From contig JAIKZG010000032.1 of assembly GCA_024682415.1 (NCBI GenBank), positions 1 through 64,000 of the forward strand: a stretch of DNA of 64,000 nucleotides, given 5' to 3'. Shown one piece after another: positions 1 through 64,000 of the stretch; the first letter of the stretch is position 1; the number at the start of each line of letters is the position of its first letter. This stretch comes from Prevotella sp. Its GTDB lineage: Bacteria > Bacteroidota > Bacteroidia > Bacteroidales > Bacteroidaceae. The notes below the pieces were generated by a model. The model searched no databases and was not told the origin of the DNA. It was given only the letters and a program-made list of their open reading frames with translations. A program made the position numbers and the translations under genes.

Positions 1-141
1 CTGACAGGGATGATTTTGGATGTCAACTTTTAATCGAGTTTAAGCATCTATAGTCTACAATTATCAGTTATAATAATTAATCTGAGTCAACTTATAAAAG
101 GTTTAGATAAAAAACAGTCAACCTAAATTAGACAAATACAG

Positions 142-266
142 GTCAGTTTTGGATATTGATATTTCCGCGAGGAAATTGCTATGTCCAGTTTTGGATATTT
201 AACATTTCCGCGAGGAAATTGCTATGGTCAGTTTTGGATATTGATATTTCCGCGAGGAAATTGAAT
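142..266. repeat. Three tandem ~42-bp units, each containing the hairpin ATTTCC-GCGA-GGAAAT
   Basis: cagttttggat...atttccgcgaggaaat occurs at 144, 186 and 229; hairpins at 161-176, 204-219 and 246-261 are perfect 6-bp stems with a GCGA (GNRA) loop. Confidence 0.9.
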
Positions 267-277
267 GGTCGTACAAT

Positions 278-461
278 GTTTGCAGTACGCTCATATCACT
301 ATGATGCAGTGGGTAATCTTCTTAATTGGAACAATGTTATATATAAGATTACCACACGAGGATATGATTTAATGATGGAAAGTACTCCAGCTACAATTTA
401 TTTAAGTGGACCAAATTGGAACGTTAATGATGGAGATAGAATAAGACCTGTTTGTGATTAA
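278..461 (+). pseudogene. Possible C-terminal remnant of a larger surface or secreted protein (ends ...DGDRIRPVCD)
   Basis: Open frame after the repeat block; the RIRPVCD end resembles C-termini common in Bacteroidales lipoproteins; no proper N-terminus. Confidence 0.3.
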
Positions 462-560
462 TCTGTGAAATCCATTAGAATTCAAAATCTGTGTTCATCT
501 GTGCCATCTGTGAGAGATAAAGATACATTTTTATAGCTTCATAAAGCTAAGTTTATAGCC

Positions 561-597
561 AGTGGTGCGTAGATCGTGAGAGTCAAAGCACCACTTT
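561..597 (+). terminator. Rho-independent terminator
   Basis: AGTGGTGC...GCACCACT followed by TTTT. Confidence 0.6.
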
Positions 598-838
598 TAA
601 AGAAAATGTTTCAAAATAAAGAAAATAGGGAAGTTGTTCTATAATGAGGATTTAAAGTCTAAAAACGCTTTAATAACTCATTTTTCCAAAATATAGATAC
701 TTTGTAGATAGCAGGACAAGTCGTATTGAATTAGCCTTAGCTACAAATATATGCCAATATTGAAAATATAGCCTCAAATAATTGGAGATGTTACGAAATA
801 TTGGTAACTTTACCAACACAAATATAAAAAACAAGTAT

Positions 839-1078
839 ATGAGAACAACTTCTGTAGCTCTTGGTGATTATTTTGAAGGATTCGTTAAAGAACGAATTCA
901 GGTTGGACGTTATAATAATGCAAGCGAAGTTATCCGTGCTGGACTCCGCCTTTTAGAGGAAAATGAAGAAAAGATAGTTGTATTGAAACAAGCAATCCAA
1001 AGAGGTTTAGATAGTGGATATAATGAGAATTTTGATCCCGAAGAAAATCTTAAACGTCTTAATACCTCATTGAAATGA
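839..1078 (+). CDS. parD: ParD-like type II antitoxin (CopG/RHH)
   Basis: MRTTSVALGDYFEGFVKERIQVGRYNNASEVIRAGLRLLEENE is typical of ParD; overlaps the next ORF by 4 bp. Confidence 0.85.
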   Translation: MRTTSVALGDYFEGFVKERIQVGRYNNASEVIRAGLRLLEENEEKIVVLKQAIQRGLDSGYNENFDPEENLKRLNTSLK

Positions 1079-1371
1079 AGAAATGCATATTTTCAAATGA
1101 AGCCATAGCAGATTTGAATAGCATTTGGACATACACGGCGGAGGAATGGTCTGTAGCTCAAGCAAATAAGTATTATCGTATGCTGGTATCTGCATGTAAT
1201 GATATTATTTCAGCTAAAAGAATTAGTCATACATATAACGAAATATATGAAGGATTGTTTGGTTTGAGAATTGGCAGACACATTATTTTCTATATATATA
1301 AGGAAGATGGTAATATCTTGATTGTTAGAATCCTCCATGAAGCGATGGATTTTAAGCGGCATTTTAATTAG
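1075..1371 (+). CDS. parE: ParE/RelE-family toxin
   Basis: Downstream of and overlapping parD; EAIADLNSIWTYTAEEWSVAQANKYYRML...IYEGLFGLRIGRHIIFYIY. Confidence 0.85.
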   Translation: MKKCIFSNEAIADLNSIWTYTAEEWSVAQANKYYRMLVSACNDIISAKRISHTYNEIYEGLFGLRIGRHIIFYIYKEDGNILIVRILHEAMDFKRHFN

Positions 1372-1390
1372 AAATATGCAAGTGAAAAAT

Positions 1391-1558
1391 ATGACACTCA
1401 CAGATAGACCGATTCCGACTTTGACAGGAAAGGACGCAGAACGCTTTATAAAAGCAGCGGAAGCAGCAGAGAAAAATCCGCATACAATCGCTCTTCCTGT
1501 TTCTGATAGTGATGTAGAAAAGATACTGAGTAAAGCAAAGTTAAATGGTGCTTTATGA
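1391..1558 (+). CDS. Small hypothetical protein (55 aa)
   Basis: MTLTDRPIPTLTGKDAERFIKAAEAAEKNPHTIALPVSDSDVEKILSKAKLNGAL, followed directly by a terminator. Confidence 0.55.
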   Translation: MTLTDRPIPTLTGKDAERFIKAAEAAEKNPHTIALPVSDSDVEKILSKAKLNGAL

Positions 1559-1559
1559 A

Positions 1560-1595
1560 ATAAGCCGCAGAATCTGCGGCTTATTTTGCTTTTTT
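1560..1595 (+). terminator. Rho-independent terminator of the parDE operon
   Basis: TAAGCCGCAG-AAT-CTGCGGCTTA then a T-rich tract. Confidence 0.85.
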
Positions 1596-1811
1596 AGTCG
1601 CAAAGAGAGAATATCAAGCATTGATTGGCTTAGATATTCCCAAAATGAAATAACCTTGCAAGATATGGCTGCCAGGTATTTCGCTTTTACGGAACTAAGA
1701 TAAGAATGATATTAATTTGAAAGGTTTTTCTTGCATGAATGAAAAAAATCAGTTACTTTTGCAGAGATTTTAAAACGCTTTGAAAATATACATACTTTAA
1801 TACAGAGATAA

Positions 1812-2618
1812 ATGAAGAAAATTCTCTTTTCTTTAGCTTTCGCTTCGGTATGCTTGTTCTTCGGAAGTTGCACAAGCACTAAAAGCGTTGCTTATTTCCA
1901 AAATATAGATACTTTGGATCTCAGTAATACTCGTGGACTTTATGACGCAAAGATTATGCCAAAGGACGAGCTGACAATCACAGTCAGTGCTTCTGATCCA
2001 AGCGCGGTTTCACCTTTCAACTTGTCGGTGTCTAATACTCTTGGAAGTTCAGGCAATCTGTATACAGGCGGTGGATCTCTCCAAACTTATCTGGTAGACA
2101 ATAACGGAAAGATAAAATTTCCTGTCGTAGGCGAGATTCATGTGCAGGGACTTACAAAGAACGAGTGCGAAGCTCTTATCACAGAAAAGATTAAGCCTTA
2201 TCTTTCTAAAGACGAGAAGCCTATCGTGACGGTGCGTATGGCAAGTTATCGTGTTACTATCATCGGTGAGGTAGGCGGAGCGAGAGTAGTGCCTGTTACT
2301 ACAGAGAAAATGAGCGTTGTGGAGGCATTGGCTTCGGCAGGCGACCTTACTATATATGGACAGCGTGATAATATCCTCGTGATACGTGAGGATGCCAACG
2401 GACAGAAAAGCGCGCATCGACTGAATTTGAATGATGCGTCGATATTAAGCTCTCCATATTATTATTTGCAACAAAACGATATTATATATGTGCAGCCTAA
2501 CAAGGTGAAGACAGTAAATGCTTCTATCGGTTCGTCGGCTCAGCTATGGACTCCGTATTTGAGTATTATCACAGCTTTGGCATCAATCGTTGTTACTGCT
2601 CATACAGTTTCGAAATGA
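1812..2618 (+). CDS. Polysaccharide export outer-membrane lipoprotein (Wza/BexD family, SLBB)
   Basis: Lipobox LFFGSC; YFQNIDTLD; IMPKDELTITVSASDP; SLBB-like VTIIGEV segment. Confidence 0.88.
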   Translation: MKKILFSLAFASVCLFFGSCTSTKSVAYFQNIDTLDLSNTRGLYDAKIMPKDELTITVSASDPSAVSPFNLSVSNTLGSSGNLYTGGGSLQTYLVDNNGKIKFPVVGEIHVQGLTKNECEALITEKIKPYLSKDEKPIVTVRMASYRVTIIGEVGGARVVPVTTEKMSVVEALASAGDLTIYGQRDNILVIREDANGQKSAHRLNLNDASILSSPYYYLQQNDIIYVQPNKVKTVNASIGSSAQLWTPYLSIITALASIVVTAHTVSK

Positions 2619-2633
2619 CAAAATTCTAAATAT

Positions 2634-2668
2634 GAGAGCTGGGAGGTGAAGCCTCTTAGCTCTCTCTT
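2634..2668 (+). terminator. Terminator after the export gene
   Basis: GAGAGCTGGGAGG-TGAAG-CCTCTTAGCTCTC stem-loop. Confidence 0.55.
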
Positions 2669-2724
2669 ATAATTATAAAAAGATAATTAAGATAGCAATA
2701 TCAAAAAAAAAAGATTGTTAGATT

Positions 2725-4569
2725 ATGTGCGGTATTGTAGGATATATAGGTAAACGTCAGGCTTTTCCTATCCTGATTAAGGGATTGAAAAGACTTGAAT
2801 ACAGAGGATACGACAGCGCAGGCGTCGCTCTTATAAATGAGAAGGACGACCTGAATGTATATAAGACAAAGGGAAAGGTGGCAGGTCTTGAGGAATTCTG
2901 CCAGGATAAAGATATCAGCGGCGTAGTGGGCATTGCTCACACACGCTGGGCTACTCACGGTGAGCCATCATCGGTGAATGCTCACCCTCATTATTCAGAA
3001 TCAAAGAATTTGGCTATAATTCATAATGGTATTATTGAGAATTATGCCGAGATTAAGCGCAACTTGATAGCAAAGGGCGTACACTTCCGCTCAGAAACAG
3101 ATACGGAGGTGCTCGTGCAGCTTATAGAATATATAAAGACGCAGAAAGATCTCGACTTGCTTTCTGCCGTTCAGGTGGCTTTGCATCAGGTGATAGGCGC
3201 GTATGCCATCGCTATTCTTGATAAGAACGACCCTAACCAGATAATCGCAGCCCGCAAGCAAAGTCCGTTGGTAGTGGGTATTGGCGACGGTGAGTTCTTC
3301 CTTGGCTCAGACGCAAGTCCTATCATTGAATATACTGATAAGGTGGTATATCTTGAGGATGGCAATATCGCTGTCATGCGATTGGGCGAGGAGCTGAAGG
3401 TGGTAAACATTCAGAATCGTGAGCTTAACCTTTCTGTTCAGACGGTGGATTTGAACCTCGGACAGATAGAGAAGGGCGGTTATCCTCACTTCATGCTGAA
3501 AGAGATTTTTGAGCAGCCTGAATGCTTGGCTAACTGTATGCGCGGCCGTATCAACATGGAGCATAACAATGTTACATTGAGCGCCGTAATAGACTATAAG
3601 AAGCAACTGCTTGCAGCAAAGCGTATCATAATCGTAGCGTGTGGTACATCATGGCACGCGGGATTGATAGGCAAGCAGCTGATAGAAGATTGCTGCCGCA
3701 TTCCTGTAGATGTGGAATACGCAAGCGAATTCCGCTATCGCAACCCTGTAGTTAATAAGGATGATGTGGTGATAGCAATCTCTCAGAGCGGAGAGACTGC
3801 CGACACATTGGCAGCTGTGGAACTGGCAAAGCAGAAGGGTGCTTTCATCTATGGTATATGTAATGCCGTAGGCTCAAGCATTCCAAGAGCTACCCATACA
3901 GGTAGCTACATCCATGTAGGCCCTGAAATTGGTGTGGCTTCTACAAAGGCTTTCACCGGACAGGTGACCGTTCTCGCAATGCTCGCTTTGGCATTGGGCA
4001 AAGAGAAAGGAACTATAAAAGACGAGGATTACAAAAACATAGTTAATGAGTTGGCTGAAATACCAAGCAAGATGAAGATGGTGCTCGACCAGAATAAGCA
4101 GATAGGAAAGCTCGCGAGAACTTTCACTTATGCTCAAAACTTCATCTATCTCGGTAGAGGTTTCTCTTATCCAGTGGCATTGGAGGGAGCATTGAAGCTG
4201 AAGGAGATAAGTTACATTCATGCAGAGGGTTATCCCGCAGCGGAAATGAAACATGGCCCAATCGCTTTGGTAGATTCTGATATGCCTGTCGTGGTTATCG
4301 CCACTCATAACGCGATGTATGAAAAGGTGCTGAGCAATATCCAAGAGATAAAGGCGCGCAAGGGACGCGTTATAGCTCTTGTCAGCAAGGGAGATGAGAC
4401 TATTGCCCGAATCGCTGACGACGTGATAGAGATACCACAGACGATAGAATGCTTAGAGCCGCTGATTTCTACAATACCATTGCAGCTATTGGCTTATCAT
4501 GTGGCTGTCTGCAAGGGTAAGAATGTAGACCAACCTCGAAACTTAGCAAAGAGCGTAACTGTAGAATAA
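2725..4569 (+). CDS. glmS: Glutamine-fructose-6-phosphate transaminase (isomerizing)
   Basis: MCGIVGYIGKRQAFPILIKGLKRLEYRGYDSAG ... PRNLAKSVTVE. Confidence 0.97.
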   Translation: MCGIVGYIGKRQAFPILIKGLKRLEYRGYDSAGVALINEKDDLNVYKTKGKVAGLEEFCQDKDISGVVGIAHTRWATHGEPSSVNAHPHYSESKNLAIIHNGIIENYAEIKRNLIAKGVHFRSETDTEVLVQLIEYIKTQKDLDLLSAVQVALHQVIGAYAIAILDKNDPNQIIAARKQSPLVVGIGDGEFFLGSDASPIIEYTDKVVYLEDGNIAVMRLGEELKVVNIQNRELNLSVQTVDLNLGQIEKGGYPHFMLKEIFEQPECLANCMRGRINMEHNNVTLSAVIDYKKQLLAAKRIIIVACGTSWHAGLIGKQLIEDCCRIPVDVEYASEFRYRNPVVNKDDVVIAISQSGETADTLAAVELAKQKGAFIYGICNAVGSSIPRATHTGSYIHVGPEIGVASTKAFTGQVTVLAMLALALGKEKGTIKDEDYKNIVNELAEIPSKMKMVLDQNKQIGKLARTFTYAQNFIYLGRGFSYPVALEGALKLKEISYIHAEGYPAAEMKHGPIALVDSDMPVVVIATHNAMYEKVLSNIQEIKARKGRVIALVSKGDETIARIADDVIEIPQTIECLEPLISTIPLQLLAYHVAVCKGKNVDQPRNLAKSVTVE

Positions 4570-4573
4570 ATAA

Positions 4574-6466
4574 ATGGAACCACTGAAACATGATTGTGGA
4601 GTAGCCCTGATAAGACTACTGAAACCACTTGAATACTATCAACAAAAGTACGGAACATGGATGTTTGCCCTCAACAAACTCTATTTGATGATGGAGAAGG
4701 AGCACAACCGTGGTCAGGAGGGAGCGGGACTCGCTTGCGTAAAACTCGACAGCGAACCCGGAAATGAATACATTTTCAGAGAAAGATCTGAAGGGTCGAA
4801 TGCGATAACCGAAATATTCGGTGCGGTGCACAAGGAAATCGCATACAACATCGACAAAATTGACGACGCGGAGTTCGCAGCGAGAAATATTCCTTTTGCA
4901 GGCGAACTTTATATGGGTCATCTAAGATACTCAACAACGGGTAAGCACGGACTTCAATACGTGCACCCGTTCTTGCGCCGCAACAACTGGAAAGCCAAAA
5001 ACATCTGCCTCTGCGGTAATTTCAATATGACGAATATTGACGAGGTGTTTGGCAAGTTGGTGAAACAAGGGCAGTGGCCGCGCATTTCAAGCGACGGACA
5101 TATCTTGCTGGAAAACATGGGACACAGGCTCGATAGAGAGGTGGAGAGAAATTTCATTGAGGCGCAGAAACTTGGGCTGAAGGGAATGGACATCACTGAA
5201 TATATCGACGACAATGTGAAGATGAGCAATGTGCTTCGCACTACGATGACCAATTTCGATGGCGGATATGTGATGTGTGGTATCACCGGCAGCGGAGAAA
5301 TGTTTTCTATGCGCGACCCTTGGGGCATTCGTCCGGCTTTCTATTATAAGAACGACGAGATTGTAGTGTTGGCGTCGGAACGCCCAGTGTTGCAGACCAC
5401 ATTCGACATTGAATATGAGGATGTGAAGGAATTGCAGCCTGGCTCGGCTCTTTTGGTAAAGAGAAATGGAGAATGCTCTATTGAGCAGATTATTGAGCCG
5501 AAAGAAGTGAAGAAATGTTCTTTTGAGAGAATTTATTTCAGTCGCGGCTCGGATAACGAAATCTATAAGGAGAGAAAGAAACTTGGCGAACAGCTTACGG
5601 AACCTATCTTGAAGGCTATAGACTATGATACTCGCCACACTGTTTTCTCTTTTATTCCTAATACTGCCGAAGTAGCTTTCTACGGAATGCTCAACGGCTT
5701 TAAAAGATACCTCAACGAAGAGAAGATTAAGCAAATAGAAAAACTGGATCATAAGCCTACACATGAAGAGCTTAAAGCTATAATTCATGACTATGTACGC
5801 TCAGAGAAAGTTGCTTGGAAAGACATAAAACTTCGCACATTTATTGCAGAAGGCAATTCACGTAATGATTTAGCGTCTCACGTTTATGATATTACTTACG
5901 GAAGCATTAATCCACATGTGGATAATCTTGTGGTAATTGATGACTCTATTGTGCGTGGAACTACTTTGAAAGAAAGTATTCTGCGTATTCTCGACAGACT
6001 GCATCCGAAGAAGATTGTAATCGTGAGCAGCGCGCCTCAGATACGCTATCCTGATTATTACGGCATTGATATGCCGAGATTGGAGGAGCTTATTGCGTTC
6101 CGTGCCACAATAGAACTGCTCAAGGAGCGTGGCATGCACAATGTGATAGAGGATACTTATCGTGCCTGCAAGGAGGAATTACTGAAGCCGAAAGAGGAGA
6201 TGCGCAACTGCGTAAGAGATGTGTATGATCCATTCACGGTAGAGGAAATCAACGAGAAGTCTGTGGAAATGCTTCGCCCTGAATGCGTTACCACGCCTGT
6301 AGAACTGGTTTATCAGAGCATAGAGGGATTGCATTCCGCTATTCCTGACAACAGAGGCGACTGGTATTTCACGGGACATTTCCCTACACCGGGCGGAACA
6401 CGCTTGTGTAACCAGGCATTCATCAATTATATTGAGCAGGTTTATCAATACGAACAAAAATTCTAA
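4574..6466 (+). CDS. Amidophosphoribosyltransferase-like protein (class II glutamine amidotransferase + PRTase)
   Basis: MEPLKHDCGVALIRL; NRGQEGAGLA; PRTase motif VVIDDSIVRGTT. Confidence 0.9.
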   Translation: MEPLKHDCGVALIRLLKPLEYYQQKYGTWMFALNKLYLMMEKEHNRGQEGAGLACVKLDSEPGNEYIFRERSEGSNAITEIFGAVHKEIAYNIDKIDDAEFAARNIPFAGELYMGHLRYSTTGKHGLQYVHPFLRRNNWKAKNICLCGNFNMTNIDEVFGKLVKQGQWPRISSDGHILLENMGHRLDREVERNFIEAQKLGLKGMDITEYIDDNVKMSNVLRTTMTNFDGGYVMCGITGSGEMFSMRDPWGIRPAFYYKNDEIVVLASERPVLQTTFDIEYEDVKELQPGSALLVKRNGECSIEQIIEPKEVKKCSFERIYFSRGSDNEIYKERKKLGEQLTEPILKAIDYDTRHTVFSFIPNTAEVAFYGMLNGFKRYLNEEKIKQIEKLDHKPTHEELKAIIHDYVRSEKVAWKDIKLRTFIAEGNSRNDLASHVYDITYGSINPHVDNLVVIDDSIVRGTTLKESILRILDRLHPKKIVIVSSAPQIRYPDYYGIDMPRLEELIAFRATIELLKERGMHNVIEDTYRACKEELLKPKEEMRNCVRDVYDPFTVEEINEKSVEMLRPECVTTPVELVYQSIEGLHSAIPDNRGDWYFTGHFPTPGGTRLCNQAFINYIEQVYQYEQKF

Positions 6467-6527
6467 TCTCTATTATAAATATAAAAAGGTAGAGATGAGT
6501 CTGAATAAGAAAACAGAACTAACAATA

Positions 6528-7601
6528 ATGAAGAACGTAACTTTAGTCTTAGATGACGGAACAAAGTTCCACGGAAAGAGTTTTGGATACGACGCGCCTG
6601 TAGCAGGTGAGGTAGTGTTCAATACCGCAATGATGGGTTATCCAGAGAGTTTGACCGATCCTTCTTATGCCGGTCAGCTTATGACTCTCACTTATCCTCT
6701 TGTAGGCAACTATGGCGTTCCTGCATTCACATTCGAAGAGAATGGATTGCCAACATTCATGGAGAGCGACAAAATCTATGCGTCGGCTATAATCGTGGCT
6801 GACTATAGTGAGAAGTTCTCACATTGGAACGCAAAAGAAAGTCTTGCCGACTGGTTGAAACGTGAGCATGTGCCGGGAATTACCGGCATAGATACTCGCC
6901 AGCTGACTAAAGTGTTGCGTGAGCATGGCGTTATGATGGGTAAAATTCTCTTTGATGATGAGCCAGACAATATCCCTACTGCCGATTATGAAGGTGTAAA
7001 CTTTGTGGATAAAGTTTCATGCAAGGAGATTATAAGATACAACGAGGGCGCGGGCAAAAAGGTTGTGCTCGTGGATTGCGGCGTAAAGGCGAATATCATT
7101 CGTTGTCTTATAAACAGAGGTGTAGAAGTAATCCGAGTTCCTTGGAATTACGACTACACAGACATGAATTTCGATGGATTGTTCCTCGCCAATGGCCCTG
7201 GCGATCCAGATATGTGTCAGGACGCTGTTGATGTGATTCGCAAGCAGATGAGCATGAGTCGCAAGCCAATCTGTGGTATCTGCATGGGTAATCAGTTGTT
7301 GGCAAAGGCAGGCGGTGCTTCAATTTATAAGTTGAAGTATGGTCATCGTTCTCATAATCAGCCTGTACGCCTTGTAGGAACAGAGAAATGTTATGTGACA
7401 AGCCAGAATCATGGTTATGCTGTAGACGCAAAGACATTGGGAAGCGAATGGGAGGAATTGTTTGTTAATATGAACGACGGCTCAAATGAGGGCATTCGTC
7501 ATAAGACAAATCCTTGGTTCTCTTCACAGTTCCACCCTGAGGCATGCTCAGGCCCTGTAGATACGGAGTTCATGTTTGATAAGTTTGTTGATAGTCTATA
7601 A
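6528..7601 (+). CDS. carA: Carbamoyl-phosphate synthase small subunit
   Basis: [28 protein letters not shown]; an upstream alternative start at 6495 is possible. Confidence 0.95.
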
Positions 7602-7609
7602 TTTAGAAA

Positions 7610-10600
7610 ATGAAGTACGACAATATAAAGAAAGTATTGCTCCTCGGTTCTGGAGCATTAAAGATAGGCGAAGCCGGAGAGTTTGATTATTCTGGTTCGC
7701 AGGCATTGAAGGCGTTGCGTGAGGAAGGTGTTGAAACTGTTCTCATCAATCCTAATATTGCTACCGTTCAGACTTCAGAAGGCGTGGCAGACCAGATATA
7801 TTTCTTGCCTGTGCAGCCTTATTTCGTAGAGCGTGTTATTGAAAAGGAAAAGCCGGATGGCATTTTGTTGTCGTTTGGTGGACAGACAGCACTTAACTGC
7901 GGTGTTGAATTATATAAGAGCGGTGTCCTTGAAAAGTATGGCGTAAAGGTACTTGGTACGCCTGTGCAGGCGATAATGGACACTGAAGACCGTGAACTCT
8001 TTGTTGAGAAACTTAATGAAATTGACGTTAAGACAATAAAGAGCGAGGCTTGCGAAACAATAGAGCAGGCAAGAAAGGCGGCTAAAGAATTAGGCTATCC
8101 TGTAATTATCCGTGCGGCTTACGCTCTCGGAGGTCTTGGAAGTGGATTCTGTGACAACGAGGAAGAACTTAACAAGCTTGCAGAGAAGGCTTTCTCTTTC
8201 TCTCCTCAGGTTCTCGTTGAAAAGAGTTTGAAGGGATGGAAGGAGATTGAATATGAAGTGGTGCGCGACCGTTATGACAACTGTATCACGGTTTGTAACA
8301 TGGAGAATTTCGACCCACTGGGTATTCACACTGGTGAGAGTATCGTTATCGCTCCTTCACAGACTTTGACTAACAGCGAGTATCACAAGCTTCGCGCGCT
8401 AAGCATAAAGATTATTCGCCATATCGGTATCGTCGGTGAATGTAATGTGCAATACGCATTCGATCCTCAGAGCGAAGATTATCGTGTGATTGAGGTAAAC
8501 GCTCGCTTGAGCCGTTCTTCTGCATTGGCCTCAAAGGCAACAGGTTATCCTTTGGCTTTCATCGCCGCGAAACTTGGTATGGGTTATGGATTGTTTGAGT
8601 TGAAAAACTCCGTAACCAAGACTACAAGCGCATTCTTTGAGCCTGCTCTTGACTATGTGGTTTGTAAAATTCCACGTTGGGATTTGAGCAAATTCCGTGG
8701 CGTAGACAAGGAACTTGGTTCAAGCATGAAGTCGGTAGGCGAGGTTATGGCCATCGGTAGAAACTTTGAAGAAGCAATTCAGAAAGGTTTGCGCATGATA
8801 GGTCAGGGTATGCACGGCTTCGTAGAAAATAAGGAATTGCAGATTGAGGATATTGACGCAGCGCTTCGCGAACCTACAGATAAACGTGTGTTTATCATAT
8901 CAAAGGCAATGCACAAGGGATATACGGTAGATCAGATTCATGATCTGACAAAGATTGACCGTTGGTTCCTTGACAAGTTGAAGCACATCATTGACATTGA
9001 TGAGCAGTTGAAGAAATGCACAAGCGTAAATGTGCTTGATAAGGATTTGTTGCGCACAGCAAAGGTATACGGATTTACGGATTTCCAGATTGCCCGCGCC
9101 GTAGGTTTGGAGCAGGAGTTTGGAAATATGCACAAGGCATTGCTCGTAATCCGCAAGCTGCGTAAGAGTTATGGCATTCTTCCTGTAGTAAAGCAGATTG
9201 ATACTCTTGCTGCAGAATATCCTGCACAGACTAATTACTTGTATATGACTTATGCAGGCGATAAGAGTGATGTGGAATTCGAGCAGGACAACCGCAGCAT
9301 AATTGTACTTGGATCAGGTGCTTATCGCATTGGTTCTTCTGTAGAGTTTGACTGGTGCGGTGTGCAGGCATTGAAGACTATCCGCAAGCATGGTTATCGC
9401 TCTGTGATGATCAACTATAACCCAGAAACGGTTTCTACCGATTATGATGAGTGCGACAAGCTTTATTTCGATGAGCTGACATTCGAGCGCGTGATGGATA
9501 TCATTGATTTGGAATGCCCTCATGGAGTAATCGTTTCAACAGGTGGACAGATTCCTAATAACCTCGCAATGTGGCTCGACGAACAGAATGTGCCAATTCT
9601 CGGAACATCTGCTAAGGATATTGATAATGCTGAGGATCGCGCTAAGTTCTCTGCAATGCTTACAAACTATGGCATTAACCAGCCGGAATGGAGCGCATTG
9701 ACAAGCATGGAAGACATTGATAAGTTTGTTGATCGCGTAGGCTTCCCTGTTCTTGTGCGTCCTTCTTATGTGCTTTCTGGTGCTGCTATGAACATCTGCT
9801 CTAACAAGGAGGAGTTGGAACGCTTCCTTAAACTTGCTGCAAATGTGAGCGCTGAGCACCCTGTAGTGGTAAGTAAGTTTATTGAGAACGCAAAGGAAAT
9901 TGAGATGGATGCCGTGGCAAAGAATGGCGAAATCATGGCTTATGCAATATCTGAGCATATCGAGTTTGCCGGTGTTCACTCTGGTGACGCTACGATTCAG
10001 TTCCCACCTCAGAAACTATATGTTGAAACCGTACGTCGTATCAAGCGAGTAAGCCGTCAGATTGCGGAAGCTCTGCATATCAATGGTCCATTCAATATTC
10101 AATATATGGCTCGTGAAAATGACATACTTGTTATTGAATGTAATTTGCGTGCTTCTCGCTCATTCCCATTTGTAAGTAAGGTGTTGAAACTGAATCTTAT
10201 CGACCTTGCCACAAAGATTATGCTCGGCGTGCCTGTAGAGAAACCAAGCAAGAATTTGTTTGATTTGGATTATGTGGGAATTAAGGCTTCTCAGTTCTCA
10301 TTCAATCGTCTGCAAAAGGCTGACCCTGTTTTGGGCGTAGATATGTCGTCAACAGGTGAGGTAGGTTGCTTGGGCGACGACACCAATCAGGCTCTTCTCA
10401 AGAGTATGCTTTCTGTAGGTCAGCGCATTCCTGAGCATTCTGTTCTCCTCTCAACAGGTGGAGCTAAGCAAAAGGCAGAGCTTCTTGATTCTGCGAAGAA
10501 ACTTGTGGCTCATGGATATGAACTCTACGCTACAGGCGGAACAAGCAAATATCTTGAGGAAGAAGGTGTTCCTTGCACAAGGGTTTATTGGCCATCGGAA

Positions 10601-10840
10601 GAGGGACAGACTCCACAGGCTCTTGATTTGCTTCACGAGCATAAGATTGACATGATTATCAATATTCCGAAGGATTTGACTCCACGCGAGCTTACCAATG
10701 GATATAAGATACGTCGTGCCGCAATCGACCTGAATATACCTCTTATTACCAACAGCCGTCTTGCTGCTGCGTTTATCAATGCGTTCTGCACATTGAAGCC
10801 AAGCGACATCGACATAAAGAGTTGGGCAGAGTATAAATAA
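7610..10840 (+). CDS. carB: Carbamoyl-phosphate synthase large subunit
   Basis: 1076 aa with two duplicated ATP-grasp halves; [25 protein letters not shown]. Confidence 0.97.
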   Translation: [1076 protein letters not shown]

Positions 10841-10878
10841 AGTATATACATGAAATAAAATGTGATTCATTTGTTAAA

Positions 10879-10915
10879 GGGTACATCTCGCTGTGATAAC
10901 GAGGTGTACCCATTT
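10879..10915 (+). terminator. Terminator after carB
   Basis: GGGTACATCTCG-N9-CGAGGTGTACCC-ATTTT. Confidence 0.85.
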
Positions 10916-11003
10916 TGCAATATAGAGTTTTCAAAAGTAAAGATTTTGTGCAAAATAAGGTTATAAAGCAAATCTTTTCTAAGTCGATGCCAGTTTTTTT
11001 TGC

Positions 11004-11011
11004 TATATTTG
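11004..11011 (+). promoter_or_regulatory. Bacteroidales -7 box TATATTTG for pgk
   Basis: Matches TAnnTTTG upstream of pgk. Confidence 0.6.
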
Positions 11012-11067
11012 CACGTCAATTAATAATTAAGACAAAGATTCTAATAATTAAATATTAAGTAAAAACA

Positions 11068-12318
11068 ATGAAAATCGATCAATTCAACTTTGCCGGTAAA
11101 AAGGCAATCGTTCGCGTTGACTTCAACGTGCCATTGGACAGTGAAGGACATGTAACCGACGACACTCGTATTCGTGGTGCACTGCCTACACTCAAGAAGG
11201 TCTTGAGCGATGGCGGTTCTCTTATCATGATGAGCCACATGGGTAAGCCAAAGGGTAAGGTTAAACCTGAACTCTCTTTGGGACAAATCGTTAAAAACGT
11301 TTCTGACGCTCTTGGTGTAGAAGTTAAGTTCGCTCCTGATTGCGCTAAGGCTGGTGATGCAGCAAAGGCTTTGAAGCCAGGTGAGGCATTGCTTCTTGAA
11401 AACCTCCGCTTCTACGCTGAAGAAGAGGGTAAGCCAGTTGGTATCGACAAGGAAGATCCTAAATATAATGACGCTAAGGCTGCAATGAAAGAAAGCCAGA
11501 AGGAATTTGCTAAGACATTGGCTTCTTATGCTGATGTTTATGTAAACGACGCTTTCGGTACTGCTCATCGCAAGCACGCTTCTACAGCTGTTATCGCTGA
11601 TTACTTCGACAAGGATTCTAAGATGCTTGGTTTCTTGATGGAGAAAGAGGTTACAGCTATTGACAACGTTTTGAAGAATGCTCAGCGTCCATTCACCGCT
11701 ATTATCGGTGGTTCTAAGGTAAGCTCTAAGCTCGGTGTAATCAAGAACCTTCTTGACAAGGTAGACAACCTCATCATCGGTGGTGGTATGGGTTACACAT
11801 TCATCAAGGCTCAGGGTGGTCATATCGGTAACTCTATCCATGAGGACGACCTTATCCCAGAGGCTTTGAACGTAATGGAAGAAGCTAAGAAGAAGGGCGT
11901 AAACCTCAGCCTCTCTGTAGAGACTGTTATCGCTGACGACTTCTCTAACGATGCAAACACTAAGGTTGTTGATATCTTCAATATTCCTGACGGATGGGAG
12001 GGTATGGACTCTGCCGAGGCAAGTATCGAGAACTGGAAGAAGATCATCATGGATTCAAAGACAATCCTTTGGAATGGTCCTGTAGGCGTATTCGAGCTTG
12101 ACGCATTCGCTAAGGGAACAGCAGAAATCGCTAAGACTGTAGCAAAAGCTACTCAGGAGAATGGCGCTTATTCACTCGTTGGCGGTGGCGACTCTGTTGC
12201 TGCTATCAACAAGTTCAACTTGGGTGATAAGGTTTCTTATGTATCTACAGGTGGTGGCGCAATGCTTGAGGCTATCGAGGGCAAGGTGCTTCCAGGTGTA
12301 GCAGCAATCGAAAAATAA
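11068..12318 (+). CDS. pgk: Phosphoglycerate kinase
   Basis: [32 protein letters not shown]. Confidence 0.98.
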
Positions 12319-12369
12319 TGAATAAAGAAATGTTTTAATTTCTTATCCATAGATATTAGATTTTATTTA

Positions 12370-12402
12370 AGTCCACTTTCTTTTGGGAGAGTGGACTTTT
12401 GT
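12370..12402 (+). terminator. Terminator after pgk
   Basis: AGTCCACTTTC-N8-GAGTGGACTTTT. Confidence 0.85.
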
Positions 12403-12488
12403 TATTTGTGATTTGCACGAAGTTTTTACCTTAAACTATCTAAATAGATTTTGTCTATTCATAGAAAAACTGTATTTTTGGTGCTGAT

Positions 12489-13619
12489 ATGGGAAAAAAT
12501 AATATTAGGAAAGATATAATATCTATTATAGCTACTACTCTTCTTTGTGTTCCTACTTACGCCCAGAAGATAACGCTTGGTTCTTGTACTACTTCTAACG
12601 GAGGTCAGTATAAGGGCGAAATGGTATCGGGTAAACCTTACGGCAAGGGAAATGTAGTATATAAAAACGGTGATACTTACGAGGGAGAATTTATCAAAGG
12701 AAAACGTCAAGGATATGGCGTTTATACATTCTCCGATGGTGAAAAATATGAAGGCCAGTGGTTTCAGGACCAGCAACATGGACGTGGCACTTACTATTTC
12801 ATGAATAATAATAAATACGTAGGTCTTTGGTTTCGTGATTATCAGGAGGGCAAAGGCACTATGTATTATTATAATGGTGATAAGTATGAGGGTCAGTGGT
12901 TTCATGATAAGCGTCATGGGAAAGGCAAATATACTTATTCAAGCGGTGCGTATTACAACGGCAACTGGGAAAATGACCAGAAAAGCGGTCGTGGCTTCTT
13001 TGATTGGGGCGACGGCACTACTTATGATGGTATGTGGGCTAATAACCAGCGTTCCGGTCGTGGCACTAACAAGTATGCCGACGGCGATGTTTACATAGGC
13101 GATTGGAAAGATGATATACAAAACGGCAGAGGAGTGTATAAATTCCAAAATGGAGATGTATATGAAGGCGACTATGTGCAGGGAGAACGCACAGGTGAGG
13201 GCATTTTCAAATACGCTAACGGAGATAGATATACAGGTCATTTCAAAGAGGGCGATAAAGATGGAGTAGGCACTCTTGTATGGGAGAATGGCGATGTATA
13301 TGAAGGTCAGTGGAAGAATGATAAGCAGAATGGCCGTGGCAAACTTACTAAGAAGAATGGTGACATCTTTGACGGAACTTTTACTGACGGAAAAGTTAAT
13401 GGTGAAGTGATAATTCACTATGCGGATGGAAATAAATTCAAAGGTACATATAAAAACGGTATGCGCAACGGCGCGGCTATCGAGGAAACAAAAGATGGCA
13501 AACGCTTTGAGGGCACATACGTTGATGACGTGCGTGATGGTAATTTCGTAGAGAAAGACCGTAACGGACAGATTACGGCAACTGGTCGATATGAATTTGG
13601 CAAACGCTTTGAAGAATAA
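12489..13619 (+). CDS. Secreted MORN-repeat protein
   Basis: Signal peptide then many ~23-aa YEGxWxxxxxxGxGxxxxxNGDxY units. Confidence 0.93.
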   Translation: MGKNNIRKDIISIIATTLLCVPTYAQKITLGSCTTSNGGQYKGEMVSGKPYGKGNVVYKNGDTYEGEFIKGKRQGYGVYTFSDGEKYEGQWFQDQQHGRGTYYFMNNNKYVGLWFRDYQEGKGTMYYYNGDKYEGQWFHDKRHGKGKYTYSSGAYYNGNWENDQKSGRGFFDWGDGTTYDGMWANNQRSGRGTNKYADGDVYIGDWKDDIQNGRGVYKFQNGDVYEGDYVQGERTGEGIFKYANGDRYTGHFKEGDKDGVGTLVWENGDVYEGQWKNDKQNGRGKLTKKNGDIFDGTFTDGKVNGEVIIHYADGNKFKGTYKNGMRNGAAIEETKDGKRFEGTYVDDVRDGNFVEKDRNGQITATGRYEFGKRFEE

Positions 13620-13639
13620 CAAAATCTAAGAAACACACA

Positions 13640-15691
13640 ATGAAAAGAACAGGAAGAGAGGAACTTAATGCTAAAAAGGCGATAGCCAAGCATATTGGAC
13701 TCGTTAAAAATGATGGCTATTTGGAACCTTATGAAGATGCCATTCGTGGTCGTCATGAACATGCGGTTTGGAAGTTGAATCAGTTTACCGATAACGGCAA
13801 AAGAAAACTTTCGGATTTCGCGAGTGGATATGATTATTATGGATTGCATAAGACTTCAAAAGGATGGGTTTTCAGAGAATGGGCTCCTAATGCGACAGAA
13901 ATCTATCTTATAGGTGATTTCAACGATTGGACTCCGACTGAAAGCTATAAATGTGAGCGTATAGAGGGAACTGGCAATTGGGAATTGAATCTGGAAAACT
14001 CTGCCATGAAGCATGGAGATTATTTCAAGATGCTTGTAAAATGGCAAGGAGGGGAGGGTGAGCGTATTCCTGCATGGTGTACAAGAGTAGTACAGGATGA
14101 GCAGACTGCTATATTCTCCGCTCAGGTGTGGAATCCCGAACCATATAAGTGGAAGCGTAAGCGTTTTGTTCCTAAGACGACACCTCTTTTAATATATGAG
14201 TGCCACATAGGAATGTCGCAAGACGCTGAGAAAGTTGGCACATATACTGAATTCAAGGATAATGTTCTTCCACGAATTATAGAGGATGGATATAATTGCA
14301 TTCAGATAATGGCAATACAGGAGCATCCTTATTATGGCTCATTCGGCTATCATGTGAGTTCTTTCTTTGCCGCGTCTTCACGTTTCGGCACTCCTGAAGA
14401 ATTAAAGGCTCTTATAGACGAAGCTCATGCCAATGGTATTGCAGTGATAATGGATATTGTTCATTCTCATGCAGTAAAGAATGAGGTAGAAGGACTTGGA
14501 AATCTTGCCGGCGACCCTAATCAATATTTCTATCCTGGCGATAGACGTGAGCATCCTGCATGGGATTCTCTTTGCTTCGATTACGGCAAGGATGATGTTA
14601 TGCATTTCTTGTTGAGTAATTGCAAATACTGGCTTGAAAAATATCATTTCGATGGTTTCCGTTTTGACGGCGTGACATCAATGCTATATTATAGCCACGG
14701 ACTTGGTGAGGCATTTACCAACTATGGCGATTATTATAACGGTCATGAGGACGACAATGCGATATGCTATCTTACTCTTGCCAATCTTCTTATCCATGAG
14801 GTAAATAAGCATGCCATAACCATAGCTGAGGAAGTGAGCGGAATGCCAGGATTGGCGGCAAAGTTTGTTGATGGTGGTATTGGTTTCGACTATCGCATGG
14901 CAATGAACATTCCTGATTATTGGATAAAGACGATAAAGGAACATAGAGATGAGGATTGGAAACCAAGCTCTATTTTCTGGGAAGTGAAAAACAGACGACC
15001 TGACGAGAAGACAATTTCATATTGCGAAAGCCATGACCAGGCTTTGGTTGGTGACAAAACAATAATATTTCGTCTTATTGATGCCGATATGTATTGGCAT
15101 TTCAAGAAAGATGACGAGAATGATGCCGCACGACGTGGTATTGCGCTCCATAAAATGATACGCCTTGTTACGGCTTCTGCCATTAATGGTGGTTATCTTA
15201 ACTTTATGGGCAATGAGTTTGGACATCCTGAGTGGATAGATTTCCCGCGTGAAGGCAACGGATGGGGATATAAATATGCCCGTCGTCAGTGGAATCTTGT
15301 AGATAATAAGGAACTATGTTATCATTGGCTTGGCGATTTTGATAAAGCTATGCTTAATGTGATATGCGGTGAGGATAAGTTTAACGAGACTCCATTACAG
15401 GAAATTTGGCATAACGATGGCGACCAGATTCTGGCATTTAGTCGTGGTTCATTGCTTTTCGTATTTAATTTCTCACCTGTAAAATCGTTCTCCGATTATG
15501 GTTTCCTTGTCCAAGAAGGTTCTTATGATGTTGTGTTGAATACAGACTCAAAGGATTTTGGTGGCTTTGGATTTGCTGATGACACGATAGAACATTTCAC
15601 AAATCATGATTCGCTTTATGCTGATCAGAAGAAGGGATGGCTCAAACTCTATATCCCTGCTCGCTCAGCAGTAGTATTAAAGAAAAAATAA
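13640..15691 (+). CDS. glgB: 1,4-alpha-glucan branching enzyme
   Basis: CBM48 WVFREWAPNATEIYLIGDFNDW; GH13 DGFRFDGVTSMLYYSHG. Confidence 0.94.
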   Translation: MKRTGREELNAKKAIAKHIGLVKNDGYLEPYEDAIRGRHEHAVWKLNQFTDNGKRKLSDFASGYDYYGLHKTSKGWVFREWAPNATEIYLIGDFNDWTPTESYKCERIEGTGNWELNLENSAMKHGDYFKMLVKWQGGEGERIPAWCTRVVQDEQTAIFSAQVWNPEPYKWKRKRFVPKTTPLLIYECHIGMSQDAEKVGTYTEFKDNVLPRIIEDGYNCIQIMAIQEHPYYGSFGYHVSSFFAASSRFGTPEELKALIDEAHANGIAVIMDIVHSHAVKNEVEGLGNLAGDPNQYFYPGDRREHPAWDSLCFDYGKDDVMHFLLSNCKYWLEKYHFDGFRFDGVTSMLYYSHGLGEAFTNYGDYYNGHEDDNAICYLTLANLLIHEVNKHAITIAEEVSGMPGLAAKFVDGGIGFDYRMAMNIPDYWIKTIKEHRDEDWKPSSIFWEVKNRRPDEKTISYCESHDQALVGDKTIIFRLIDADMYWHFKKDDENDAARRGIALHKMIRLVTASAINGGYLNFMGNEFGHPEWIDFPREGNGWGYKYARRQWNLVDNKELCYHWLGDFDKAMLNVICGEDKFNETPLQEIWHNDGDQILAFSRGSLLFVFNFSPVKSFSDYGFLVQEGSYDVVLNTDSKDFGGFGFADDTIEHFTNHDSLYADQKKGWLKLYIPARSAVVLKKK

Positions 15692-15694
15692 TAA

Positions 15695-16798
15695 ATGACA
15701 GATAAAAACAGTGGCATAGACTTTGTAATTCGTCAGTTCTGTGCCGTTCTTTTTTGCTTATTCTCATTCATATATCTGTATTTTTTTCAGGCAGATATAA
15801 TTGCCTATGGACAGCATGTGCTTTCCCATGGACAAACTTATTATAATCGCCATATTGGCGCTTTCCTCATCACGTTGGTGCTTTATCTGCTCGCCCTCAT
15901 TGTGCGTCAGTTTACTTCCGTGATATTCAAACATCGTGAACCGTCGTATCTTCACGCATTGACTTATTTGCCATCGTGTTATGTCCTTGGGCGAATTACC
16001 CATGTGAGCATTGGCATGGATAATAGCTTTTCATGGGGATTGTGTATGTTGGCATTATGTGCTGTTCTTGTTGTTTACGGTTTGCTGGCATTTGGATTGA
16101 AGTGCATTATCGATTTGATTTCTACGGATGAAACACTACCTATGACTAATGCCAGAAAGTTTTGGATGAATATCATGTGGGCGACTGGGCTTTTTATAAT
16201 GACAGGCGCAATGGGAAATAGCAATGACGTGCTTCATTATCGCCTTGCCGCTGAGCGACACATAGCAAAAGAAGAATATGATAAGGCGTTGCTTGTAGGC
16301 GAGAAGTCATTGGTGAAAGATTCTTCTCTCACAATGCTTCGCGCGTTTGCATTGTCAAAGCAAGGACAGCTTGCGGAACGCCTTTTTGAATATCCGCTCA
16401 TTGGAGGTTCTGAGGCTTTGCGTCCACATAAGAATGTGCGCTTTTTAATGCTTCCTCTCAAAACATTTTATAGAGTAGGGCAGACTCCTAAAGATTATAT
16501 TCTTATAGGATATCTTCTTGATTGCAAAATAGATGCTTTTGCTTCAAACATCGGTAAGTATTATCACATAAATGATTCTTTGCCAAAGCATTATCGCGAA
16601 GCGTTGATTCTCTATAAGCATTTGCGCTCAAATCCTAAAGTGGTATATCAGAATGCGGTTCTCGATGCTGATTTTAAAGATTTGATGGATATGCAGAAGA
16701 AATATCCGGAACGTCGTTCACGCATCAATGCTATTATAGATTCTTATTGGAATACATATTGGGCTTATTATTTCGTAAATAGGTTGTCTTCCAAGTAA
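15695..16798 (+). CDS. Multi-pass membrane protein of unknown function
   Basis: Hydrophobic segments then a soluble TPR-like C-terminus. Confidence 0.7.
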   Translation: MTDKNSGIDFVIRQFCAVLFCLFSFIYLYFFQADIIAYGQHVLSHGQTYYNRHIGAFLITLVLYLLALIVRQFTSVIFKHREPSYLHALTYLPSCYVLGRITHVSIGMDNSFSWGLCMLALCAVLVVYGLLAFGLKCIIDLISTDETLPMTNARKFWMNIMWATGLFIMTGAMGNSNDVLHYRLAAERHIAKEEYDKALLVGEKSLVKDSSLTMLRAFALSKQGQLAERLFEYPLIGGSEALRPHKNVRFLMLPLKTFYRVGQTPKDYILIGYLLDCKIDAFASNIGKYYHINDSLPKHYREALILYKHLRSNPKVVYQNAVLDADFKDLMDMQKKYPERRSRINAIIDSYWNTYWAYYFVNRLSSK

Positions 16799-16814
16799 GA
16801 AGAACAGAAATAAA

Positions 16815-16859
16815 ACAAAATGTGGCTCACTTCGATATGAAGTAAGCCACATTTTTTGA
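16815..16859. terminator. Bidirectional terminator
   Basis: AAAATGTGGCT(C)ACTTC-N-GAAGTAAGCCACATTTTTT between convergent genes. Confidence 0.85.
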
Positions 16860-16883
16860 TTAAATCAATATAGAATATTCGTC

Positions 16884-17369
16884 TTATTTATTCTTTACTT
16901 CTTCCAACGCCTTTTCCCAGTCAGTGTCGAGAGAGAAATTTGTGATGAAGCGCTTGTTGTCTACATAGGCGTAAGTCACTTCCTTATCCATGTCGTTGAA
17001 GAGAGAGTGGGCGAGTGATGCGTTCTTATAGTCAGCTATGATTACCTCTTTCGCCTGATCATTTCTTGCTTTCGCTATTTTGCGCACAAATGAGTTCACA
17101 AACTCAGTCATGGCAAAAGTCTGTTGCCCTAAAGTATATTCGGTGAATGTGCTGTCCTTAGACGACTGCAAAATCATGTAATATATGGCGTCAGACTTGA
17201 AAGTCGCAATCAGTCTGAGTTGCATATCTTTAGTCGTGTCGTTCTTCACCTTTTCTGCCTGTTGCATTATCTTATTTACCTCGTTGTAAATAGCCTGTGC
17301 AGAAACGCTTGTGAAGCTCATAAGGCATAAAGCCATTGCTATAAAAATCTTCTTCATATTTCTCGTCAT
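16884..17369 (-). CDS. Secreted hypothetical protein
   Basis: Signal peptide MKKIFIAMALCLMSFTSVSAQA. Confidence 0.65.
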   Translation of the reverse strand: MTRNMKKIFIAMALCLMSFTSVSAQAIYNEVNKIMQQAEKVKNDTTKDMQLRLIATFKSDAIYYMILQSSKDSTFTEYTLGQQTFAMTEFVNSFVRKIAKARNDQAKEVIIADYKNASLAHSLFNDMDKEVTYAYVDNKRFITNFSLDTDWEKALEEVKNK

Positions 17370-17378
17370 TTTTATGTT

Positions 17379-17936
17379 TTATCTTATTCTGTCTTTATTC
17401 TTGTTTATAAAATCCTTCCATCCATGATAGCTCTTATCCGTAGTAGGCGCGCCCATCTGCATGAAATGGCAATAAGCAGCTCCCAACGCGTCGGTGGCAT
17501 CCATGAATTTCGGCATTTCAGAGTCTTCCAGTTTCAGAAGCCTTTTAAGCATTCCCGCGACCTGTTCCTTGCTCGCCTGACCTTGTCCTGTGATTGCCAT
17601 CTTGATTTTCAGCGGAGCATATTCATGAATAGGTATATCTCGCTTTATTGCGGCGGCAATAGCCACACCTTGCGCACGTCCTAATTTCAGCATGGATTGC
17701 ACATTCTTTCCAAAGAAAGGGGCTTCAATGGCCAGCTCGTCGGGGTGATATGCGTCTATTATTCCCGTCACGCGCTCAAAGATATGTCCTAATCTCAGGT
17801 ATGGGTCGTGCATCTTTCTTAGGTCAATCACTCCCATTGCAAGCATCTTTGCTTTATTGCCTATTACCGTGATAAGTCCATATCCCATTACGTTGGTTCC
17901 CGGGTCGATACCTAATATTATCTTTTCAGTAGTCAA
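17379..17936 (-). CDS. ruvC: Holliday junction resolvase RuvC
   Basis: [37 protein letters not shown]. Confidence 0.97.
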
Positions 17937-17956
17937 TTTTCCTTGCTTTATTTTTT

Positions 17957-18601
17957 TTATCTGTCAAGATAAGGGTTGGTGGTCTGTTCATATCCCATTG
18001 TGGTCTGCTCGCCATGACCAGGTAAAACAACAGTTTCGTCAGGCAATTGGCTTATCATTCTCAGACTTTGTATTATCTGAAACATCGAACCGCCAATGAA
18101 ATCAGTCCTTCCTATTGAACCTTTAAATAATGTGTCGCCAGTAAAGAGCACATTCTCCTCCTTGCAATATAGCATTATGCAACCTTGCGAATGACCTGGA
18201 GTCTCAAATAGGGTGAATGTGTGATTACCGAAGTTTATTGTATTTTCGCCCGTCAGAAATTTGCCTATCGGTGGAAATTCATAATCCAAGGTTACGTTGC
18301 ATAATTGCTGTGCCATCTCGGGCAACATCTGCATCAACTTTTCATCATCCTTGTGTACTTCTACTTTCAGCCCATAAGTGTCGAAAATGAATTTATTTCC
18401 AATATTATGGTCTATATGTCCGTGTGTCGCCACAAGATGTTTCGGAATAAGCTGATTCTTCTCTATATATTTCTTTATAGCCTGCTTTTCTTCCTCATAG
18501 AAAGCACCACAGTCTATAATAACGCATTCTTTCGTTTCATCGCTCACAATATATGTATTTTCTCTTAACATATTGCAGGCGAATCTTTGTATGTTTATCA
18601 T
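17957..18601 (-). CDS. MBL-fold metallo-hydrolase (glyoxalase II-like)
   Basis: [32 protein letters not shown]. Confidence 0.93.
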
Positions 18602-18617
18602 GTCTTTTAAAAGATAT

Positions 18618-19211
18618 TTATTTAGTGAAGCTTACTACATATTTCTCCTCAAACCATTCCTCGTCGAAGAAATCGTGTATTTCCTTCAGGCAGATGTTCT
18701 TATATCCTTTCACTTCTTCTTTAAGGTTGCCACCTTTCAAGCAAATAAGACCATTTTTCATGTTCTTTCTTACCAACTTTTCCAAATCGGCAAAAGGCAT
18801 TACTGCACGGCTCACCACATAATCATATAGCCCCTTCTCCTCTTCTCCTCTGATATGCTCGGCTACTACATTTTTTAATCCTATTGCGCTCGAAACTTCC
18901 TGACAAACTCTTATCTTCTTTCCTGTTCCGTCAATCAGCTTGAATTTGCATTCAGGATACATTATCGCCAATGGAATACCAGGGAAACCACCGCCTGTGC
19001 CAAGGTCAAGAATCTTCATTCCATTCTTGAAATCAGCCACCTTCGCTATTGCCAAAGAATGAAGCACATGATGAACATATAATTGGTCAATATCCTTTCT
19101 TGAAATCACATTTATCTTCTGATTCCATTCTCTGTATAGCGCGTCGAGCATAGCGAATTGACGTTTCTGCTCTTCTGTGATACCAGGAAAATATTTCAGT
19201 ATTTCTTCCAT
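18618..19211 (-). CDS. rsmG: 16S rRNA (guanine527-N7)-methyltransferase
   Basis: ILDLGTGGGFPGIPLAI...KKIRVCQEV. Confidence 0.95.
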   Translation of the reverse strand: MEEILKYFPGITEEQKRQFAMLDALYREWNQKINVISRKDIDQLYVHHVLHSLAIAKVADFKNGMKILDLGTGGGFPGIPLAIMYPECKFKLIDGTGKKIRVCQEVSSAIGLKNVVAEHIRGEEEKGLYDYVVSRAVMPFADLEKLVRKNMKNGLICLKGGNLKEEVKGYKNICLKEIHDFFDEEWFEEKYVVSFTK

Positions 19212-19218
19212 AGAAAAA

Positions 19219-20019
19219 TCAGTCTTTTAGTAATTGCTTAATTTCGTCCTTATCTATGTCAATGCGAATTTCGCTAACGGCATGCGCGGCAATCTCGTCT
19301 TGACAGTATATAAAAGTAATCTTGTCGCTATAAGGAATAAAATTATCTGGCACATAAGCTTTCGTGCCATAGAAAACGCCGACGCTTTCCAAATCATCGG
19401 TCTTGAATTTCTCTTTCAGCTTTTCCGTGATTATTTCGGTAAGTCTTGTCTTATATCCGTTTACGAAATAATCATCAAGAGTAAGCATTTGGCCCGTCTT
19501 TGTGTTGAAATTCTTCACAAGAGTCTGGCTTATGCCGTGCGCGCCGCCTCCAAATGTGTAACACTCGGCAATATATGTAAGCACATTTTCCTCGTTGCTT
19601 TCAGTGCTTGTCTTCACGTTGTACACATTATTGTAGCTTGAGGCGAAATCCTTGTCTATTCTGTAAAGCTTGGCATATTCATTCTTATAATCATCAATAT
19701 ATCTTCCGATAAAAGAATCTACGGCAAGCTTAATATCCAGCTTCTCATTTCCCAAGCCTAAATAATCAGGCATGAGAATGCCCGAACGCAGCAAAGCGTT
19801 GTTTATTTTCTCAGCGTTTTCGCCTTTCGCGTATTGCAATGAAAGCTTGATTTCGCATTTAGGAGAATTCTTATCATTTGTGAGGGCTACTACAGTGTCT
19901 TTCACTATAGAGTCCATAGTCAGACCGTCCAAATTCGCGGTCTTCTCGCCTTTGCTTCCGCAGGCACATATTGTCATCATGGCAATTACAGCCAAACTTA
20001 TTTTTTTCATACTGTGCAA
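19219..20019 (-). CDS. DUF3298/RsiV-family lipoprotein
   Basis: CACGSKGEK lipobox; GGAHGISQTLVKNFNTKTGQMLTLDDYF. Confidence 0.8.
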   Translation of the reverse strand: MHSMKKISLAVIAMMTICACGSKGEKTANLDGLTMDSIVKDTVVALTNDKNSPKCEIKLSLQYAKGENAEKINNALLRSGILMPDYLGLGNEKLDIKLAVDSFIGRYIDDYKNEYAKLYRIDKDFASSYNNVYNVKTSTESNEENVLTYIAECYTFGGGAHGISQTLVKNFNTKTGQMLTLDDYFVNGYKTRLTEIITEKLKEKFKTDDLESVGVFYGTKAYVPDNFIPYSDKITFIYCQDEIAAHAVSEIRIDIDKDEIKQLLKD

Positions 20020-20155
20020 AATTACTACATTTATTTATATGTCCCCAAATTATTCGGTAATATTTCTGTTTCTGAAAACGGATTTTTATATAAAGTTATG
20101 TGAAAATTTTATTAAATTTATTCGGATTTTATTTTTCTACTTATGAAAAACGCAT

Positions 20156-20163
20156 TATCTTTG
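20156..20163 (+). promoter_or_regulatory. TATCTTTG -7 box for ftsY
   Basis: TAnnTTTG consensus 24 bp upstream of the start codon. Confidence 0.6.
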
Positions 20164-20186
20164 TACACATATACGTATATAAAGAT

Positions 20187-21143
20187 ATGGGAATATTCGG
20201 ATTATTCAACAAAAAAAAGAAAGAAACTCTCGATAAAGGTTTGGAAAAAACCAAGCAGAGTGTGTTTGAAAAACTGTCAAGAGCCGTTGCCGGCAAATCT
20301 AAAGTTGATGATGATGTGCTTGATGATTTGGAGGAAGTGCTTATCACTTCTGATGTAGGTGTGGAAACCACGGTAAAGATTATCCGTCGCATTGAGGAAA
20401 GAGTGGCAAGAGATAAATATGTTTCTACATCAGAGCTTAACGGCATTCTTCGCGATGAAATCGCCAATTTAATGACAGAAAATAATACCGAAGACGCGGA
20501 TTCATTGGATTTGCCTTGCGATCATAAGCCTTATGTTATTTTGGTAGTAGGCGTAAATGGCGTGGGCAAGACCACAACAATCGGTAAATTAGCTTATCAA
20601 TTTAAGAACAGTGGCAAGAAAGTTTATCTTGGTGCTGCTGATACATTCCGTGCCGCCGCTGTAGAGCAGATAAGTATATGGGGTGAGCGCGTGGGCGTGC
20701 CTGTAATCAAACAGCAGATGGGGTCAGACCCTGCAAGTGTCGCTTTCGATACATTGCAGTCGGCAAAAGCCAATGATGCCGACGTAGTAATCATTGATAC
20801 GGCAGGTCGTCTTCACAACAAAGTGGGACTGATGAACGAGTTGAAGAAGATTAAGGAAGTGATGAAGAAAGTGTTGCCAGAAGCACCTGATGAAGTGATG
20901 CTCGTAATCGACGGCTCTACAGGTCAGAATGCTTTTGAGCAGGCAAAGCAGTTCTCAGCCGTTACTAATATTACTTCTCTTGCTGTCACCAAGCTCGACG
21001 GAACAGCTAAGGGCGGAGTAGTCATCGGTATTTCCGACCAGCTCAAAGTGCCTGTAAAATACATCGGCTTGGGTGAAGGCATGGAAGATTTGCAATTATT
21101 TAATAAACGTCAGTTTGTAGATTCTCTTTTCGGTAATAAATAA
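20187..21143 (+). CDS. ftsY: Signal recognition particle receptor FtsY
   Basis: GVNGVGKTTTIGKLA, DTFRAAAVEQ, DTAGRLHNK, TKLDGTAKGG. Confidence 0.97.
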   Translation: MGIFGLFNKKKKETLDKGLEKTKQSVFEKLSRAVAGKSKVDDDVLDDLEEVLITSDVGVETTVKIIRRIEERVARDKYVSTSELNGILRDEIANLMTENNTEDADSLDLPCDHKPYVILVVGVNGVGKTTTIGKLAYQFKNSGKKVYLGAADTFRAAAVEQISIWGERVGVPVIKQQMGSDPASVAFDTLQSAKANDADVVIIDTAGRLHNKVGLMNELKKIKEVMKKVLPEAPDEVMLVIDGSTGQNAFEQAKQFSAVTNITSLAVTKLDGTAKGGVVIGISDQLKVPVKYIGLGEGMEDLQLFNKRQFVDSLFGNK

Positions 21144-21151
21144 TATTCTGC

Positions 21152-22453
21152 ATGAAGAAAAATCAAATAGATATTATTACAATGGGGTGCTCTAAAAACC
21201 TCGTTGATAGTGAGTTATTAATGCGTCAGTTTGAAGCCAACGGTTATGAATGCGTTCACGACCCTGAAAATCCCAATGGTGAAATCGCGGTAATCAATAC
21301 ATGCGGTTTTATCGGCGACGCAAAGGAAGAGAGCATTAATACCATATTGAAATTTGTGCAGGCCAAGGAGGAAGGAAAGCTCAATAAACTCTATGTAATG
21401 GGTTGTCTTTCACAGCGATACCAAAAAGAACTTGAGCAGGAAATTCCACAGGTAGATAAATATTACGGCAAGTTTAATTATAAACAGTTGCTCAATGAGC
21501 TTGGCAAGGCTGAAGTGCCTACATGTGACGGCAAACGCCATCTCACCACACCATCTCATTATGCCTATCTGAAAATTGCCGAAGGATGCGACCGCCATTG
21601 CGCTTATTGTGCTATTCCTATTATCACTGGCAAGCATATCAGCCGACCTAAGGAGGATATCCTTCAGGAAGTAAAGGAACTTGTGGCTCAGGGCGTGAAA
21701 GAGTTTCAGGTGATTGCACAGGAATTAACTTATTATGGTGTGGATATTGACGGAAAACGCCATATCGCCGACCTTATTTCCGACATCGCCGACATTCCCG
21801 GAGTGGAGTGGATTCGCCTGCATTATGCTTATCCGAATCAATTCCCGCTTGAATTGCTCGATGTAATGGCGCAGAAACCTAAGGTGTGCAAATATCTTGA
21901 TATTGCTTTGCAACACATTTCCGACCACATGCTTCAGCGTATGCACCGCCATGTTTCCAAAGCCGACACGATTGAGTTGTTGAAGAAAATCAGGGAACGT
22001 GTGCCAGGCATCCACATCCGTACTACTCTGTTGGTCGGATTCCCCGGTGAAACCGATGAAGATTTCCGCGAACTTTACGATTTCGTAAAAGAAGCAAAGT
22101 TTGAGCGTATGGGCGCTTTTGCCTATTCCGAAGAAGAGGGCACTTACAGCGCCGAACATTATGAAGACGATGTTCCAGCCGAAGTAAAGCAACAGCGTCT
22201 TGATTCTCTTATGGCCTTACAGCAGGAGATAAGCACCGAAATAGAGTCTGCCAAGGTAGGCAAGACAATGAAAGTGATTATCGACAGACTGGAAGGCGAT
22301 TACTATGTAGGCCGCACGGAGTTCTGCTCACCAGAGGTAGACCCCGAGGTCTTGATTTCGGCTGATGCCAAGAAACTTGAGATAGGCGAATTTTACAATG
22401 TCACTATTACCGACAGCGATGAATTCGACCTGTTTGGCACAGTAGAAGAATAA
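21152..22453 (+). CDS. rimO: Ribosomal protein S12 methylthiotransferase
   Basis: MGCSKNLVDSE, radical SAM CDRHCAYCAIP, C-terminal TRAM. Confidence 0.96.
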   Translation: MKKNQIDIITMGCSKNLVDSELLMRQFEANGYECVHDPENPNGEIAVINTCGFIGDAKEESINTILKFVQAKEEGKLNKLYVMGCLSQRYQKELEQEIPQVDKYYGKFNYKQLLNELGKAEVPTCDGKRHLTTPSHYAYLKIAEGCDRHCAYCAIPIITGKHISRPKEDILQEVKELVAQGVKEFQVIAQELTYYGVDIDGKRHIADLISDIADIPGVEWIRLHYAYPNQFPLELLDVMAQKPKVCKYLDIALQHISDHMLQRMHRHVSKADTIELLKKIRERVPGIHIRTTLLVGFPGETDEDFRELYDFVKEAKFERMGAFAYSEEEGTYSAEHYEDDVPAEVKQQRLDSLMALQQEISTEIESAKVGKTMKVIIDRLEGDYYVGRTEFCSPEVDPEVLISADAKKLEIGEFYNVTITDSDEFDLFGTVEE

Positions 22454-22481
22454 ACACACACAATTTTTAAAGGTTCAGATT

Positions 22482-22775
22482 ATGAACAATAAGGAGTACA
22501 TTTCAGAATTGGCGAAGCAATGTGGCTATACGCAGGAAAACACCGCTAAGATGGTGAAAACTGTCGTTGATGCCATGACTGATTCTTTCAGCGAGGGCAG
22601 TAGTGTCCAAATTATGGGCTTTGGCACATTCGACGTGAAGAAAAGAATGGAACGCATTGTCGTTAATCCCACTTCAGGTCAGCGCATGATGGTTCCTCCC
22701 AAATTGGTTCTTGCTTTCCGTCCTGTCAATGCTATTAAGGAACAATTAAAGAAAGGAGGCATCGCCTATGAGTAA
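22482..22775 (+). CDS. HU-family DNA-binding protein
   Basis: MNNKEYISELAKQCGYTQENTAKMV...VQIMGFGTFDVKKR. Confidence 0.93.
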   Translation: MNNKEYISELAKQCGYTQENTAKMVKTVVDAMTDSFSEGSSVQIMGFGTFDVKKRMERIVVNPTSGQRMMVPPKLVLAFRPVNAIKEQLKKGGIAYE

Positions 22776-24099
22776 GGAAATGTCAATCATCGATGTATTG
22801 ATGGAGAAAAATAATCTCACATTGGAGCAGGCATCCGACTTCGTGTCTAAGATGTTTGCTTTGGTGGGCGAGGGATTGCAAAAGGATAGAATGGTGAAGA
22901 TTAAAGGTCTTGGCACATTCAAAATGCAACGTGTCAGTCCTCGCGAAAGCGTAGATGTCAATACAGGTGAACGCATCATCATTGAGGGACGCGACAAAAT
23001 ATCGTTCAATCCCGACACTGTTGTGCGTGATATTGTGAATGCTCCTTTTGCGCAGTTTGAAACCGTAATGCTTAACGACGGCGTTGATTTCACCGATATT
23101 GACTCTCAATATGCCGAAGAAGCTTCAAATATGGAGGAGGAAGACGACAGCGTTGTTGAAACATCTCAGCCTGCTGTAGAAACTTCTAATGCAGAGGACG
23201 CTGTCGATGAAGTTCCCAAAGTAGAGGAAGAAAAAGTCGTAATCCCTCAGCCAGTAGTGGAAGCACCACAAGTGGAAGAGAAAAAAGAAACTCCTCAACC
23301 CATTGTTGCGGAAACTTCCAAGGCAGAAGAAAAGAAAACAGAGGAAACTGCAAATATAGATGTGCCGTCGAATGAGAAGGAGTCAAACGTTTCAGAGAAA
23401 GAAAATACTGTATGCCAAAGCACATCAAATTCTGTGGTTGCAGAAAGCACTGCCGACGATAGCGATGACAATGACGGCAGTGCTGATTCCGACAACAGCA
23501 ACAAAGAGGATGACCTTATGGAGCAACTTCAAAAAAGCCATAAGCGATTGCGTCTGCTGGAAATAGCTTTGGCATGTATCATTCTTTGCGGAATAGGCTT
23601 TGCTATTTATTTGGGGAATTCCATCATGAGGCAAAACAACCGTCAGGCTCATCTTGAAGCATTATTGAAGGAAGCGCAGATGAAGTCGGCTAAGAAAGCA
23701 GTTAGCAAAGCCAATGTTTCTCAGAAAGAGGAAACATATAATGTAGAGCCTGCTCAAAAGGCGGATATAGCCCCTGCTGAGAATACTTCTCAAAAGCAAG
23801 CACAGACTGCTAATCCACAGCTGAAGCAGGAAGAAAAACCGAAGGCGGAAGCTAAACCTCAGCCACAGACGGATTCTTACGCAAAATATAATGCCGATCC
23901 GCGTATTCGCACAGGCGCATATAATATTATTGGTGTATCAACCATTGTCAAGGCAAAAGAGGGTCAGACGATAGAAAGCATTAGCCGCACATATCTTGGC
24001 CCTGGAATGGAGTGCTATCTCGAAGCCCTTAACGGCACATCTGTAAAAGCTGGGCAAAACGTAAAGATTCCAAAGCTAAAGCATAAAAAGGCAAAATAA
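22768..24099 (+). CDS. HU/IHF-domain protein fused to an acidic linker, one TM helix and a C-terminal LysM-like domain
   Basis: N-term VKIKGLGTFKMQRVSPRESVDVNTGERI; TM ALACIILCGIGFAIYLG; C-term AKEGQTIESISRTYLGPGMECYLEALNGTSVKAGQNVKIP. Confidence 0.88.
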   Translation: MSKEMSIIDVLMEKNNLTLEQASDFVSKMFALVGEGLQKDRMVKIKGLGTFKMQRVSPRESVDVNTGERIIIEGRDKISFNPDTVVRDIVNAPFAQFETVMLNDGVDFTDIDSQYAEEASNMEEEDDSVVETSQPAVETSNAEDAVDEVPKVEEEKVVIPQPVVEAPQVEEKKETPQPIVAETSKAEEKKTEETANIDVPSNEKESNVSEKENTVCQSTSNSVVAESTADDSDDNDGSADSDNSNKEDDLMEQLQKSHKRLRLLEIALACIILCGIGFAIYLGNSIMRQNNRQAHLEALLKEAQMKSAKKAVSKANVSQKEETYNVEPAQKADIAPAENTSQKQAQTANPQLKQEEKPKAEAKPQPQTDSYAKYNADPRIRTGAYNIIGVSTIVKAKEGQTIESISRTYLGPGMECYLEALNGTSVKAGQNVKIPKLKHKKAK

Positions 24100-24111
24100 T
24101 ATAAGGAATTA

Positions 24112-24176
24112 ATAAAAAAAATAAGAACGATGGATATTCCCACATGCGGAGAATTTCATCGTTCTTATTTTTTTAT
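24112..24176. terminator. Bidirectional terminator
   Basis: AAAAATAAGAACGATG...CATCGTTCTTATTTTT. Confidence 0.85.
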
Positions 24177-24200
24177 GCGCTGTTTTTTGCGTAATACTTT

Positions 24201-27014
24201 TTATTTCAACACCTCTTTTAGAAATCTCGGAGTATATCCTTTCTTGCTCTTCGCCACTTCTTCAGGTGTGCCAGCCACGAGGAGAGTGCCACCGCCACGA
24301 CCGCCTTCCGGACCCATGTCGATAATGTAATCAGCAAGCTTTATCACGTCGAGATTATGCTCAATGATAATCACCGTGTTGCCTTTGTCTACAAGCCTCT
24401 GCAACACATCCATGAGTATTCTTATGTCCTCAAAATGAAGACCAGTGGTAGGCTCATCAAGAATGAAGACAGTCTTTCCCGTGTCCTTCTTGCTTAGTTC
24501 GGTGGCGAGCTTCACGCGCTGGCTCTCACCGCCCGAAAGAGTTGTTGATGGCTGACCAAGCTTGATATATCCCAAGCCCACATCCTGAATAGTCTTTATC
24601 TTGCGCAAGATATTAGGCACATTCTCAAAGAATTCCACCGCCTGATTTATTGTCATGTCGAGAATGTCGGCTATGCTCTTGCCCTTATATCTCACCTCAA
24701 GTGTTTCTCTGTTGTATCTCTTGCCGTGGCACACCTCGCAAGGCACCATCACATCGGGCAGGAAATTCATTTCTATCGTCTTATATCCGTTTCCGCCACA
24801 GGCTTCGCATCGTCCGCCTTTCACGTTGAATGAAAATCTTCCCGGCTTATATCCGCGAATCTTAGCCTCAGGCAAGTTTACGAACAGCGAACGAATGTCG
24901 CTGAAAACGCCTGTATATGTGGCAGGGTTAGAGCGTGGCGTACGTCCGATAGGGCTTTGATCCACATTCACCACCTTGTCTATATATTCCAGTCCCTCAA
25001 TCTTGTCGTAAGGCATAGGCTTTTTCTGAGCGCGGAAGAAATGATGCGACAGAATAGGCTGCAAAGTCTCGTTTATGAGCGTAGATTTTCCCGAACCCGA
25101 AACACCTGTCACTACTATGAGCTTGCCCAATGGAAATTCCACGTCCACATTCTTCAGATTATTGCCTCGCGCGCCCTTTATCCACAGACTATTGCCATTG
25201 CCCTCACGTCTTTTCTCGGGGATTTCTATGGCCTTCACTCCGTTGAGATAATCAGAAGTCATGGTGTGCTGCTTCAGCATTTCTTCGGGCGTGCCCTGAA
25301 ACACCACCTCGCCACCTTTTCTTCCTGCCTTCGGGCCAATGTCTACTATGTAGTCGGCATTGAGCATCATGTCTTTGTCGTGTTCCACCACAATCACCGT
25401 GTTGCCCAAATCCCTCAACTCCTTCAATGAGTTTATCAGTCGCTCGTTGTCCCTCTGATGCAGACCTATACTTGGTTCGTCGAGAATATAGAGCACATTC
25501 ACGAGCTGAGAGCCTATCTGCGTGGCAAGGCGTATGCGCTGACTTTCACCGCCCGAAAGAGTGGCACTCTGGCGGTTGAGCGCGAGATAGTCCAGACCCA
25601 CGTCGAGAAGGAAATCCACTCGTGTGCGTATCTCCTTCACTATCTCGTGAGCAATCTTTTTCTGCTGTTCGTCAAGGTGTTCTTCCACATGGTCGAGCCA
25701 GTCTCTCAGCTCTGTTATGTCGAGATTAGCCACCTCTGAGATGTTCTTATCCCACACACGGTAGGAGAGCGACTCCCTTTTCAGCCTCATGCCCTTACAT
25801 TCCGGGCATTCCACAGTGGCAAGGAATTGCTCAGCCCATTTCTGACCTGCCGCCGAGTCGTCGTTCTCCATCACTTGATGAATATATTTTATCACTCCGT
25901 CAAACTCCACGAAATAGTCTGACGACGTGTGTACGCGTTCCTTTGGAATACGCACATCTTTCAGCGTGCCATACATTATCTCGTTTATGGCATCTTCGCT
26001 CAGTTCTTTGAAAGGAGTTTTCAGCGTCTGGTCGTATTCAGCGAGGATAGCCTCTATCTGCCAGAATATCATCTGGTTTTTGTATTTTCCCAAAGGCTCT
26101 ATCGCACCGTCATGAATGCTCAGCTTCGTGTTTGGCACCACCTTTTTCAAGTCTATCTCATTTACATATCCCAATCCCTTGCAATGAGGGCAAGCACCCT
26201 CAGGAGAGTTGAAAGAGAATATGTTAGGCGCGGGATCACCGTATGAAATTCCGCTCACGGGGTCCATGAGCTTTTTAGAGAAGTTGCGAGCCTCATTGGT
26301 GTCTTTCTCCATTATCATTATCGTGCCATCGCCCTGCTTCATAGCCGTTTCTATGCTGTGGCGAAGTCGCTCATCATCTTTGGCCTGCACTTTCAGCTTA
26401 TCGATTACCACCTCAATGTTGTGGTTCTTGTATCTGTCCACCTTCATGCCTTGCCTTATCTCGGCTATTTCTCCGTCTACTCTGGCATATAGATACCCCT
26501 TTCGGCGCATACTCTCGAAAAGCTCACGATAATGGCCCTTTCTCTGCTTCACCAGCGGCGCGAGAATGAATATAGGTTTGTCGGCATATTCAGAAAGAAT
26601 CATGCTAATAATCTTCTCCTCGGTGTATTTCACCATCTTTTCGCCCGAAACATAGCTATAAGCCGTGCCGGCGCGAGCGTAAAGCAGACGCAGATAATCG
26701 TAAATCTCTGTCGTTGTGCCCACCGTAGAGCGAGGATTTTTGTTGGTAGTCTTCTGCTCAATGCTGATTACAGGGCTTAATCCCGTAATCTTGTCCACAT
26801 CGGGACGCTCCATGTTGCCTAAGAAATTACGGGCATAAGCCGAGAAAGTTTCTATGTATCGTCTTTGTCCTTCAGCAAAAATGGTATCGAAAGCCAACGA
26901 CGACTTTCCCGAACCCGAAAGACCTGTTATCACCGTGAGTTTGTTTCGAGGGATTGTCACGTCCACATTTTTCAGATTGTGCACGCGTGCTCCCCAAATA
27001 TTTATGTTATCCAT
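24201..27014 (-). CDS. uvrA: Excinuclease ABC subunit A
   Basis: [14 protein letters not shown], zinc-finger CxxC pairs, [13 protein letters not shown]. Confidence 0.98.
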
Positions 27015-27023
27015 CTATGTGTT

Positions 27024-27749
27024 TTAATTCGTTGTTGTAGTTTCTGTGAATCCGCGCAATAAATTCACGTCAGTCTTTATGTCAAACACCCTGCCGTCGG
27101 CGCCCTTTGCCCTTACTCGGCAGAAATACACGCCTTGCTTCACGGCATTGCCCTTGTAAGTGCCGTCCCAGCCTTTTGAGGGGTCGGTCCATTCAAACAG
27201 TTTCTGCCCCCATCGGTTGAAGATGTAGGCATGAAAATCCACTATGCTCTGATAATTGCTCATGGGCTTATATATGTCGTTGATGTCGTCGCCGTTGGGC
27301 GAAAAAGCATTCGGCATTTCAAGTTTACTTTCTGATATTGAAACTGTTATGGCTCTTGCTTCAAGCCAATATTCATCACCATATCTTACTGTGTCGTTGC
27401 CCTGAGTGAATGTGGCATACAGCTTCACGAGGTGAGTGCCCGATGTGTTGAACACGTAGTCTGTGTTTTCCTCATATCTTATTATGTAAGGCGTTTTTTC
27501 GTTTTCTCTGTAAAAGCGCCATTCATAATATGCGTTCCATCCGTCGGCGTTTTCTGTGCCTGCCGAAAGGGTAGCTTTTACCGGCGCAGAACCAGAAAAA
27601 GCAATGCCTTCCTGCTCGTCGCCTGTCGTGGCGATGAACTTTGCCGTAGGGTTTATCGTCGGCTCATTGTCGGCTTTCGCGTATTGAGCCGCCATTATGA
27701 TGAGCGCAAGGATGTTGATTATCAATTTCATTATCGACTTATTTATCAT
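27024..27749 (-). CDS. Gliding motility-associated C-terminal domain protein (putative T9SS cargo)
   Basis: [17 protein letters not shown]...[33 protein letters not shown]. Confidence 0.9.
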
Positions 27750-27770
27750 GCAAAAATAGTCATTTTTGGT

Positions 27771-27920
27771 AAGATATGCAGCGTTTCAAAAATAAAAATG
27801 AATAAAATCCCTTTGCATTTCTCTCAACTTGCAGTATCTTTAGATAAGATACGTGGCGTTTCGAAAGCAAAAATGAATGAATTCATTTTGTGCTTTACTC
27901 AACTTGCAGTATCTTTGCAA
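27771..27920 (+). repeat. Imperfect 75-bp tandem duplication (2 units) ending in a promoter-like AGTATCTTTGCA
   Basis: aagatAyGyrGCGTTTCrAAA..AAAAATGAAT...CTCAACTTGCAGTATCTTT at 27771 and 27846. Confidence 0.88.
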
Positions 27921-27980
27921 GAAAATCAAGAGATTTTTCTCACAACAATCTAACATAAAAATATATATAGCAATAGTATT

Positions 27981-29384
27981 ATGAATTTTATCATGCATAA
28001 GAGTGTAATAAAGTGCGTATTCGCATTTTGCGCACTCGGTTTCTCTTCAAATATCTATGCTCAGGCGCAATGGCAAGACATGTATAAGGTGAAAAAGAAA
28101 GATACAATGTTTGGCATTGCAAAGCTGTATGGCATTACTGTAGACGAACTTATAAAGGCTAATCCCGATATGGCGTTGCCAGGATATACATTGAAAAAGG
28201 GCGACTACATCTATATTCCTGTGGCTAAAACCCAGAAGCCTGCCACGCCTGCAACCACGGCTAATAATGCCTTCACTGCTCAGCCTTCACAGGCTCACAA
28301 CGCTTCACGCACAGGCGACATTCGCCAACGTGCCATCAATGTGGGAGTGATGCTTCCTCTCCACAATGTAGATGGCGACGGCAAGCGAATGACAGAATAT
28401 TACAGAGGATTTCTCATGGCCTGCGAAAACCTCAAGGCAAGTGGAATCTCAGTGAATGTAAACGCATGGAATGTAGCTATAGATTCCGACATACGCCAGA
28501 CATTGCTCGACCCTAAGGCAAAGGAATGCGACATCATTTTCGGTCCTCTCTATACCAAGCAGGTGAAGAGTGTGGCTGATTTCTGCAAGCGCAATGGCTC
28601 TAAGCTCGTGATACCATTCTCTATCACAGCCAACGATGTGCAGACCAACAATGCCGTAATACAGGTGTATCAGACTCCTGCCGACCTGAACGAACACGCC
28701 ATAAAGTCTTATCTTGAGCGTTTCCCGGATGCTCATGCCGTAATCGTAGATTGCAGCGATTCGCTAAGCGATAAGGGTGCATTCACCTATGGCTTGCGCA
28801 AGCAGTTAGACGCTCGTGGTCAGCAATATAGCCTCACAAGCTTAAAGTCAAACGAAAGCTCATTTGCCAACGCTTTCAGCAAGACGAAGCCTAATGTTGT
28901 GATACTCAATACAGGGCGTTCACCTCAGCTCAACGCCACTTTTGCCCGTCTCAACAGCCTCACGGCAAAACATCCCGATCTGCGCATTTCAATGTTTGGT
29001 TACACAGAGTGGCTTATGTATACAAGCGTTTATCTTGAACTTTTTCATAAGTACGACGCCTATATTCCTACCACATTCTATTACAACTCAGCGTCTACAT
29101 CTACGCGCGTGCTCGAACAGCAGTATCGCCGATGGTTCAGAACAGATATGCAGCAGGCATTGCCACGCTTCGCCCTCACTGGCTACGACCATGCGGAATA
29201 TTTCCTCCGCGGACTTCATGAGCACGGACTTTGGTTTAATGGCTCACGCTCTGCCAGCACCTATGTTTCTTTGCAGTCGCCAATGCACTTCGTAAAGGTG
29301 GGCAACGATGGCGGACTGAAGAATACTGCTTTCATGCTCGTACACTACAAAAAGAATGGAACTTCAGAATCAATAAATTATTAA
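27981..29384 (+). CDS. Secreted LysM protein with periplasmic-binding-protein-like domain
   Basis: LysM MYKVKKKDTMFGIAKLYGITVDELIKANPD; then INVGVMLPLHNVDGDGKRMTEYYRGFLMA. Confidence 0.85.
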   Translation: MNFIMHKSVIKCVFAFCALGFSSNIYAQAQWQDMYKVKKKDTMFGIAKLYGITVDELIKANPDMALPGYTLKKGDYIYIPVAKTQKPATPATTANNAFTAQPSQAHNASRTGDIRQRAINVGVMLPLHNVDGDGKRMTEYYRGFLMACENLKASGISVNVNAWNVAIDSDIRQTLLDPKAKECDIIFGPLYTKQVKSVADFCKRNGSKLVIPFSITANDVQTNNAVIQVYQTPADLNEHAIKSYLERFPDAHAVIVDCSDSLSDKGAFTYGLRKQLDARGQQYSLTSLKSNESSFANAFSKTKPNVVILNTGRSPQLNATFARLNSLTAKHPDLRISMFGYTEWLMYTSVYLELFHKYDAYIPTTFYYNSASTSTRVLEQQYRRWFRTDMQQALPRFALTGYDHAEYFLRGLHEHGLWFNGSRSASTYVSLQSPMHFVKVGNDGGLKNTAFMLVHYKKNGTSESINY

Positions 29385-30161
29385 ATGTTGAATAAAAAAA
29401 TAAAACTTACTTTCCTTGCGCTTTTCCTTCTCGCATCAGGGGCGCATGCTCAGATAGGCGAACATCGCAACGACCTCGCCATTGGCGTAAACGGCGGCTA
29501 TGTGTTGAGCAACATCGGCTTCACTCCTAAAGTGAACCAGGGCATGCACACTGGCTTCACGGGAGGCATTTCAGCCCGCTATGTCAGCGAGAAATATTTC
29601 TCCACCATCTGCTCTATCTATGCCGAGCTCAACTATGCCAACATCGGCTGGAAGGAAGACATAAAGAACATGGATGGAAGCGCGTTTATCGACAAGACCA
29701 CGGGCAACCCTCAAGAGTACACTCGTTCGCTCACATATATTCAGCTCCCCGTCTTTGCCCATCTGGCATGGGGAAGGGAAGTGAAAGGCTGCAACTTCTT
29801 CCTTAATCTCGGTCCGCAGTTTGGATTTCTCATGAGCGAGAGCACAAAGACCAATTTCACCGTCACCCCCGATTACGAGAAGAATGGCTATGCTGAGGGG
29901 CGTGCCTTCAAGCATGTGGCTCAGGACACGATGAAAGTGGAAAACAAATTCGATTATGGTATTGCCGCCGGCATCGGTATGGAATATTCCAACAGTAAGC
30001 TCGGCCATTTCCTCATCGAGGCGCGCTATTATTACGGCTTGGGAAATATCTATGGCGACTCCAAGCGTGATTATTTCTCAAAATCGAATATCGGCAACAT
30101 AGTGCTCAAGGCTACATATCTATTTGATATTACGCGCACTAAGGGCACAAGTAGAAAGTAA
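29385..30161 (+). CDS. Outer-membrane beta-barrel (PorT-like) protein
   Basis: Signal peptide; GTSRK end; VNGGYVLSNIGFTPKVNQGMHTGFTGGISARYVSEKYFS. Confidence 0.8.
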   Translation: MLNKKIKLTFLALFLLASGAHAQIGEHRNDLAIGVNGGYVLSNIGFTPKVNQGMHTGFTGGISARYVSEKYFSTICSIYAELNYANIGWKEDIKNMDGSAFIDKTTGNPQEYTRSLTYIQLPVFAHLAWGREVKGCNFFLNLGPQFGFLMSESTKTNFTVTPDYEKNGYAEGRAFKHVAQDTMKVENKFDYGIAAGIGMEYSNSKLGHFLIEARYYYGLGNIYGDSKRDYFSKSNIGNIVLKATYLFDITRTKGTSRK

Positions 30162-30171
30162 AAGTTTATAT

Positions 30172-31269
30172 ATGGATAAAACTCTTCGCTCACAACTCGT
30201 CTGGCTGTGCAACGTCACTGGCAAGCCAATCTTGAAGCTCACCAACAAAGACTATGCCGACAACGGCCTGCAAACCATTGTCGACAAATATGGTTCTGCT
30301 TACAACGCCAATCTGATAGTTTTTAATGAGTTGCAGCACACCATCACGGGATGGCCCGGAGGAAAGCCCGATGCCGACGACACCTATCGCCCAGAGCGTG
30401 CCAAGCCATGGCCAAAGAGGGTAGTAGTGTTCTCGCCCCATCCCGACGACGATGTAATTTCCATGGGTGGCACCATCCGCCGACTGGTGAATCATGGTCA
30501 TGAGGTGCATGTGGCTTACGAAACGTCGGGCGACATTGCCGTGAGCGATGAAGAGGTAATGAAATATATGCACTTCATCAACGGCTTCAACCAGCTTTTC
30601 GGTGGAGATTTCGATGAAGTGATAAAGCAGAAATACAACGAGATAAAGCAATTCCTTGCCGAGAAGCAGCCATCAGATTTAGATTCGCGCGACATTCTCA
30701 CCATCAAAGGTCTTATCCGTCGTGGAGAGGCTCGCATGGCTTGCGCTTACAATGGCATTCCAAAGAAAAACGTGCATTTTCTCGACCTTCCTTTCTATGA
30801 ATCGGGCAAAGTGGAGAAGCTCCCTATGACCGATGCCGACATCAACATCGTGAAGGCACTTTTGCAAGACGTGAAGCCTCATCAGATTTTTGTCGCCGCC
30901 GACTGGGCCGATCCTCATGCCACCCATAAGAAATGCACCGAAGCCGTGTTTCAGGCATTCGATGATGCCGTGGCAAAAGGCGAGGAATGGACTCGCGACT
31001 GCATCATCTGGATGTATCGTGGTGCGTGGGCAGAATGGGCTGTCGAGGAAATAGACATGTGTGTGCCGCTCAGCCCCGAGGAGCTTCTTGCCAAGCGCAC
31101 CGCCATCCTCAAACATCAGTCGCAGGCAGAGGGTGCGCCATTCCTTGGCGACGACGAGCGATTATTCTGGCAGAGAGCCGAAGACCGCAATCGTGGCACG
31201 GCAGAGGTCTACGACCGCCTTGGGCTTGCCTGTTATGAAGCAATGGAAGCCTTCAAGAGGAGGGGATAA
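30172..31269 (+). CDS. PIG-L family deacetylase resembling only the C-terminal half of Bacteroidales NagB-PIG-L proteins
   Basis: VVVFSPHPDDDVISMGGTIRRLVNHGHEVHVAYETSGDIAVSDEE. Confidence 0.88.
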   Translation: MDKTLRSQLVWLCNVTGKPILKLTNKDYADNGLQTIVDKYGSAYNANLIVFNELQHTITGWPGGKPDADDTYRPERAKPWPKRVVVFSPHPDDDVISMGGTIRRLVNHGHEVHVAYETSGDIAVSDEEVMKYMHFINGFNQLFGGDFDEVIKQKYNEIKQFLAEKQPSDLDSRDILTIKGLIRRGEARMACAYNGIPKKNVHFLDLPFYESGKVEKLPMTDADINIVKALLQDVKPHQIFVAADWADPHATHKKCTEAVFQAFDDAVAKGEEWTRDCIIWMYRGAWAEWAVEEIDMCVPLSPEELLAKRTAILKHQSQAEGAPFLGDDERLFWQRAEDRNRGTAEVYDRLGLACYEAMEAFKRRG

Positions 31270-31294
31270 GAAAAAGAAAAATCAACTATTTTTT

Positions 31295-31663
31295 ATGGGA
31301 AGAAATAAATTTTCACAGCAGGAAATAAAGAATATAGGCAAATTGCTGAAACTGAAAAACGCGGGAAATCGCTTTCAGCAGAAACAGGTGCGCCACGAGC
31401 TGCGCACAAAGTATGAATTCAATATCTCTGATTTTAATGAGCCTGGCAAGGCGTTTGGAGAAGAGGAGCTGGAAGATGCTCTAAAGCGTGGCGCGATACA
31501 GATTCTCGACGACGCCACGATAGCCGACATGAAGGCAAAGCGCGCTCGCGATAAGGCAAAAGACGAAGCTAAGCGACAGCAGGAAGCCATTGCAAGCGGT
31601 GAGCAGACCGACTGGCAACAGGCAGTAAAGGAATGGGAAGACTGGGAGAAGTCGCAGAAATAG
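31295..31663 (+). CDS. Small charged hypothetical protein (122 aa)
   Basis: Open frame with start directly after the PIG-L gene. Confidence 0.55.
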   Translation: MGRNKFSQQEIKNIGKLLKLKNAGNRFQQKQVRHELRTKYEFNISDFNEPGKAFGEEELEDALKRGAIQILDDATIADMKAKRARDKAKDEAKRQQEAIASGEQTDWQQAVKEWEDWEKSQK

Positions 31664-31686
31664 ATTGTTCGCAAAAGAAAAAACAT

Positions 31687-31736
31687 AAAACGTATTTAAA
31701 GCACACTGCAATAATTGCTTTAAATACGTTTTTTTA
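31687..31736 (+). terminator. Strong terminator
   Basis: AAAACGTATTTAAAGCA-N12-TGCTTTAAATACGTTTTTTT. Confidence 0.92.
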
Positions 31737-31879
31737 TTTATATATAAGGTAAGCTTTTCAAAATATGGAGCAAGAAAAGTTTAAATCCTATTTTGGTTTA
31801 GATTAAAATCAAATTCTCAAATTCAAACAAGATTATTGAAAAGCATTTTTCCCTAAAATCAAAGGGGGAAAATGCGTTT

Positions 31880-32233
31880 TGTAAATAAAAGCGTTTTGAT
31901 GAACTGAATGAAGACAATTTTGTAAATTAAAACGTTTTGAAAAACTTAAAAGGGATATTTTCTCAAAAAAAATCGCTTTAATTTACATTTCAACATCGAT
32001 TTTGATTTTCAAAACACTTTTATTTACAAAATTATGATGATGCGGAAAATAAAAACGGTTTTATTTACATTTTTATGGCAGTTTCGATTTTCAAAACGTT
32101 TTAATTTACAAAATAGGGTAGTGTCGTTTCATCAAAACGTTTTTATTTACAAATCACTTTGATTTTTCATCAAAACGCTTTAATTTACATTTTCGCTTGT
32201 AACTAATTGATGTCTAAACGTTTAGAATTTCGC
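31880..32233. repeat. Array of 20-bp repeats (consensus TCAAAACGYTTTWATTTACA) at 41-bp period, 2 reverse then 6 forward copies plus a degenerate trailing copy
   Basis: Reverse copies 31880-31899, 31921-31940; forward 31968-31987 (degenerate), 32009-32028, 32050-32069, 32091-32110, 32132-32151, 32170-32189; weak copy from 32213. Confidence 0.93.
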
Positions 32234-32372
32234 CTTTACAGAATTTAACCTCAAAAACATCGCCATTTTCGCTGATTTTTCAGTGAAAACGCACGATTCT
32301 TAGGTTTTCAAGCAGATAGAAATTCTTTCCGCAAAATGCCCTCTACTGCTTGAAATTTTCGTCGTAATTGAT

Positions 32373-32380
32373 TACCTTTG
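32373..32380 (+). promoter_or_regulatory. TACCTTTG -7 box with upstream TTG
   Basis: TAnnTTTG with TTG at 32350-32352, upstream of the 32413 ORF. Confidence 0.6.
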
Positions 32381-32412
32381 CAAGGTTTTATGTTGAATTA
32401 GAAAGAAACAGA

Positions 32413-33069
32413 ATGAAAAAGTTTGTATTACTTATATTTTTTACTGCATTATCTATGGTTTCGTTTGCACTTCCCAAAGATAGTGCAAACGCTGTTACAA
32501 TGGTTGCCTATGAACAAAGATGGCTTGATGCGGAAGGAACGATTTCACTAAGAAATAATACTGATAAACCTATAGAAAATGTCTATTTCATGATTACCTA
32601 TCTTGATATGAAAGGTAATGAGAAGGACTATAAAACTTTTGCGTATAAAATTGATATAGAGCCGGGTAAGACCAAGGAATTAGATATTCCTGCTTATGAG
32701 CATGAAAGATTTTATCATTATTATAAGACACAGGATGACTATGGACATCCTGCTTTCAAAATCAGATATAGCCTTAAAGGATATAATCTTTCAAAAGAGG
32801 AAATAAGAGAATTGAATTATAATAAAGGTAATATAGACAGTATAGATAATGATTTTGCTTTTATGAGTATTGGCTTTATTATCTTTGCTATATTATTCAT
32901 TATATTTATTACGTGCGTTTTGTATGTTGTAGTTGCAATGATGGCTAAACATCGACATCGCAGTGTTGTGTTATGGCTTCTGCTAAGTTTTATCGCGACA
33001 CCACTTCTTATTATCCTTATATTGCTTATCGTCGGCAATAATGATAATTATTATTTGAATGAAGATTAA
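32413..33069 (+). CDS. Secreted/membrane hypothetical protein (signal peptide, FxLYD/CARDB-like domain, two C-terminal TM helices)
   Basis: MKKFVLLIFFTALSMVSFAL; EGTISLRNNTDKPIENVYFMITYLD; hydrophobic C-terminus. Confidence 0.75.
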   Translation: MKKFVLLIFFTALSMVSFALPKDSANAVTMVAYEQRWLDAEGTISLRNNTDKPIENVYFMITYLDMKGNEKDYKTFAYKIDIEPGKTKELDIPAYEHERFYHYYKTQDDYGHPAFKIRYSLKGYNLSKEEIRELNYNKGNIDSIDNDFAFMSIGFIIFAILFIIFITCVLYVVVAMMAKHRHRSVVLWLLLSFIATPLLIILILLIVGNNDNYYLNED

Positions 33070-33321
33070 AGGTAGCTACGAAGCGAGAATTAATAATCAT
33101 ATTTGTGAGATATTTGGATAAAACTTTAAATTTTATTTTAATTATCGAATAATTTGTGTTAATTTTGTTCGCGAACATATATTGTATTCTACTTATGTAG
33201 ATGGCATTAACATTATAACATATTATATATCAACAAAATAGAAGAAATAGCCCAAAGTTTAGACTAAATGATAAAGTCTAATCATGGGTGATGAAAATAT
33301 TAATTAAGACATAAAGACATA

Positions 33322-33492
33322 AGAAAGCGTTTACTTTCCGAGAGTAACATCAGAAATCGCCAAATTTCAAATGATAATACAACTCTAAGGAAGGTAAACG
33401 CCTGCGCCGATATAGGTGTGGGCGTTTCCTTCGTAGTTGTATAGGTGTTTGGCGATACCTTGATGTTAGCGAAGGAAGTCCACACCTTTCTT
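33322..33492 (+). ncRNA. Long interrupted inverted repeat, putative structured RNA leader or mobile repeat element
   Basis: Paired blocks AGAAAG/CTTTCT, TAACATCA/TGATGTTA, ATCGCCAAA/TTTGGCGAT, TACAACT/AGTTGTA, AAGGAA/TTCCTT, ACGCC/GGCGT in nested order. Confidence 0.75.
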
Positions 33493-33522
33493 TTTGCTCC
33501 CTTGTCTGCAAAAAGAACTAAT

Positions 33523-36500
33523 ATGGCGCGTATCTATGATAACATTAACAATCAGTTTACTGATGGATTAAAAACATTTATTACTGAGCCTGGAGCTACG
33601 CGAGTGGATTTTTGCGTAGGCTATTTTAATCTTCGAGGTTGGGATTTCATTGATGAAATAATAGACCAATTGCCCGGCGAGGACATTTATGAAGAATGCG
33701 AAAACGCGACGAAGCATCGCACTTGCCGTTTGCTTGTGGGAATGCACCCCCGACAGGATGATATTCTTCGCCAGCTATATGGCAGTGGCGTGAAGCGCAT
33801 AGATGCAGAAGCGATAAACAAATATAAGTATCAAATTGCGCAGGAGTTTAAACATCAGTTGCATATCGGTTATCAAACGAATAAGGATAAGCACACATTG
33901 CAACACCTTTCGCAGCAACTTAAAAACGGAAAACTTTGTGTGAAGCTGTATCTCGCCTCGCAGCTCCATGCCAAATTATATGTCATTCATTACAGTAGCC
34001 AATTGTCGCCGAGTCGCTCTTTGCTTGGCAGCAGTAATCTTACTTATTCAGGATTAAAGGGACAAGGCGAACTCGATACTGACGTGGCTGACAATGACTC
34101 AAACAAAGTCCTCGACGATTGGTTTGAAGATAAATGGAATAATAGAAAATGTGTGGATATTTCTGCCGAGCTTGCTAATATTATTGATAACAGTTGGGCG
34201 GCAGAGGAAGAAATTCCACCTTATTATATATACCTCCGCACAGCATATATGCTAAGTCGGGATGTGCGTGACAGCTTAAAGTTTTATCAAATACCTATGG
34301 AATTTGATAAAGACCTCTTTCAGTTTCAAAAGAATGCGGTAAAGATTCTCTGCCGTCATCTCAACAACGATAAGCGCAACGGAGCTTTGCTTGGCGATGT
34401 GGTAGGTCTTGGCAAAACTATCACAGCCTGCTGTGTAGCAAAAATTTATGAAAACACTTATGGCTGTAGTAGTCTTGTGATATGTCCTGCCAATCTGCAA
34501 AAGATGTGGAAAGGATATGTTAATAAATATGACTTAAAGACAGATATTATTTCTAATGCGGTGGATTTCAAAATTGATGAGATGAAATTCTATCGCCTGA
34601 TAATAATCGATGAAAGCCACAACCTGCGTAATGAGAATGGACGGCGCTATAAAAGAATAAAAGACCTTGTGAAACATCAAGGCAGCAGCGTGCTTCTCCT
34701 TACAGCCACTCCATATAATAAAGACTATCGCGACATCAGTGCGCAGCTGAAACTCTTTATTTCTGAGGATCAGGATCTTGGAGTGCGCCCTGAAAAATAT
34801 ATAGAGCAAATAGGAGGCGAGCGTGCCTTTATGCAGAAGCATAGCGAGATTTTAATTCGCAGTATCAATGCTTTTGAGAAAAGTAACGACCCCGACGACT
34901 GGAACAGTTTGATAAAACTCTTTATGGTGCGTCGCACTCGCACTTTCATTCAGGAGAATTTCGCAAAGCTCGATGCCAACAACGGCAGGAGATATCTTGA
35001 GTTTAGCGATGGACGTCGCAGTTATTTCCCTAAGCGTCTGCCAAAGGCTATAAAATTCCCTACCGAGGGTAACGACCAGTTTAACAGGCTCTATTCTGCC
35101 AAGATGGTAGATTTGATAGAATCTTTGTCATTGCCTCGATATGGATTGTCTAACTATCTGAACGATAGCAAAATACAAGATGCTTCCGACAGCGACAAGC
35201 AGTTGTTTGATAATCTTTCTCGCGCTGGTGTACGCATGATGGGATTCTGTAAAAGCACATTCTTTAAGCGTATGGACAGTAGCGGATTTGCTTTCCTGCT
35301 CACCCTTTATCGCCACATTTTGCGCAATGCAATATATATCTACGCTATAAGCAACAATTTAGATTTGCCAATCGGTGATGAAAATGAGTTGCCCGATGAT
35401 TTTACTGATGAGAATGATATTAATTCTACGGCTTTTAATGATTTGCGTGGTCTTAGAATAAATTCTGATGGCGAAATCGTTATCCCTACATCAATGGATG
35501 AATACATGGATATTGCCAATGTGTATTATAACGAGATAAAGCACAAAAGCAATCTTTCATGGCTTAGCAGCAAATATTTCAAGCGCACGCTAAAACAGAA
35601 ACTAAAGAATGACTGCGAAACTATTATCAGCATGATAGAATATTGCGGAGCATGGCAACCGCAAGGTGATAAGAAGCTGATTTCGCTTATTAACCTTCTC
35701 ACCGGCAAGCATGCCAATGATAAGGTGCTCATTTTCACTCAGTTTTCTGATACTGCAGAATATATTTATCGCGAATTGAAGGAATTCGGAATTTCTAATG
35801 TGGATATAGCCACAGGCGACAGTGAAGACCCAACATCTTCGGCTCGCAGATTTTCGCCTGTCAGCAATGGCTATGATGTAAGTGCTCAGGACGAAACTCG
35901 TGTGCTTATTGCTACCGATGTTTTGAGCGAGGGACAAAATTTGCAGGATGCCCATATCATTCTCAACTATGATTTGCCATGGGCTATTATTCGCCTTATT
36001 CAGCGTGCCGGTCGTGTAGACCGCATTGGGCAGACATCAGAGGAAATCATGTGTTATTCGTTCTTTCCTGCCAATGGTATAGAGCAGATTATAGGTCTGC
36101 GTCAGCGTCTTAACAATCGCATTAATGAGAATGCCAATGCCGTTGGCAGTGATGAAGTATTCTTTGAGGGCAATGAAAAGAATCTAATGGATTTGTATAA
36201 TGAAAAAGCAAATCTTGATGAAGATGAAGACAGCGATGTAGACCTCATGTCGCAGGCTTACCAGATATGGAAACACGCCATAACAGGTAAGCCCGAATTA
36301 GAAGCTGCGATAGAAAATTTGCCTGATATGGCTTATGCAACTATGAATAAGTCGCAGATGGAAGGTGTCGTTACTTATGCCAAAACATATAATGGCTTTG
36401 ACATCTTGTCTTATCTTGGCAGAAATGGCGAAACCATCACTACATCGCAGAGCGAAATTTTGAAGGCTATGGCATGCCAACCATGCACTCCGAATGTTTC

Positions 36501-36903
36501 TCCACTTGATAATCATTTCAACTTGGTAAAACAATCGCTTGAAGAAATAAAGTCTACGCAGACACGGAGTGTAGGCGGAATTCTCGGCAGCAGATTCAGT
36601 ACTCGTTATCGTGTGATTAACAAGATGGAGGAATATTTCCGCCGACCTACTGATATTTTCTATAGCGAAGATAAAAAGGCTCAGTTGAAGAATGCTATCG
36701 ACGAGGTATATAATAATCCATTGCTTGAAAACAGCAAATCAATCCTTAGCCAGCATTTACGCTCAGGCATTAGCGACGACGACTTGATAGATACTATTAT
36801 TTCTATGCATGAAAGCCGCACATTGTGCCATGTAGACGACTCTGATGATAAGGAAAAAGAGCCACATGCAGTTTGTTCGCTTGGCGTGCGCAATGAAGCC
36901 TGA
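33523..36903 (+). CDS. PLD-nuclease-domain + SNF2-like helicase
   Basis: HKD-like HAKLYVIH...LLGSSNLTYSGL; GDVVGLGKT; IIDESHNLRN; LLTATPYN; QRAGRVDRIGQ. True start is probably 33523 (MARIYDNINNQF), not 33445. Confidence 0.9.
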   Translation: MARIYDNINNQFTDGLKTFITEPGATRVDFCVGYFNLRGWDFIDEIIDQLPGEDIYEECENATKHRTCRLLVGMHPRQDDILRQLYGSGVKRIDAEAINKYKYQIAQEFKHQLHIGYQTNKDKHTLQHLSQQLKNGKLCVKLYLASQLHAKLYVIHYSSQLSPSRSLLGSSNLTYSGLKGQGELDTDVADNDSNKVLDDWFEDKWNNRKCVDISAELANIIDNSWAAEEEIPPYYIYLRTAYMLSRDVRDSLKFYQIPMEFDKDLFQFQKNAVKILCRHLNNDKRNGALLGDVVGLGKTITACCVAKIYENTYGCSSLVICPANLQKMWKGYVNKYDLKTDIISNAVDFKIDEMKFYRLIIIDESHNLRNENGRRYKRIKDLVKHQGSSVLLLTATPYNKDYRDISAQLKLFISEDQDLGVRPEKYIEQIGGERAFMQKHSEILIRSINAFEKSNDPDDWNSLIKLFMVRRTRTFIQENFAKLDANNGRRYLEFSDGRRSYFPKRLPKAIKFPTEGNDQFNRLYSAKMVDLIESLSLPRYGLSNYLNDSKIQDASDSDKQLFDNLSRAGVRMMGFCKSTFFKRMDSSGFAFLLTLYRHILRNAIYIYAISNNLDLPIGDENELPDDFTDENDINSTAFNDLRGLRINSDGEIVIPTSMDEYMDIANVYYNEIKHKSNLSWLSSKYFKRTLKQKLKNDCETIISMIEYCGAWQPQGDKKLISLINLLTGKHANDKVLIFTQFSDTAEYIYRELKEFGISNVDIATGDSEDPTSSARRFSPVSNGYDVSAQDETRVLIATDVLSEGQNLQDAHIILNYDLPWAIIRLIQRAGRVDRIGQTSEEIMCYSFFPANGIEQIIGLRQRLNNRINENANAVGSDEVFFEGNEKNLMDLYNEKANLDEDEDSDVDLMSQAYQIWKHAITGKPELEAAIENLPDMAYATMNKSQMEGVVTYAKTYNGFDILSYLGRNGETITTSQSEILKAMACQPCTPNVSPLDNHFNLVKQSLEEIKSTQTRSVGGILGSRFSTRYRVINKMEEYFRRPTDIFYSEDKKAQLKNAIDEVYNNPLLENSKSILSQHLRSGISDDDLIDTIISMHESRTLCHVDDSDDKEKEPHAVCSLGVRNEA

Positions 36904-36955
36904 CATGAATAACTGATTTTCTTAAATTTGAATGTAATACACTCTTACTTTATAT

Positions 36956-39900
36956 ATGGACTTAAAAGTATTCAAAAGATATCTACGAGATGCTGATTTT
37001 GAGGCACTCTTCATAGATGAACTCGGATGGAACAATCCTCGCGGACAGCGTCTTTTGCCTTTGATTACTATTGACGAAAAGGAATATAGTTTCAACATAA
37101 TAGCAGAGCGCAATGGCTTTCAGGTGATGGAATGCTATACCGATAATTTACCTGCCACAACGCTTTGCCGACGCATAGATTATAAGTTGCGCCGACAAGC
37201 CAATGACTATATTTGTATCTTTATAGTAGATGGCACTCAGCGACAAGAATGGATGGTGCCCGTAAAGAAGACGGAGAAGCGCGACATCGTAACTTGTGAA
37301 TATGACTGCGCGGATAAAGCCATTTTCCTGTATCAGAAGATAAGCGGATTCACATTCGGCATGGATGAGCACACTACTATTGAAGATGTGAAAGAACGTG
37401 TGCATCAGGCATTCTTTGTGAATAGCGAGAAGATAACAAAGAAATTCTATGCTGAATTTAAGAAGCAGCACAAAGCTTTCGTCAAGTTTATTGTCGGTAT
37501 CGAGTCGGAAACTGATTGCGAATGGTACACTTCCATTATGCTCAATCGCTTGATGTTCTGCTACTTTGTTCAGAAAAAGAACTTCTTCGATAATGATGTA
37601 GACTATTTGCAGCATAAACTTGCCATGGTGAAGTCGCAGGAGGATGATGGCACTTTCTATGATTTTTATAGAGATTTCCTTGTCGCTCTTTTTCATGACG
37701 GTTTAAATTCTCCTGTGCATTCTAAGGAGTTTGAGCAAAAGTTTGGACGCATACCTTATCTTAATGGTGGAATGTTTGATGTCCACATGCTCGAAAGTAA
37801 ATATCCCGATATTGATATTCCTGATGAAGCTTTCGCTAATCTGTTCGCGTTTTTCGACCAGTGGCATTGGCATCTCAGCACTCGCATCACCGACAGCGGT
37901 AATGACATCAACCCAGATGTGCTTGGATATATCTTTGAGCAATACATCAATGATCGTGCGCAGATGGGTGCTTACTACACTAAAGAAGATATTACTGAAT
38001 ATATTTCTCGCAACACAATTCTGCCTTATCTTATTGACGAGACAGAGCGCAAAGGAGCAGAATTCTTTAAGCCTGACGGATATGTTTGGAGTATGCTTCG
38101 AAAGAGTGGAGTGAAATATATTTTCAATGCCATGAAGCATGGCTATACGGAAGATTGGCAGCAAAGAATACCCGATTATATCAGTAATGGTATCGACACT
38201 ACTAAGCCACATCTGCTTGAGCGTCGTGCCCATTGGAATGAAAAAACACCAGAACCTTATTGCCTGCCTACTGAAATATGGCGTGAAACTATTGACAGAT
38301 TTCAGCGTTGTGATGAAATAAAAGCTAAAATCGCTAATGCCGAGATTTGCAGTATTAATGATTTCATCACTTATAATCTCGATATTGTGCAATTCTGTCG
38401 TGATATTATCGACAACGCCACTATTGAGCAGAGCCGATTGGTGAAGCATTTCTATGCAGCTTTGCAGCATATCACTATTCTCGACCCTACTTGTGGTTCG
38501 GGTGCTTTCCTTTTTGCCGCGATGAATATTCTTGAGCCGCTTTATAGTTCTTGCATTGAGCGTATGCAGACAATGAATGAGCAGAATTCTAATCTGTTTG
38601 TCGCAGAACTTGGAGAAATCAACAAGAAATATCGCTCCAATGTGCAGTATTTCATATATAAGAGCATTATTCTGCGCAACCTCTATGGAGTGGACATCAT
38701 GAAAGAGGCTGTGGAGATAGCCAAGCTGCGCTTGTTTCTTAAAATGGTGGCAGAAGTGGAGGTAGATTTGCGTGCCGATAATCTTGGTCTTGACCCTTTG
38801 CCTGATATAGATTTCAACATTCGTTGTGGAAATACTCTTGTGGGCTATGCCACTGAGAAAGAGCTTGATACGGCTTTGCTGGAGGGTGATATGTTTGCTG
38901 CGCAGGCTTTCAAGACCGAAGTTTACAATCAGATGGATTTCGTTTCCAAAGTATTCAATAGCTTCCGCAATTTGCAACTTACACAGAATGAAGACTCTAT
39001 TGAATATAAACAGGCAAAGCATGAATTGCAGATAAGATTACAAAATTTGAATCTTACTCTGAACAAGTATATGTATAAGTCGATTATGGGGCGTGATGTT
39101 GCCGACCCTGACAATGATGAATCGTTTAAGGCATGGCTTTCTTCTCACCAACCATTTCATTGGCTTGCAGAATTTTACGAGATTATCAATGGCAATGGCG
39201 GTTTTGATGTTATTATTGGTAATCCGCCGTATGTTGTATATACAAAAAAGGATAGAATAACAAAGAAATCTGTATCTGATTTATATTCCGTTAAAGGATA
39301 TTCTACTTTGAGTTGTAATAATCTGTATGCATTTGTATTAGAACGAAGTATTTCTATCATTCATGATAATAGTGTTAATGGAATGATTATTCCAATATCA
39401 AGTTTTTCAAATGATCAATTCGTTCCATTACAAAATATAATGATGAAGAATGGGACTTTATGGCTTTCTTCTTTTTCCAACAGACCAGGAAAACTCTTTC
39501 CTGATGTAGAGCAAAGATTAACAATATTATTATTTCAATATAGAAGAATAATACATGGTTATTACACTTCTTCATATAATCATTGGTATGTGTCAGAACG
39601 TGATATCTTATTTTCAAGATTATCATATTGTTTTAATGTAAAAGAAGAAAAAGAGATTACTTATAATAAAGTTGGGAATATAATACAATCTCATATATTA
39701 AACAAACTCTTATCAAAGAGTAATAAATCACTCGGTTCATTAAGATGCTTGAATGGTGAATCAGTATTTTATCACAATGGACCGACTTATTTTATTAGAA
39801 GTATTCCTTTTATGCCAAATTCTGGTGATGGAATGGTACCTTCTTCTCATTATAAACAAATAATATGTTGTAATAATTTCTTCTTTAGTTGCATATTAAA

Positions 39901-40246
39901 TAGCTCTTTATATTATTGGTTTTATAAGAATTATAGTAATTGTAGAGACTATTCTGATCGAGAAATTAATCCTTTCCCAATTGGGGATATTAATTTAGAC
40001 ATTTTAAATAATTTAGGAAAATTAATTTCTTCTTCATATAAACAAAATCGTGTTATTAAGAATAGAAATTATAATGGTAATGTCGTTTATTATGAGGAGT
40101 ATTACCCATCAAAGTCTAAACCTATCATTGACGAGATAGACAAAGTTCTTGCAAAGCATTATGGCTTTACAGAAGAGGAGTTAGACTTTATTATCAATTA
40201 TGATATAAAGTACAGAATGGGCGAAGAGCTTAATGGGACAGAGTAA
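36956..40246 (+). CDS. Eco57I-like N6-adenine DNA methyltransferase with C-terminal target-recognition region
   Basis: ILDPTCGSGAFLFAAMNILEPLY; NPPYVVYTKKDR; DPDVLGYIFEQYIN-type linker. Confidence 0.92.
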   Translation: MDLKVFKRYLRDADFEALFIDELGWNNPRGQRLLPLITIDEKEYSFNIIAERNGFQVMECYTDNLPATTLCRRIDYKLRRQANDYICIFIVDGTQRQEWMVPVKKTEKRDIVTCEYDCADKAIFLYQKISGFTFGMDEHTTIEDVKERVHQAFFVNSEKITKKFYAEFKKQHKAFVKFIVGIESETDCEWYTSIMLNRLMFCYFVQKKNFFDNDVDYLQHKLAMVKSQEDDGTFYDFYRDFLVALFHDGLNSPVHSKEFEQKFGRIPYLNGGMFDVHMLESKYPDIDIPDEAFANLFAFFDQWHWHLSTRITDSGNDINPDVLGYIFEQYINDRAQMGAYYTKEDITEYISRNTILPYLIDETERKGAEFFKPDGYVWSMLRKSGVKYIFNAMKHGYTEDWQQRIPDYISNGIDTTKPHLLERRAHWNEKTPEPYCLPTEIWRETIDRFQRCDEIKAKIANAEICSINDFITYNLDIVQFCRDIIDNATIEQSRLVKHFYAALQHITILDPTCGSGAFLFAAMNILEPLYSSCIERMQTMNEQNSNLFVAELGEINKKYRSNVQYFIYKSIILRNLYGVDIMKEAVEIAKLRLFLKMVAEVEVDLRADNLGLDPLPDIDFNIRCGNTLVGYATEKELDTALLEGDMFAAQAFKTEVYNQMDFVSKVFNSFRNLQLTQNEDSIEYKQAKHELQIRLQNLNLTLNKYMYKSIMGRDVADPDNDESFKAWLSSHQPFHWLAEFYEIINGNGGFDVIIGNPPYVVYTKKDRITKKSVSDLYSVKGYSTLSCNNLYAFVLERSISIIHDNSVNGMIIPISSFSNDQFVPLQNIMMKNGTLWLSSFSNRPGKLFPDVEQRLTILLFQYRRIIHGYYTSSYNHWYVSERDILFSRLSYCFNVKEEKEITYNKVGNIIQSHILNKLLSKSNKSLGSLRCLNGESVFYHNGPTYFIRSIPFMPNSGDGMVPSSHYKQIICCNNFFFSCILNSSLYYWFYKNYSNCRDYSDREINPFPIGDINLDILNNLGKLISSSYKQNRVIKNRNYNGNVVYYEEYYPSKSKPIIDEIDKVLAKHYGFTEEELDFIINYDIKYRMGEELNGTE

Positions 40247-40257
40247 TAAATACTCTA

Positions 40258-40716
40258 ATGACAACGCTTGGCAATATAGAAATACTAAGAAATGAAAAGA
40301 TTGCTTTCTTTGCGTCAAGAGAGGTGAAAGCTAAATCTGTAATTGCAAGTTATGATTGGGCTATGCAGATGAGCAGAGAGGGCAAGACTGTGATAAGTGG
40401 TTTTCAGAGTAAGTTGGAGCAAGATGTGCTCCACTTCCTCTTGAAAGGCACACAGCCAATAATAAAGGTGATGGCTCGCCGATTGCCACGGCAGAAGCTA
40501 TGCGAAGAGGAGCAGAAAGCTGTAGACGATGGGCGATTGCTGATAGTAAGCCTTAATGAGCAGCCACGATGCACAAAAGAAAGTGCGTCAGTGCGTAATG
40601 AATATATTGCCGAAAGTGCTTCTTCTATTATTTTTGCTTCACTTACGGCAGAGAGTAGTCTTTTCGCCTTATATGAAGAGATGAAGCGAAGCGATAAAAA
40701 CATAATATTAATCTAA
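40258..40716 (+). CDS. SMF/DprA-like (SLOG superfamily) protein
   Basis: ISGFQSKLEQDVLHFLLKGTQPIIKVMARRLPR...RNEYIAESASSIIFASLTAES. Confidence 0.75.
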   Translation: MTTLGNIEILRNEKIAFFASREVKAKSVIASYDWAMQMSREGKTVISGFQSKLEQDVLHFLLKGTQPIIKVMARRLPRQKLCEEEQKAVDDGRLLIVSLNEQPRCTKESASVRNEYIAESASSIIFASLTAESSLFALYEEMKRSDKNIILI

Positions 40717-40738
40717 TTTCACAGCTTCTTGCAAAATT

Positions 40739-40805
40739 CTTTCCCTATATATAATAATGTGTGGGAACGTGCTTCGACGGAAAAGAAGCGTGTTCCCACA
40801 CATTT
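40739..40805. repeat. 67-bp hairpin repeat, copy 1
   Basis: ctttccctatatataataaTGTGTGGGAACGTGCTTC-gacggaaaa-GAAGCGTGTTCCCACACAttt; 64/67 identical to 41552-41618. Confidence 0.95.
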
Positions 40806-40841
40806 ACAATTCTCAAATTTGCGAATTTAAGAATATGTTTG

Positions 40842-40849
40842 TATCTTTG
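40842..40849 (+). promoter_or_regulatory. TATCTTTG -7 box for the HigBA operon
   Basis: TAnnTTTG upstream of 40870. Confidence 0.6.
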
Positions 40850-40869
40850 CAGAAGTAATAAATTCTAAT

Positions 40870-41187
40870 ATGATAGTTACATTTGAAGAAAAATATCTGA
40901 AAGAACTTTTTGAGAAAGGCTCCACAAAGGATAAGAAGCACAGATTTCAACCTCCTGTGGTAAAAGGTTATCAAAAGGGAATTAAATTTATGCTTCAAGC
41001 CCGAAAGCCTGATGATTTGAAGAAGATAAACTCTTTGAATTTTGAACCTTTACGAGGTGACAAGCAAGGAACATTTTCAATAAGGGCGAATGATAAATAT
41101 CGTATAGAGTTTACTATTGATGAAAATCTTGATACACCTGTATTGACGATTTGTAACATTATTGATTTGTCTAACCATTATAAATAA
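40870..41187 (+). CDS. higB: HigB-like toxin (RelE superfamily)
   Basis: NSLNFEPLRGDKQGTFSIRANDKYRIEFTID. Confidence 0.88.
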   Translation: MIVTFEEKYLKELFEKGSTKDKKHRFQPPVVKGYQKGIKFMLQARKPDDLKKINSLNFEPLRGDKQGTFSIRANDKYRIEFTIDENLDTPVLTICNIIDLSNHYK

Positions 41188-41194
41188 GAAGAAA

Positions 41195-41539
41195 ATGATA
41201 ACATTAAAGGGTGTGGACCCAAATATGATAGCGAATAATCTGGAATCATCATTCCTTATTCATCCTGGAGAAATGATAAAGGATGAAATAGAATCGCGAG
41301 GTATAACACAGAAGCAGCTTTCTGAAATGACTGGCATTTCGGCTTCTGTGCTGAATGAAGTGCTTAATGGTAAACGTTCGGTAACGACTAATTACGCACT
41401 TCTTTTTGAGGCTGCTCTCGGCATTGACGCTGATATTTGGATAGGATTGCAGGCTGATTACGATAAGCAGAAGGCACGCCGCGACAAATCATTTCTGAAA
41501 AGATTGGAAGAAGTGAGAAAATATGCTGCTTTGTTATAA
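41195..41539 (+). CDS. higA: HigA-like antitoxin (XRE)
   Basis: IHPGEMIKDEIESRGITQKQLSEMTGISASVLNEVLNGKRSVT. Confidence 0.92.
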   Translation: MITLKGVDPNMIANNLESSFLIHPGEMIKDEIESRGITQKQLSEMTGISASVLNEVLNGKRSVTTNYALLFEAALGIDADIWIGLQADYDKQKARRDKSFLKRLEEVRKYAALL

Positions 41540-41551
41540 GGGAACATATCC

Positions 41552-41618
41552 CTTTCCCTATATATAATAATGTGTGGGAACATGCTTCGACGAAAAAGAA
41601 GTGTGTTCCCACACATTT
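41552..41618. repeat. 67-bp hairpin repeat, copy 2
   Basis: ctttccctatatataataaTGTGTGGGAACATGCTTC-gacgaaaaa-GAAGTGTGTTCCCACACAttt. Confidence 0.95.
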
Positions 41619-41675
41619 TTTGAAAAAATAGGGGCAAAATTATACATAAATGTTGCAATGTTCGTCAGGATTTTA

Positions 41676-41683
41676 TATATTTG
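41676..41683 (+). promoter_or_regulatory. TATATTTG -7 box, likely promoter of the 42004 gene
   Basis: TAnnTTTG about 320 bp upstream of the CDS. Confidence 0.5.
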
Positions 41684-41902
41684 CATACGAACAATAAAAA
41701 TAAGGAGAAACATTCTGCACACTAATGCTAGAAGTAATAGTACTATGAGTGGTGCAGATAGAGATGAAGATAAGATAACATTAACTAACCGTGGAATGAG
41801 AGAAGGTATATTTTGACGTCAGGATACTATCTCCCCCCACACATAAAAAAAAGGAAAGGAAGGTGCTGAATGTAAAGGCATTGGACGAAAGGTAATTCAA
41901 AA

Positions 41903-41949
41903 AAAGCCGACAGGCACGAAGTGCATCCGGGCGTGCCAAACTTGGGCTT
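41903..41949 (+). promoter_or_regulatory. Structured 5' leader element (nested hairpins)
   Basis: AAGCC...GGCACG-aagtgcatccggg-CGTGCC...GGGCTT. Confidence 0.45.
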
Positions 41950-42003
41950 CTAATACAGCTAAATCCCGCGATAATAAAAGAACGTTAATTTAAAAAAAGC
42001 AAA

Positions 42004-43047
42004 ATGATGGATAGTAATTTAAACATTTTATACGCTGTACTTAAAGGCGTACTCACCGGTGGTGAACATGAGGTTTACGCGGCGCAATATATTGACGCCT
42101 GCGAAGAGTGTGAAAAATTAGTGGAGGTGGCTCCTAAGCAGATTGCCGTTGCAAAAAGCTGTTATAAGGCTGAGCAGGAGGCATATAGCCTGAGTAGAAA
42201 AAATCATCTCTCAAAAAAGATAACAGAGGCTACTAAGCTGAGAAAGAAGCAGATAGCAGGACTTTATGGCCTGGGCATAGCTGCCGAGCAGGATGATGAC
42301 GCGCTGATAAAGGAGTCGGGCACAATAATCATTGAGGCTGTAGAGGGCTTCAAGAAAGGTGGTGTCAATACCAAAACGGATGATACGGGTAGGATCAACA
42401 AGATGCTGGCAAAGCTTGAGTCGGATTATGCAGATGACATTGTAAATGTGCATGGCGAAAAGGTGATCAGCAAACTCAAAACTCTGAATAAGCAAATCTA
42501 CGACTGGGAGAAGAAACGCTCCAGCGAGGTGAATGAAAACAAAGGCTTGCTCTCTAAAAGACGTAAGCTTACTGATGATGCTTTGGAGGACTTGAGAACT
42601 GTGATTACAGGTCATGCCATTGTGGAGGGTATCGATGCTTACAAGACATTGGTGAATAAGCTTAATTCTATCAATGCTTCTTCCCTAAAGGACAACGCAA
42701 ATCATAAGAGGATGAAGGCTCATAAGGATGATGATTTGCAGAAAGAGAATACCGAAAAGGAGAATAAGCAGAAAAACAAGAAGCAGAACACAGCCAATGA
42801 TGCTCCTAAGGACAACAACACTTCTAAGGAAAACAATGAGGATGGCAAGACCGTCTTGACACCTGAAAAGGAAGCTGCTCCTAAGGATAATAATGATAAG
42901 AATGAGCAGCCAAGCGGACAGGAGAACGCGCCATCTGCCACAGGCAAGAGCAACGAGCCTGCGCCTACCGACAATACGGGTAATAATGAGGAAATACCGA
43001 AAGAGGGTAGTGGCGGAACAGGTGAGAAGATGAAGCCTGCTCAGTAA
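42004..43047 (+). CDS. Hypothetical protein (DUF6261-like) with low-complexity charged C-terminal tail
   Basis: Helical N-terminal ~210 aa; K/N/E/P-rich tail. Family name from memory. Confidence 0.6.
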   Translation: MMDSNLNILYAVLKGVLTGGEHEVYAAQYIDACEECEKLVEVAPKQIAVAKSCYKAEQEAYSLSRKNHLSKKITEATKLRKKQIAGLYGLGIAAEQDDDALIKESGTIIIEAVEGFKKGGVNTKTDDTGRINKMLAKLESDYADDIVNVHGEKVISKLKTLNKQIYDWEKKRSSEVNENKGLLSKRRKLTDDALEDLRTVITGHAIVEGIDAYKTLVNKLNSINASSLKDNANHKRMKAHKDDDLQKENTEKENKQKNKKQNTANDAPKDNNTSKENNEDGKTVLTPEKEAAPKDNNDKNEQPSGQENAPSATGKSNEPAPTDNTGNNEEIPKEGSGGTGEKMKPAQ

Positions 43048-43072
43048 GCTTTTCCCATGAGCTGACTAAAAA

Positions 43073-43123
43073 AGGAAATAGGGCACGAAGCTATTGCAAG
43101 TGTCGTGCCCTATTCTTCCTTTG
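43073..43123. terminator. Terminator between convergent genes
   Basis: GGAAATAGGGCACGA...TCGTGCCCTATTCTTCC. Confidence 0.85.
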
Positions 43124-43164
43124 CTGCTGTCAGAGAAATCCAAACAAAAAGAAAGAGAAATCTC

Positions 43165-44427
43165 TTACTTTATCCTTACGGAATTATAGCCCACAAGGCG
43201 GTCGGTGCGTTCGCCGTTTCCACGATAATAGACTAATGCCTGATATCGGTTTTCGGTGGGCGAGAAATTGCCCTCGGTAGAAACGGGCGAAATGGTGCCA
43301 TCGGCTTTTCTGAGAATGTATTCATAGGAATAATAGCCAAGTTTCAGGGGCAAAGTGGCACGATATTCCTGAGAGCGCGCGTCCCACTGCATCTTGTATT
43401 GCGGAGTGAGCTGACCACCGGTCCACATGCCGTTGATATATACATCGCCGTTTTGAAGGGGGGCTTTCAGAGTGAATGTGACGTTTACATATTCCGACTC
43501 CGTGGCATTGTTCGCATCGCTGCGGTTGCGTATATAGAAAGCGCCATTGGCGTCTTCATCGTACACATAGCTAAGGCGTGGCTCGGCAGGCCATAGGCGG
43601 GCGTTGTATTCGTGGCCGTCCCACGAAATATGCTCTATGCCCATCGTGGCGTGGTCGGGATCGGTAAGCTCAAACTTGCGATATTCATTGCCGGCATTGA
43701 AAATAAGCTGGCGGTTGTGATTCCATTTCAGTCCATCGGCCATGATGTAGTCGGGCTTCACGCCGAAACGGCAGTCGCTCCAACGGAAATTCTGCAACAC
43801 TACGGTGGTGATTTGCTCGGCTGGATTGCTCACCTGAATGCCGCTATAGCTAAGGCTCATGCTCACTTGCTGATGCGCCCTGTTAATGTCGATATCCGTG
43901 TTGGTGGAAACATTCAGATGCACGCCCATGCGTGGCTCTACCACCATGAAGCATGCCCTGAGAATATCCTCGCCGCTCACATCGTCGTAGACCGTTACGC
44001 TGTAGTTGCCGCTGAGCTTTATGCGGAAATTGTCGTTGGGAATGGTAAAGGAATAGTGGGTGTAGAGGGTGTTGGTGCCCGCGCTTTCCCTTACGTCGTC
44101 GATGGCTATACCCTCGGCAATGCCTTCTATATAGTCGCTCTGAAAAAGTTCTTCCGATGGTCGCCAGTCGGCCTCACGATGTTCTATTCGGTAGGCATAG
44201 CGATGGTATTCATGTGTCATGTCGTCGAATGAGATTACGATGGGTGTCTTGTCGTGAATATTCACTATAGGGGGATTGAGCCAATTATCGCCCGTCGTCA
44301 CCTGCAATGTGGCTATGCGAGGGGAGATTATCTCATTCTTCTGCGCACTGGCAAACAGGGAAAATGATAATAGGGCTGAAATAAGTATTCTTCTCATTTT
44401 TTTTCGGAATTTCAAAAAAACACGCAC
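43165..44427 (-). CDS. DUF5103 / type IX secretion system plug-like protein
   Basis: TPIVISFDDMTHEYHRYAYRIEHREADWRPSEELFQSDYIEG. Confidence 0.85.
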   Translation of the reverse strand: MRVFLKFRKKMRRILISALLSFSLFASAQKNEIISPRIATLQVTTGDNWLNPPIVNIHDKTPIVISFDDMTHEYHRYAYRIEHREADWRPSEELFQSDYIEGIAEGIAIDDVRESAGTNTLYTHYSFTIPNDNFRIKLSGNYSVTVYDDVSGEDILRACFMVVEPRMGVHLNVSTNTDIDINRAHQQVSMSLSYSGIQVSNPAEQITTVVLQNFRWSDCRFGVKPDYIMADGLKWNHNRQLIFNAGNEYRKFELTDPDHATMGIEHISWDGHEYNARLWPAEPRLSYVYDEDANGAFYIRNRSDANNATESEYVNVTFTLKAPLQNGDVYINGMWTGGQLTPQYKMQWDARSQEYRATLPLKLGYYSYEYILRKADGTISPVSTEGNFSPTENRYQALVYYRGNGERTDRLVGYNSVRIK

Positions 44428-44444
44428 ACTGGGGGAGAGGCAGA

Positions 44445-46820
44445 TTAAAACTCGAAATTGATTTTCGCGTTAATCTGTCGGCCCGTAAGATAATTTGGCA
44501 CAGCATACTGCTGACCCACGACATCGGTGATCCAATAATATGAATTCACATTGTCGAGATCGAAGAGGTTAAGGCAGTCGATACCGAGCCAGATGTTTTT
44601 GAAGATGCTCTTGTGGCTTCTGTCGTCATTGCCCAGCAGGCGATAGCTCATTCCAATGTCGGCACGCTTATAGGCTGGAGCACGGAAAGAGTTATCCACT
44701 ATCTCGCGATGTGGGGCAGAGAAGGGGAGCCCGTCGGCATAAGAGAGCTTGAGTGTCATTGTCCAGCGATCGGTGCCTGGGAAATAGTCGGTGAAGAAGA
44801 GGTTGAAGCCCCATCTCTGGTCGGTGGGCAGAGGAATGCTCTTTCCGCCTATCTTCATCTTCGTGTCCATCAGCGAAAGGCTGAGCCATGAATCTCTGCC
44901 CGGCACAAACTCGCCATAGAGCTTGAAGTCTAAACCCATTGCATGACCGCTTGCCTCGCCTGCATCAAAATATGTAACTTTCACGTTGTTGATGCAGTAA
45001 GGAGTGAGGCGGCTCAGGGCTTTGTAGTAAGCCTCGGCGGTGAACTTATATTTGCGCTGGCTCACATTGAATCGATAGTCCATTCCGGCGATGAAATGCA
45101 CTGAGCGCTGGCTCTTGGCATTTCTGTTAAGCGTGGCATAGGTGATGCCATGGCGAGTGGTGGTGTCGCGAAGCTCTTTAAAGAATGGCGCCTGATAATA
45201 AAGTCCGGCGGCAATTCTGAATGTAGTGTTCTGGCTGAACGCCGGCACAATGCCGAGCGAAAGGCGAGGGCTGAAGATGGTTTCGCGGTTGAAATTCCAA
45301 TGGCTCATGCGCACTCCATAGTTGAGGGTGAAGAATGTGTGCTCATGAGCTGATGTAAAGCGATAGGTGTCTTGAGCGTAAAACTCTGTGCGGGTGGCAT
45401 TGAGAGCATTGTCGGCACGCATGGTGTAAATCATGTTAAGAGCATCGGGCGTGTTTGGAATGTTGTATCCGCTGGAATCTCTCATTTCGTATTCGGCTGA
45501 CTGCTCGTCGATGTGCTCGCGCTTTATAGTGATTGCCGACTCTATGTTATGCTGTTTTGCCTTGTGCTTAAACAAAAGCTTTAAGTTCTCCACATGGGCG
45601 CTGAGATAGTTGCGGGCATGCTGAAAATAGGTGCCCACACCGAGGTTTTCGCTCGTTTCGGTCTGCGTGAGCCAATACTGCCCCTGAATGTCGTATTTTT
45701 CCTGCTCCTTGGTGTAGAATGCCGAGCCGATGAGCGAAAGGGAAGTGTTTCGCCCTATATTGCGTGTAATGCCAAGCGAGCCGAAGAATGTGCGGAAAAG
45801 GTCTTTCTCCTGACCATCGAAATATACTTTGAACGATTTCACGTTTTCCATCGTGCCAAACTTAGTTTCGCGGCTTTCGGGATAGAAATTATAGTGATTG
45901 TCGGATATATTGCCAATGAAGTCGATAGTCCAACGCTTGTTGGGAGTGAAGTGAAGATAGGTCTGATAGTCAAGAAAATTAGGCTTATATTCGCCATCGG
46001 TTTCCATTGAGCCGAGAAGGTATTTTGTGGTTTTATATCTTAATCCGTTGCTCCACGAAAAGTTTTTGCCACCAAAGCCTGCGTAGGCACTCGCGCCAAG
46101 CATGCTTGCCTCTGCGCTTGCCTCAAAATGCTGTGGATTTTTGTATGTGATGTCGAGTGCCGACGACATTTTGTCGCCATATTTTGCCTCAAATCCGCCT
46201 GTGGAAAAGCCTATTTTGTCTACCATGTCGGGATTGATGATGGAAAGGCCTTCCTGCTGACCGCTTCGCACGAGGAACGGGCGAAACACTTCCACATTAT
46301 TTATATATACGCTGTTTTCATCGAAAGCTCCGCCTCTCACATTATAAGAAGAGCTAAGCTCGCTATGAGTGGAAACTCCGGCCTGGGTCTGTATCAGACT
46401 TTCCACAGAATTTCCATTTGTGCCCGGCATGCGTTTCAAGAGTTCTTTCTTTATCTCCTGAGTCTGTCCTGTCTGGCGTTTCATCTCCGTAACCTGCACT
46501 TCGTCGAGCGTCTGAGCGTCGGGATAAAGCACAATCTGAAGGTTTTGCCTGCCACGCGGACTGCGCAGTGTTCTAATCTTGGACTTATATCCGAGCATTG
46601 AGAATTTCACGGTCACGCTGTCGGCAGATTGTAGACGGAGGGTGAACTCACCATGAAGGTCGGTCATCGCCACCTTGCCCTGCGACTGGCACATTACCGT
46701 GGCAAAGCCGATGGGGCTCATCTTCTCATTCATCACCTTACCGCGCAAAGTGAACGACTGGGCAAGGAGCATTGTCGACATGCCCACGAGGAATATATAT
46801 ATGGTCAAAAGTCTTTTCAT
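44445..46820 (-). CDS. TonB-dependent receptor with N-terminal carboxypeptidase-like domain
   Basis: SFTLRGKVMNEKMSPIGFATVMC; plug domain; beta-barrel C-terminus NAKINFEF. Confidence 0.93.
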   Translation of the reverse strand: MKRLLTIYIFLVGMSTMLLAQSFTLRGKVMNEKMSPIGFATVMCQSQGKVAMTDLHGEFTLRLQSADSVTVKFSMLGYKSKIRTLRSPRGRQNLQIVLYPDAQTLDEVQVTEMKRQTGQTQEIKKELLKRMPGTNGNSVESLIQTQAGVSTHSELSSSYNVRGGAFDENSVYINNVEVFRPFLVRSGQQEGLSIINPDMVDKIGFSTGGFEAKYGDKMSSALDITYKNPQHFEASAEASMLGASAYAGFGGKNFSWSNGLRYKTTKYLLGSMETDGEYKPNFLDYQTYLHFTPNKRWTIDFIGNISDNHYNFYPESRETKFGTMENVKSFKVYFDGQEKDLFRTFFGSLGITRNIGRNTSLSLIGSAFYTKEQEKYDIQGQYWLTQTETSENLGVGTYFQHARNYLSAHVENLKLLFKHKAKQHNIESAITIKREHIDEQSAEYEMRDSSGYNIPNTPDALNMIYTMRADNALNATRTEFYAQDTYRFTSAHEHTFFTLNYGVRMSHWNFNRETIFSPRLSLGIVPAFSQNTTFRIAAGLYYQAPFFKELRDTTTRHGITYATLNRNAKSQRSVHFIAGMDYRFNVSQRKYKFTAEAYYKALSRLTPYCINNVKVTYFDAGEASGHAMGLDFKLYGEFVPGRDSWLSLSLMDTKMKIGGKSIPLPTDQRWGFNLFFTDYFPGTDRWTMTLKLSYADGLPFSAPHREIVDNSFRAPAYKRADIGMSYRLLGNDDRSHKSIFKNIWLGIDCLNLFDLDNVNSYYWITDVVGQQYAVPNYLTGRQINAKINFEF

Positions 46821-46899
46821 ATACTCATTAAAACGATTGATATTTGGTTTTATTGTACAATTTGACTTCGTATTTATAGCGTATCTTGCCAAAAAATCG

Positions 46900-46907
46900 T
46901 ATCTTTG
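46900..46907 (+). promoter_or_regulatory. TATCTTTG -7 box for PNP
   Basis: TAnnTTTG consensus. Confidence 0.6.
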
Positions 46908-46966
46908 CATGTATATATTATTATAATAAATCACTGAACAGTACAAACTTTTAAAGACATCAGGAT

Positions 46967-47776
46967 ATGTACGAAAAAATTAAAGAAACAGCCGCGTGGC
47001 TGAAAGAAAGAATGACAACAAGCCCAAAGACTGCGATTATTCTCGGCACGGGGCTTGGTCAGCTTGCCACGGAAATCACAGATACATACGAGTTTCCTTA
47101 CAAAGAGATACCTAACTTCCCTGTATCAACGGTAGAGGGACACGCAGGCAAGCTCATTTTCGGAAAGCTTGGCGGTAAGGACATCATGGCGATGGAGGGT
47201 CGTTTCCATTTCTATGAGGGATACAATATGAAGGAGGTTACATTCCCTGAGCGAGTAATGTATGAGCTGGGCATTGAGATTCTCTTCGTGAGCAATGCCA
47301 GCGGCGGCATGAACCCTAATTTCAAGATCGGCGACTTGATGATTATCGACGATCACATCAACTTCTTCCCTGAGCATCCGTTGCATGGCCCTAACTTCCC
47401 TACAGGCCCTCGCTTCCCTGATATGCACGAGGCTTACGACCATAAGCTCATAGCATTGGCCGACGAGATTGCAAAGGAAAAGAACATCAGAGTGATGCAC
47501 GGCGTTTACATGGGCGTGCAGGGCCCTACATTCGAGACTCCTTCTGAATACCATATGTATCACATGCTGGGTGCCGACGCTGTGGGCATGAGTACTGTTC
47601 CTGAGGTTATCGTGGCGCGTCATTGCGGCATCAAGGTGTTTGGTATCAGCATTATTACCGATCTGGGCGATGTGGAGACACCGGTAGAGGTGAGCCACGA
47701 AGAGGTGCAGATAGCTGCTAATGCCGCTCAGCCATTGATGACTGAGATTATGCGCGAAATGATTAAGCGAAGCTAA
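46967..47776 (+). CDS. Purine-nucleoside phosphorylase
   Basis: AIILGTGLGQLA; EGRFHFYEGY; SNASGGMNPNFKIGDLMIIDDHIN; GPTFETPSEY. Confidence 0.96.
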   Translation: MYEKIKETAAWLKERMTTSPKTAIILGTGLGQLATEITDTYEFPYKEIPNFPVSTVEGHAGKLIFGKLGGKDIMAMEGRFHFYEGYNMKEVTFPERVMYELGIEILFVSNASGGMNPNFKIGDLMIIDDHINFFPEHPLHGPNFPTGPRFPDMHEAYDHKLIALADEIAKEKNIRVMHGVYMGVQGPTFETPSEYHMYHMLGADAVGMSTVPEVIVARHCGIKVFGISIITDLGDVETPVEVSHEEVQIAANAAQPLMTEIMREMIKRS

Positions 47777-47824
47777 TTTTTTTAGATAAAGCTATTACAC
47801 CAATAGCTCGGCTAACATAACGAC

Positions 47825-48892
47825 ATGGATATAAAGGAATTAGGAGAATTCGGCTTGATAGAAAGAGTAACTAAGGATATTAAGCCGAAGAATGAATCTA
47901 CTAAATATGGAGTGGGCGACGACTGCGCCGTGATGCATTATCCCGACAAGGAGGTGCTCATGACTACTGACTTGCTCATGGAAGGCATTCATTTCGACCT
48001 CACTTATATTGATTTGCAGCACCTTGGATATAAGGCGGCAATGGTGAATATGAGTGATGTGTTTGCAATGAACGGTATGCCTCGCCAGATGCTTGTAAGC
48101 ATTGCTATGGACAAGCGTTTCAAGGTGGAAGATGTGGAACAGCTTTACAGTGGCATTCGCATGGCGTGCGACAAATGGAATGTGGATGTAGTGGGGGGCG
48201 ACACCTCTCCTTCTTACACGGGTCTTACTATTTCTATCACCTGCATCGGTGAGGCAAACAAGGAGGACATAGTGTATAGAAATGGAGCTAAGGATACCGA
48301 CCTCGTCTGCGTGACAGGCGATTTGGGCGCGGCCTACATGGGACTGCAACTCCTTGAGCGCGAGAAGACTGTTTACTATCAGGAAGTAGACGAGGCTAAA
48401 AAGAAGAACGACAAGAAGGCTCTTGAGAGTTTGCAGGATTTCCAGCCAGATTTTCATGGCAAGGAATATCTTTTGCAACGCCAACTTCAGACGGAGGCTC
48501 GCGGTGACATCATAGAGAAACTTCGCGAGGCAGGAATAAAGCCTACGGCAATGATGGACATAAGCGATGGTCTTTCAAGCGAGCTTCATCATATCTGCAA
48601 GCAGAGTAACTGCGGATGCAGAATATATGAGAAGAATCTGCCTATAGATTATCAAACGGCTATCATGGCTGAGGAGCTGAACATGAATGTTACTACAGCT
48701 GCTCTTAATGGTGGTGAGGATTATGAATTGCTCTTCACCGTGCCAATAGGCGACAATGAGCGCATTCAGGAGATTGAGGGCGTGAAGCTGATAGGTCATA
48801 TCACAAAGCCTGAGTTTGGAATGATGCTCGTAAGTCGTGATAACCAGGAGTTTGAGCTGAAGGCCCAAGGATGGAATCCTCTTGAGGATTAA
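47825..48892 (+). CDS. thiL: Thiamine-phosphate kinase
   Basis: KYGVGDDCAVMHYPDKEVLMTTDLLMEGIHFDL; MDISDGLSSELHHI. Confidence 0.95.
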   Translation: MDIKELGEFGLIERVTKDIKPKNESTKYGVGDDCAVMHYPDKEVLMTTDLLMEGIHFDLTYIDLQHLGYKAAMVNMSDVFAMNGMPRQMLVSIAMDKRFKVEDVEQLYSGIRMACDKWNVDVVGGDTSPSYTGLTISITCIGEANKEDIVYRNGAKDTDLVCVTGDLGAAYMGLQLLEREKTVYYQEVDEAKKKNDKKALESLQDFQPDFHGKEYLLQRQLQTEARGDIIEKLREAGIKPTAMMDISDGLSSELHHICKQSNCGCRIYEKNLPIDYQTAIMAEELNMNVTTAALNGGEDYELLFTVPIGDNERIQEIEGVKLIGHITKPEFGMMLVSRDNQEFELKAQGWNPLED

Positions 48893-48904
48893 TCCTGCTT
48901 AAAA

Positions 48905-48951
48905 ATAAGAAAAGCGATGGAACTGATTTGTTCCACCGCTTTTTCTTTATC
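48905..48951 (+). terminator. Terminator after thiL
   Basis: AAAGCGATGGAAC-TGATTT-GTTCCACCGCTTTTTC. Confidence 0.85.
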
Positions 48952-49008
48952 TTTTTATCGATATTTTCTATCTTGACGCAAGATGCTCAACCTCAGAAAC
49001 ATATCTAT

Positions 49009-50814
49009 TTATCCTTCTATCTCGCTTAGCTCAAGCCAGCGCATTTCTTTTTCATCAAGAGAATCGTTGATTTCGGCAAGGCGCTTGCTGAGCGAGGCTA
49101 TTTTCTCCACTTCCACCGTGCCATTGCTAAACATATCTTCTATCTCTTTCTTTTCTTTTTCAAGAGATTCGATGTCTTTGCCAAGCTGTTCATATTCGCG
49201 CTTTTCCTTATAGCTCATTCGGCGACGCGTTTCGTGATGGTAATCAGCTTTTTTTTCCTTAGCGGTATCACTTGCTTTAGAGTTGCGCTTGTCGTTGGCA
49301 GATTCCTTGCTTTCCATTGCCGACCACTCACGATATTGGGTGTAGTTGCCAGGGAAGTCTTTCACCACGCCATCGCCCTTGAATACCAGCAGATGGTCTA
49401 CCACTTTGTCCATGAAATATCTGTCGTGGCTCACGATGATGACACAGCCAGGGAAATCCTGCAGATACTCTTCAAGCACCTGCAAGGTTTGAATATCCAA
49501 ATCGTTGGTAGGCTCATCGAGCACAAGAAAATTAGGATTGCGCATGAGTACTGTACACAGATACAGCTTTCGGCGCTCACCGCCACTTAGTTTATACACA
49601 TAGTTGTGTTGTTGCTCAGGCGTAAACAGGAAATATTGCAAGAATTGCGAAGCCGTCATGTGGCGGCCGCCACCCAAATCTATGTAGTCGGCAATTTCTC
49701 TTATCACGTCGATTACTTTCTGCTGCTCGTCAAATTTCAACCCTTCCTGAGAGAAATAGCCGAAGCGCACAGTCTCACCGATGTCGAATTTACCACTGTC
49801 GGGCGGAACAAGACCAAGCAACATCTTTATAAACGTGGATTTTCCCGTTCCGTTGTTGCCCACAATACCCATCTTCTCGAAGCGTGAGAAGTTGTAGTAG
49901 AAATCTTTTAAGATTACCTTTTCCTTGTCGCTGTCATTCCATGCCTTTGAAACATACTGGCACTCAAAGATTTTAGAGCCTATATACACATTGCTTGCCT
50001 TGAGCCTGATCTGACGTTCCTCGATGCGTCTTTTCGCCTGCGACTCCAGCTCATAGAATGCGTCTTCTCTGTATCTTGCCTTATGTCCGCGCGCCTGTGG
50101 CATTCTTCTCATCCATTCCAGCTCTCGTCGGTAGAGATTGTTGGCACGGGCAATTTCCGCGCGCGCAGCATCAATTCTTTCCTGGCGTTTCTCTAAATAA
50201 TAACTGTAGTTGCCACGATAGGTGTAGACGGTGTTGTCATCGAGCTCAAGAATGATGTTGCACACATGGTCGAGAAAATATCTGTCGTGGGTCACCATCA
50301 ACAGAGTCTTGTTTCCTCGTTGCAAAAATCCCTCCAGCCATTCTATCATCACGAGGTCGAGGTGGTTGGTAGGCTCGTCCATGATAAAGAAGTCTGGCTC
50401 TGTGATAAGCACATTGGCAAGAGCCACACGCTTCTGTTGTCCACCGCTCAGCTGCCCCATAGGCTGGTCTATATTCGTGATATGAAGCTGGGTGAGTATC
50501 TGCTTGGCTTTCAGCACTTTGTCTGGGTCGCCATGGTGATTGAAGCAAGCGTCGAGCACAGATTCTTCCGGGTCGAACTTAGGACTTTGCTCCAGATAGC
50601 CTACGCGCAAATCACGCTTATAGATAATCTCGCCACTGTCTTTTCCTTCCACACCTGTCAGGATAGACAGAAGGGTAGACTTTCCTGTGCCATTTTTCGC
50701 GATCAGCCCTACATGCTGACCTTGCGATATAGAGAATGAAATGTTACGAAACAAAACCTGAGCGCCAAATGTCTTAGTCAGATTTTGCACGTCAAGAAAA
50801 GGTATCTCGCTCAT
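49009..50814 (-). CDS. ABC-F family ATPase
   Basis: Two ABC cassettes GKSTLLSILTG / GKSTFIKMLLG; LSGGQQKRVALA. Confidence 0.96.
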   Translation of the reverse strand: MSEIPFLDVQNLTKTFGAQVLFRNISFSISQGQHVGLIAKNGTGKSTLLSILTGVEGKDSGEIIYKRDLRVGYLEQSPKFDPEESVLDACFNHHGDPDKVLKAKQILTQLHITNIDQPMGQLSGGQQKRVALANVLITEPDFFIMDEPTNHLDLVMIEWLEGFLQRGNKTLLMVTHDRYFLDHVCNIILELDDNTVYTYRGNYSYYLEKRQERIDAARAEIARANNLYRRELEWMRRMPQARGHKARYREDAFYELESQAKRRIEERQIRLKASNVYIGSKIFECQYVSKAWNDSDKEKVILKDFYYNFSRFEKMGIVGNNGTGKSTFIKMLLGLVPPDSGKFDIGETVRFGYFSQEGLKFDEQQKVIDVIREIADYIDLGGGRHMTASQFLQYFLFTPEQQHNYVYKLSGGERRKLYLCTVLMRNPNFLVLDEPTNDLDIQTLQVLEEYLQDFPGCVIIVSHDRYFMDKVVDHLLVFKGDGVVKDFPGNYTQYREWSAMESKESANDKRNSKASDTAKEKKADYHHETRRRMSYKEKREYEQLGKDIESLEKEKKEIEDMFSNGTVEVEKIASLSKRLAEINDSLDEKEMRWLELSEIEG

Positions 50815-51411
50815 TTACAATGATTTGTTAATACTTTCAATATATTCAAGAACTTCATCTCTGCCCAATCTTTTTTCTGAGCTTGTGATGAAGTAGGGTG
50901 GGAGCTCCTCCCAACGGTCTTTCAGCTTGTTCATCCATGCTGCGGCATTCTGCTTCGCCTTTACAGAGCCGAGTTTATCAGCCTTGGTAAAGATGATGGC
51001 AAACGGAATGTTGCTTTCGCCGAGCCAGTCTACAAATTCACGATCAATCTGTTGCTGGTCGTGGCGCACATCGATAAGCACAAATACATTTGTAAGTTGC
51101 TCACGCTGAAGAATATACTGAGAAATCATCTGCTCCAGTTTCTTTTGTGCCACCTTGGAGCGCTTGGCATATCCATAGCCTGGCAAATCCACGAGATACC
51201 AATCATTATTGATTATGAAATGATTGATAAGCATCGTCTTTCCGGGCGTGGCAGAAGTCTTTGCCAATCCTTTGTGCTGGCAAAGCATGTTTATCAGGCT
51301 CGATTTGCCCACATTAGAGCGACCTATGAAGGCGTATTCCGGCTTTGTGTCCTTAGGACATTGCGTATAAGTCGGGGCTGATATTACGAATTCTGATTTT
51401 GTTATCTCCAT
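50815..51411 (-). CDS. engB: Ribosome biogenesis GTP-binding protein EngB/YsxC
   Basis: [29 protein letters not shown]. Confidence 0.96.
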
Positions 51412-51517
51412 TGTTTCTTATTATTTTTCGTTCTCAAAATCAATAGTTTGCGTCTTTTTATGCAAAGATACAGATTTATTTGAGATTGAGATTGTTATTA
51501 TGATAAATAGAACTTTT

Positions 51518-52297
51518 CTATTTACCCTTGTTCACTCCTAATCCGAATAGGGCGAAATCTCCTCTCAAAGGGTCGTCGGGGAACACTTCGAGCATTGTTT
51601 CCGAGAGTTCTATCGCGGTAGACATTGAAGCAGTCTTTGAGCCTGTAAGCTCCAAATTGCGCGATTCCTGCATCACATGAGTGTCCAATGGCATTATCAA
51701 CGACTTTTTGTCAATGAAATCTGCCCATAATCCCAAGTCTACAGGCGATTTGTCTCTCACCATCCATCTTAAAAACATGCAGACTCTCTTGCATGAGCTT
51801 TTTGTATTTTTAGGCACGATTACCTCAACGCCTTTCTGAGTGAAAAATTCGCTCAGTGCTTCTACGCATTCCAGAGCAGTAGTTTTTTCGTCAGAATTAA
51901 AATTTCGCGCGCTCAGGCAATTTCGCTTCAGATAATTGCCAAGAGAACCATAAATGGCAAGCATATCCGAGAGGGCGTGGAGGAATTTATTCATCATGTG
52001 GTTAGAGTATAGACGATAATAGCATTCGTCGTTGTCTGGAATATCTTTCTCAAATTTATTGTTAAGAACCCAGTTGTAAACATCGCCTTTGCTGCATTTT
52101 ATGATGTATCTTATCTTGGGGAAAAACTGTTTGCGCGAGCCATAGCTCAGGCACGACGCTATAAAGGCGATAGTTTCCTGATTCTTTTGTCCTTCCACCT
52201 CGTGCATAAATCTGCTTGGGTCTTCTTTCAGAAAATCCTCGGTTTCATACTTATTGGCGAGGTTGCGGAGTAGTATTACTAAATCTCTATTTATCAT
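51518..52297 (-). CDS. TIGR02757/DUF2400 family protein
   Basis: ESRNLELTGSKTASMSTAIELSETMLEVFPDDPLRGDFALFGLGV. Confidence 0.88.
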   Translation of the reverse strand: MINRDLVILLRNLANKYETEDFLKEDPSRFMHEVEGQKNQETIAFIASCLSYGSRKQFFPKIRYIIKCSKGDVYNWVLNNKFEKDIPDNDECYYRLYSNHMMNKFLHALSDMLAIYGSLGNYLKRNCLSARNFNSDEKTTALECVEALSEFFTQKGVEVIVPKNTKSSCKRVCMFLRWMVRDKSPVDLGLWADFIDKKSLIMPLDTHVMQESRNLELTGSKTASMSTAIELSETMLEVFPDDPLRGDFALFGLGVNKGK

Positions 52298-52388
52298 AAT
52301 ACATATAATTTTATTTTTAGAGAGGAAGAAATCAAGACCTTTTTATATATCATGGCATATAATTAAGGTAATATTTGCTTCTTTCAAA

Positions 52389-52426
52389 AATGGGCAACGA
52401 AAAATAGAAAAATCTTCGTTGCCCAA
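52389..52426 (-). terminator. Terminator after thrS
   Basis: TGGGCAACGAA-N12-TTCGTTGCCCA. Confidence 0.85.
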
Positions 52427-52520
52427 ATCATTTTAATGTTTATGTCTCAAGGAATATTATCCATAAGACGGAAAAACTATTGAGAATTTCGCATATAGAT
52501 ATTATTCTCTTGTTATCAAA

Positions 52521-54494
52521 TTAGTTTTCGTCAGCTGGATGAATGTTGGTTGCCTCGAGCTGGCTTGCTACTTCGGCACGAATTCTCTCTACGAACTCTG
52601 CCATCGGCATTGTAGCCTGCTCACCGCCACCTTGCTTACGCATTGATACCAATCCATCTGCGGCTTCCTTCTCGCCGACGATAATCATGTAAGGCACACG
52701 CTTCAACTCGTTGTCACGAATCTTGCGGCCTATCTTCTCGTTACGAGCGTCGATAGTTGCGCGAACGCCATTCTCATCGAAGAACTTACGCACCTGCTTA
52801 GCGTAGTCGTTGAACTTCTCAGAAAGAGGCAAAATTGCAACCTGGTCAGGAATCAACCACAATGGGAAATGACCTGCTGTGTGCTCAATGAGTACGGCTG
52901 TGAAACGCTCCAGAGAGCCAAATGGCGCACGGTGAATCATTACAGGAGTCTGCTTCTCGTTGTTCTCGTCGGTGTATTCCAAGTGGAAACGCTGTGGCAA
53001 GTTGTAGTCTACCTGAATAGTACCCAACTGCCAACGACGGCCGATAGCGTCCTTCACCATGAAGTCGAGTTTAGGACCATAGAAAGCGGCTTCGCCCTCT
53101 ACGCACTTAGCGTTAAGACCCTTCTCCTTGCATGCTTCAACGATAGCGTTCTGGCTTTCTACCCAAACCTCGTCAGAGCCGATGTATTTCTCCTTGTCCT
53201 TAGGATCGCGCAGAGAAATCTGTGCCTCGAAGTTCTGGAAATTGAATATCTTGAACACGGTCTGGATAATATCCATCACGCGCAGGAATTCGTTCTTCAC
53301 CTGGTCTGGACGGCAGAAGATGTGAGCATCGTCCTGTGTGAACGAGCGTACACGGGTCAATCCGTGAAGCTCACCGCTCTTCTCATATCTGTATACAGTA
53401 CCAAACTCTGCGATACGCAAAGGAAGATCACGATAAGAACGTGGCTTGAATGCGAACACCTCACAGTGGTGAGGGCAGTTCATTGGCTTAAGCATGTATT
53501 CCTCGTCTTCTTCTGGAGTGTGGATTGGCTGGAATGAATCCTTACCATAGTGAGCGTAGTGACCACTTGTTACATAAAGATTCTTGCTTCCGATATGCGG
53601 AGTGATTACTTCCTGATAGCCGAAACGCTTCTGGATTTTGCGGAGCATGTCCTGAAGACGCAAGCGAAGCTCAGTGCCCTTTGGCAACCAGATAGGAAGG
53701 CCCTTACCTACTCTCTCTGAGAAGAAGAAGAGTTCCATCTCCTTGCCAATCTTTCTGTGGTCGCGCTTCTTTGCTTCCTCAAGCATAGCGAGATATTCGT
53801 CGAGCATCTTTTTCTTTGGGAAAGAGATACCATAGATACGAGTCATCTGTTCACGCTTGGCGTCACCACGCCAGAACGCGCCGGCAACACTTGTAATCTT
53901 GATTGCCTTGATAGAACCAGTGTTCATCAAGTGAGGACCACGGCAAAGGTCTGTGAAATTGCCCTGTGTGTAGGTTGAAATTGTACCGTCCTGCAGATCC
54001 TGCTCGATGTGCTCGCACTTATATTCCTGACCATTGGCCTTGAAGAATTCCAAAGCGTCAGCCTTAGAGATTTCTTTGCGAACAACAGGTTCGTTCTTTG
54101 CCGCGAGCTCACGCATCTTGTCTTCGATTTTTCTGAAATCGCTTTCTGAGATTACGTCGCCTTCTTTTGGCATTACGTCATAGAAGAAGCCATTCTCGAC
54201 AGCTGGGCCGAATCCGAACTGGATACCCGGGTAAAGTTCCTGCAATGCTTCTGCGAGCAAATGGGCAGAAGTGTGCCAGAAAGTGTGTTTGCCCTCTTCG
54301 TCCTCAAACTTATAAAATACTATAGAGCCGCTCTTTTGAATTGGGCGGTTGAGCTCTATAATCTCACCATTAAAACCGCAAGATACAACGTTGCGAGCGA
54401 GAGCCTGTGAGATGCTCTCGGCGATTTGTAGACCGGTTGTGCCAGGAGCATACGTACGCTCTGATCCATCCGGGAATGTGATGTTAATAACCAT
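52521..54494 (-). CDS. thrS: Threonyl-tRNA synthetase
   Basis: TGS domain; [21 protein letters not shown]; full-length 657 aa. Confidence 0.98.
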
Positions 54495-54561
54495 AACAAA
54501 TTAGTTTTTTATAATCATGTGCGAAATTACAGTAAAATAATCAAACAGCCAAATATTTATT

Positions 54562-54608
54562 CAAGAAAAAAGGCTATGCCAGCCTATTTGCCGATTGCAT
54601 AGCCTTTA
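54562..54608 (-). terminator. Terminator/attenuator upstream of thrS
   Basis: On - strand: AAAGGCTATG...CATAGCCTTTTTTC, located between the small ORF 54669-54767 and the thrS start. Confidence 0.75.
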
Positions 54609-54668
54609 TATATAAATAAGGAGTGTCGCTTATAAAGCTTCTTTTACTGTGCTGGGGCTAATTCTCCC

Positions 54669-54767
54669 CTATCGCCACTCCCTCTCCTGCCTTGGGGATT
54701 CTCTGAAGGCTTGTCGGTAGGTGTCGGCTGTGGTTATTTTGCTCCAGAAAGTATCGAACGTATTCAT
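54669..54767 (-). CDS. Putative Thr-rich leader peptide of thrS
   Basis: MNTFDTFWSKITTADTYRQAFRESPRQEREWR*; 5 Thr among the first 16 residues; followed by a terminator and then thrS. Confidence 0.45.
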   Translation of the reverse strand: MNTFDTFWSKITTADTYRQAFRESPRQEREWR

Positions 54768-54802
54768 TTTTTACGTATCTTTACTGCAAAAACCGAGACG
54801 AC

Positions 54803-54946
54803 ATGAAAAAAGTAAGTCTATTATTAATAACATTATTCCTCTCTATTGCTTCCCTGGCAGAGGGAACACACAAAGTCAGAAATTATGGATTGACAATAAC
54901 AATCGAGAGAAAAATAATTGCCCCGATTTGTTTTTTGTTTTATTAA
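54803..54946 (+). pseudogene. Signal-peptide-only short ORF, probably a truncated secreted-protein gene
   Basis: MKKVSLLLITLFLSIASLAEGTHKVRNYGLTITIERKIIAPICFLFY*. Confidence 0.4.
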
Positions 54947-55031
54947 CAATTTAGGACAAATTGATACTTTTTCGGGACAAAATGATGGGTAGAAATGGAG
55001 GAGATTCTGGAGCGGAGTGATTTTATAAAAT

Positions 55032-55064
55032 AAAAAATGACATCGTTCGCAAGCGATGTCATTT
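55032..55064. terminator. Terminator
   Basis: AAATGACATCG-TTCGCAAG-CGATGTCATTT. Confidence 0.8.
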
Positions 55065-55117
55065 GCAAAACATGTTTTTCTATATTGTTTTTAGGAATAG
55101 AGACAAATCAAAACAAG

Positions 55118-56197
55118 TTAGCGCAGATACTCATTAAAGAAATCGGTGATTGCGCCAAAAGGTATCACCTTTTTCTCTCCACCATCGTAAAGATCGATGT
55201 GAGAAGCACCCGGAATGATGTAAAGCAGCTTGTTGGAAGCATACTTAGAGCCGTCGGTCATGTTGCGGTAAGCCGTTTCCGAGAAATAGCGTGAATGAGC
55301 CTTCTCGCCATGAATCATCATCACGGCATTGCGTATCTCCTTAGAGAATTGCAACTGCTTGAGGTTGAGAAATGAGATGCAGCCTGTCTTGTTCCATCCG
55401 CCGTTGCTGTTGAGCGAACGCTCATGATAACCGCGCTTAGTTTTGTAATAATCATAGTAATCTTTCACAAACCATGGCGTTTCTTTCGTAATCTGCTCTT
55501 TCTCTATCACTCCGCCGCCCAGTTCGTAATAGCCTTGTGCATAGTCCTTTGTGCGCTGAGCGTTGAGAGCTTCACGGGCAGCATAGCGCGCGTCTTCGTC
55601 CATAGAGTCGAAATAGCCATATTCATTCACACGGCTCATGTCGTACATGGTGCTCGTCACAGTGGCTTTCACGCGAGTGTCGATAGCTGCCGTGTTAAGG
55701 GCAATGCCACCCCATCCGCATATACCTATAATTCCTATGCGGTTGGCATCCACCATCTTATTTGTGCTGAGGAAATCCACCGCTGCCTGAAAATCCTCGG
55801 TGTTGATGTCGGGAGAAGCCATATAGCGAGGCTGTCCGCCGCTCTCGCCAGTGAAAGATGGATCGAAAGCGATAGTGAGGAAACCACGCTCTGTCATTTC
55901 CTGAGCATAAAGCCCTGAGCATTGCTCCTTCACTGCTCCGAATGGTCCTGCCACGGCGATGGCAGGCAGTTTGCCGTTTGCGTTTTTAGGAATGAACATA
56001 TCGGCAGCCAACGTAATGCCATATCTGTTTACGAATGTAATCTTCTTATGGCTCACCTTACTGCTCTGTGGAAACACCTTGTCCCACTTCTCCGTGAGTT
56101 TCAGTTCCTGCTTCGCTATATTGTTTCTCATCTTGCTTTGTGCGTTTGCGCCCGTAAGGCTTAGTGCCATTAGAGCAATAGTTAATAATTTCTTCAT
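55118..56197 (-). CDS. Secreted alpha/beta hydrolase
   Basis: RIGIIGICGWGGIALNTAAIDTRV; signal peptide. Confidence 0.9.
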   Translation of the reverse strand: MKKLLTIALMALSLTGANAQSKMRNNIAKQELKLTEKWDKVFPQSSKVSHKKITFVNRYGITLAADMFIPKNANGKLPAIAVAGPFGAVKEQCSGLYAQEMTERGFLTIAFDPSFTGESGGQPRYMASPDINTEDFQAAVDFLSTNKMVDANRIGIIGICGWGGIALNTAAIDTRVKATVTSTMYDMSRVNEYGYFDSMDEDARYAAREALNAQRTKDYAQGYYELGGGVIEKEQITKETPWFVKDYYDYYKTKRGYHERSLNSNGGWNKTGCISFLNLKQLQFSKEIRNAVMMIHGEKAHSRYFSETAYRNMTDGSKYASNKLLYIIPGASHIDLYDGGEKKVIPFGAITDFFNEYLR

Positions 56198-56205
56198 ATC
56201 TCCTT

Positions 56206-56622
56206 TTATTTCAGTTCGTTATATAGTTCATCACCTACAGGTTCAAGCCAGTCGGTAGAAGTCTTTTCTTCAGTGTTGGCAAAGTATGTGAGGTGTTGCA
56301 TCCACGAGTCTTTTGCAGCTCCGTGCCAGTGCTTCACGTCCTTAGGAATCACGATTACAGTGCCCGGTTTCAGCTCCACAGACTCTTTGCCCCACTCCTG
56401 ATACCAACCGCGACCTGCCACGCACACGAGCACCTGATTAAGTCCGTGGTGCACATGCCAGTTGTTGCGACAACGAGGCTCAAAAGTTACGTTCAGTGGT
56501 CCTCCTTTCTCCGTTTCAATCTCGGCAAGATAGCTGTTGCCGATAAAATATTGCGCATAGCCCTCATTGAGCTTGCCTATAGGATAAGGTGTCGTCATCT
56601 GAAATTCTTCTTGATTTTGCAT
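56206..56622 (-). CDS. Cupin-domain protein
   Basis: WHVHHGLNQVLVCVAGRGWYQEWGKESVELKPGTVIVIPKDVKHWHGA. Confidence 0.92.
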   Translation of the reverse strand: MQNQEEFQMTTPYPIGKLNEGYAQYFIGNSYLAEIETEKGGPLNVTFEPRCRNNWHVHHGLNQVLVCVAGRGWYQEWGKESVELKPGTVIVIPKDVKHWHGAAKDSWMQHLTYFANTEEKTSTDWLEPVGDELYNELK

Positions 56623-56725
56623 ATCTTCTTTTCTTTACTTGTTTACGATTGCAAAGTTATGCCAAAATAAGATACGTTGTATTTCACAAATTCCCCCTCT
56701 GTTTTCACTTTTTACATAATTTCGC

Positions 56726-57601
56726 TTGACAATGTCGCATTTTCGTTTTATTTTTGTCGATGCAATGGAAGAATATAAGGAATATAATATATGCTACGGC
56801 TATGATTTTCAAGAAATCAACGCGCCACAGCTAAATGATTACTGCATTCACATGGCTTGCACGGAGGGTGAAGGCAGCTTCGTGCTCGATGGGCATAGCT
56901 TCCGCATCGGCAAAGGCGACCTCGTAGTTTCCACTCGCACCGACATAATCAGCAATATGGTTTCCACGGATAGCACTATAAAAGTGGAATTTCTTGCCGC
57001 CCCAAACAAGATGCTATATAATCTTCTTCCGGCCAACAATTTCGGCATAGGCGGAGCTATTCAGCTGTTTCAAAACCCAGTGTTGAAAACCACAGAGGAA
57101 GAAGCGCGCCTATTTTTAGAAGATATTCGCCACATTCGCTCGCGACTTCTTACCGGAGCGCACGCATTTCAGAAAGAAGCAATAGAAAGCATGCTGCTCA
57201 CGATGATGTACGACCTATTCGGCATTCACGCGCGCAACAACGCTCAAGTGATTAGCACAGACCGCACGTCAGCCGTAATCAAAGGTTTTCTTGCCCTGCT
57301 TGAAAGCGGAGCGAGCCAGAGCCATCGCGACGTGAAATTCTATGCCGACCATCTGAATGTTTCCGTGAAATACCTTGAAAACACCGTGCGCCGTCTCACG
57401 GGCGCAAGCGTCACCTCCTACATCGACCGCTACACCATACCGATGATTACCGCCATGCTGAAAGACAATAAATATTCGTTCACGCAGATTGCCGACCGCA
57501 TGAACTTTGCAAGTCTTTCTTATTTCTCACGCTACGTGACCAAGCACCTCGGCATGAGCCCTACGCAATACCGACAGACGCTCAGTCCTAAAAACAAATA
57601 A
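56726..57601 (+). CDS. AraC-family transcriptional regulator
   Basis: C-terminal HTH YSFTQIADRMNFASLSYFSRYVTKHLGMSPTQYRQ. Confidence 0.93.
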   Translation: MTMSHFRFIFVDAMEEYKEYNICYGYDFQEINAPQLNDYCIHMACTEGEGSFVLDGHSFRIGKGDLVVSTRTDIISNMVSTDSTIKVEFLAAPNKMLYNLLPANNFGIGGAIQLFQNPVLKTTEEEARLFLEDIRHIRSRLLTGAHAFQKEAIESMLLTMMYDLFGIHARNNAQVISTDRTSAVIKGFLALLESGASQSHRDVKFYADHLNVSVKYLENTVRRLTGASVTSYIDRYTIPMITAMLKDNKYSFTQIADRMNFASLSYFSRYVTKHLGMSPTQYRQTLSPKNK

Positions 57602-58400
57602 CTATTGCTCGTCTTTTGCTTTGAGTGCGCGCCATTCTTTACCATTTATTGGCGTAATAAAGAAACGTTCATTGAATATCTTATTCACAGCATTGAAGTC
57701 GCCATCTTTCCATTTTTCTGTAGCTTCTTTTACTATAGCTCTTAATTCCTTATTGGGAATATAGCCTATAGTGTCTATTACGTGATACGCAATTTTTCTC
57801 ACATCCACATCAGCGTAATATCCTCTATTAATACCCCAATCACCATATATAGGGTCGGTAAAAATCGTATCACCATTAGCAAGCACTCCTATCAAACGCT
57901 CTACTACAACATCAGTAGCGCCAATTACACGTTTAAAAGTATATTTATGTGGGTCATGCTGATTCTCGTCACGCTGCATTATGAACTCACACGACAGGAG
58001 CAACGCAGGGGTTGTTTCACTTGTATCCCGCTGTTTCGCGTCGAAACCAAAACCAAGATGTTCGTCCTCTTTATAAGATATAGCTTCTCCCCAGCGTGCT
58101 ATTTGTTTGGGTGTCAAAAGAGCTTCGTTGGTGTTGCTTGGAATAATATTAAGACGTACATACGGAACAATTTCCACATCATAAGTGTCATCATCATTTG
58201 AAGAACAACTTATCATCACGGTTACTATTGCAAGAGCCGAGAAGAACACAAATAGTAAATTCTTCATATTCTTATGTTTTTAGTTATGTGTTACTCACAT
58301 CGCAAATATAAAACAAAAATCAATATGAAGATAAATATCAAGGCGAAAAATACTAAAATCAGTTCTTTCTTACGCTTTATTCTGTCCTAAAAACAAATAA
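57585..58400. repeat. 17-bp direct repeats GTCCTAAAAACAAATAA flanking the 57602-58267 gene
   Basis: Identical 17-mers at 57585-57601 and 58384-58400. Confidence 0.95.
57602..58267 (-). CDS. Hypothetical lipoprotein
   Basis: Lipobox VTVMISCSSNDDD. Confidence 0.75.
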   Translation of the reverse strand: MKNLLFVFFSALAIVTVMISCSSNDDDTYDVEIVPYVRLNIIPSNTNEALLTPKQIARWGEAISYKEDEHLGFGFDAKQRDTSETTPALLLSCEFIMQRDENQHDPHKYTFKRVIGATDVVVERLIGVLANGDTIFTDPIYGDWGINRGYYADVDVRKIAYHVIDTIGYIPNKELRAIVKEATEKWKDGDFNAVNKIFNERFFITPINGKEWRALKAKDEQ

Positions 58401-58485
58401 GCTACGCCACGCAAGACAGAGCATAGCGAAGCTTATCGGCGGAAACGCAAATCCGCACAGAGCACAACGGCTGGACTTAAAAATG

Positions 58486-59373
58486 TTATGCCCTGCTTCT
58501 AAATTCCTGCGGAGTGCAGCCCCACTCCCTCCTCACGTATTTCCCGAAGGTGGACATATCGGGGAAGCCAGTCTGCAAAGCTATTTCCTTAATGCTAAGC
58601 GACGATTTCAGAAGATAATTGCTTATATCCTCGTTTACATATTCCTTTATCCATTCGTGGGCAGTCTTTCCGCTCACCGCATTGCATACGGCAGAGAGAT
58701 ATTTCTTGGAAACGAAAAGCTCGGTGGCATAATAGTCTACGCTGTGGCGCTTCACCTTGCTCGCCCTCAAAACATTGAGGAATTTATAGAAAAGTTCACT
58801 TGAACGGCTTGCCGCGCTTGGGCTGTCTTCATCGCCTATCATGTCTTGTATCAACGAGCAGAAATAAAGCAGAGTGGTCTGCACCTGCGAGTGCATAATC
58901 TGCTTATACAGTTTTAGTTGCCTATTCTCCACTAAACCTTTCATTGCGTAATACACGGCAGAGATTTTCTCCACATCTTCGCTTTCCACATTCACCATAT
59001 ACATCTTATTAATATATATGGCCCTGTTCCATATTTCCTCGTAGGGGCTGATGGCCGATTTCAGCAACTGGTCGCTAATACCCATCACGAGGCAGCGGTA
59101 ATCGTCGGAAACGGCAGTGATATTCACAATCGTGGCAGACGGACACACAAACACCTGTCCGCTGCGCATATCCACCACCATGCCGCCCACCTCAAAGCGT
59201 AGGCTGCCCTCCACGCACAGCATAAACACATTAAAGCCCATTCTCACGATGTCGCTGGGAATGGTTTGCGACTTCACATCCTCTATAAGCACGAGGTCGT
59301 TGTCGCCATAGTCAATATTGCTGTAATCGGCTACAATATCCTTTAATTCCGCATTAAAAACCATGTAAGTCAA
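58486..59373 (-). CDS. AraC-family transcriptional regulator
   Basis: C-terminal SLSIKEIALQTGFPDMSTFGKYVRREWGCTPQEFR. Confidence 0.93.
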   Translation of the reverse strand: MTYMVFNAELKDIVADYSNIDYGDNDLVLIEDVKSQTIPSDIVRMGFNVFMLCVEGSLRFEVGGMVVDMRSGQVFVCPSATIVNITAVSDDYRCLVMGISDQLLKSAISPYEEIWNRAIYINKMYMVNVESEDVEKISAVYYAMKGLVENRQLKLYKQIMHSQVQTTLLYFCSLIQDMIGDEDSPSAASRSSELFYKFLNVLRASKVKRHSVDYYATELFVSKKYLSAVCNAVSGKTAHEWIKEYVNEDISNYLLKSSLSIKEIALQTGFPDMSTFGKYVRREWGCTPQEFRSRA

Positions 59374-59601
59374 GTCTTTATAAATGAAATCACGGTGCTA
59401 AGATATGCACTTTCAACCACTCAGGAAAGGAATTATGTGCTTTTTTGATAGTCAAAAGTGCTTTTAAGGGAATATCAGCCCAAGGCGGAAGGCTTTTTGA
59501 CTACTCCCCGAAAACGTATTATGTCTATATTTGCAGCCGATATGACGATTTAAAATCCATTGAAGATGAACGAATTAGCAAAACAATAAAACATGTAGAA
59601 A

Positions 59602-60630
59602 ATGAAGAAGAAAGAAATTACTTTGTCTTGCGTGGCATGCTTATTATTGCTTTCAGGATGCACAAGCAAGGAGAAGACAAACGATGAGCCTTTAAAGGTG
59701 GGTGTCTATGCCGTGAAAGAAGCTTCTACGGCCGATGGTCATTCCTATGTGGGCACTATTGAAGAGAGCGAGGGCACAATGCTCAGCTTCGCTGGAATGG
59801 GCACGATAAACAGAACTTTTGTGGAGGAAGGACAGGCAGTGAAGCAAGGTCAGCTGCTCGCCACCCTCGACCCTCAGACGGCACGCAACGCCCACAACAT
59901 CGCACTTGCCACGCTGAAGCAGGCACAAGACGCCTACCGAAGAATGAAGCAGTTGCACGACGCGCAGTCGATAACGGAAATGCAGTGGGTGCAGATAGAA
60001 ACTCAGCTCTCGCAGGCTGTATCTTCTGAGCGTATGGCAAGAAAATCGCTCAACGACTGCGCCTTGCGTGCTCCTTTTAGCGGTTACATCTCGCAAAAAC
60101 AGATTAGCGAGGGAAGCAACGTTGCGCCGGGCGTGCCATGCTTTAAACTCGTGAAGATTGACCAGGTGAAAGTGAAAGTGGCAATTCCTGAGAAAGAGAT
60201 TGCCCACGTGAAGAAAGGCGACAGAATGACGTTCACCGTGAGCGCGCTCGACGGCAAGAGCTTCGTTGGCGTAGTGGCTGAAAAAGGAGTGCAGTCGAAT
60301 GTGCTTTCTCATACTTACGATGTGAAGCTGTCGCTCGGCAACCCTCGCCACGAGCTGTTTCCAGGAATGGTATGTTCGGTTAAAACAAACATTGAGGGCG
60401 CAAGCCGTAACTCTCTGGCTATCATTCTTCCACAGGAAGCAGTGCTTACCGACGAGAAGCAACAGTTTGTGTGGATAGCAGAGAATGGAAAAGCCGTGAA
60501 AAGAATAATCAGCGTGGGCGACATCTGCAATGAGGGCGTTATTGTAACGTCGGGGCTGAATGTCGGCGACAATGTGATTATAAGCGGTAAGGACGAAGTT
60601 AGCGAAGGAAGTAAAGTGATTGCGAAATGA
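59602..60630 (+). CDS. RND efflux periplasmic adaptor (MFP) lipoprotein
   Basis: LLLLSGCTSKEK; EEGQAVKQGQLLATLDPQTARNAH; LRAPFSGYIS. Confidence 0.95.
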   Translation: MKKKEITLSCVACLLLLSGCTSKEKTNDEPLKVGVYAVKEASTADGHSYVGTIEESEGTMLSFAGMGTINRTFVEEGQAVKQGQLLATLDPQTARNAHNIALATLKQAQDAYRRMKQLHDAQSITEMQWVQIETQLSQAVSSERMARKSLNDCALRAPFSGYISQKQISEGSNVAPGVPCFKLVKIDQVKVKVAIPEKEIAHVKKGDRMTFTVSALDGKSFVGVVAEKGVQSNVLSHTYDVKLSLGNPRHELFPGMVCSVKTNIEGASRNSLAIILPQEAVLTDEKQQFVWIAENGKAVKRIISVGDICNEGVIVTSGLNVGDNVIISGKDEVSEGSKVIAK

Positions 60631-63600
60631 AAAGAAAACTGAATATAGTAGAAAGCGTCATGCACTATTGGCGCATAATGCTGCTTGTGGTTGTGGCTCT
60701 CATCGGCTTTGGCGTTTACTCTCTCTTTGTAATGCCGAAGAATGAGTTTCCTACCACTACCATACGCCAAGGCGTGATGGTGGCGGTGTATCCAGGAGCT
60801 ACGGCGCAAGATGTGGAGACACAGGTGGCAAAACCTTTGGAGCGTTTCCTGTGGGGATTTAAGGAGATTAAGAAAAAAGACACTTACACTAAGAGTAAGG
60901 ACGGAGTATGCTATGTATATATCACTCTCAACGATAATATAATCGACAAGGATGAGTTTTGGAGCAAATTCAAAATCCGCGCTCAGCAGGAAAAGGCCAA
61001 TCTTCCGCAGGGAGTGCTTGCGATAATTGTGAACGACGACTTCGGTGACACGAGCGCAATGCTCATCACGCTGGAAAGCGACACCAAGACTTACAGCCAG
61101 CTACACGACATAATGACCAATCTGGAAGACTCGCTGCGCACAATTCCCGAATTGTCTAACCTCAGAGTCTATGGCGAGCAACAAGAGCAGATAGGCATAT
61201 ATGTAGACAGGGATAAACTATCGGCTTACGGCATAAACACCGCCACGCTATTAGCTCAGCTGCACAGTCAGGGCATGAAAGTTATGAGCGGAAGCGTGGA
61301 CGACGGCAAAACCATTCGCCCTATCCACATCACTTCACCTCTGCACACAGAGAACGATGTGGCCAACCAGATTGTCTATTCCGACCCTTCGGGCAATGTA
61401 ATCAGACTTAGGGATATTGCCACAGTGAAGCGCGAATATCCCGACCCTTCTTCTTACATAAAGAACAACGGCAAGAAATGCCTTGTGCTCTCAATAGAAA
61501 TGAACGAGGGCAACGACATTGTGGCGTTTGGAGGAAAGGTGAAGCAGATTTTGGAACGCTTTGAGAAGCATTTGCCTGCCGACGTGAATGTGTTTACCAT
61601 TACCGACCAAAGTCAGGTGGTGGGCGACTCCGTGATTCATTTCCTCGGCGAACTTGTGCTTGCCATCGTTACGGTGGTAATCGTTATTATCCTGTTGTTG
61701 CCGTTAAGGGTAGCTGCCGTGGCAGCAAGCACCATTCCTGTGACGATTCTTATCTCTATCGGACTGTTTTACGCATTCGGAATAGAAATCAACACTGTAA
61801 CTCTTGCCGCGCTTATCGTGACGCTCGGAATGATTGTGGATAATTCCATCGTGATTGTAGACAGCTATGTGGAATATATCGATATGGGAATGAGCCGTTG
61901 GCACGCTGCCGCGCGCAGCTCAAGAGAATTTGCCAAGTCAATATTCTCTGCCACTCTCGCCATCTCTATCACTTTCTTCCCTCTCATGGCAACGCTCACG
62001 GGTATGTATCACGACTTCGTGGTGTGGTTTCCTAAGAGCATGTCGATAGTGCTTGGCACTTCGCTCGTTGTTGCCCTTCTGCTCGTGCCTTATCTTCAAT
62101 ATGTAATAGTGAAGAAAGGACTTAAAAAGGACGCAAACAGCAAGAAGACGCTGCTCGACTATGTGCAGGGCTATTACGACAAAGCCATTACAAAGTGCTT
62201 CGCCCATCCTTACGCCACTCTCAGCGTTGGACTTGTTTCCATCGTGCTTGGCGTAGTTTGGCTGGCGCATCTTCCGCAGCAGCTTATGCCACGCGCTGAG
62301 CGCAACCAGTTTGCGGTAGAAATATATATGCCAGAGGGCACAGCATTGGAACAGACGGCAGCAGTGGCTGACTCTCTGCGCGACATAATGAAGAAAGACG
62401 AGCGAGTGAAGAATATCACAACATTCTACGGCTCTGGCTCGCCACGATTCCAGACAGCATACGCCCCACAATTGGGCGGCAGCAATTTCGCGCAGTTTAT
62501 CGTAAACACCGAAAACGATGAAGCTACACAGGCTCTGCTCGACGATTACACCGACAAATACGCCCACTATTTCAAAGAGGCGAAAGTGAGGTTTAAGCAG
62601 TTGGAATACAACGACGCTACAGTGCCTGTAGAGGTAAGAGTGCAGGGCGAGAACTTAGCCGACCTCAATGAGACTGCCGACACCATAATGAAGCTGATGC
62701 GCAAGGATGGTGACTTCCGCCTCGTGAGAAGCAGCAGCGACGGCACATTGCCTGCCATTAATGTAGCACTCGACGCTGATGAAGCTTCGCGCCTCGGCAT
62801 TTCAGCCACAACGATGAGCCTTAATCTCGCCACACGCTTCGGCGACGGCATTCCTCTCACCTCGGTATGGGAAAACGACGACGAGATTAACATTGTGCTG
62901 AAAGAGCATACGAGCGGCAGCCAGAGTATCGACGAGTTTGAGAATGCCAACGTGAGCGGAATGCTTCCGGGCATGAATGTGCCTATGCGACAGACGGCAA
63001 GTTTGAAGCCGGTATGGCAGACAGCTACAATCACCCGATACAACGGTGTGAGAACGGTTGCCATAATGAGCGACATCGCGCGCGGAGTAAACATGAACAA
63101 AGCTATCGACAAGGCTATAAAGATATATGAAAGCGTGCCACATAAGAAAGGCGTTTCCATAAATATAGCCGGTCAGAGAGAAAAAGACAAGGCTGTAGAG
63201 CCACAGATCGCTGTAGGACTTGTGATAGCGGTGGTTATCATCTTCGTGATTCTGCTGTTCCATTTCCGCAACATCAATCGCGCTCTGCTCATCTTCCTTT
63301 CTCTTGCGTTTGCTTTGCCGGGCATGGTTCTCGGTATCGGCGTTATGGGGCAGGAATTGAGCATAACGAGTATTCTTGGCGTTATCTCGCTTATGGGTAT
63401 CATTTCCCGATGCGGAATTATCATGGTGGATTACGCTGAGGAACTTAGGAATAAACATCATCTTACGGCAAAGCACGCTGCCCTTGAAGCTGCCAAGCGT
63501 CGTATGCGCCCTATATCCCTTACGTCGGCTGCGGCGTCTATGGGCGTTATCTCAATGGTGATAAGCAACAACCCTATGTGGGGACCTATGGGCTGCACGG

Positions 63601-63704
63601 TGTTCTTCGGCTCTATCTTCACTATGTTCTACATCGTAACGATGATACCTGTGGGCTATTGGTTGCTTGCACGTAACACAAAGAGTTTGAAATTCAAGAA
63701 ATAG
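60627..63704 (+). CDS. RND-family efflux transporter permease (AcrB-like)
   Basis: 1025 aa; YPGATAQDVETQVAKPLE; TM segments; FGGKVKQILERFE; overlaps the adaptor gene by 4 bp. Confidence 0.96.
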   Translation: MKRKLNIVESVMHYWRIMLLVVVALIGFGVYSLFVMPKNEFPTTTIRQGVMVAVYPGATAQDVETQVAKPLERFLWGFKEIKKKDTYTKSKDGVCYVYITLNDNIIDKDEFWSKFKIRAQQEKANLPQGVLAIIVNDDFGDTSAMLITLESDTKTYSQLHDIMTNLEDSLRTIPELSNLRVYGEQQEQIGIYVDRDKLSAYGINTATLLAQLHSQGMKVMSGSVDDGKTIRPIHITSPLHTENDVANQIVYSDPSGNVIRLRDIATVKREYPDPSSYIKNNGKKCLVLSIEMNEGNDIVAFGGKVKQILERFEKHLPADVNVFTITDQSQVVGDSVIHFLGELVLAIVTVVIVIILLLPLRVAAVAASTIPVTILISIGLFYAFGIEINTVTLAALIVTLGMIVDNSIVIVDSYVEYIDMGMSRWHAAARSSREFAKSIFSATLAISITFFPLMATLTGMYHDFVVWFPKSMSIVLGTSLVVALLLVPYLQYVIVKKGLKKDANSKKTLLDYVQGYYDKAITKCFAHPYATLSVGLVSIVLGVVWLAHLPQQLMPRAERNQFAVEIYMPEGTALEQTAAVADSLRDIMKKDERVKNITTFYGSGSPRFQTAYAPQLGGSNFAQFIVNTENDEATQALLDDYTDKYAHYFKEAKVRFKQLEYNDATVPVEVRVQGENLADLNETADTIMKLMRKDGDFRLVRSSSDGTLPAINVALDADEASRLGISATTMSLNLATRFGDGIPLTSVWENDDEINIVLKEHTSGSQSIDEFENANVSGMLPGMNVPMRQTASLKPVWQTATITRYNGVRTVAIMSDIARGVNMNKAIDKAIKIYESVPHKKGVSINIAGQREKDKAVEPQIAVGLVIAVVIIFVILLFHFRNINRALLIFLSLAFALPGMVLGIGVMGQELSITSILGVISLMGIISRCGIIMVDYAEELRNKHHLTAKHAALEAAKRRMRPISLTSAAASMGVISMVISNNPMWGPMGCTVFFGSIFTMFYIVTMIPVGYWLLARNTKSLKFKK

Positions 63705-63728
63705 ACAAATTACATTCTTTTGCTTATT

Positions 63729-64000
63729 ATGAATAAGAACAGAAATATATTAATCCTGATGTGCGCCATTTTGATGGGTGGCGCACATCCATCTTTCGCT
63801 CAGCAGCATTTGTTTACGCTTGATGAGTGCCGACAGATGGCGTTGCAAAACAACATTAAGGTGCGCAATCAGAAGTTGAGCATAGAGCAGGCTGGCGAAA
63901 CAGAAAAGGAGATGCGCGCGAAGTATCTCCCCACGGTTAAGGCAGGCGCGGGATATTTCCACGCCGACAGGGACATAGTAAAGGCTTCGCTCGACGGCAA
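63729..64000 (+). CDS. TolC-family outer-membrane efflux protein (truncated by window edge)
   Basis: MNKNRNILILMCAILMGGAHPSFAQQHLFTLDECRQMALQNNIKVRNQKLSIEQAGE. Confidence 0.88.
   Translation, partial: MNKNRNILILMCAILMGGAHPSFAQQHLFTLDECRQMALQNNIKVRNQKLSIEQAGETEKEMRAKYLPTVKAGAGYFHADRDIVKASLDG

Follow-up and report, generated by a model that had tools for sequence, protein, structure and literature searches.

What is an array of short sites at regular steps doing between genes of a Prevotella genome, and what holds its spacing? The array occupies part of a 750-bp gap in a 64,000-nucleotide stretch of contig C21 (hereafter, the window), and a preliminary description made from that stretch had proposed a helically phased protein-loading array, a partition or replication-like site, or a new class of regularly spaced repeat beside a defense-like operon.

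Architecture and dispersal of the array

A 20-bp site occurs eight times, in reverse orientation at 31880–31899 (site 1, TCAAAACGCTTTTATTTACA) and 31921–31940 (site 2, TCAAAACGTTTTAATTTACA), and then forward at 31968–31987 (site 3, AAAAATCGCTTTAATTTACA), 32009–32028 (site 4, TCAAAACACTTTTATTTACA), 32050–32069 (site 5, TAAAAACGGTTTTATTTACA), 32091–32110 (site 6, TCAAAACGTTTTAATTTACA), 32132–32151 (site 7, TCAAAACGTTTTTATTTACA) and 32170–32189 (site 8, TCAAAACGCTTTAATTTACA), the successive steps being 41, 47, 41, 41, 41, 41 and 38 bp. All eight positions reported earlier, two reverse and six forward, were borne out by the re-scan. With up to 3 mismatches allowed, the consensus has 8 matches in the 64-kb window vs. 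0.10 expected, all within the array; shuffling the 750-bp gap 1000 times with dinucleotide composition kept yielded a maximum of one site and zero pairs at 41 bp.

A search of the whole genome showed the array to be one of four dispersed full copies, all intergenic: the window copy (copy A, matched from C21:31871), a second on the same contig (C21:65185–65524, reverse), and two on contig C42 (91521–91911 and 187609–188015). This dispersal and the genome-wide period reported below escaped the preliminary description because seeing them takes the genome. The four copies align gap-free over 310 bp at 79–94% identity, with identical steps in all. Copy A as a whole extends over 31876–32283 (forward strand), as delimited by blastn homology to copy B (85% over 408 bp); approximately the same span is homologous in copies A, B and C, while copy D stops sooner. 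The possibility, raised earlier, that the regularity is accidental for lack of a conserved 41-bp spacing is thus answered by four paralogues of one genome with the same steps, which also upholds the significance attached to this spacing. The other possibility, a degenerate tandem repeat with gaps as conserved as the sites, disagrees with the greater conservation of the sites.

Several features of the window copy can be read against its paralogues. The orientation-switch spacer (31941–31967, spanned by the 47-bp step) lies within a 23-bp inverted repeat that is perfect in copies C and D and imperfect in A; site 8 lies 38 bp past site 7 in four of four copies; and the non-repetitive tail (32190–32283) is common to A, B and C and mostly absent from D. 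The proposal that all sites face one side of the helix stands within each half-array but fails across the halves: given the 47-bp switch step and the 38-bp last step, only sites inside one half share a helical face, and the overall phase concentration is R = 0.38 at 10.25 bp/turn. Likewise, the gaps are non-repetitive inside one copy, as originally described (35% identity vs. 29% expected), but homologous between the four paralogues (75%). The palindrome TCTAAACGTTTAGA (32213–32226) is indeed perfect in copy A, but only there; at the same position of the four-copy alignment the other three copies read TTAAATACTTAA, TTAAACACTTAA and CTAAGTAATTAA, and it looks incidental because it is imperfect in them. 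A terminator-like inverted repeat with a T-run, located by repeat finding (31680–31739, forward strand), is outside the element, upstream.

No copy of the element was detected in 99 congeners, 57 genomes from elsewhere in the family, 16 genomes of other families in the order, or plasmids, phages and IMG/VR viral contigs, and a pattern scan of GTDB contigs returned no copy of the array. As far as the searched genomes show, the array sequence appears restricted to the species; since these sets may omit very near relatives, the absence reads at most as "not outside the species". The solitary motif is itself nearly missing, with 3 further matches, at 2 mismatches, in the 2.5-Mb genome.

Constraint on sites and gaps

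Among the four copies, 143/160 site columns and 88/150 gap columns are invariant (Fisher p = 4e-10), the conservation of the site columns being somewhat inflated by their having been picked because units resemble one another. Inside one copy, sites are 85–88% alike and gaps 35–39%, close to the 29% that base composition predicts. Compared across copies, sites of matching position resemble one another more closely (0.94) than do the different sites of a single copy (0.87); as site variants thus persist by position, homogenization of units does not explain the constraint. Two segments of the site, AAAAC and ATTTACA, are mostly invariant over the 32 site instances, the latter with a single A-to-T change. 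Since ATTTACA is not part of any palindrome, its conservation favors, as judged from sequence, recognition by a sequence-specific factor over a simple hairpin.

Gene neighborhoods

Downstream of copy A, a gene starts near 32413 and a restriction/helicase operon follows at ~1.2 kb; the neighbors of the copy comprise an unassigned ORF, a membrane ORF, and PLD-SNF2 and type IIG genes, with no cas gene among them. The operon (33445–41539) encodes a PLD-SNF2 helicase, a type IIG restriction enzyme, a PsyrA-like protein and an HTH gene, and is a plausible candidate defense cluster; an apparent HigBA-like pair is also found within it. The suggested link between array and operon was not supported: the other three copies adjoin genes for an outer-membrane efflux protein (TolC-like), a ClC channel and GH43/AraC, which sets the array apart from the defense cluster. 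Two of these copies sit between convergent genes.

The replication-origin reading fared no better, with dnaA located on contig C32 rather than C21 and no rep/par or dnaA gene found by Pfam scans of the listed neighbors. A search near the copies gave no match to a dif site. Congeners do not share the gene order seen downstream of the flanking gene, so synteny could not show insertion. As a separate observation, GC skew turns from positive to negative at ~100–120 kb of C21, a possible replication terminus; this contig carries two of the four copies and C42 the other two.

A preferred period across unrelated arrays

Tandem Repeats Finder was applied to ~754 kb of the own genome, ~1.18 Mb from 22 congeners and ~360 kb from four genomes of other families in the order. 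Half of the own-genome intergenic arrays (17 of 34) repeat at 40–43 bp and 3 more at 83 bp (20/34 together), vs. 0/125 arrays at 40–43 bp in the congeners (p = 8e-14), where 63 of the 125 are exactly 22 bp; the other-family genomes gave 8 arrays without a period peak. The own-genome arrays of 40–43 or 83 bp fall into ~11 families (of 22) without blastn similarity to one another, although families called unrelated on this basis could share a distant ancestor. A k-mer lag count performed without Tandem Repeats Finder has own-genome peaks at 41, 42, 82 and 83, and peaks at 22, 44 and 66 in several congeners.

An independent test was provided by scanning ~85,000 genomes for TTTCC-N3-AGGAAAT, the palindrome of another own-genome family, with steps of 38–45 allowed. 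All 21 Bacteroidota loci (~13 genomes, including Hallella seregens, Segatella baroniae, Parabacteroides and Tannerellaceae) have a step of 41 or 42, and from one genome to another most of their linkers look unrelated. The four loci found in other phyla stepped 38, 40, 40 and 41. The pattern has no match in IMG/VR, so that, within the reach of that search, these arrays are not carried by phages.

A common unit length is unexpected among arrays of unrelated sequence, but it is what these genomes show. The unit lengths of 20–22, 40–43 and 63 suggest a series built on two helical turns; they recur across Bacteroidota families and match the 22-, 23- and 41-nt repeats reported in Porphyromonas gingivalis. 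The array belongs to what is apparently an unrecognized wider class of Bacteroidota intergenic arrays, with spacing held near two or four helical turns even for unrelated sequences, and a literature search (mostly outside subscription journals) found no paper describing the period rule. Several further readings were tried and set aside: A-tract curvature as a shared cause (the fourth harmonic is dominant in none of the 40–43 bp arrays), a bias of arrays toward 3' ends (no clear bias found), and a coding origin (none of the periods 22, 40 and 41 is divisible by three).

It is possible, albeit rather doubtful, that this large, sequence-diverse class has its unit length fixed by a common factor, and that the arrays are built or maintained by an unrecognized protein or copying process measuring two or four helical turns. 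With the same reserve, its setting would be 22 bp in most sampled congeners and 40–43 bp in this species and in the Parabacteroides, Hallella and Tannerellaceae examples. If the shared unit length does reflect helical phasing, it would point to a new system for organizing or copying chromosomal DNA in gut bacteria that are very common.

Comparison with known repeat systems

The closest described counterparts are the MITEs of P. gingivalis, which contain 41-nt repeats (PgRS/MITE464), 23-nt repeats (BrickBuilt, strictly intergenic) or further 22-nt repeats (PMC4596501). PgRS/MITE464, compared here by description rather than DNA alignment, resembles our element in that it is a dispersed, multi-copy sequence confined to one Bacteroidales species and has internal direct repeats of 41 nt (PMC4596501). 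It differs in having IS5-like 12-nt terminal inverted repeats, of a type not seen in our element, and plain tandem repeats in place of an orientation switch, a conserved 20-bp site and free gaps. BrickBuilt, likewise an intergenic minisatellite with flanking non-repetitive segments, many copies and a restricted host range (PMC4596501), differs by its 23-nt unit without spacer, IS5-like ends and experimentally shown promoter activity, none of which is shown for our element. Overall, the element is probably of the same kind as these MITEs, with IS5-like ends not seen in it.

Its four intergenic copies of 310–410 bp agree with a MITE in being short, non-coding and dispersed. Inverted repeats of 24 nt (96% complementary) bound the array at 31880–31903 and 32166–32189, with the homology of A, B and C extending to ~32283. 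No GAGAC-type ends were found at the copy boundaries in the copy alignment and no target site duplication was seen there by eye, the left boundary being clear and the right one varying between copies. A search of the own genome with the whole element, rather than with its ends alone, matched only the four arrays.

REP/BIME arrays associated with RAYT also combine intergenic palindromic repeats, paired orientations and many families, as here. A REP/RAYT assignment was rejected: no Y1_Tnp gene (PF01797) was detected in the own genome (87% complete), with control genomes positive, nor in congeners G003, G026 and G084, where 22-bp arrays abound, and a Y1 gene does lie near a 22-bp array in congener G016 (locus L069), with none in genomes rich in arrays of this kind. 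Plasmid iterons are ~20-bp binding sites at whole-helical-turn steps; unlike them, the element has no replication gene nearby and is chromosomal, intergenic and present in four places.

Interpretation

The account that we lean toward, at somewhat short of even confidence, is a MITE-like dispersed non-coding element (~310–410 bp) carrying a constrained nucleoprotein array, whose binding partner and function we infer. Its body consists of two opposed half-arrays in which a conserved 20-bp site recurs at a constant step of 41 bp. The site, with its AAAAC core and nearly invariant ATTTACA tail, would be bound by a sequence-specific protein; neighbors within one half-array would contact each other, demanding whole helical turns between sites; and the array would give rise to a local nucleoprotein structure at its chromosomal position, as opposed to acting as an ordinary promoter operator, the element having presumably spread by whole-element copying. 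About as tentatively, the element may be one member of a Bacteroidota intergenic class with unit length held near 22 or 40–43 bp irrespective of sequence. The main weaknesses of this account are the absence of a candidate binding protein and the scarcity of solitary motifs, the latter being unusual for a regulator. The 47- and 38-bp steps, which do not correspond to whole turns, also count against it, as does the finding that phasing of A/T tracts is not what the arrays have in common. Moreover, one sequence-specific protein could not serve all array families, as they share no detectable sequence.

The main rival, clearly less probable, is a selfish or neutral minisatellite without cell function, whose units multiply by slippage, unequal exchange or a copying process with a preferred length, and whose whole elements are moved by a transposase in trans. 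Restriction of the element to the species in the data searched, a period shared without sequence by many families of one genome (as a mutational rule would give), the copying of families such as the AACTATGTTTATAGTT array as multi-unit blocks with flanks, and the comparable MITEs of P. gingivalis (PMC4596501) all fit it; the much smaller change of sites than of gaps after dispersal and the persistence of positional site variants are not expected under neutrality, and the lack of indels in the 310-bp array also counts against it. A structural element, in which a transcript or extruded DNA would fold into a long hairpin of opposed halves and thereby affect RNA stability, termination or fork progress, is unlikely. 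Its 73-nt arms are 82% complementary, RNA folding gives z of -7.5 and -5.4 on the two strands, the central 23-bp inverted repeat is perfect in copies C and D, and several other families consist of palindromes whose arms are conserved and whose loops vary. However, any site repeated in opposed orientations will by its nature fold well, covariation over the four copies stays within the range of shuffles (2 pairs, 125/500; 1/79 pairs in another test), and arrays have no clear preference for gene 3' ends.

Regulation of adjacent genes by an operator array (the gene starting near 32413, or the defense operon) would suit the position of copy A upstream of both, but is quite improbable given that the genes beside the remaining copies are unrelated, with convergent genes around two of those copies, and that hardly any solitary sites occur elsewhere. 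Least credible of all is a CRISPR-like, partition or replication site, which the repeat with variable gap, the regular spacing and the iteron-like helical step might evoke. The gaps are not acquired spacers because they are homologous at the same positions between copies, which excludes the CRISPR-like reading; the preliminary description was correct in calling the array, with its orientation switch and no cas neighbors, non-CRISPR. The location of dnaA on another contig and the absence of copies from plasmids, phages and viral contigs disfavor the remaining variants.

Other arrays observed

The palindrome AAATAAAAACGTTTTTATTT was considered as a genus-wide promoter operator and rejected, its counts in congeners not exceeding the reversed control; its weak congener matches sit upstream of promoters. 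A 42–43 bp family built on the hairpin TTTCCGCGAGGAAA, with a GNRA-like loop, is present in the window (141–270) and at loci L117 (12750–13343) and L118 (12809–13333) in 3, 14 and 12.5 copies, respectively, with arms invariant in the sampled units and varying loop and linker. Intergenic repeats of 74–75 bp, in which a segment GTATCTTT resembles the Bacteroidetes -7 promoter box, occur in the window (27770–27916) and at L119 (14400–14646) and L129 (10216–10466). Exactly 40-bp intergenic arrays (TTTTAGGATTTGTCTGTAGAGTTGTGCAGCGAAATCTTCG) of up to 12.7 copies are found at five loci of the sampled part of the own genome (L191, L192, L201, L205 and L209), and the AACTATGTTTATAGTT arrays (L126 6033, L127 15551, L130 5451) consist of four 41-bp units copied as blocks with ~100–190 bp of shared flanks. 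Among the congeners, G016 (L069/L132, ~623–625 kb) carries a 22-bp array, GTAACTTGACGCAAGTTAC, that likewise switches orientation and lies ~0.5 kb from a Y1 (RAYT-like) transposase gene, and G084 (L156–L160) has short 22-bp arrays of the TTTTGCAxTGCAAAA+CAGACGC type in 11 positions within 100 kb, which suggests a genome-wide total in the hundreds.
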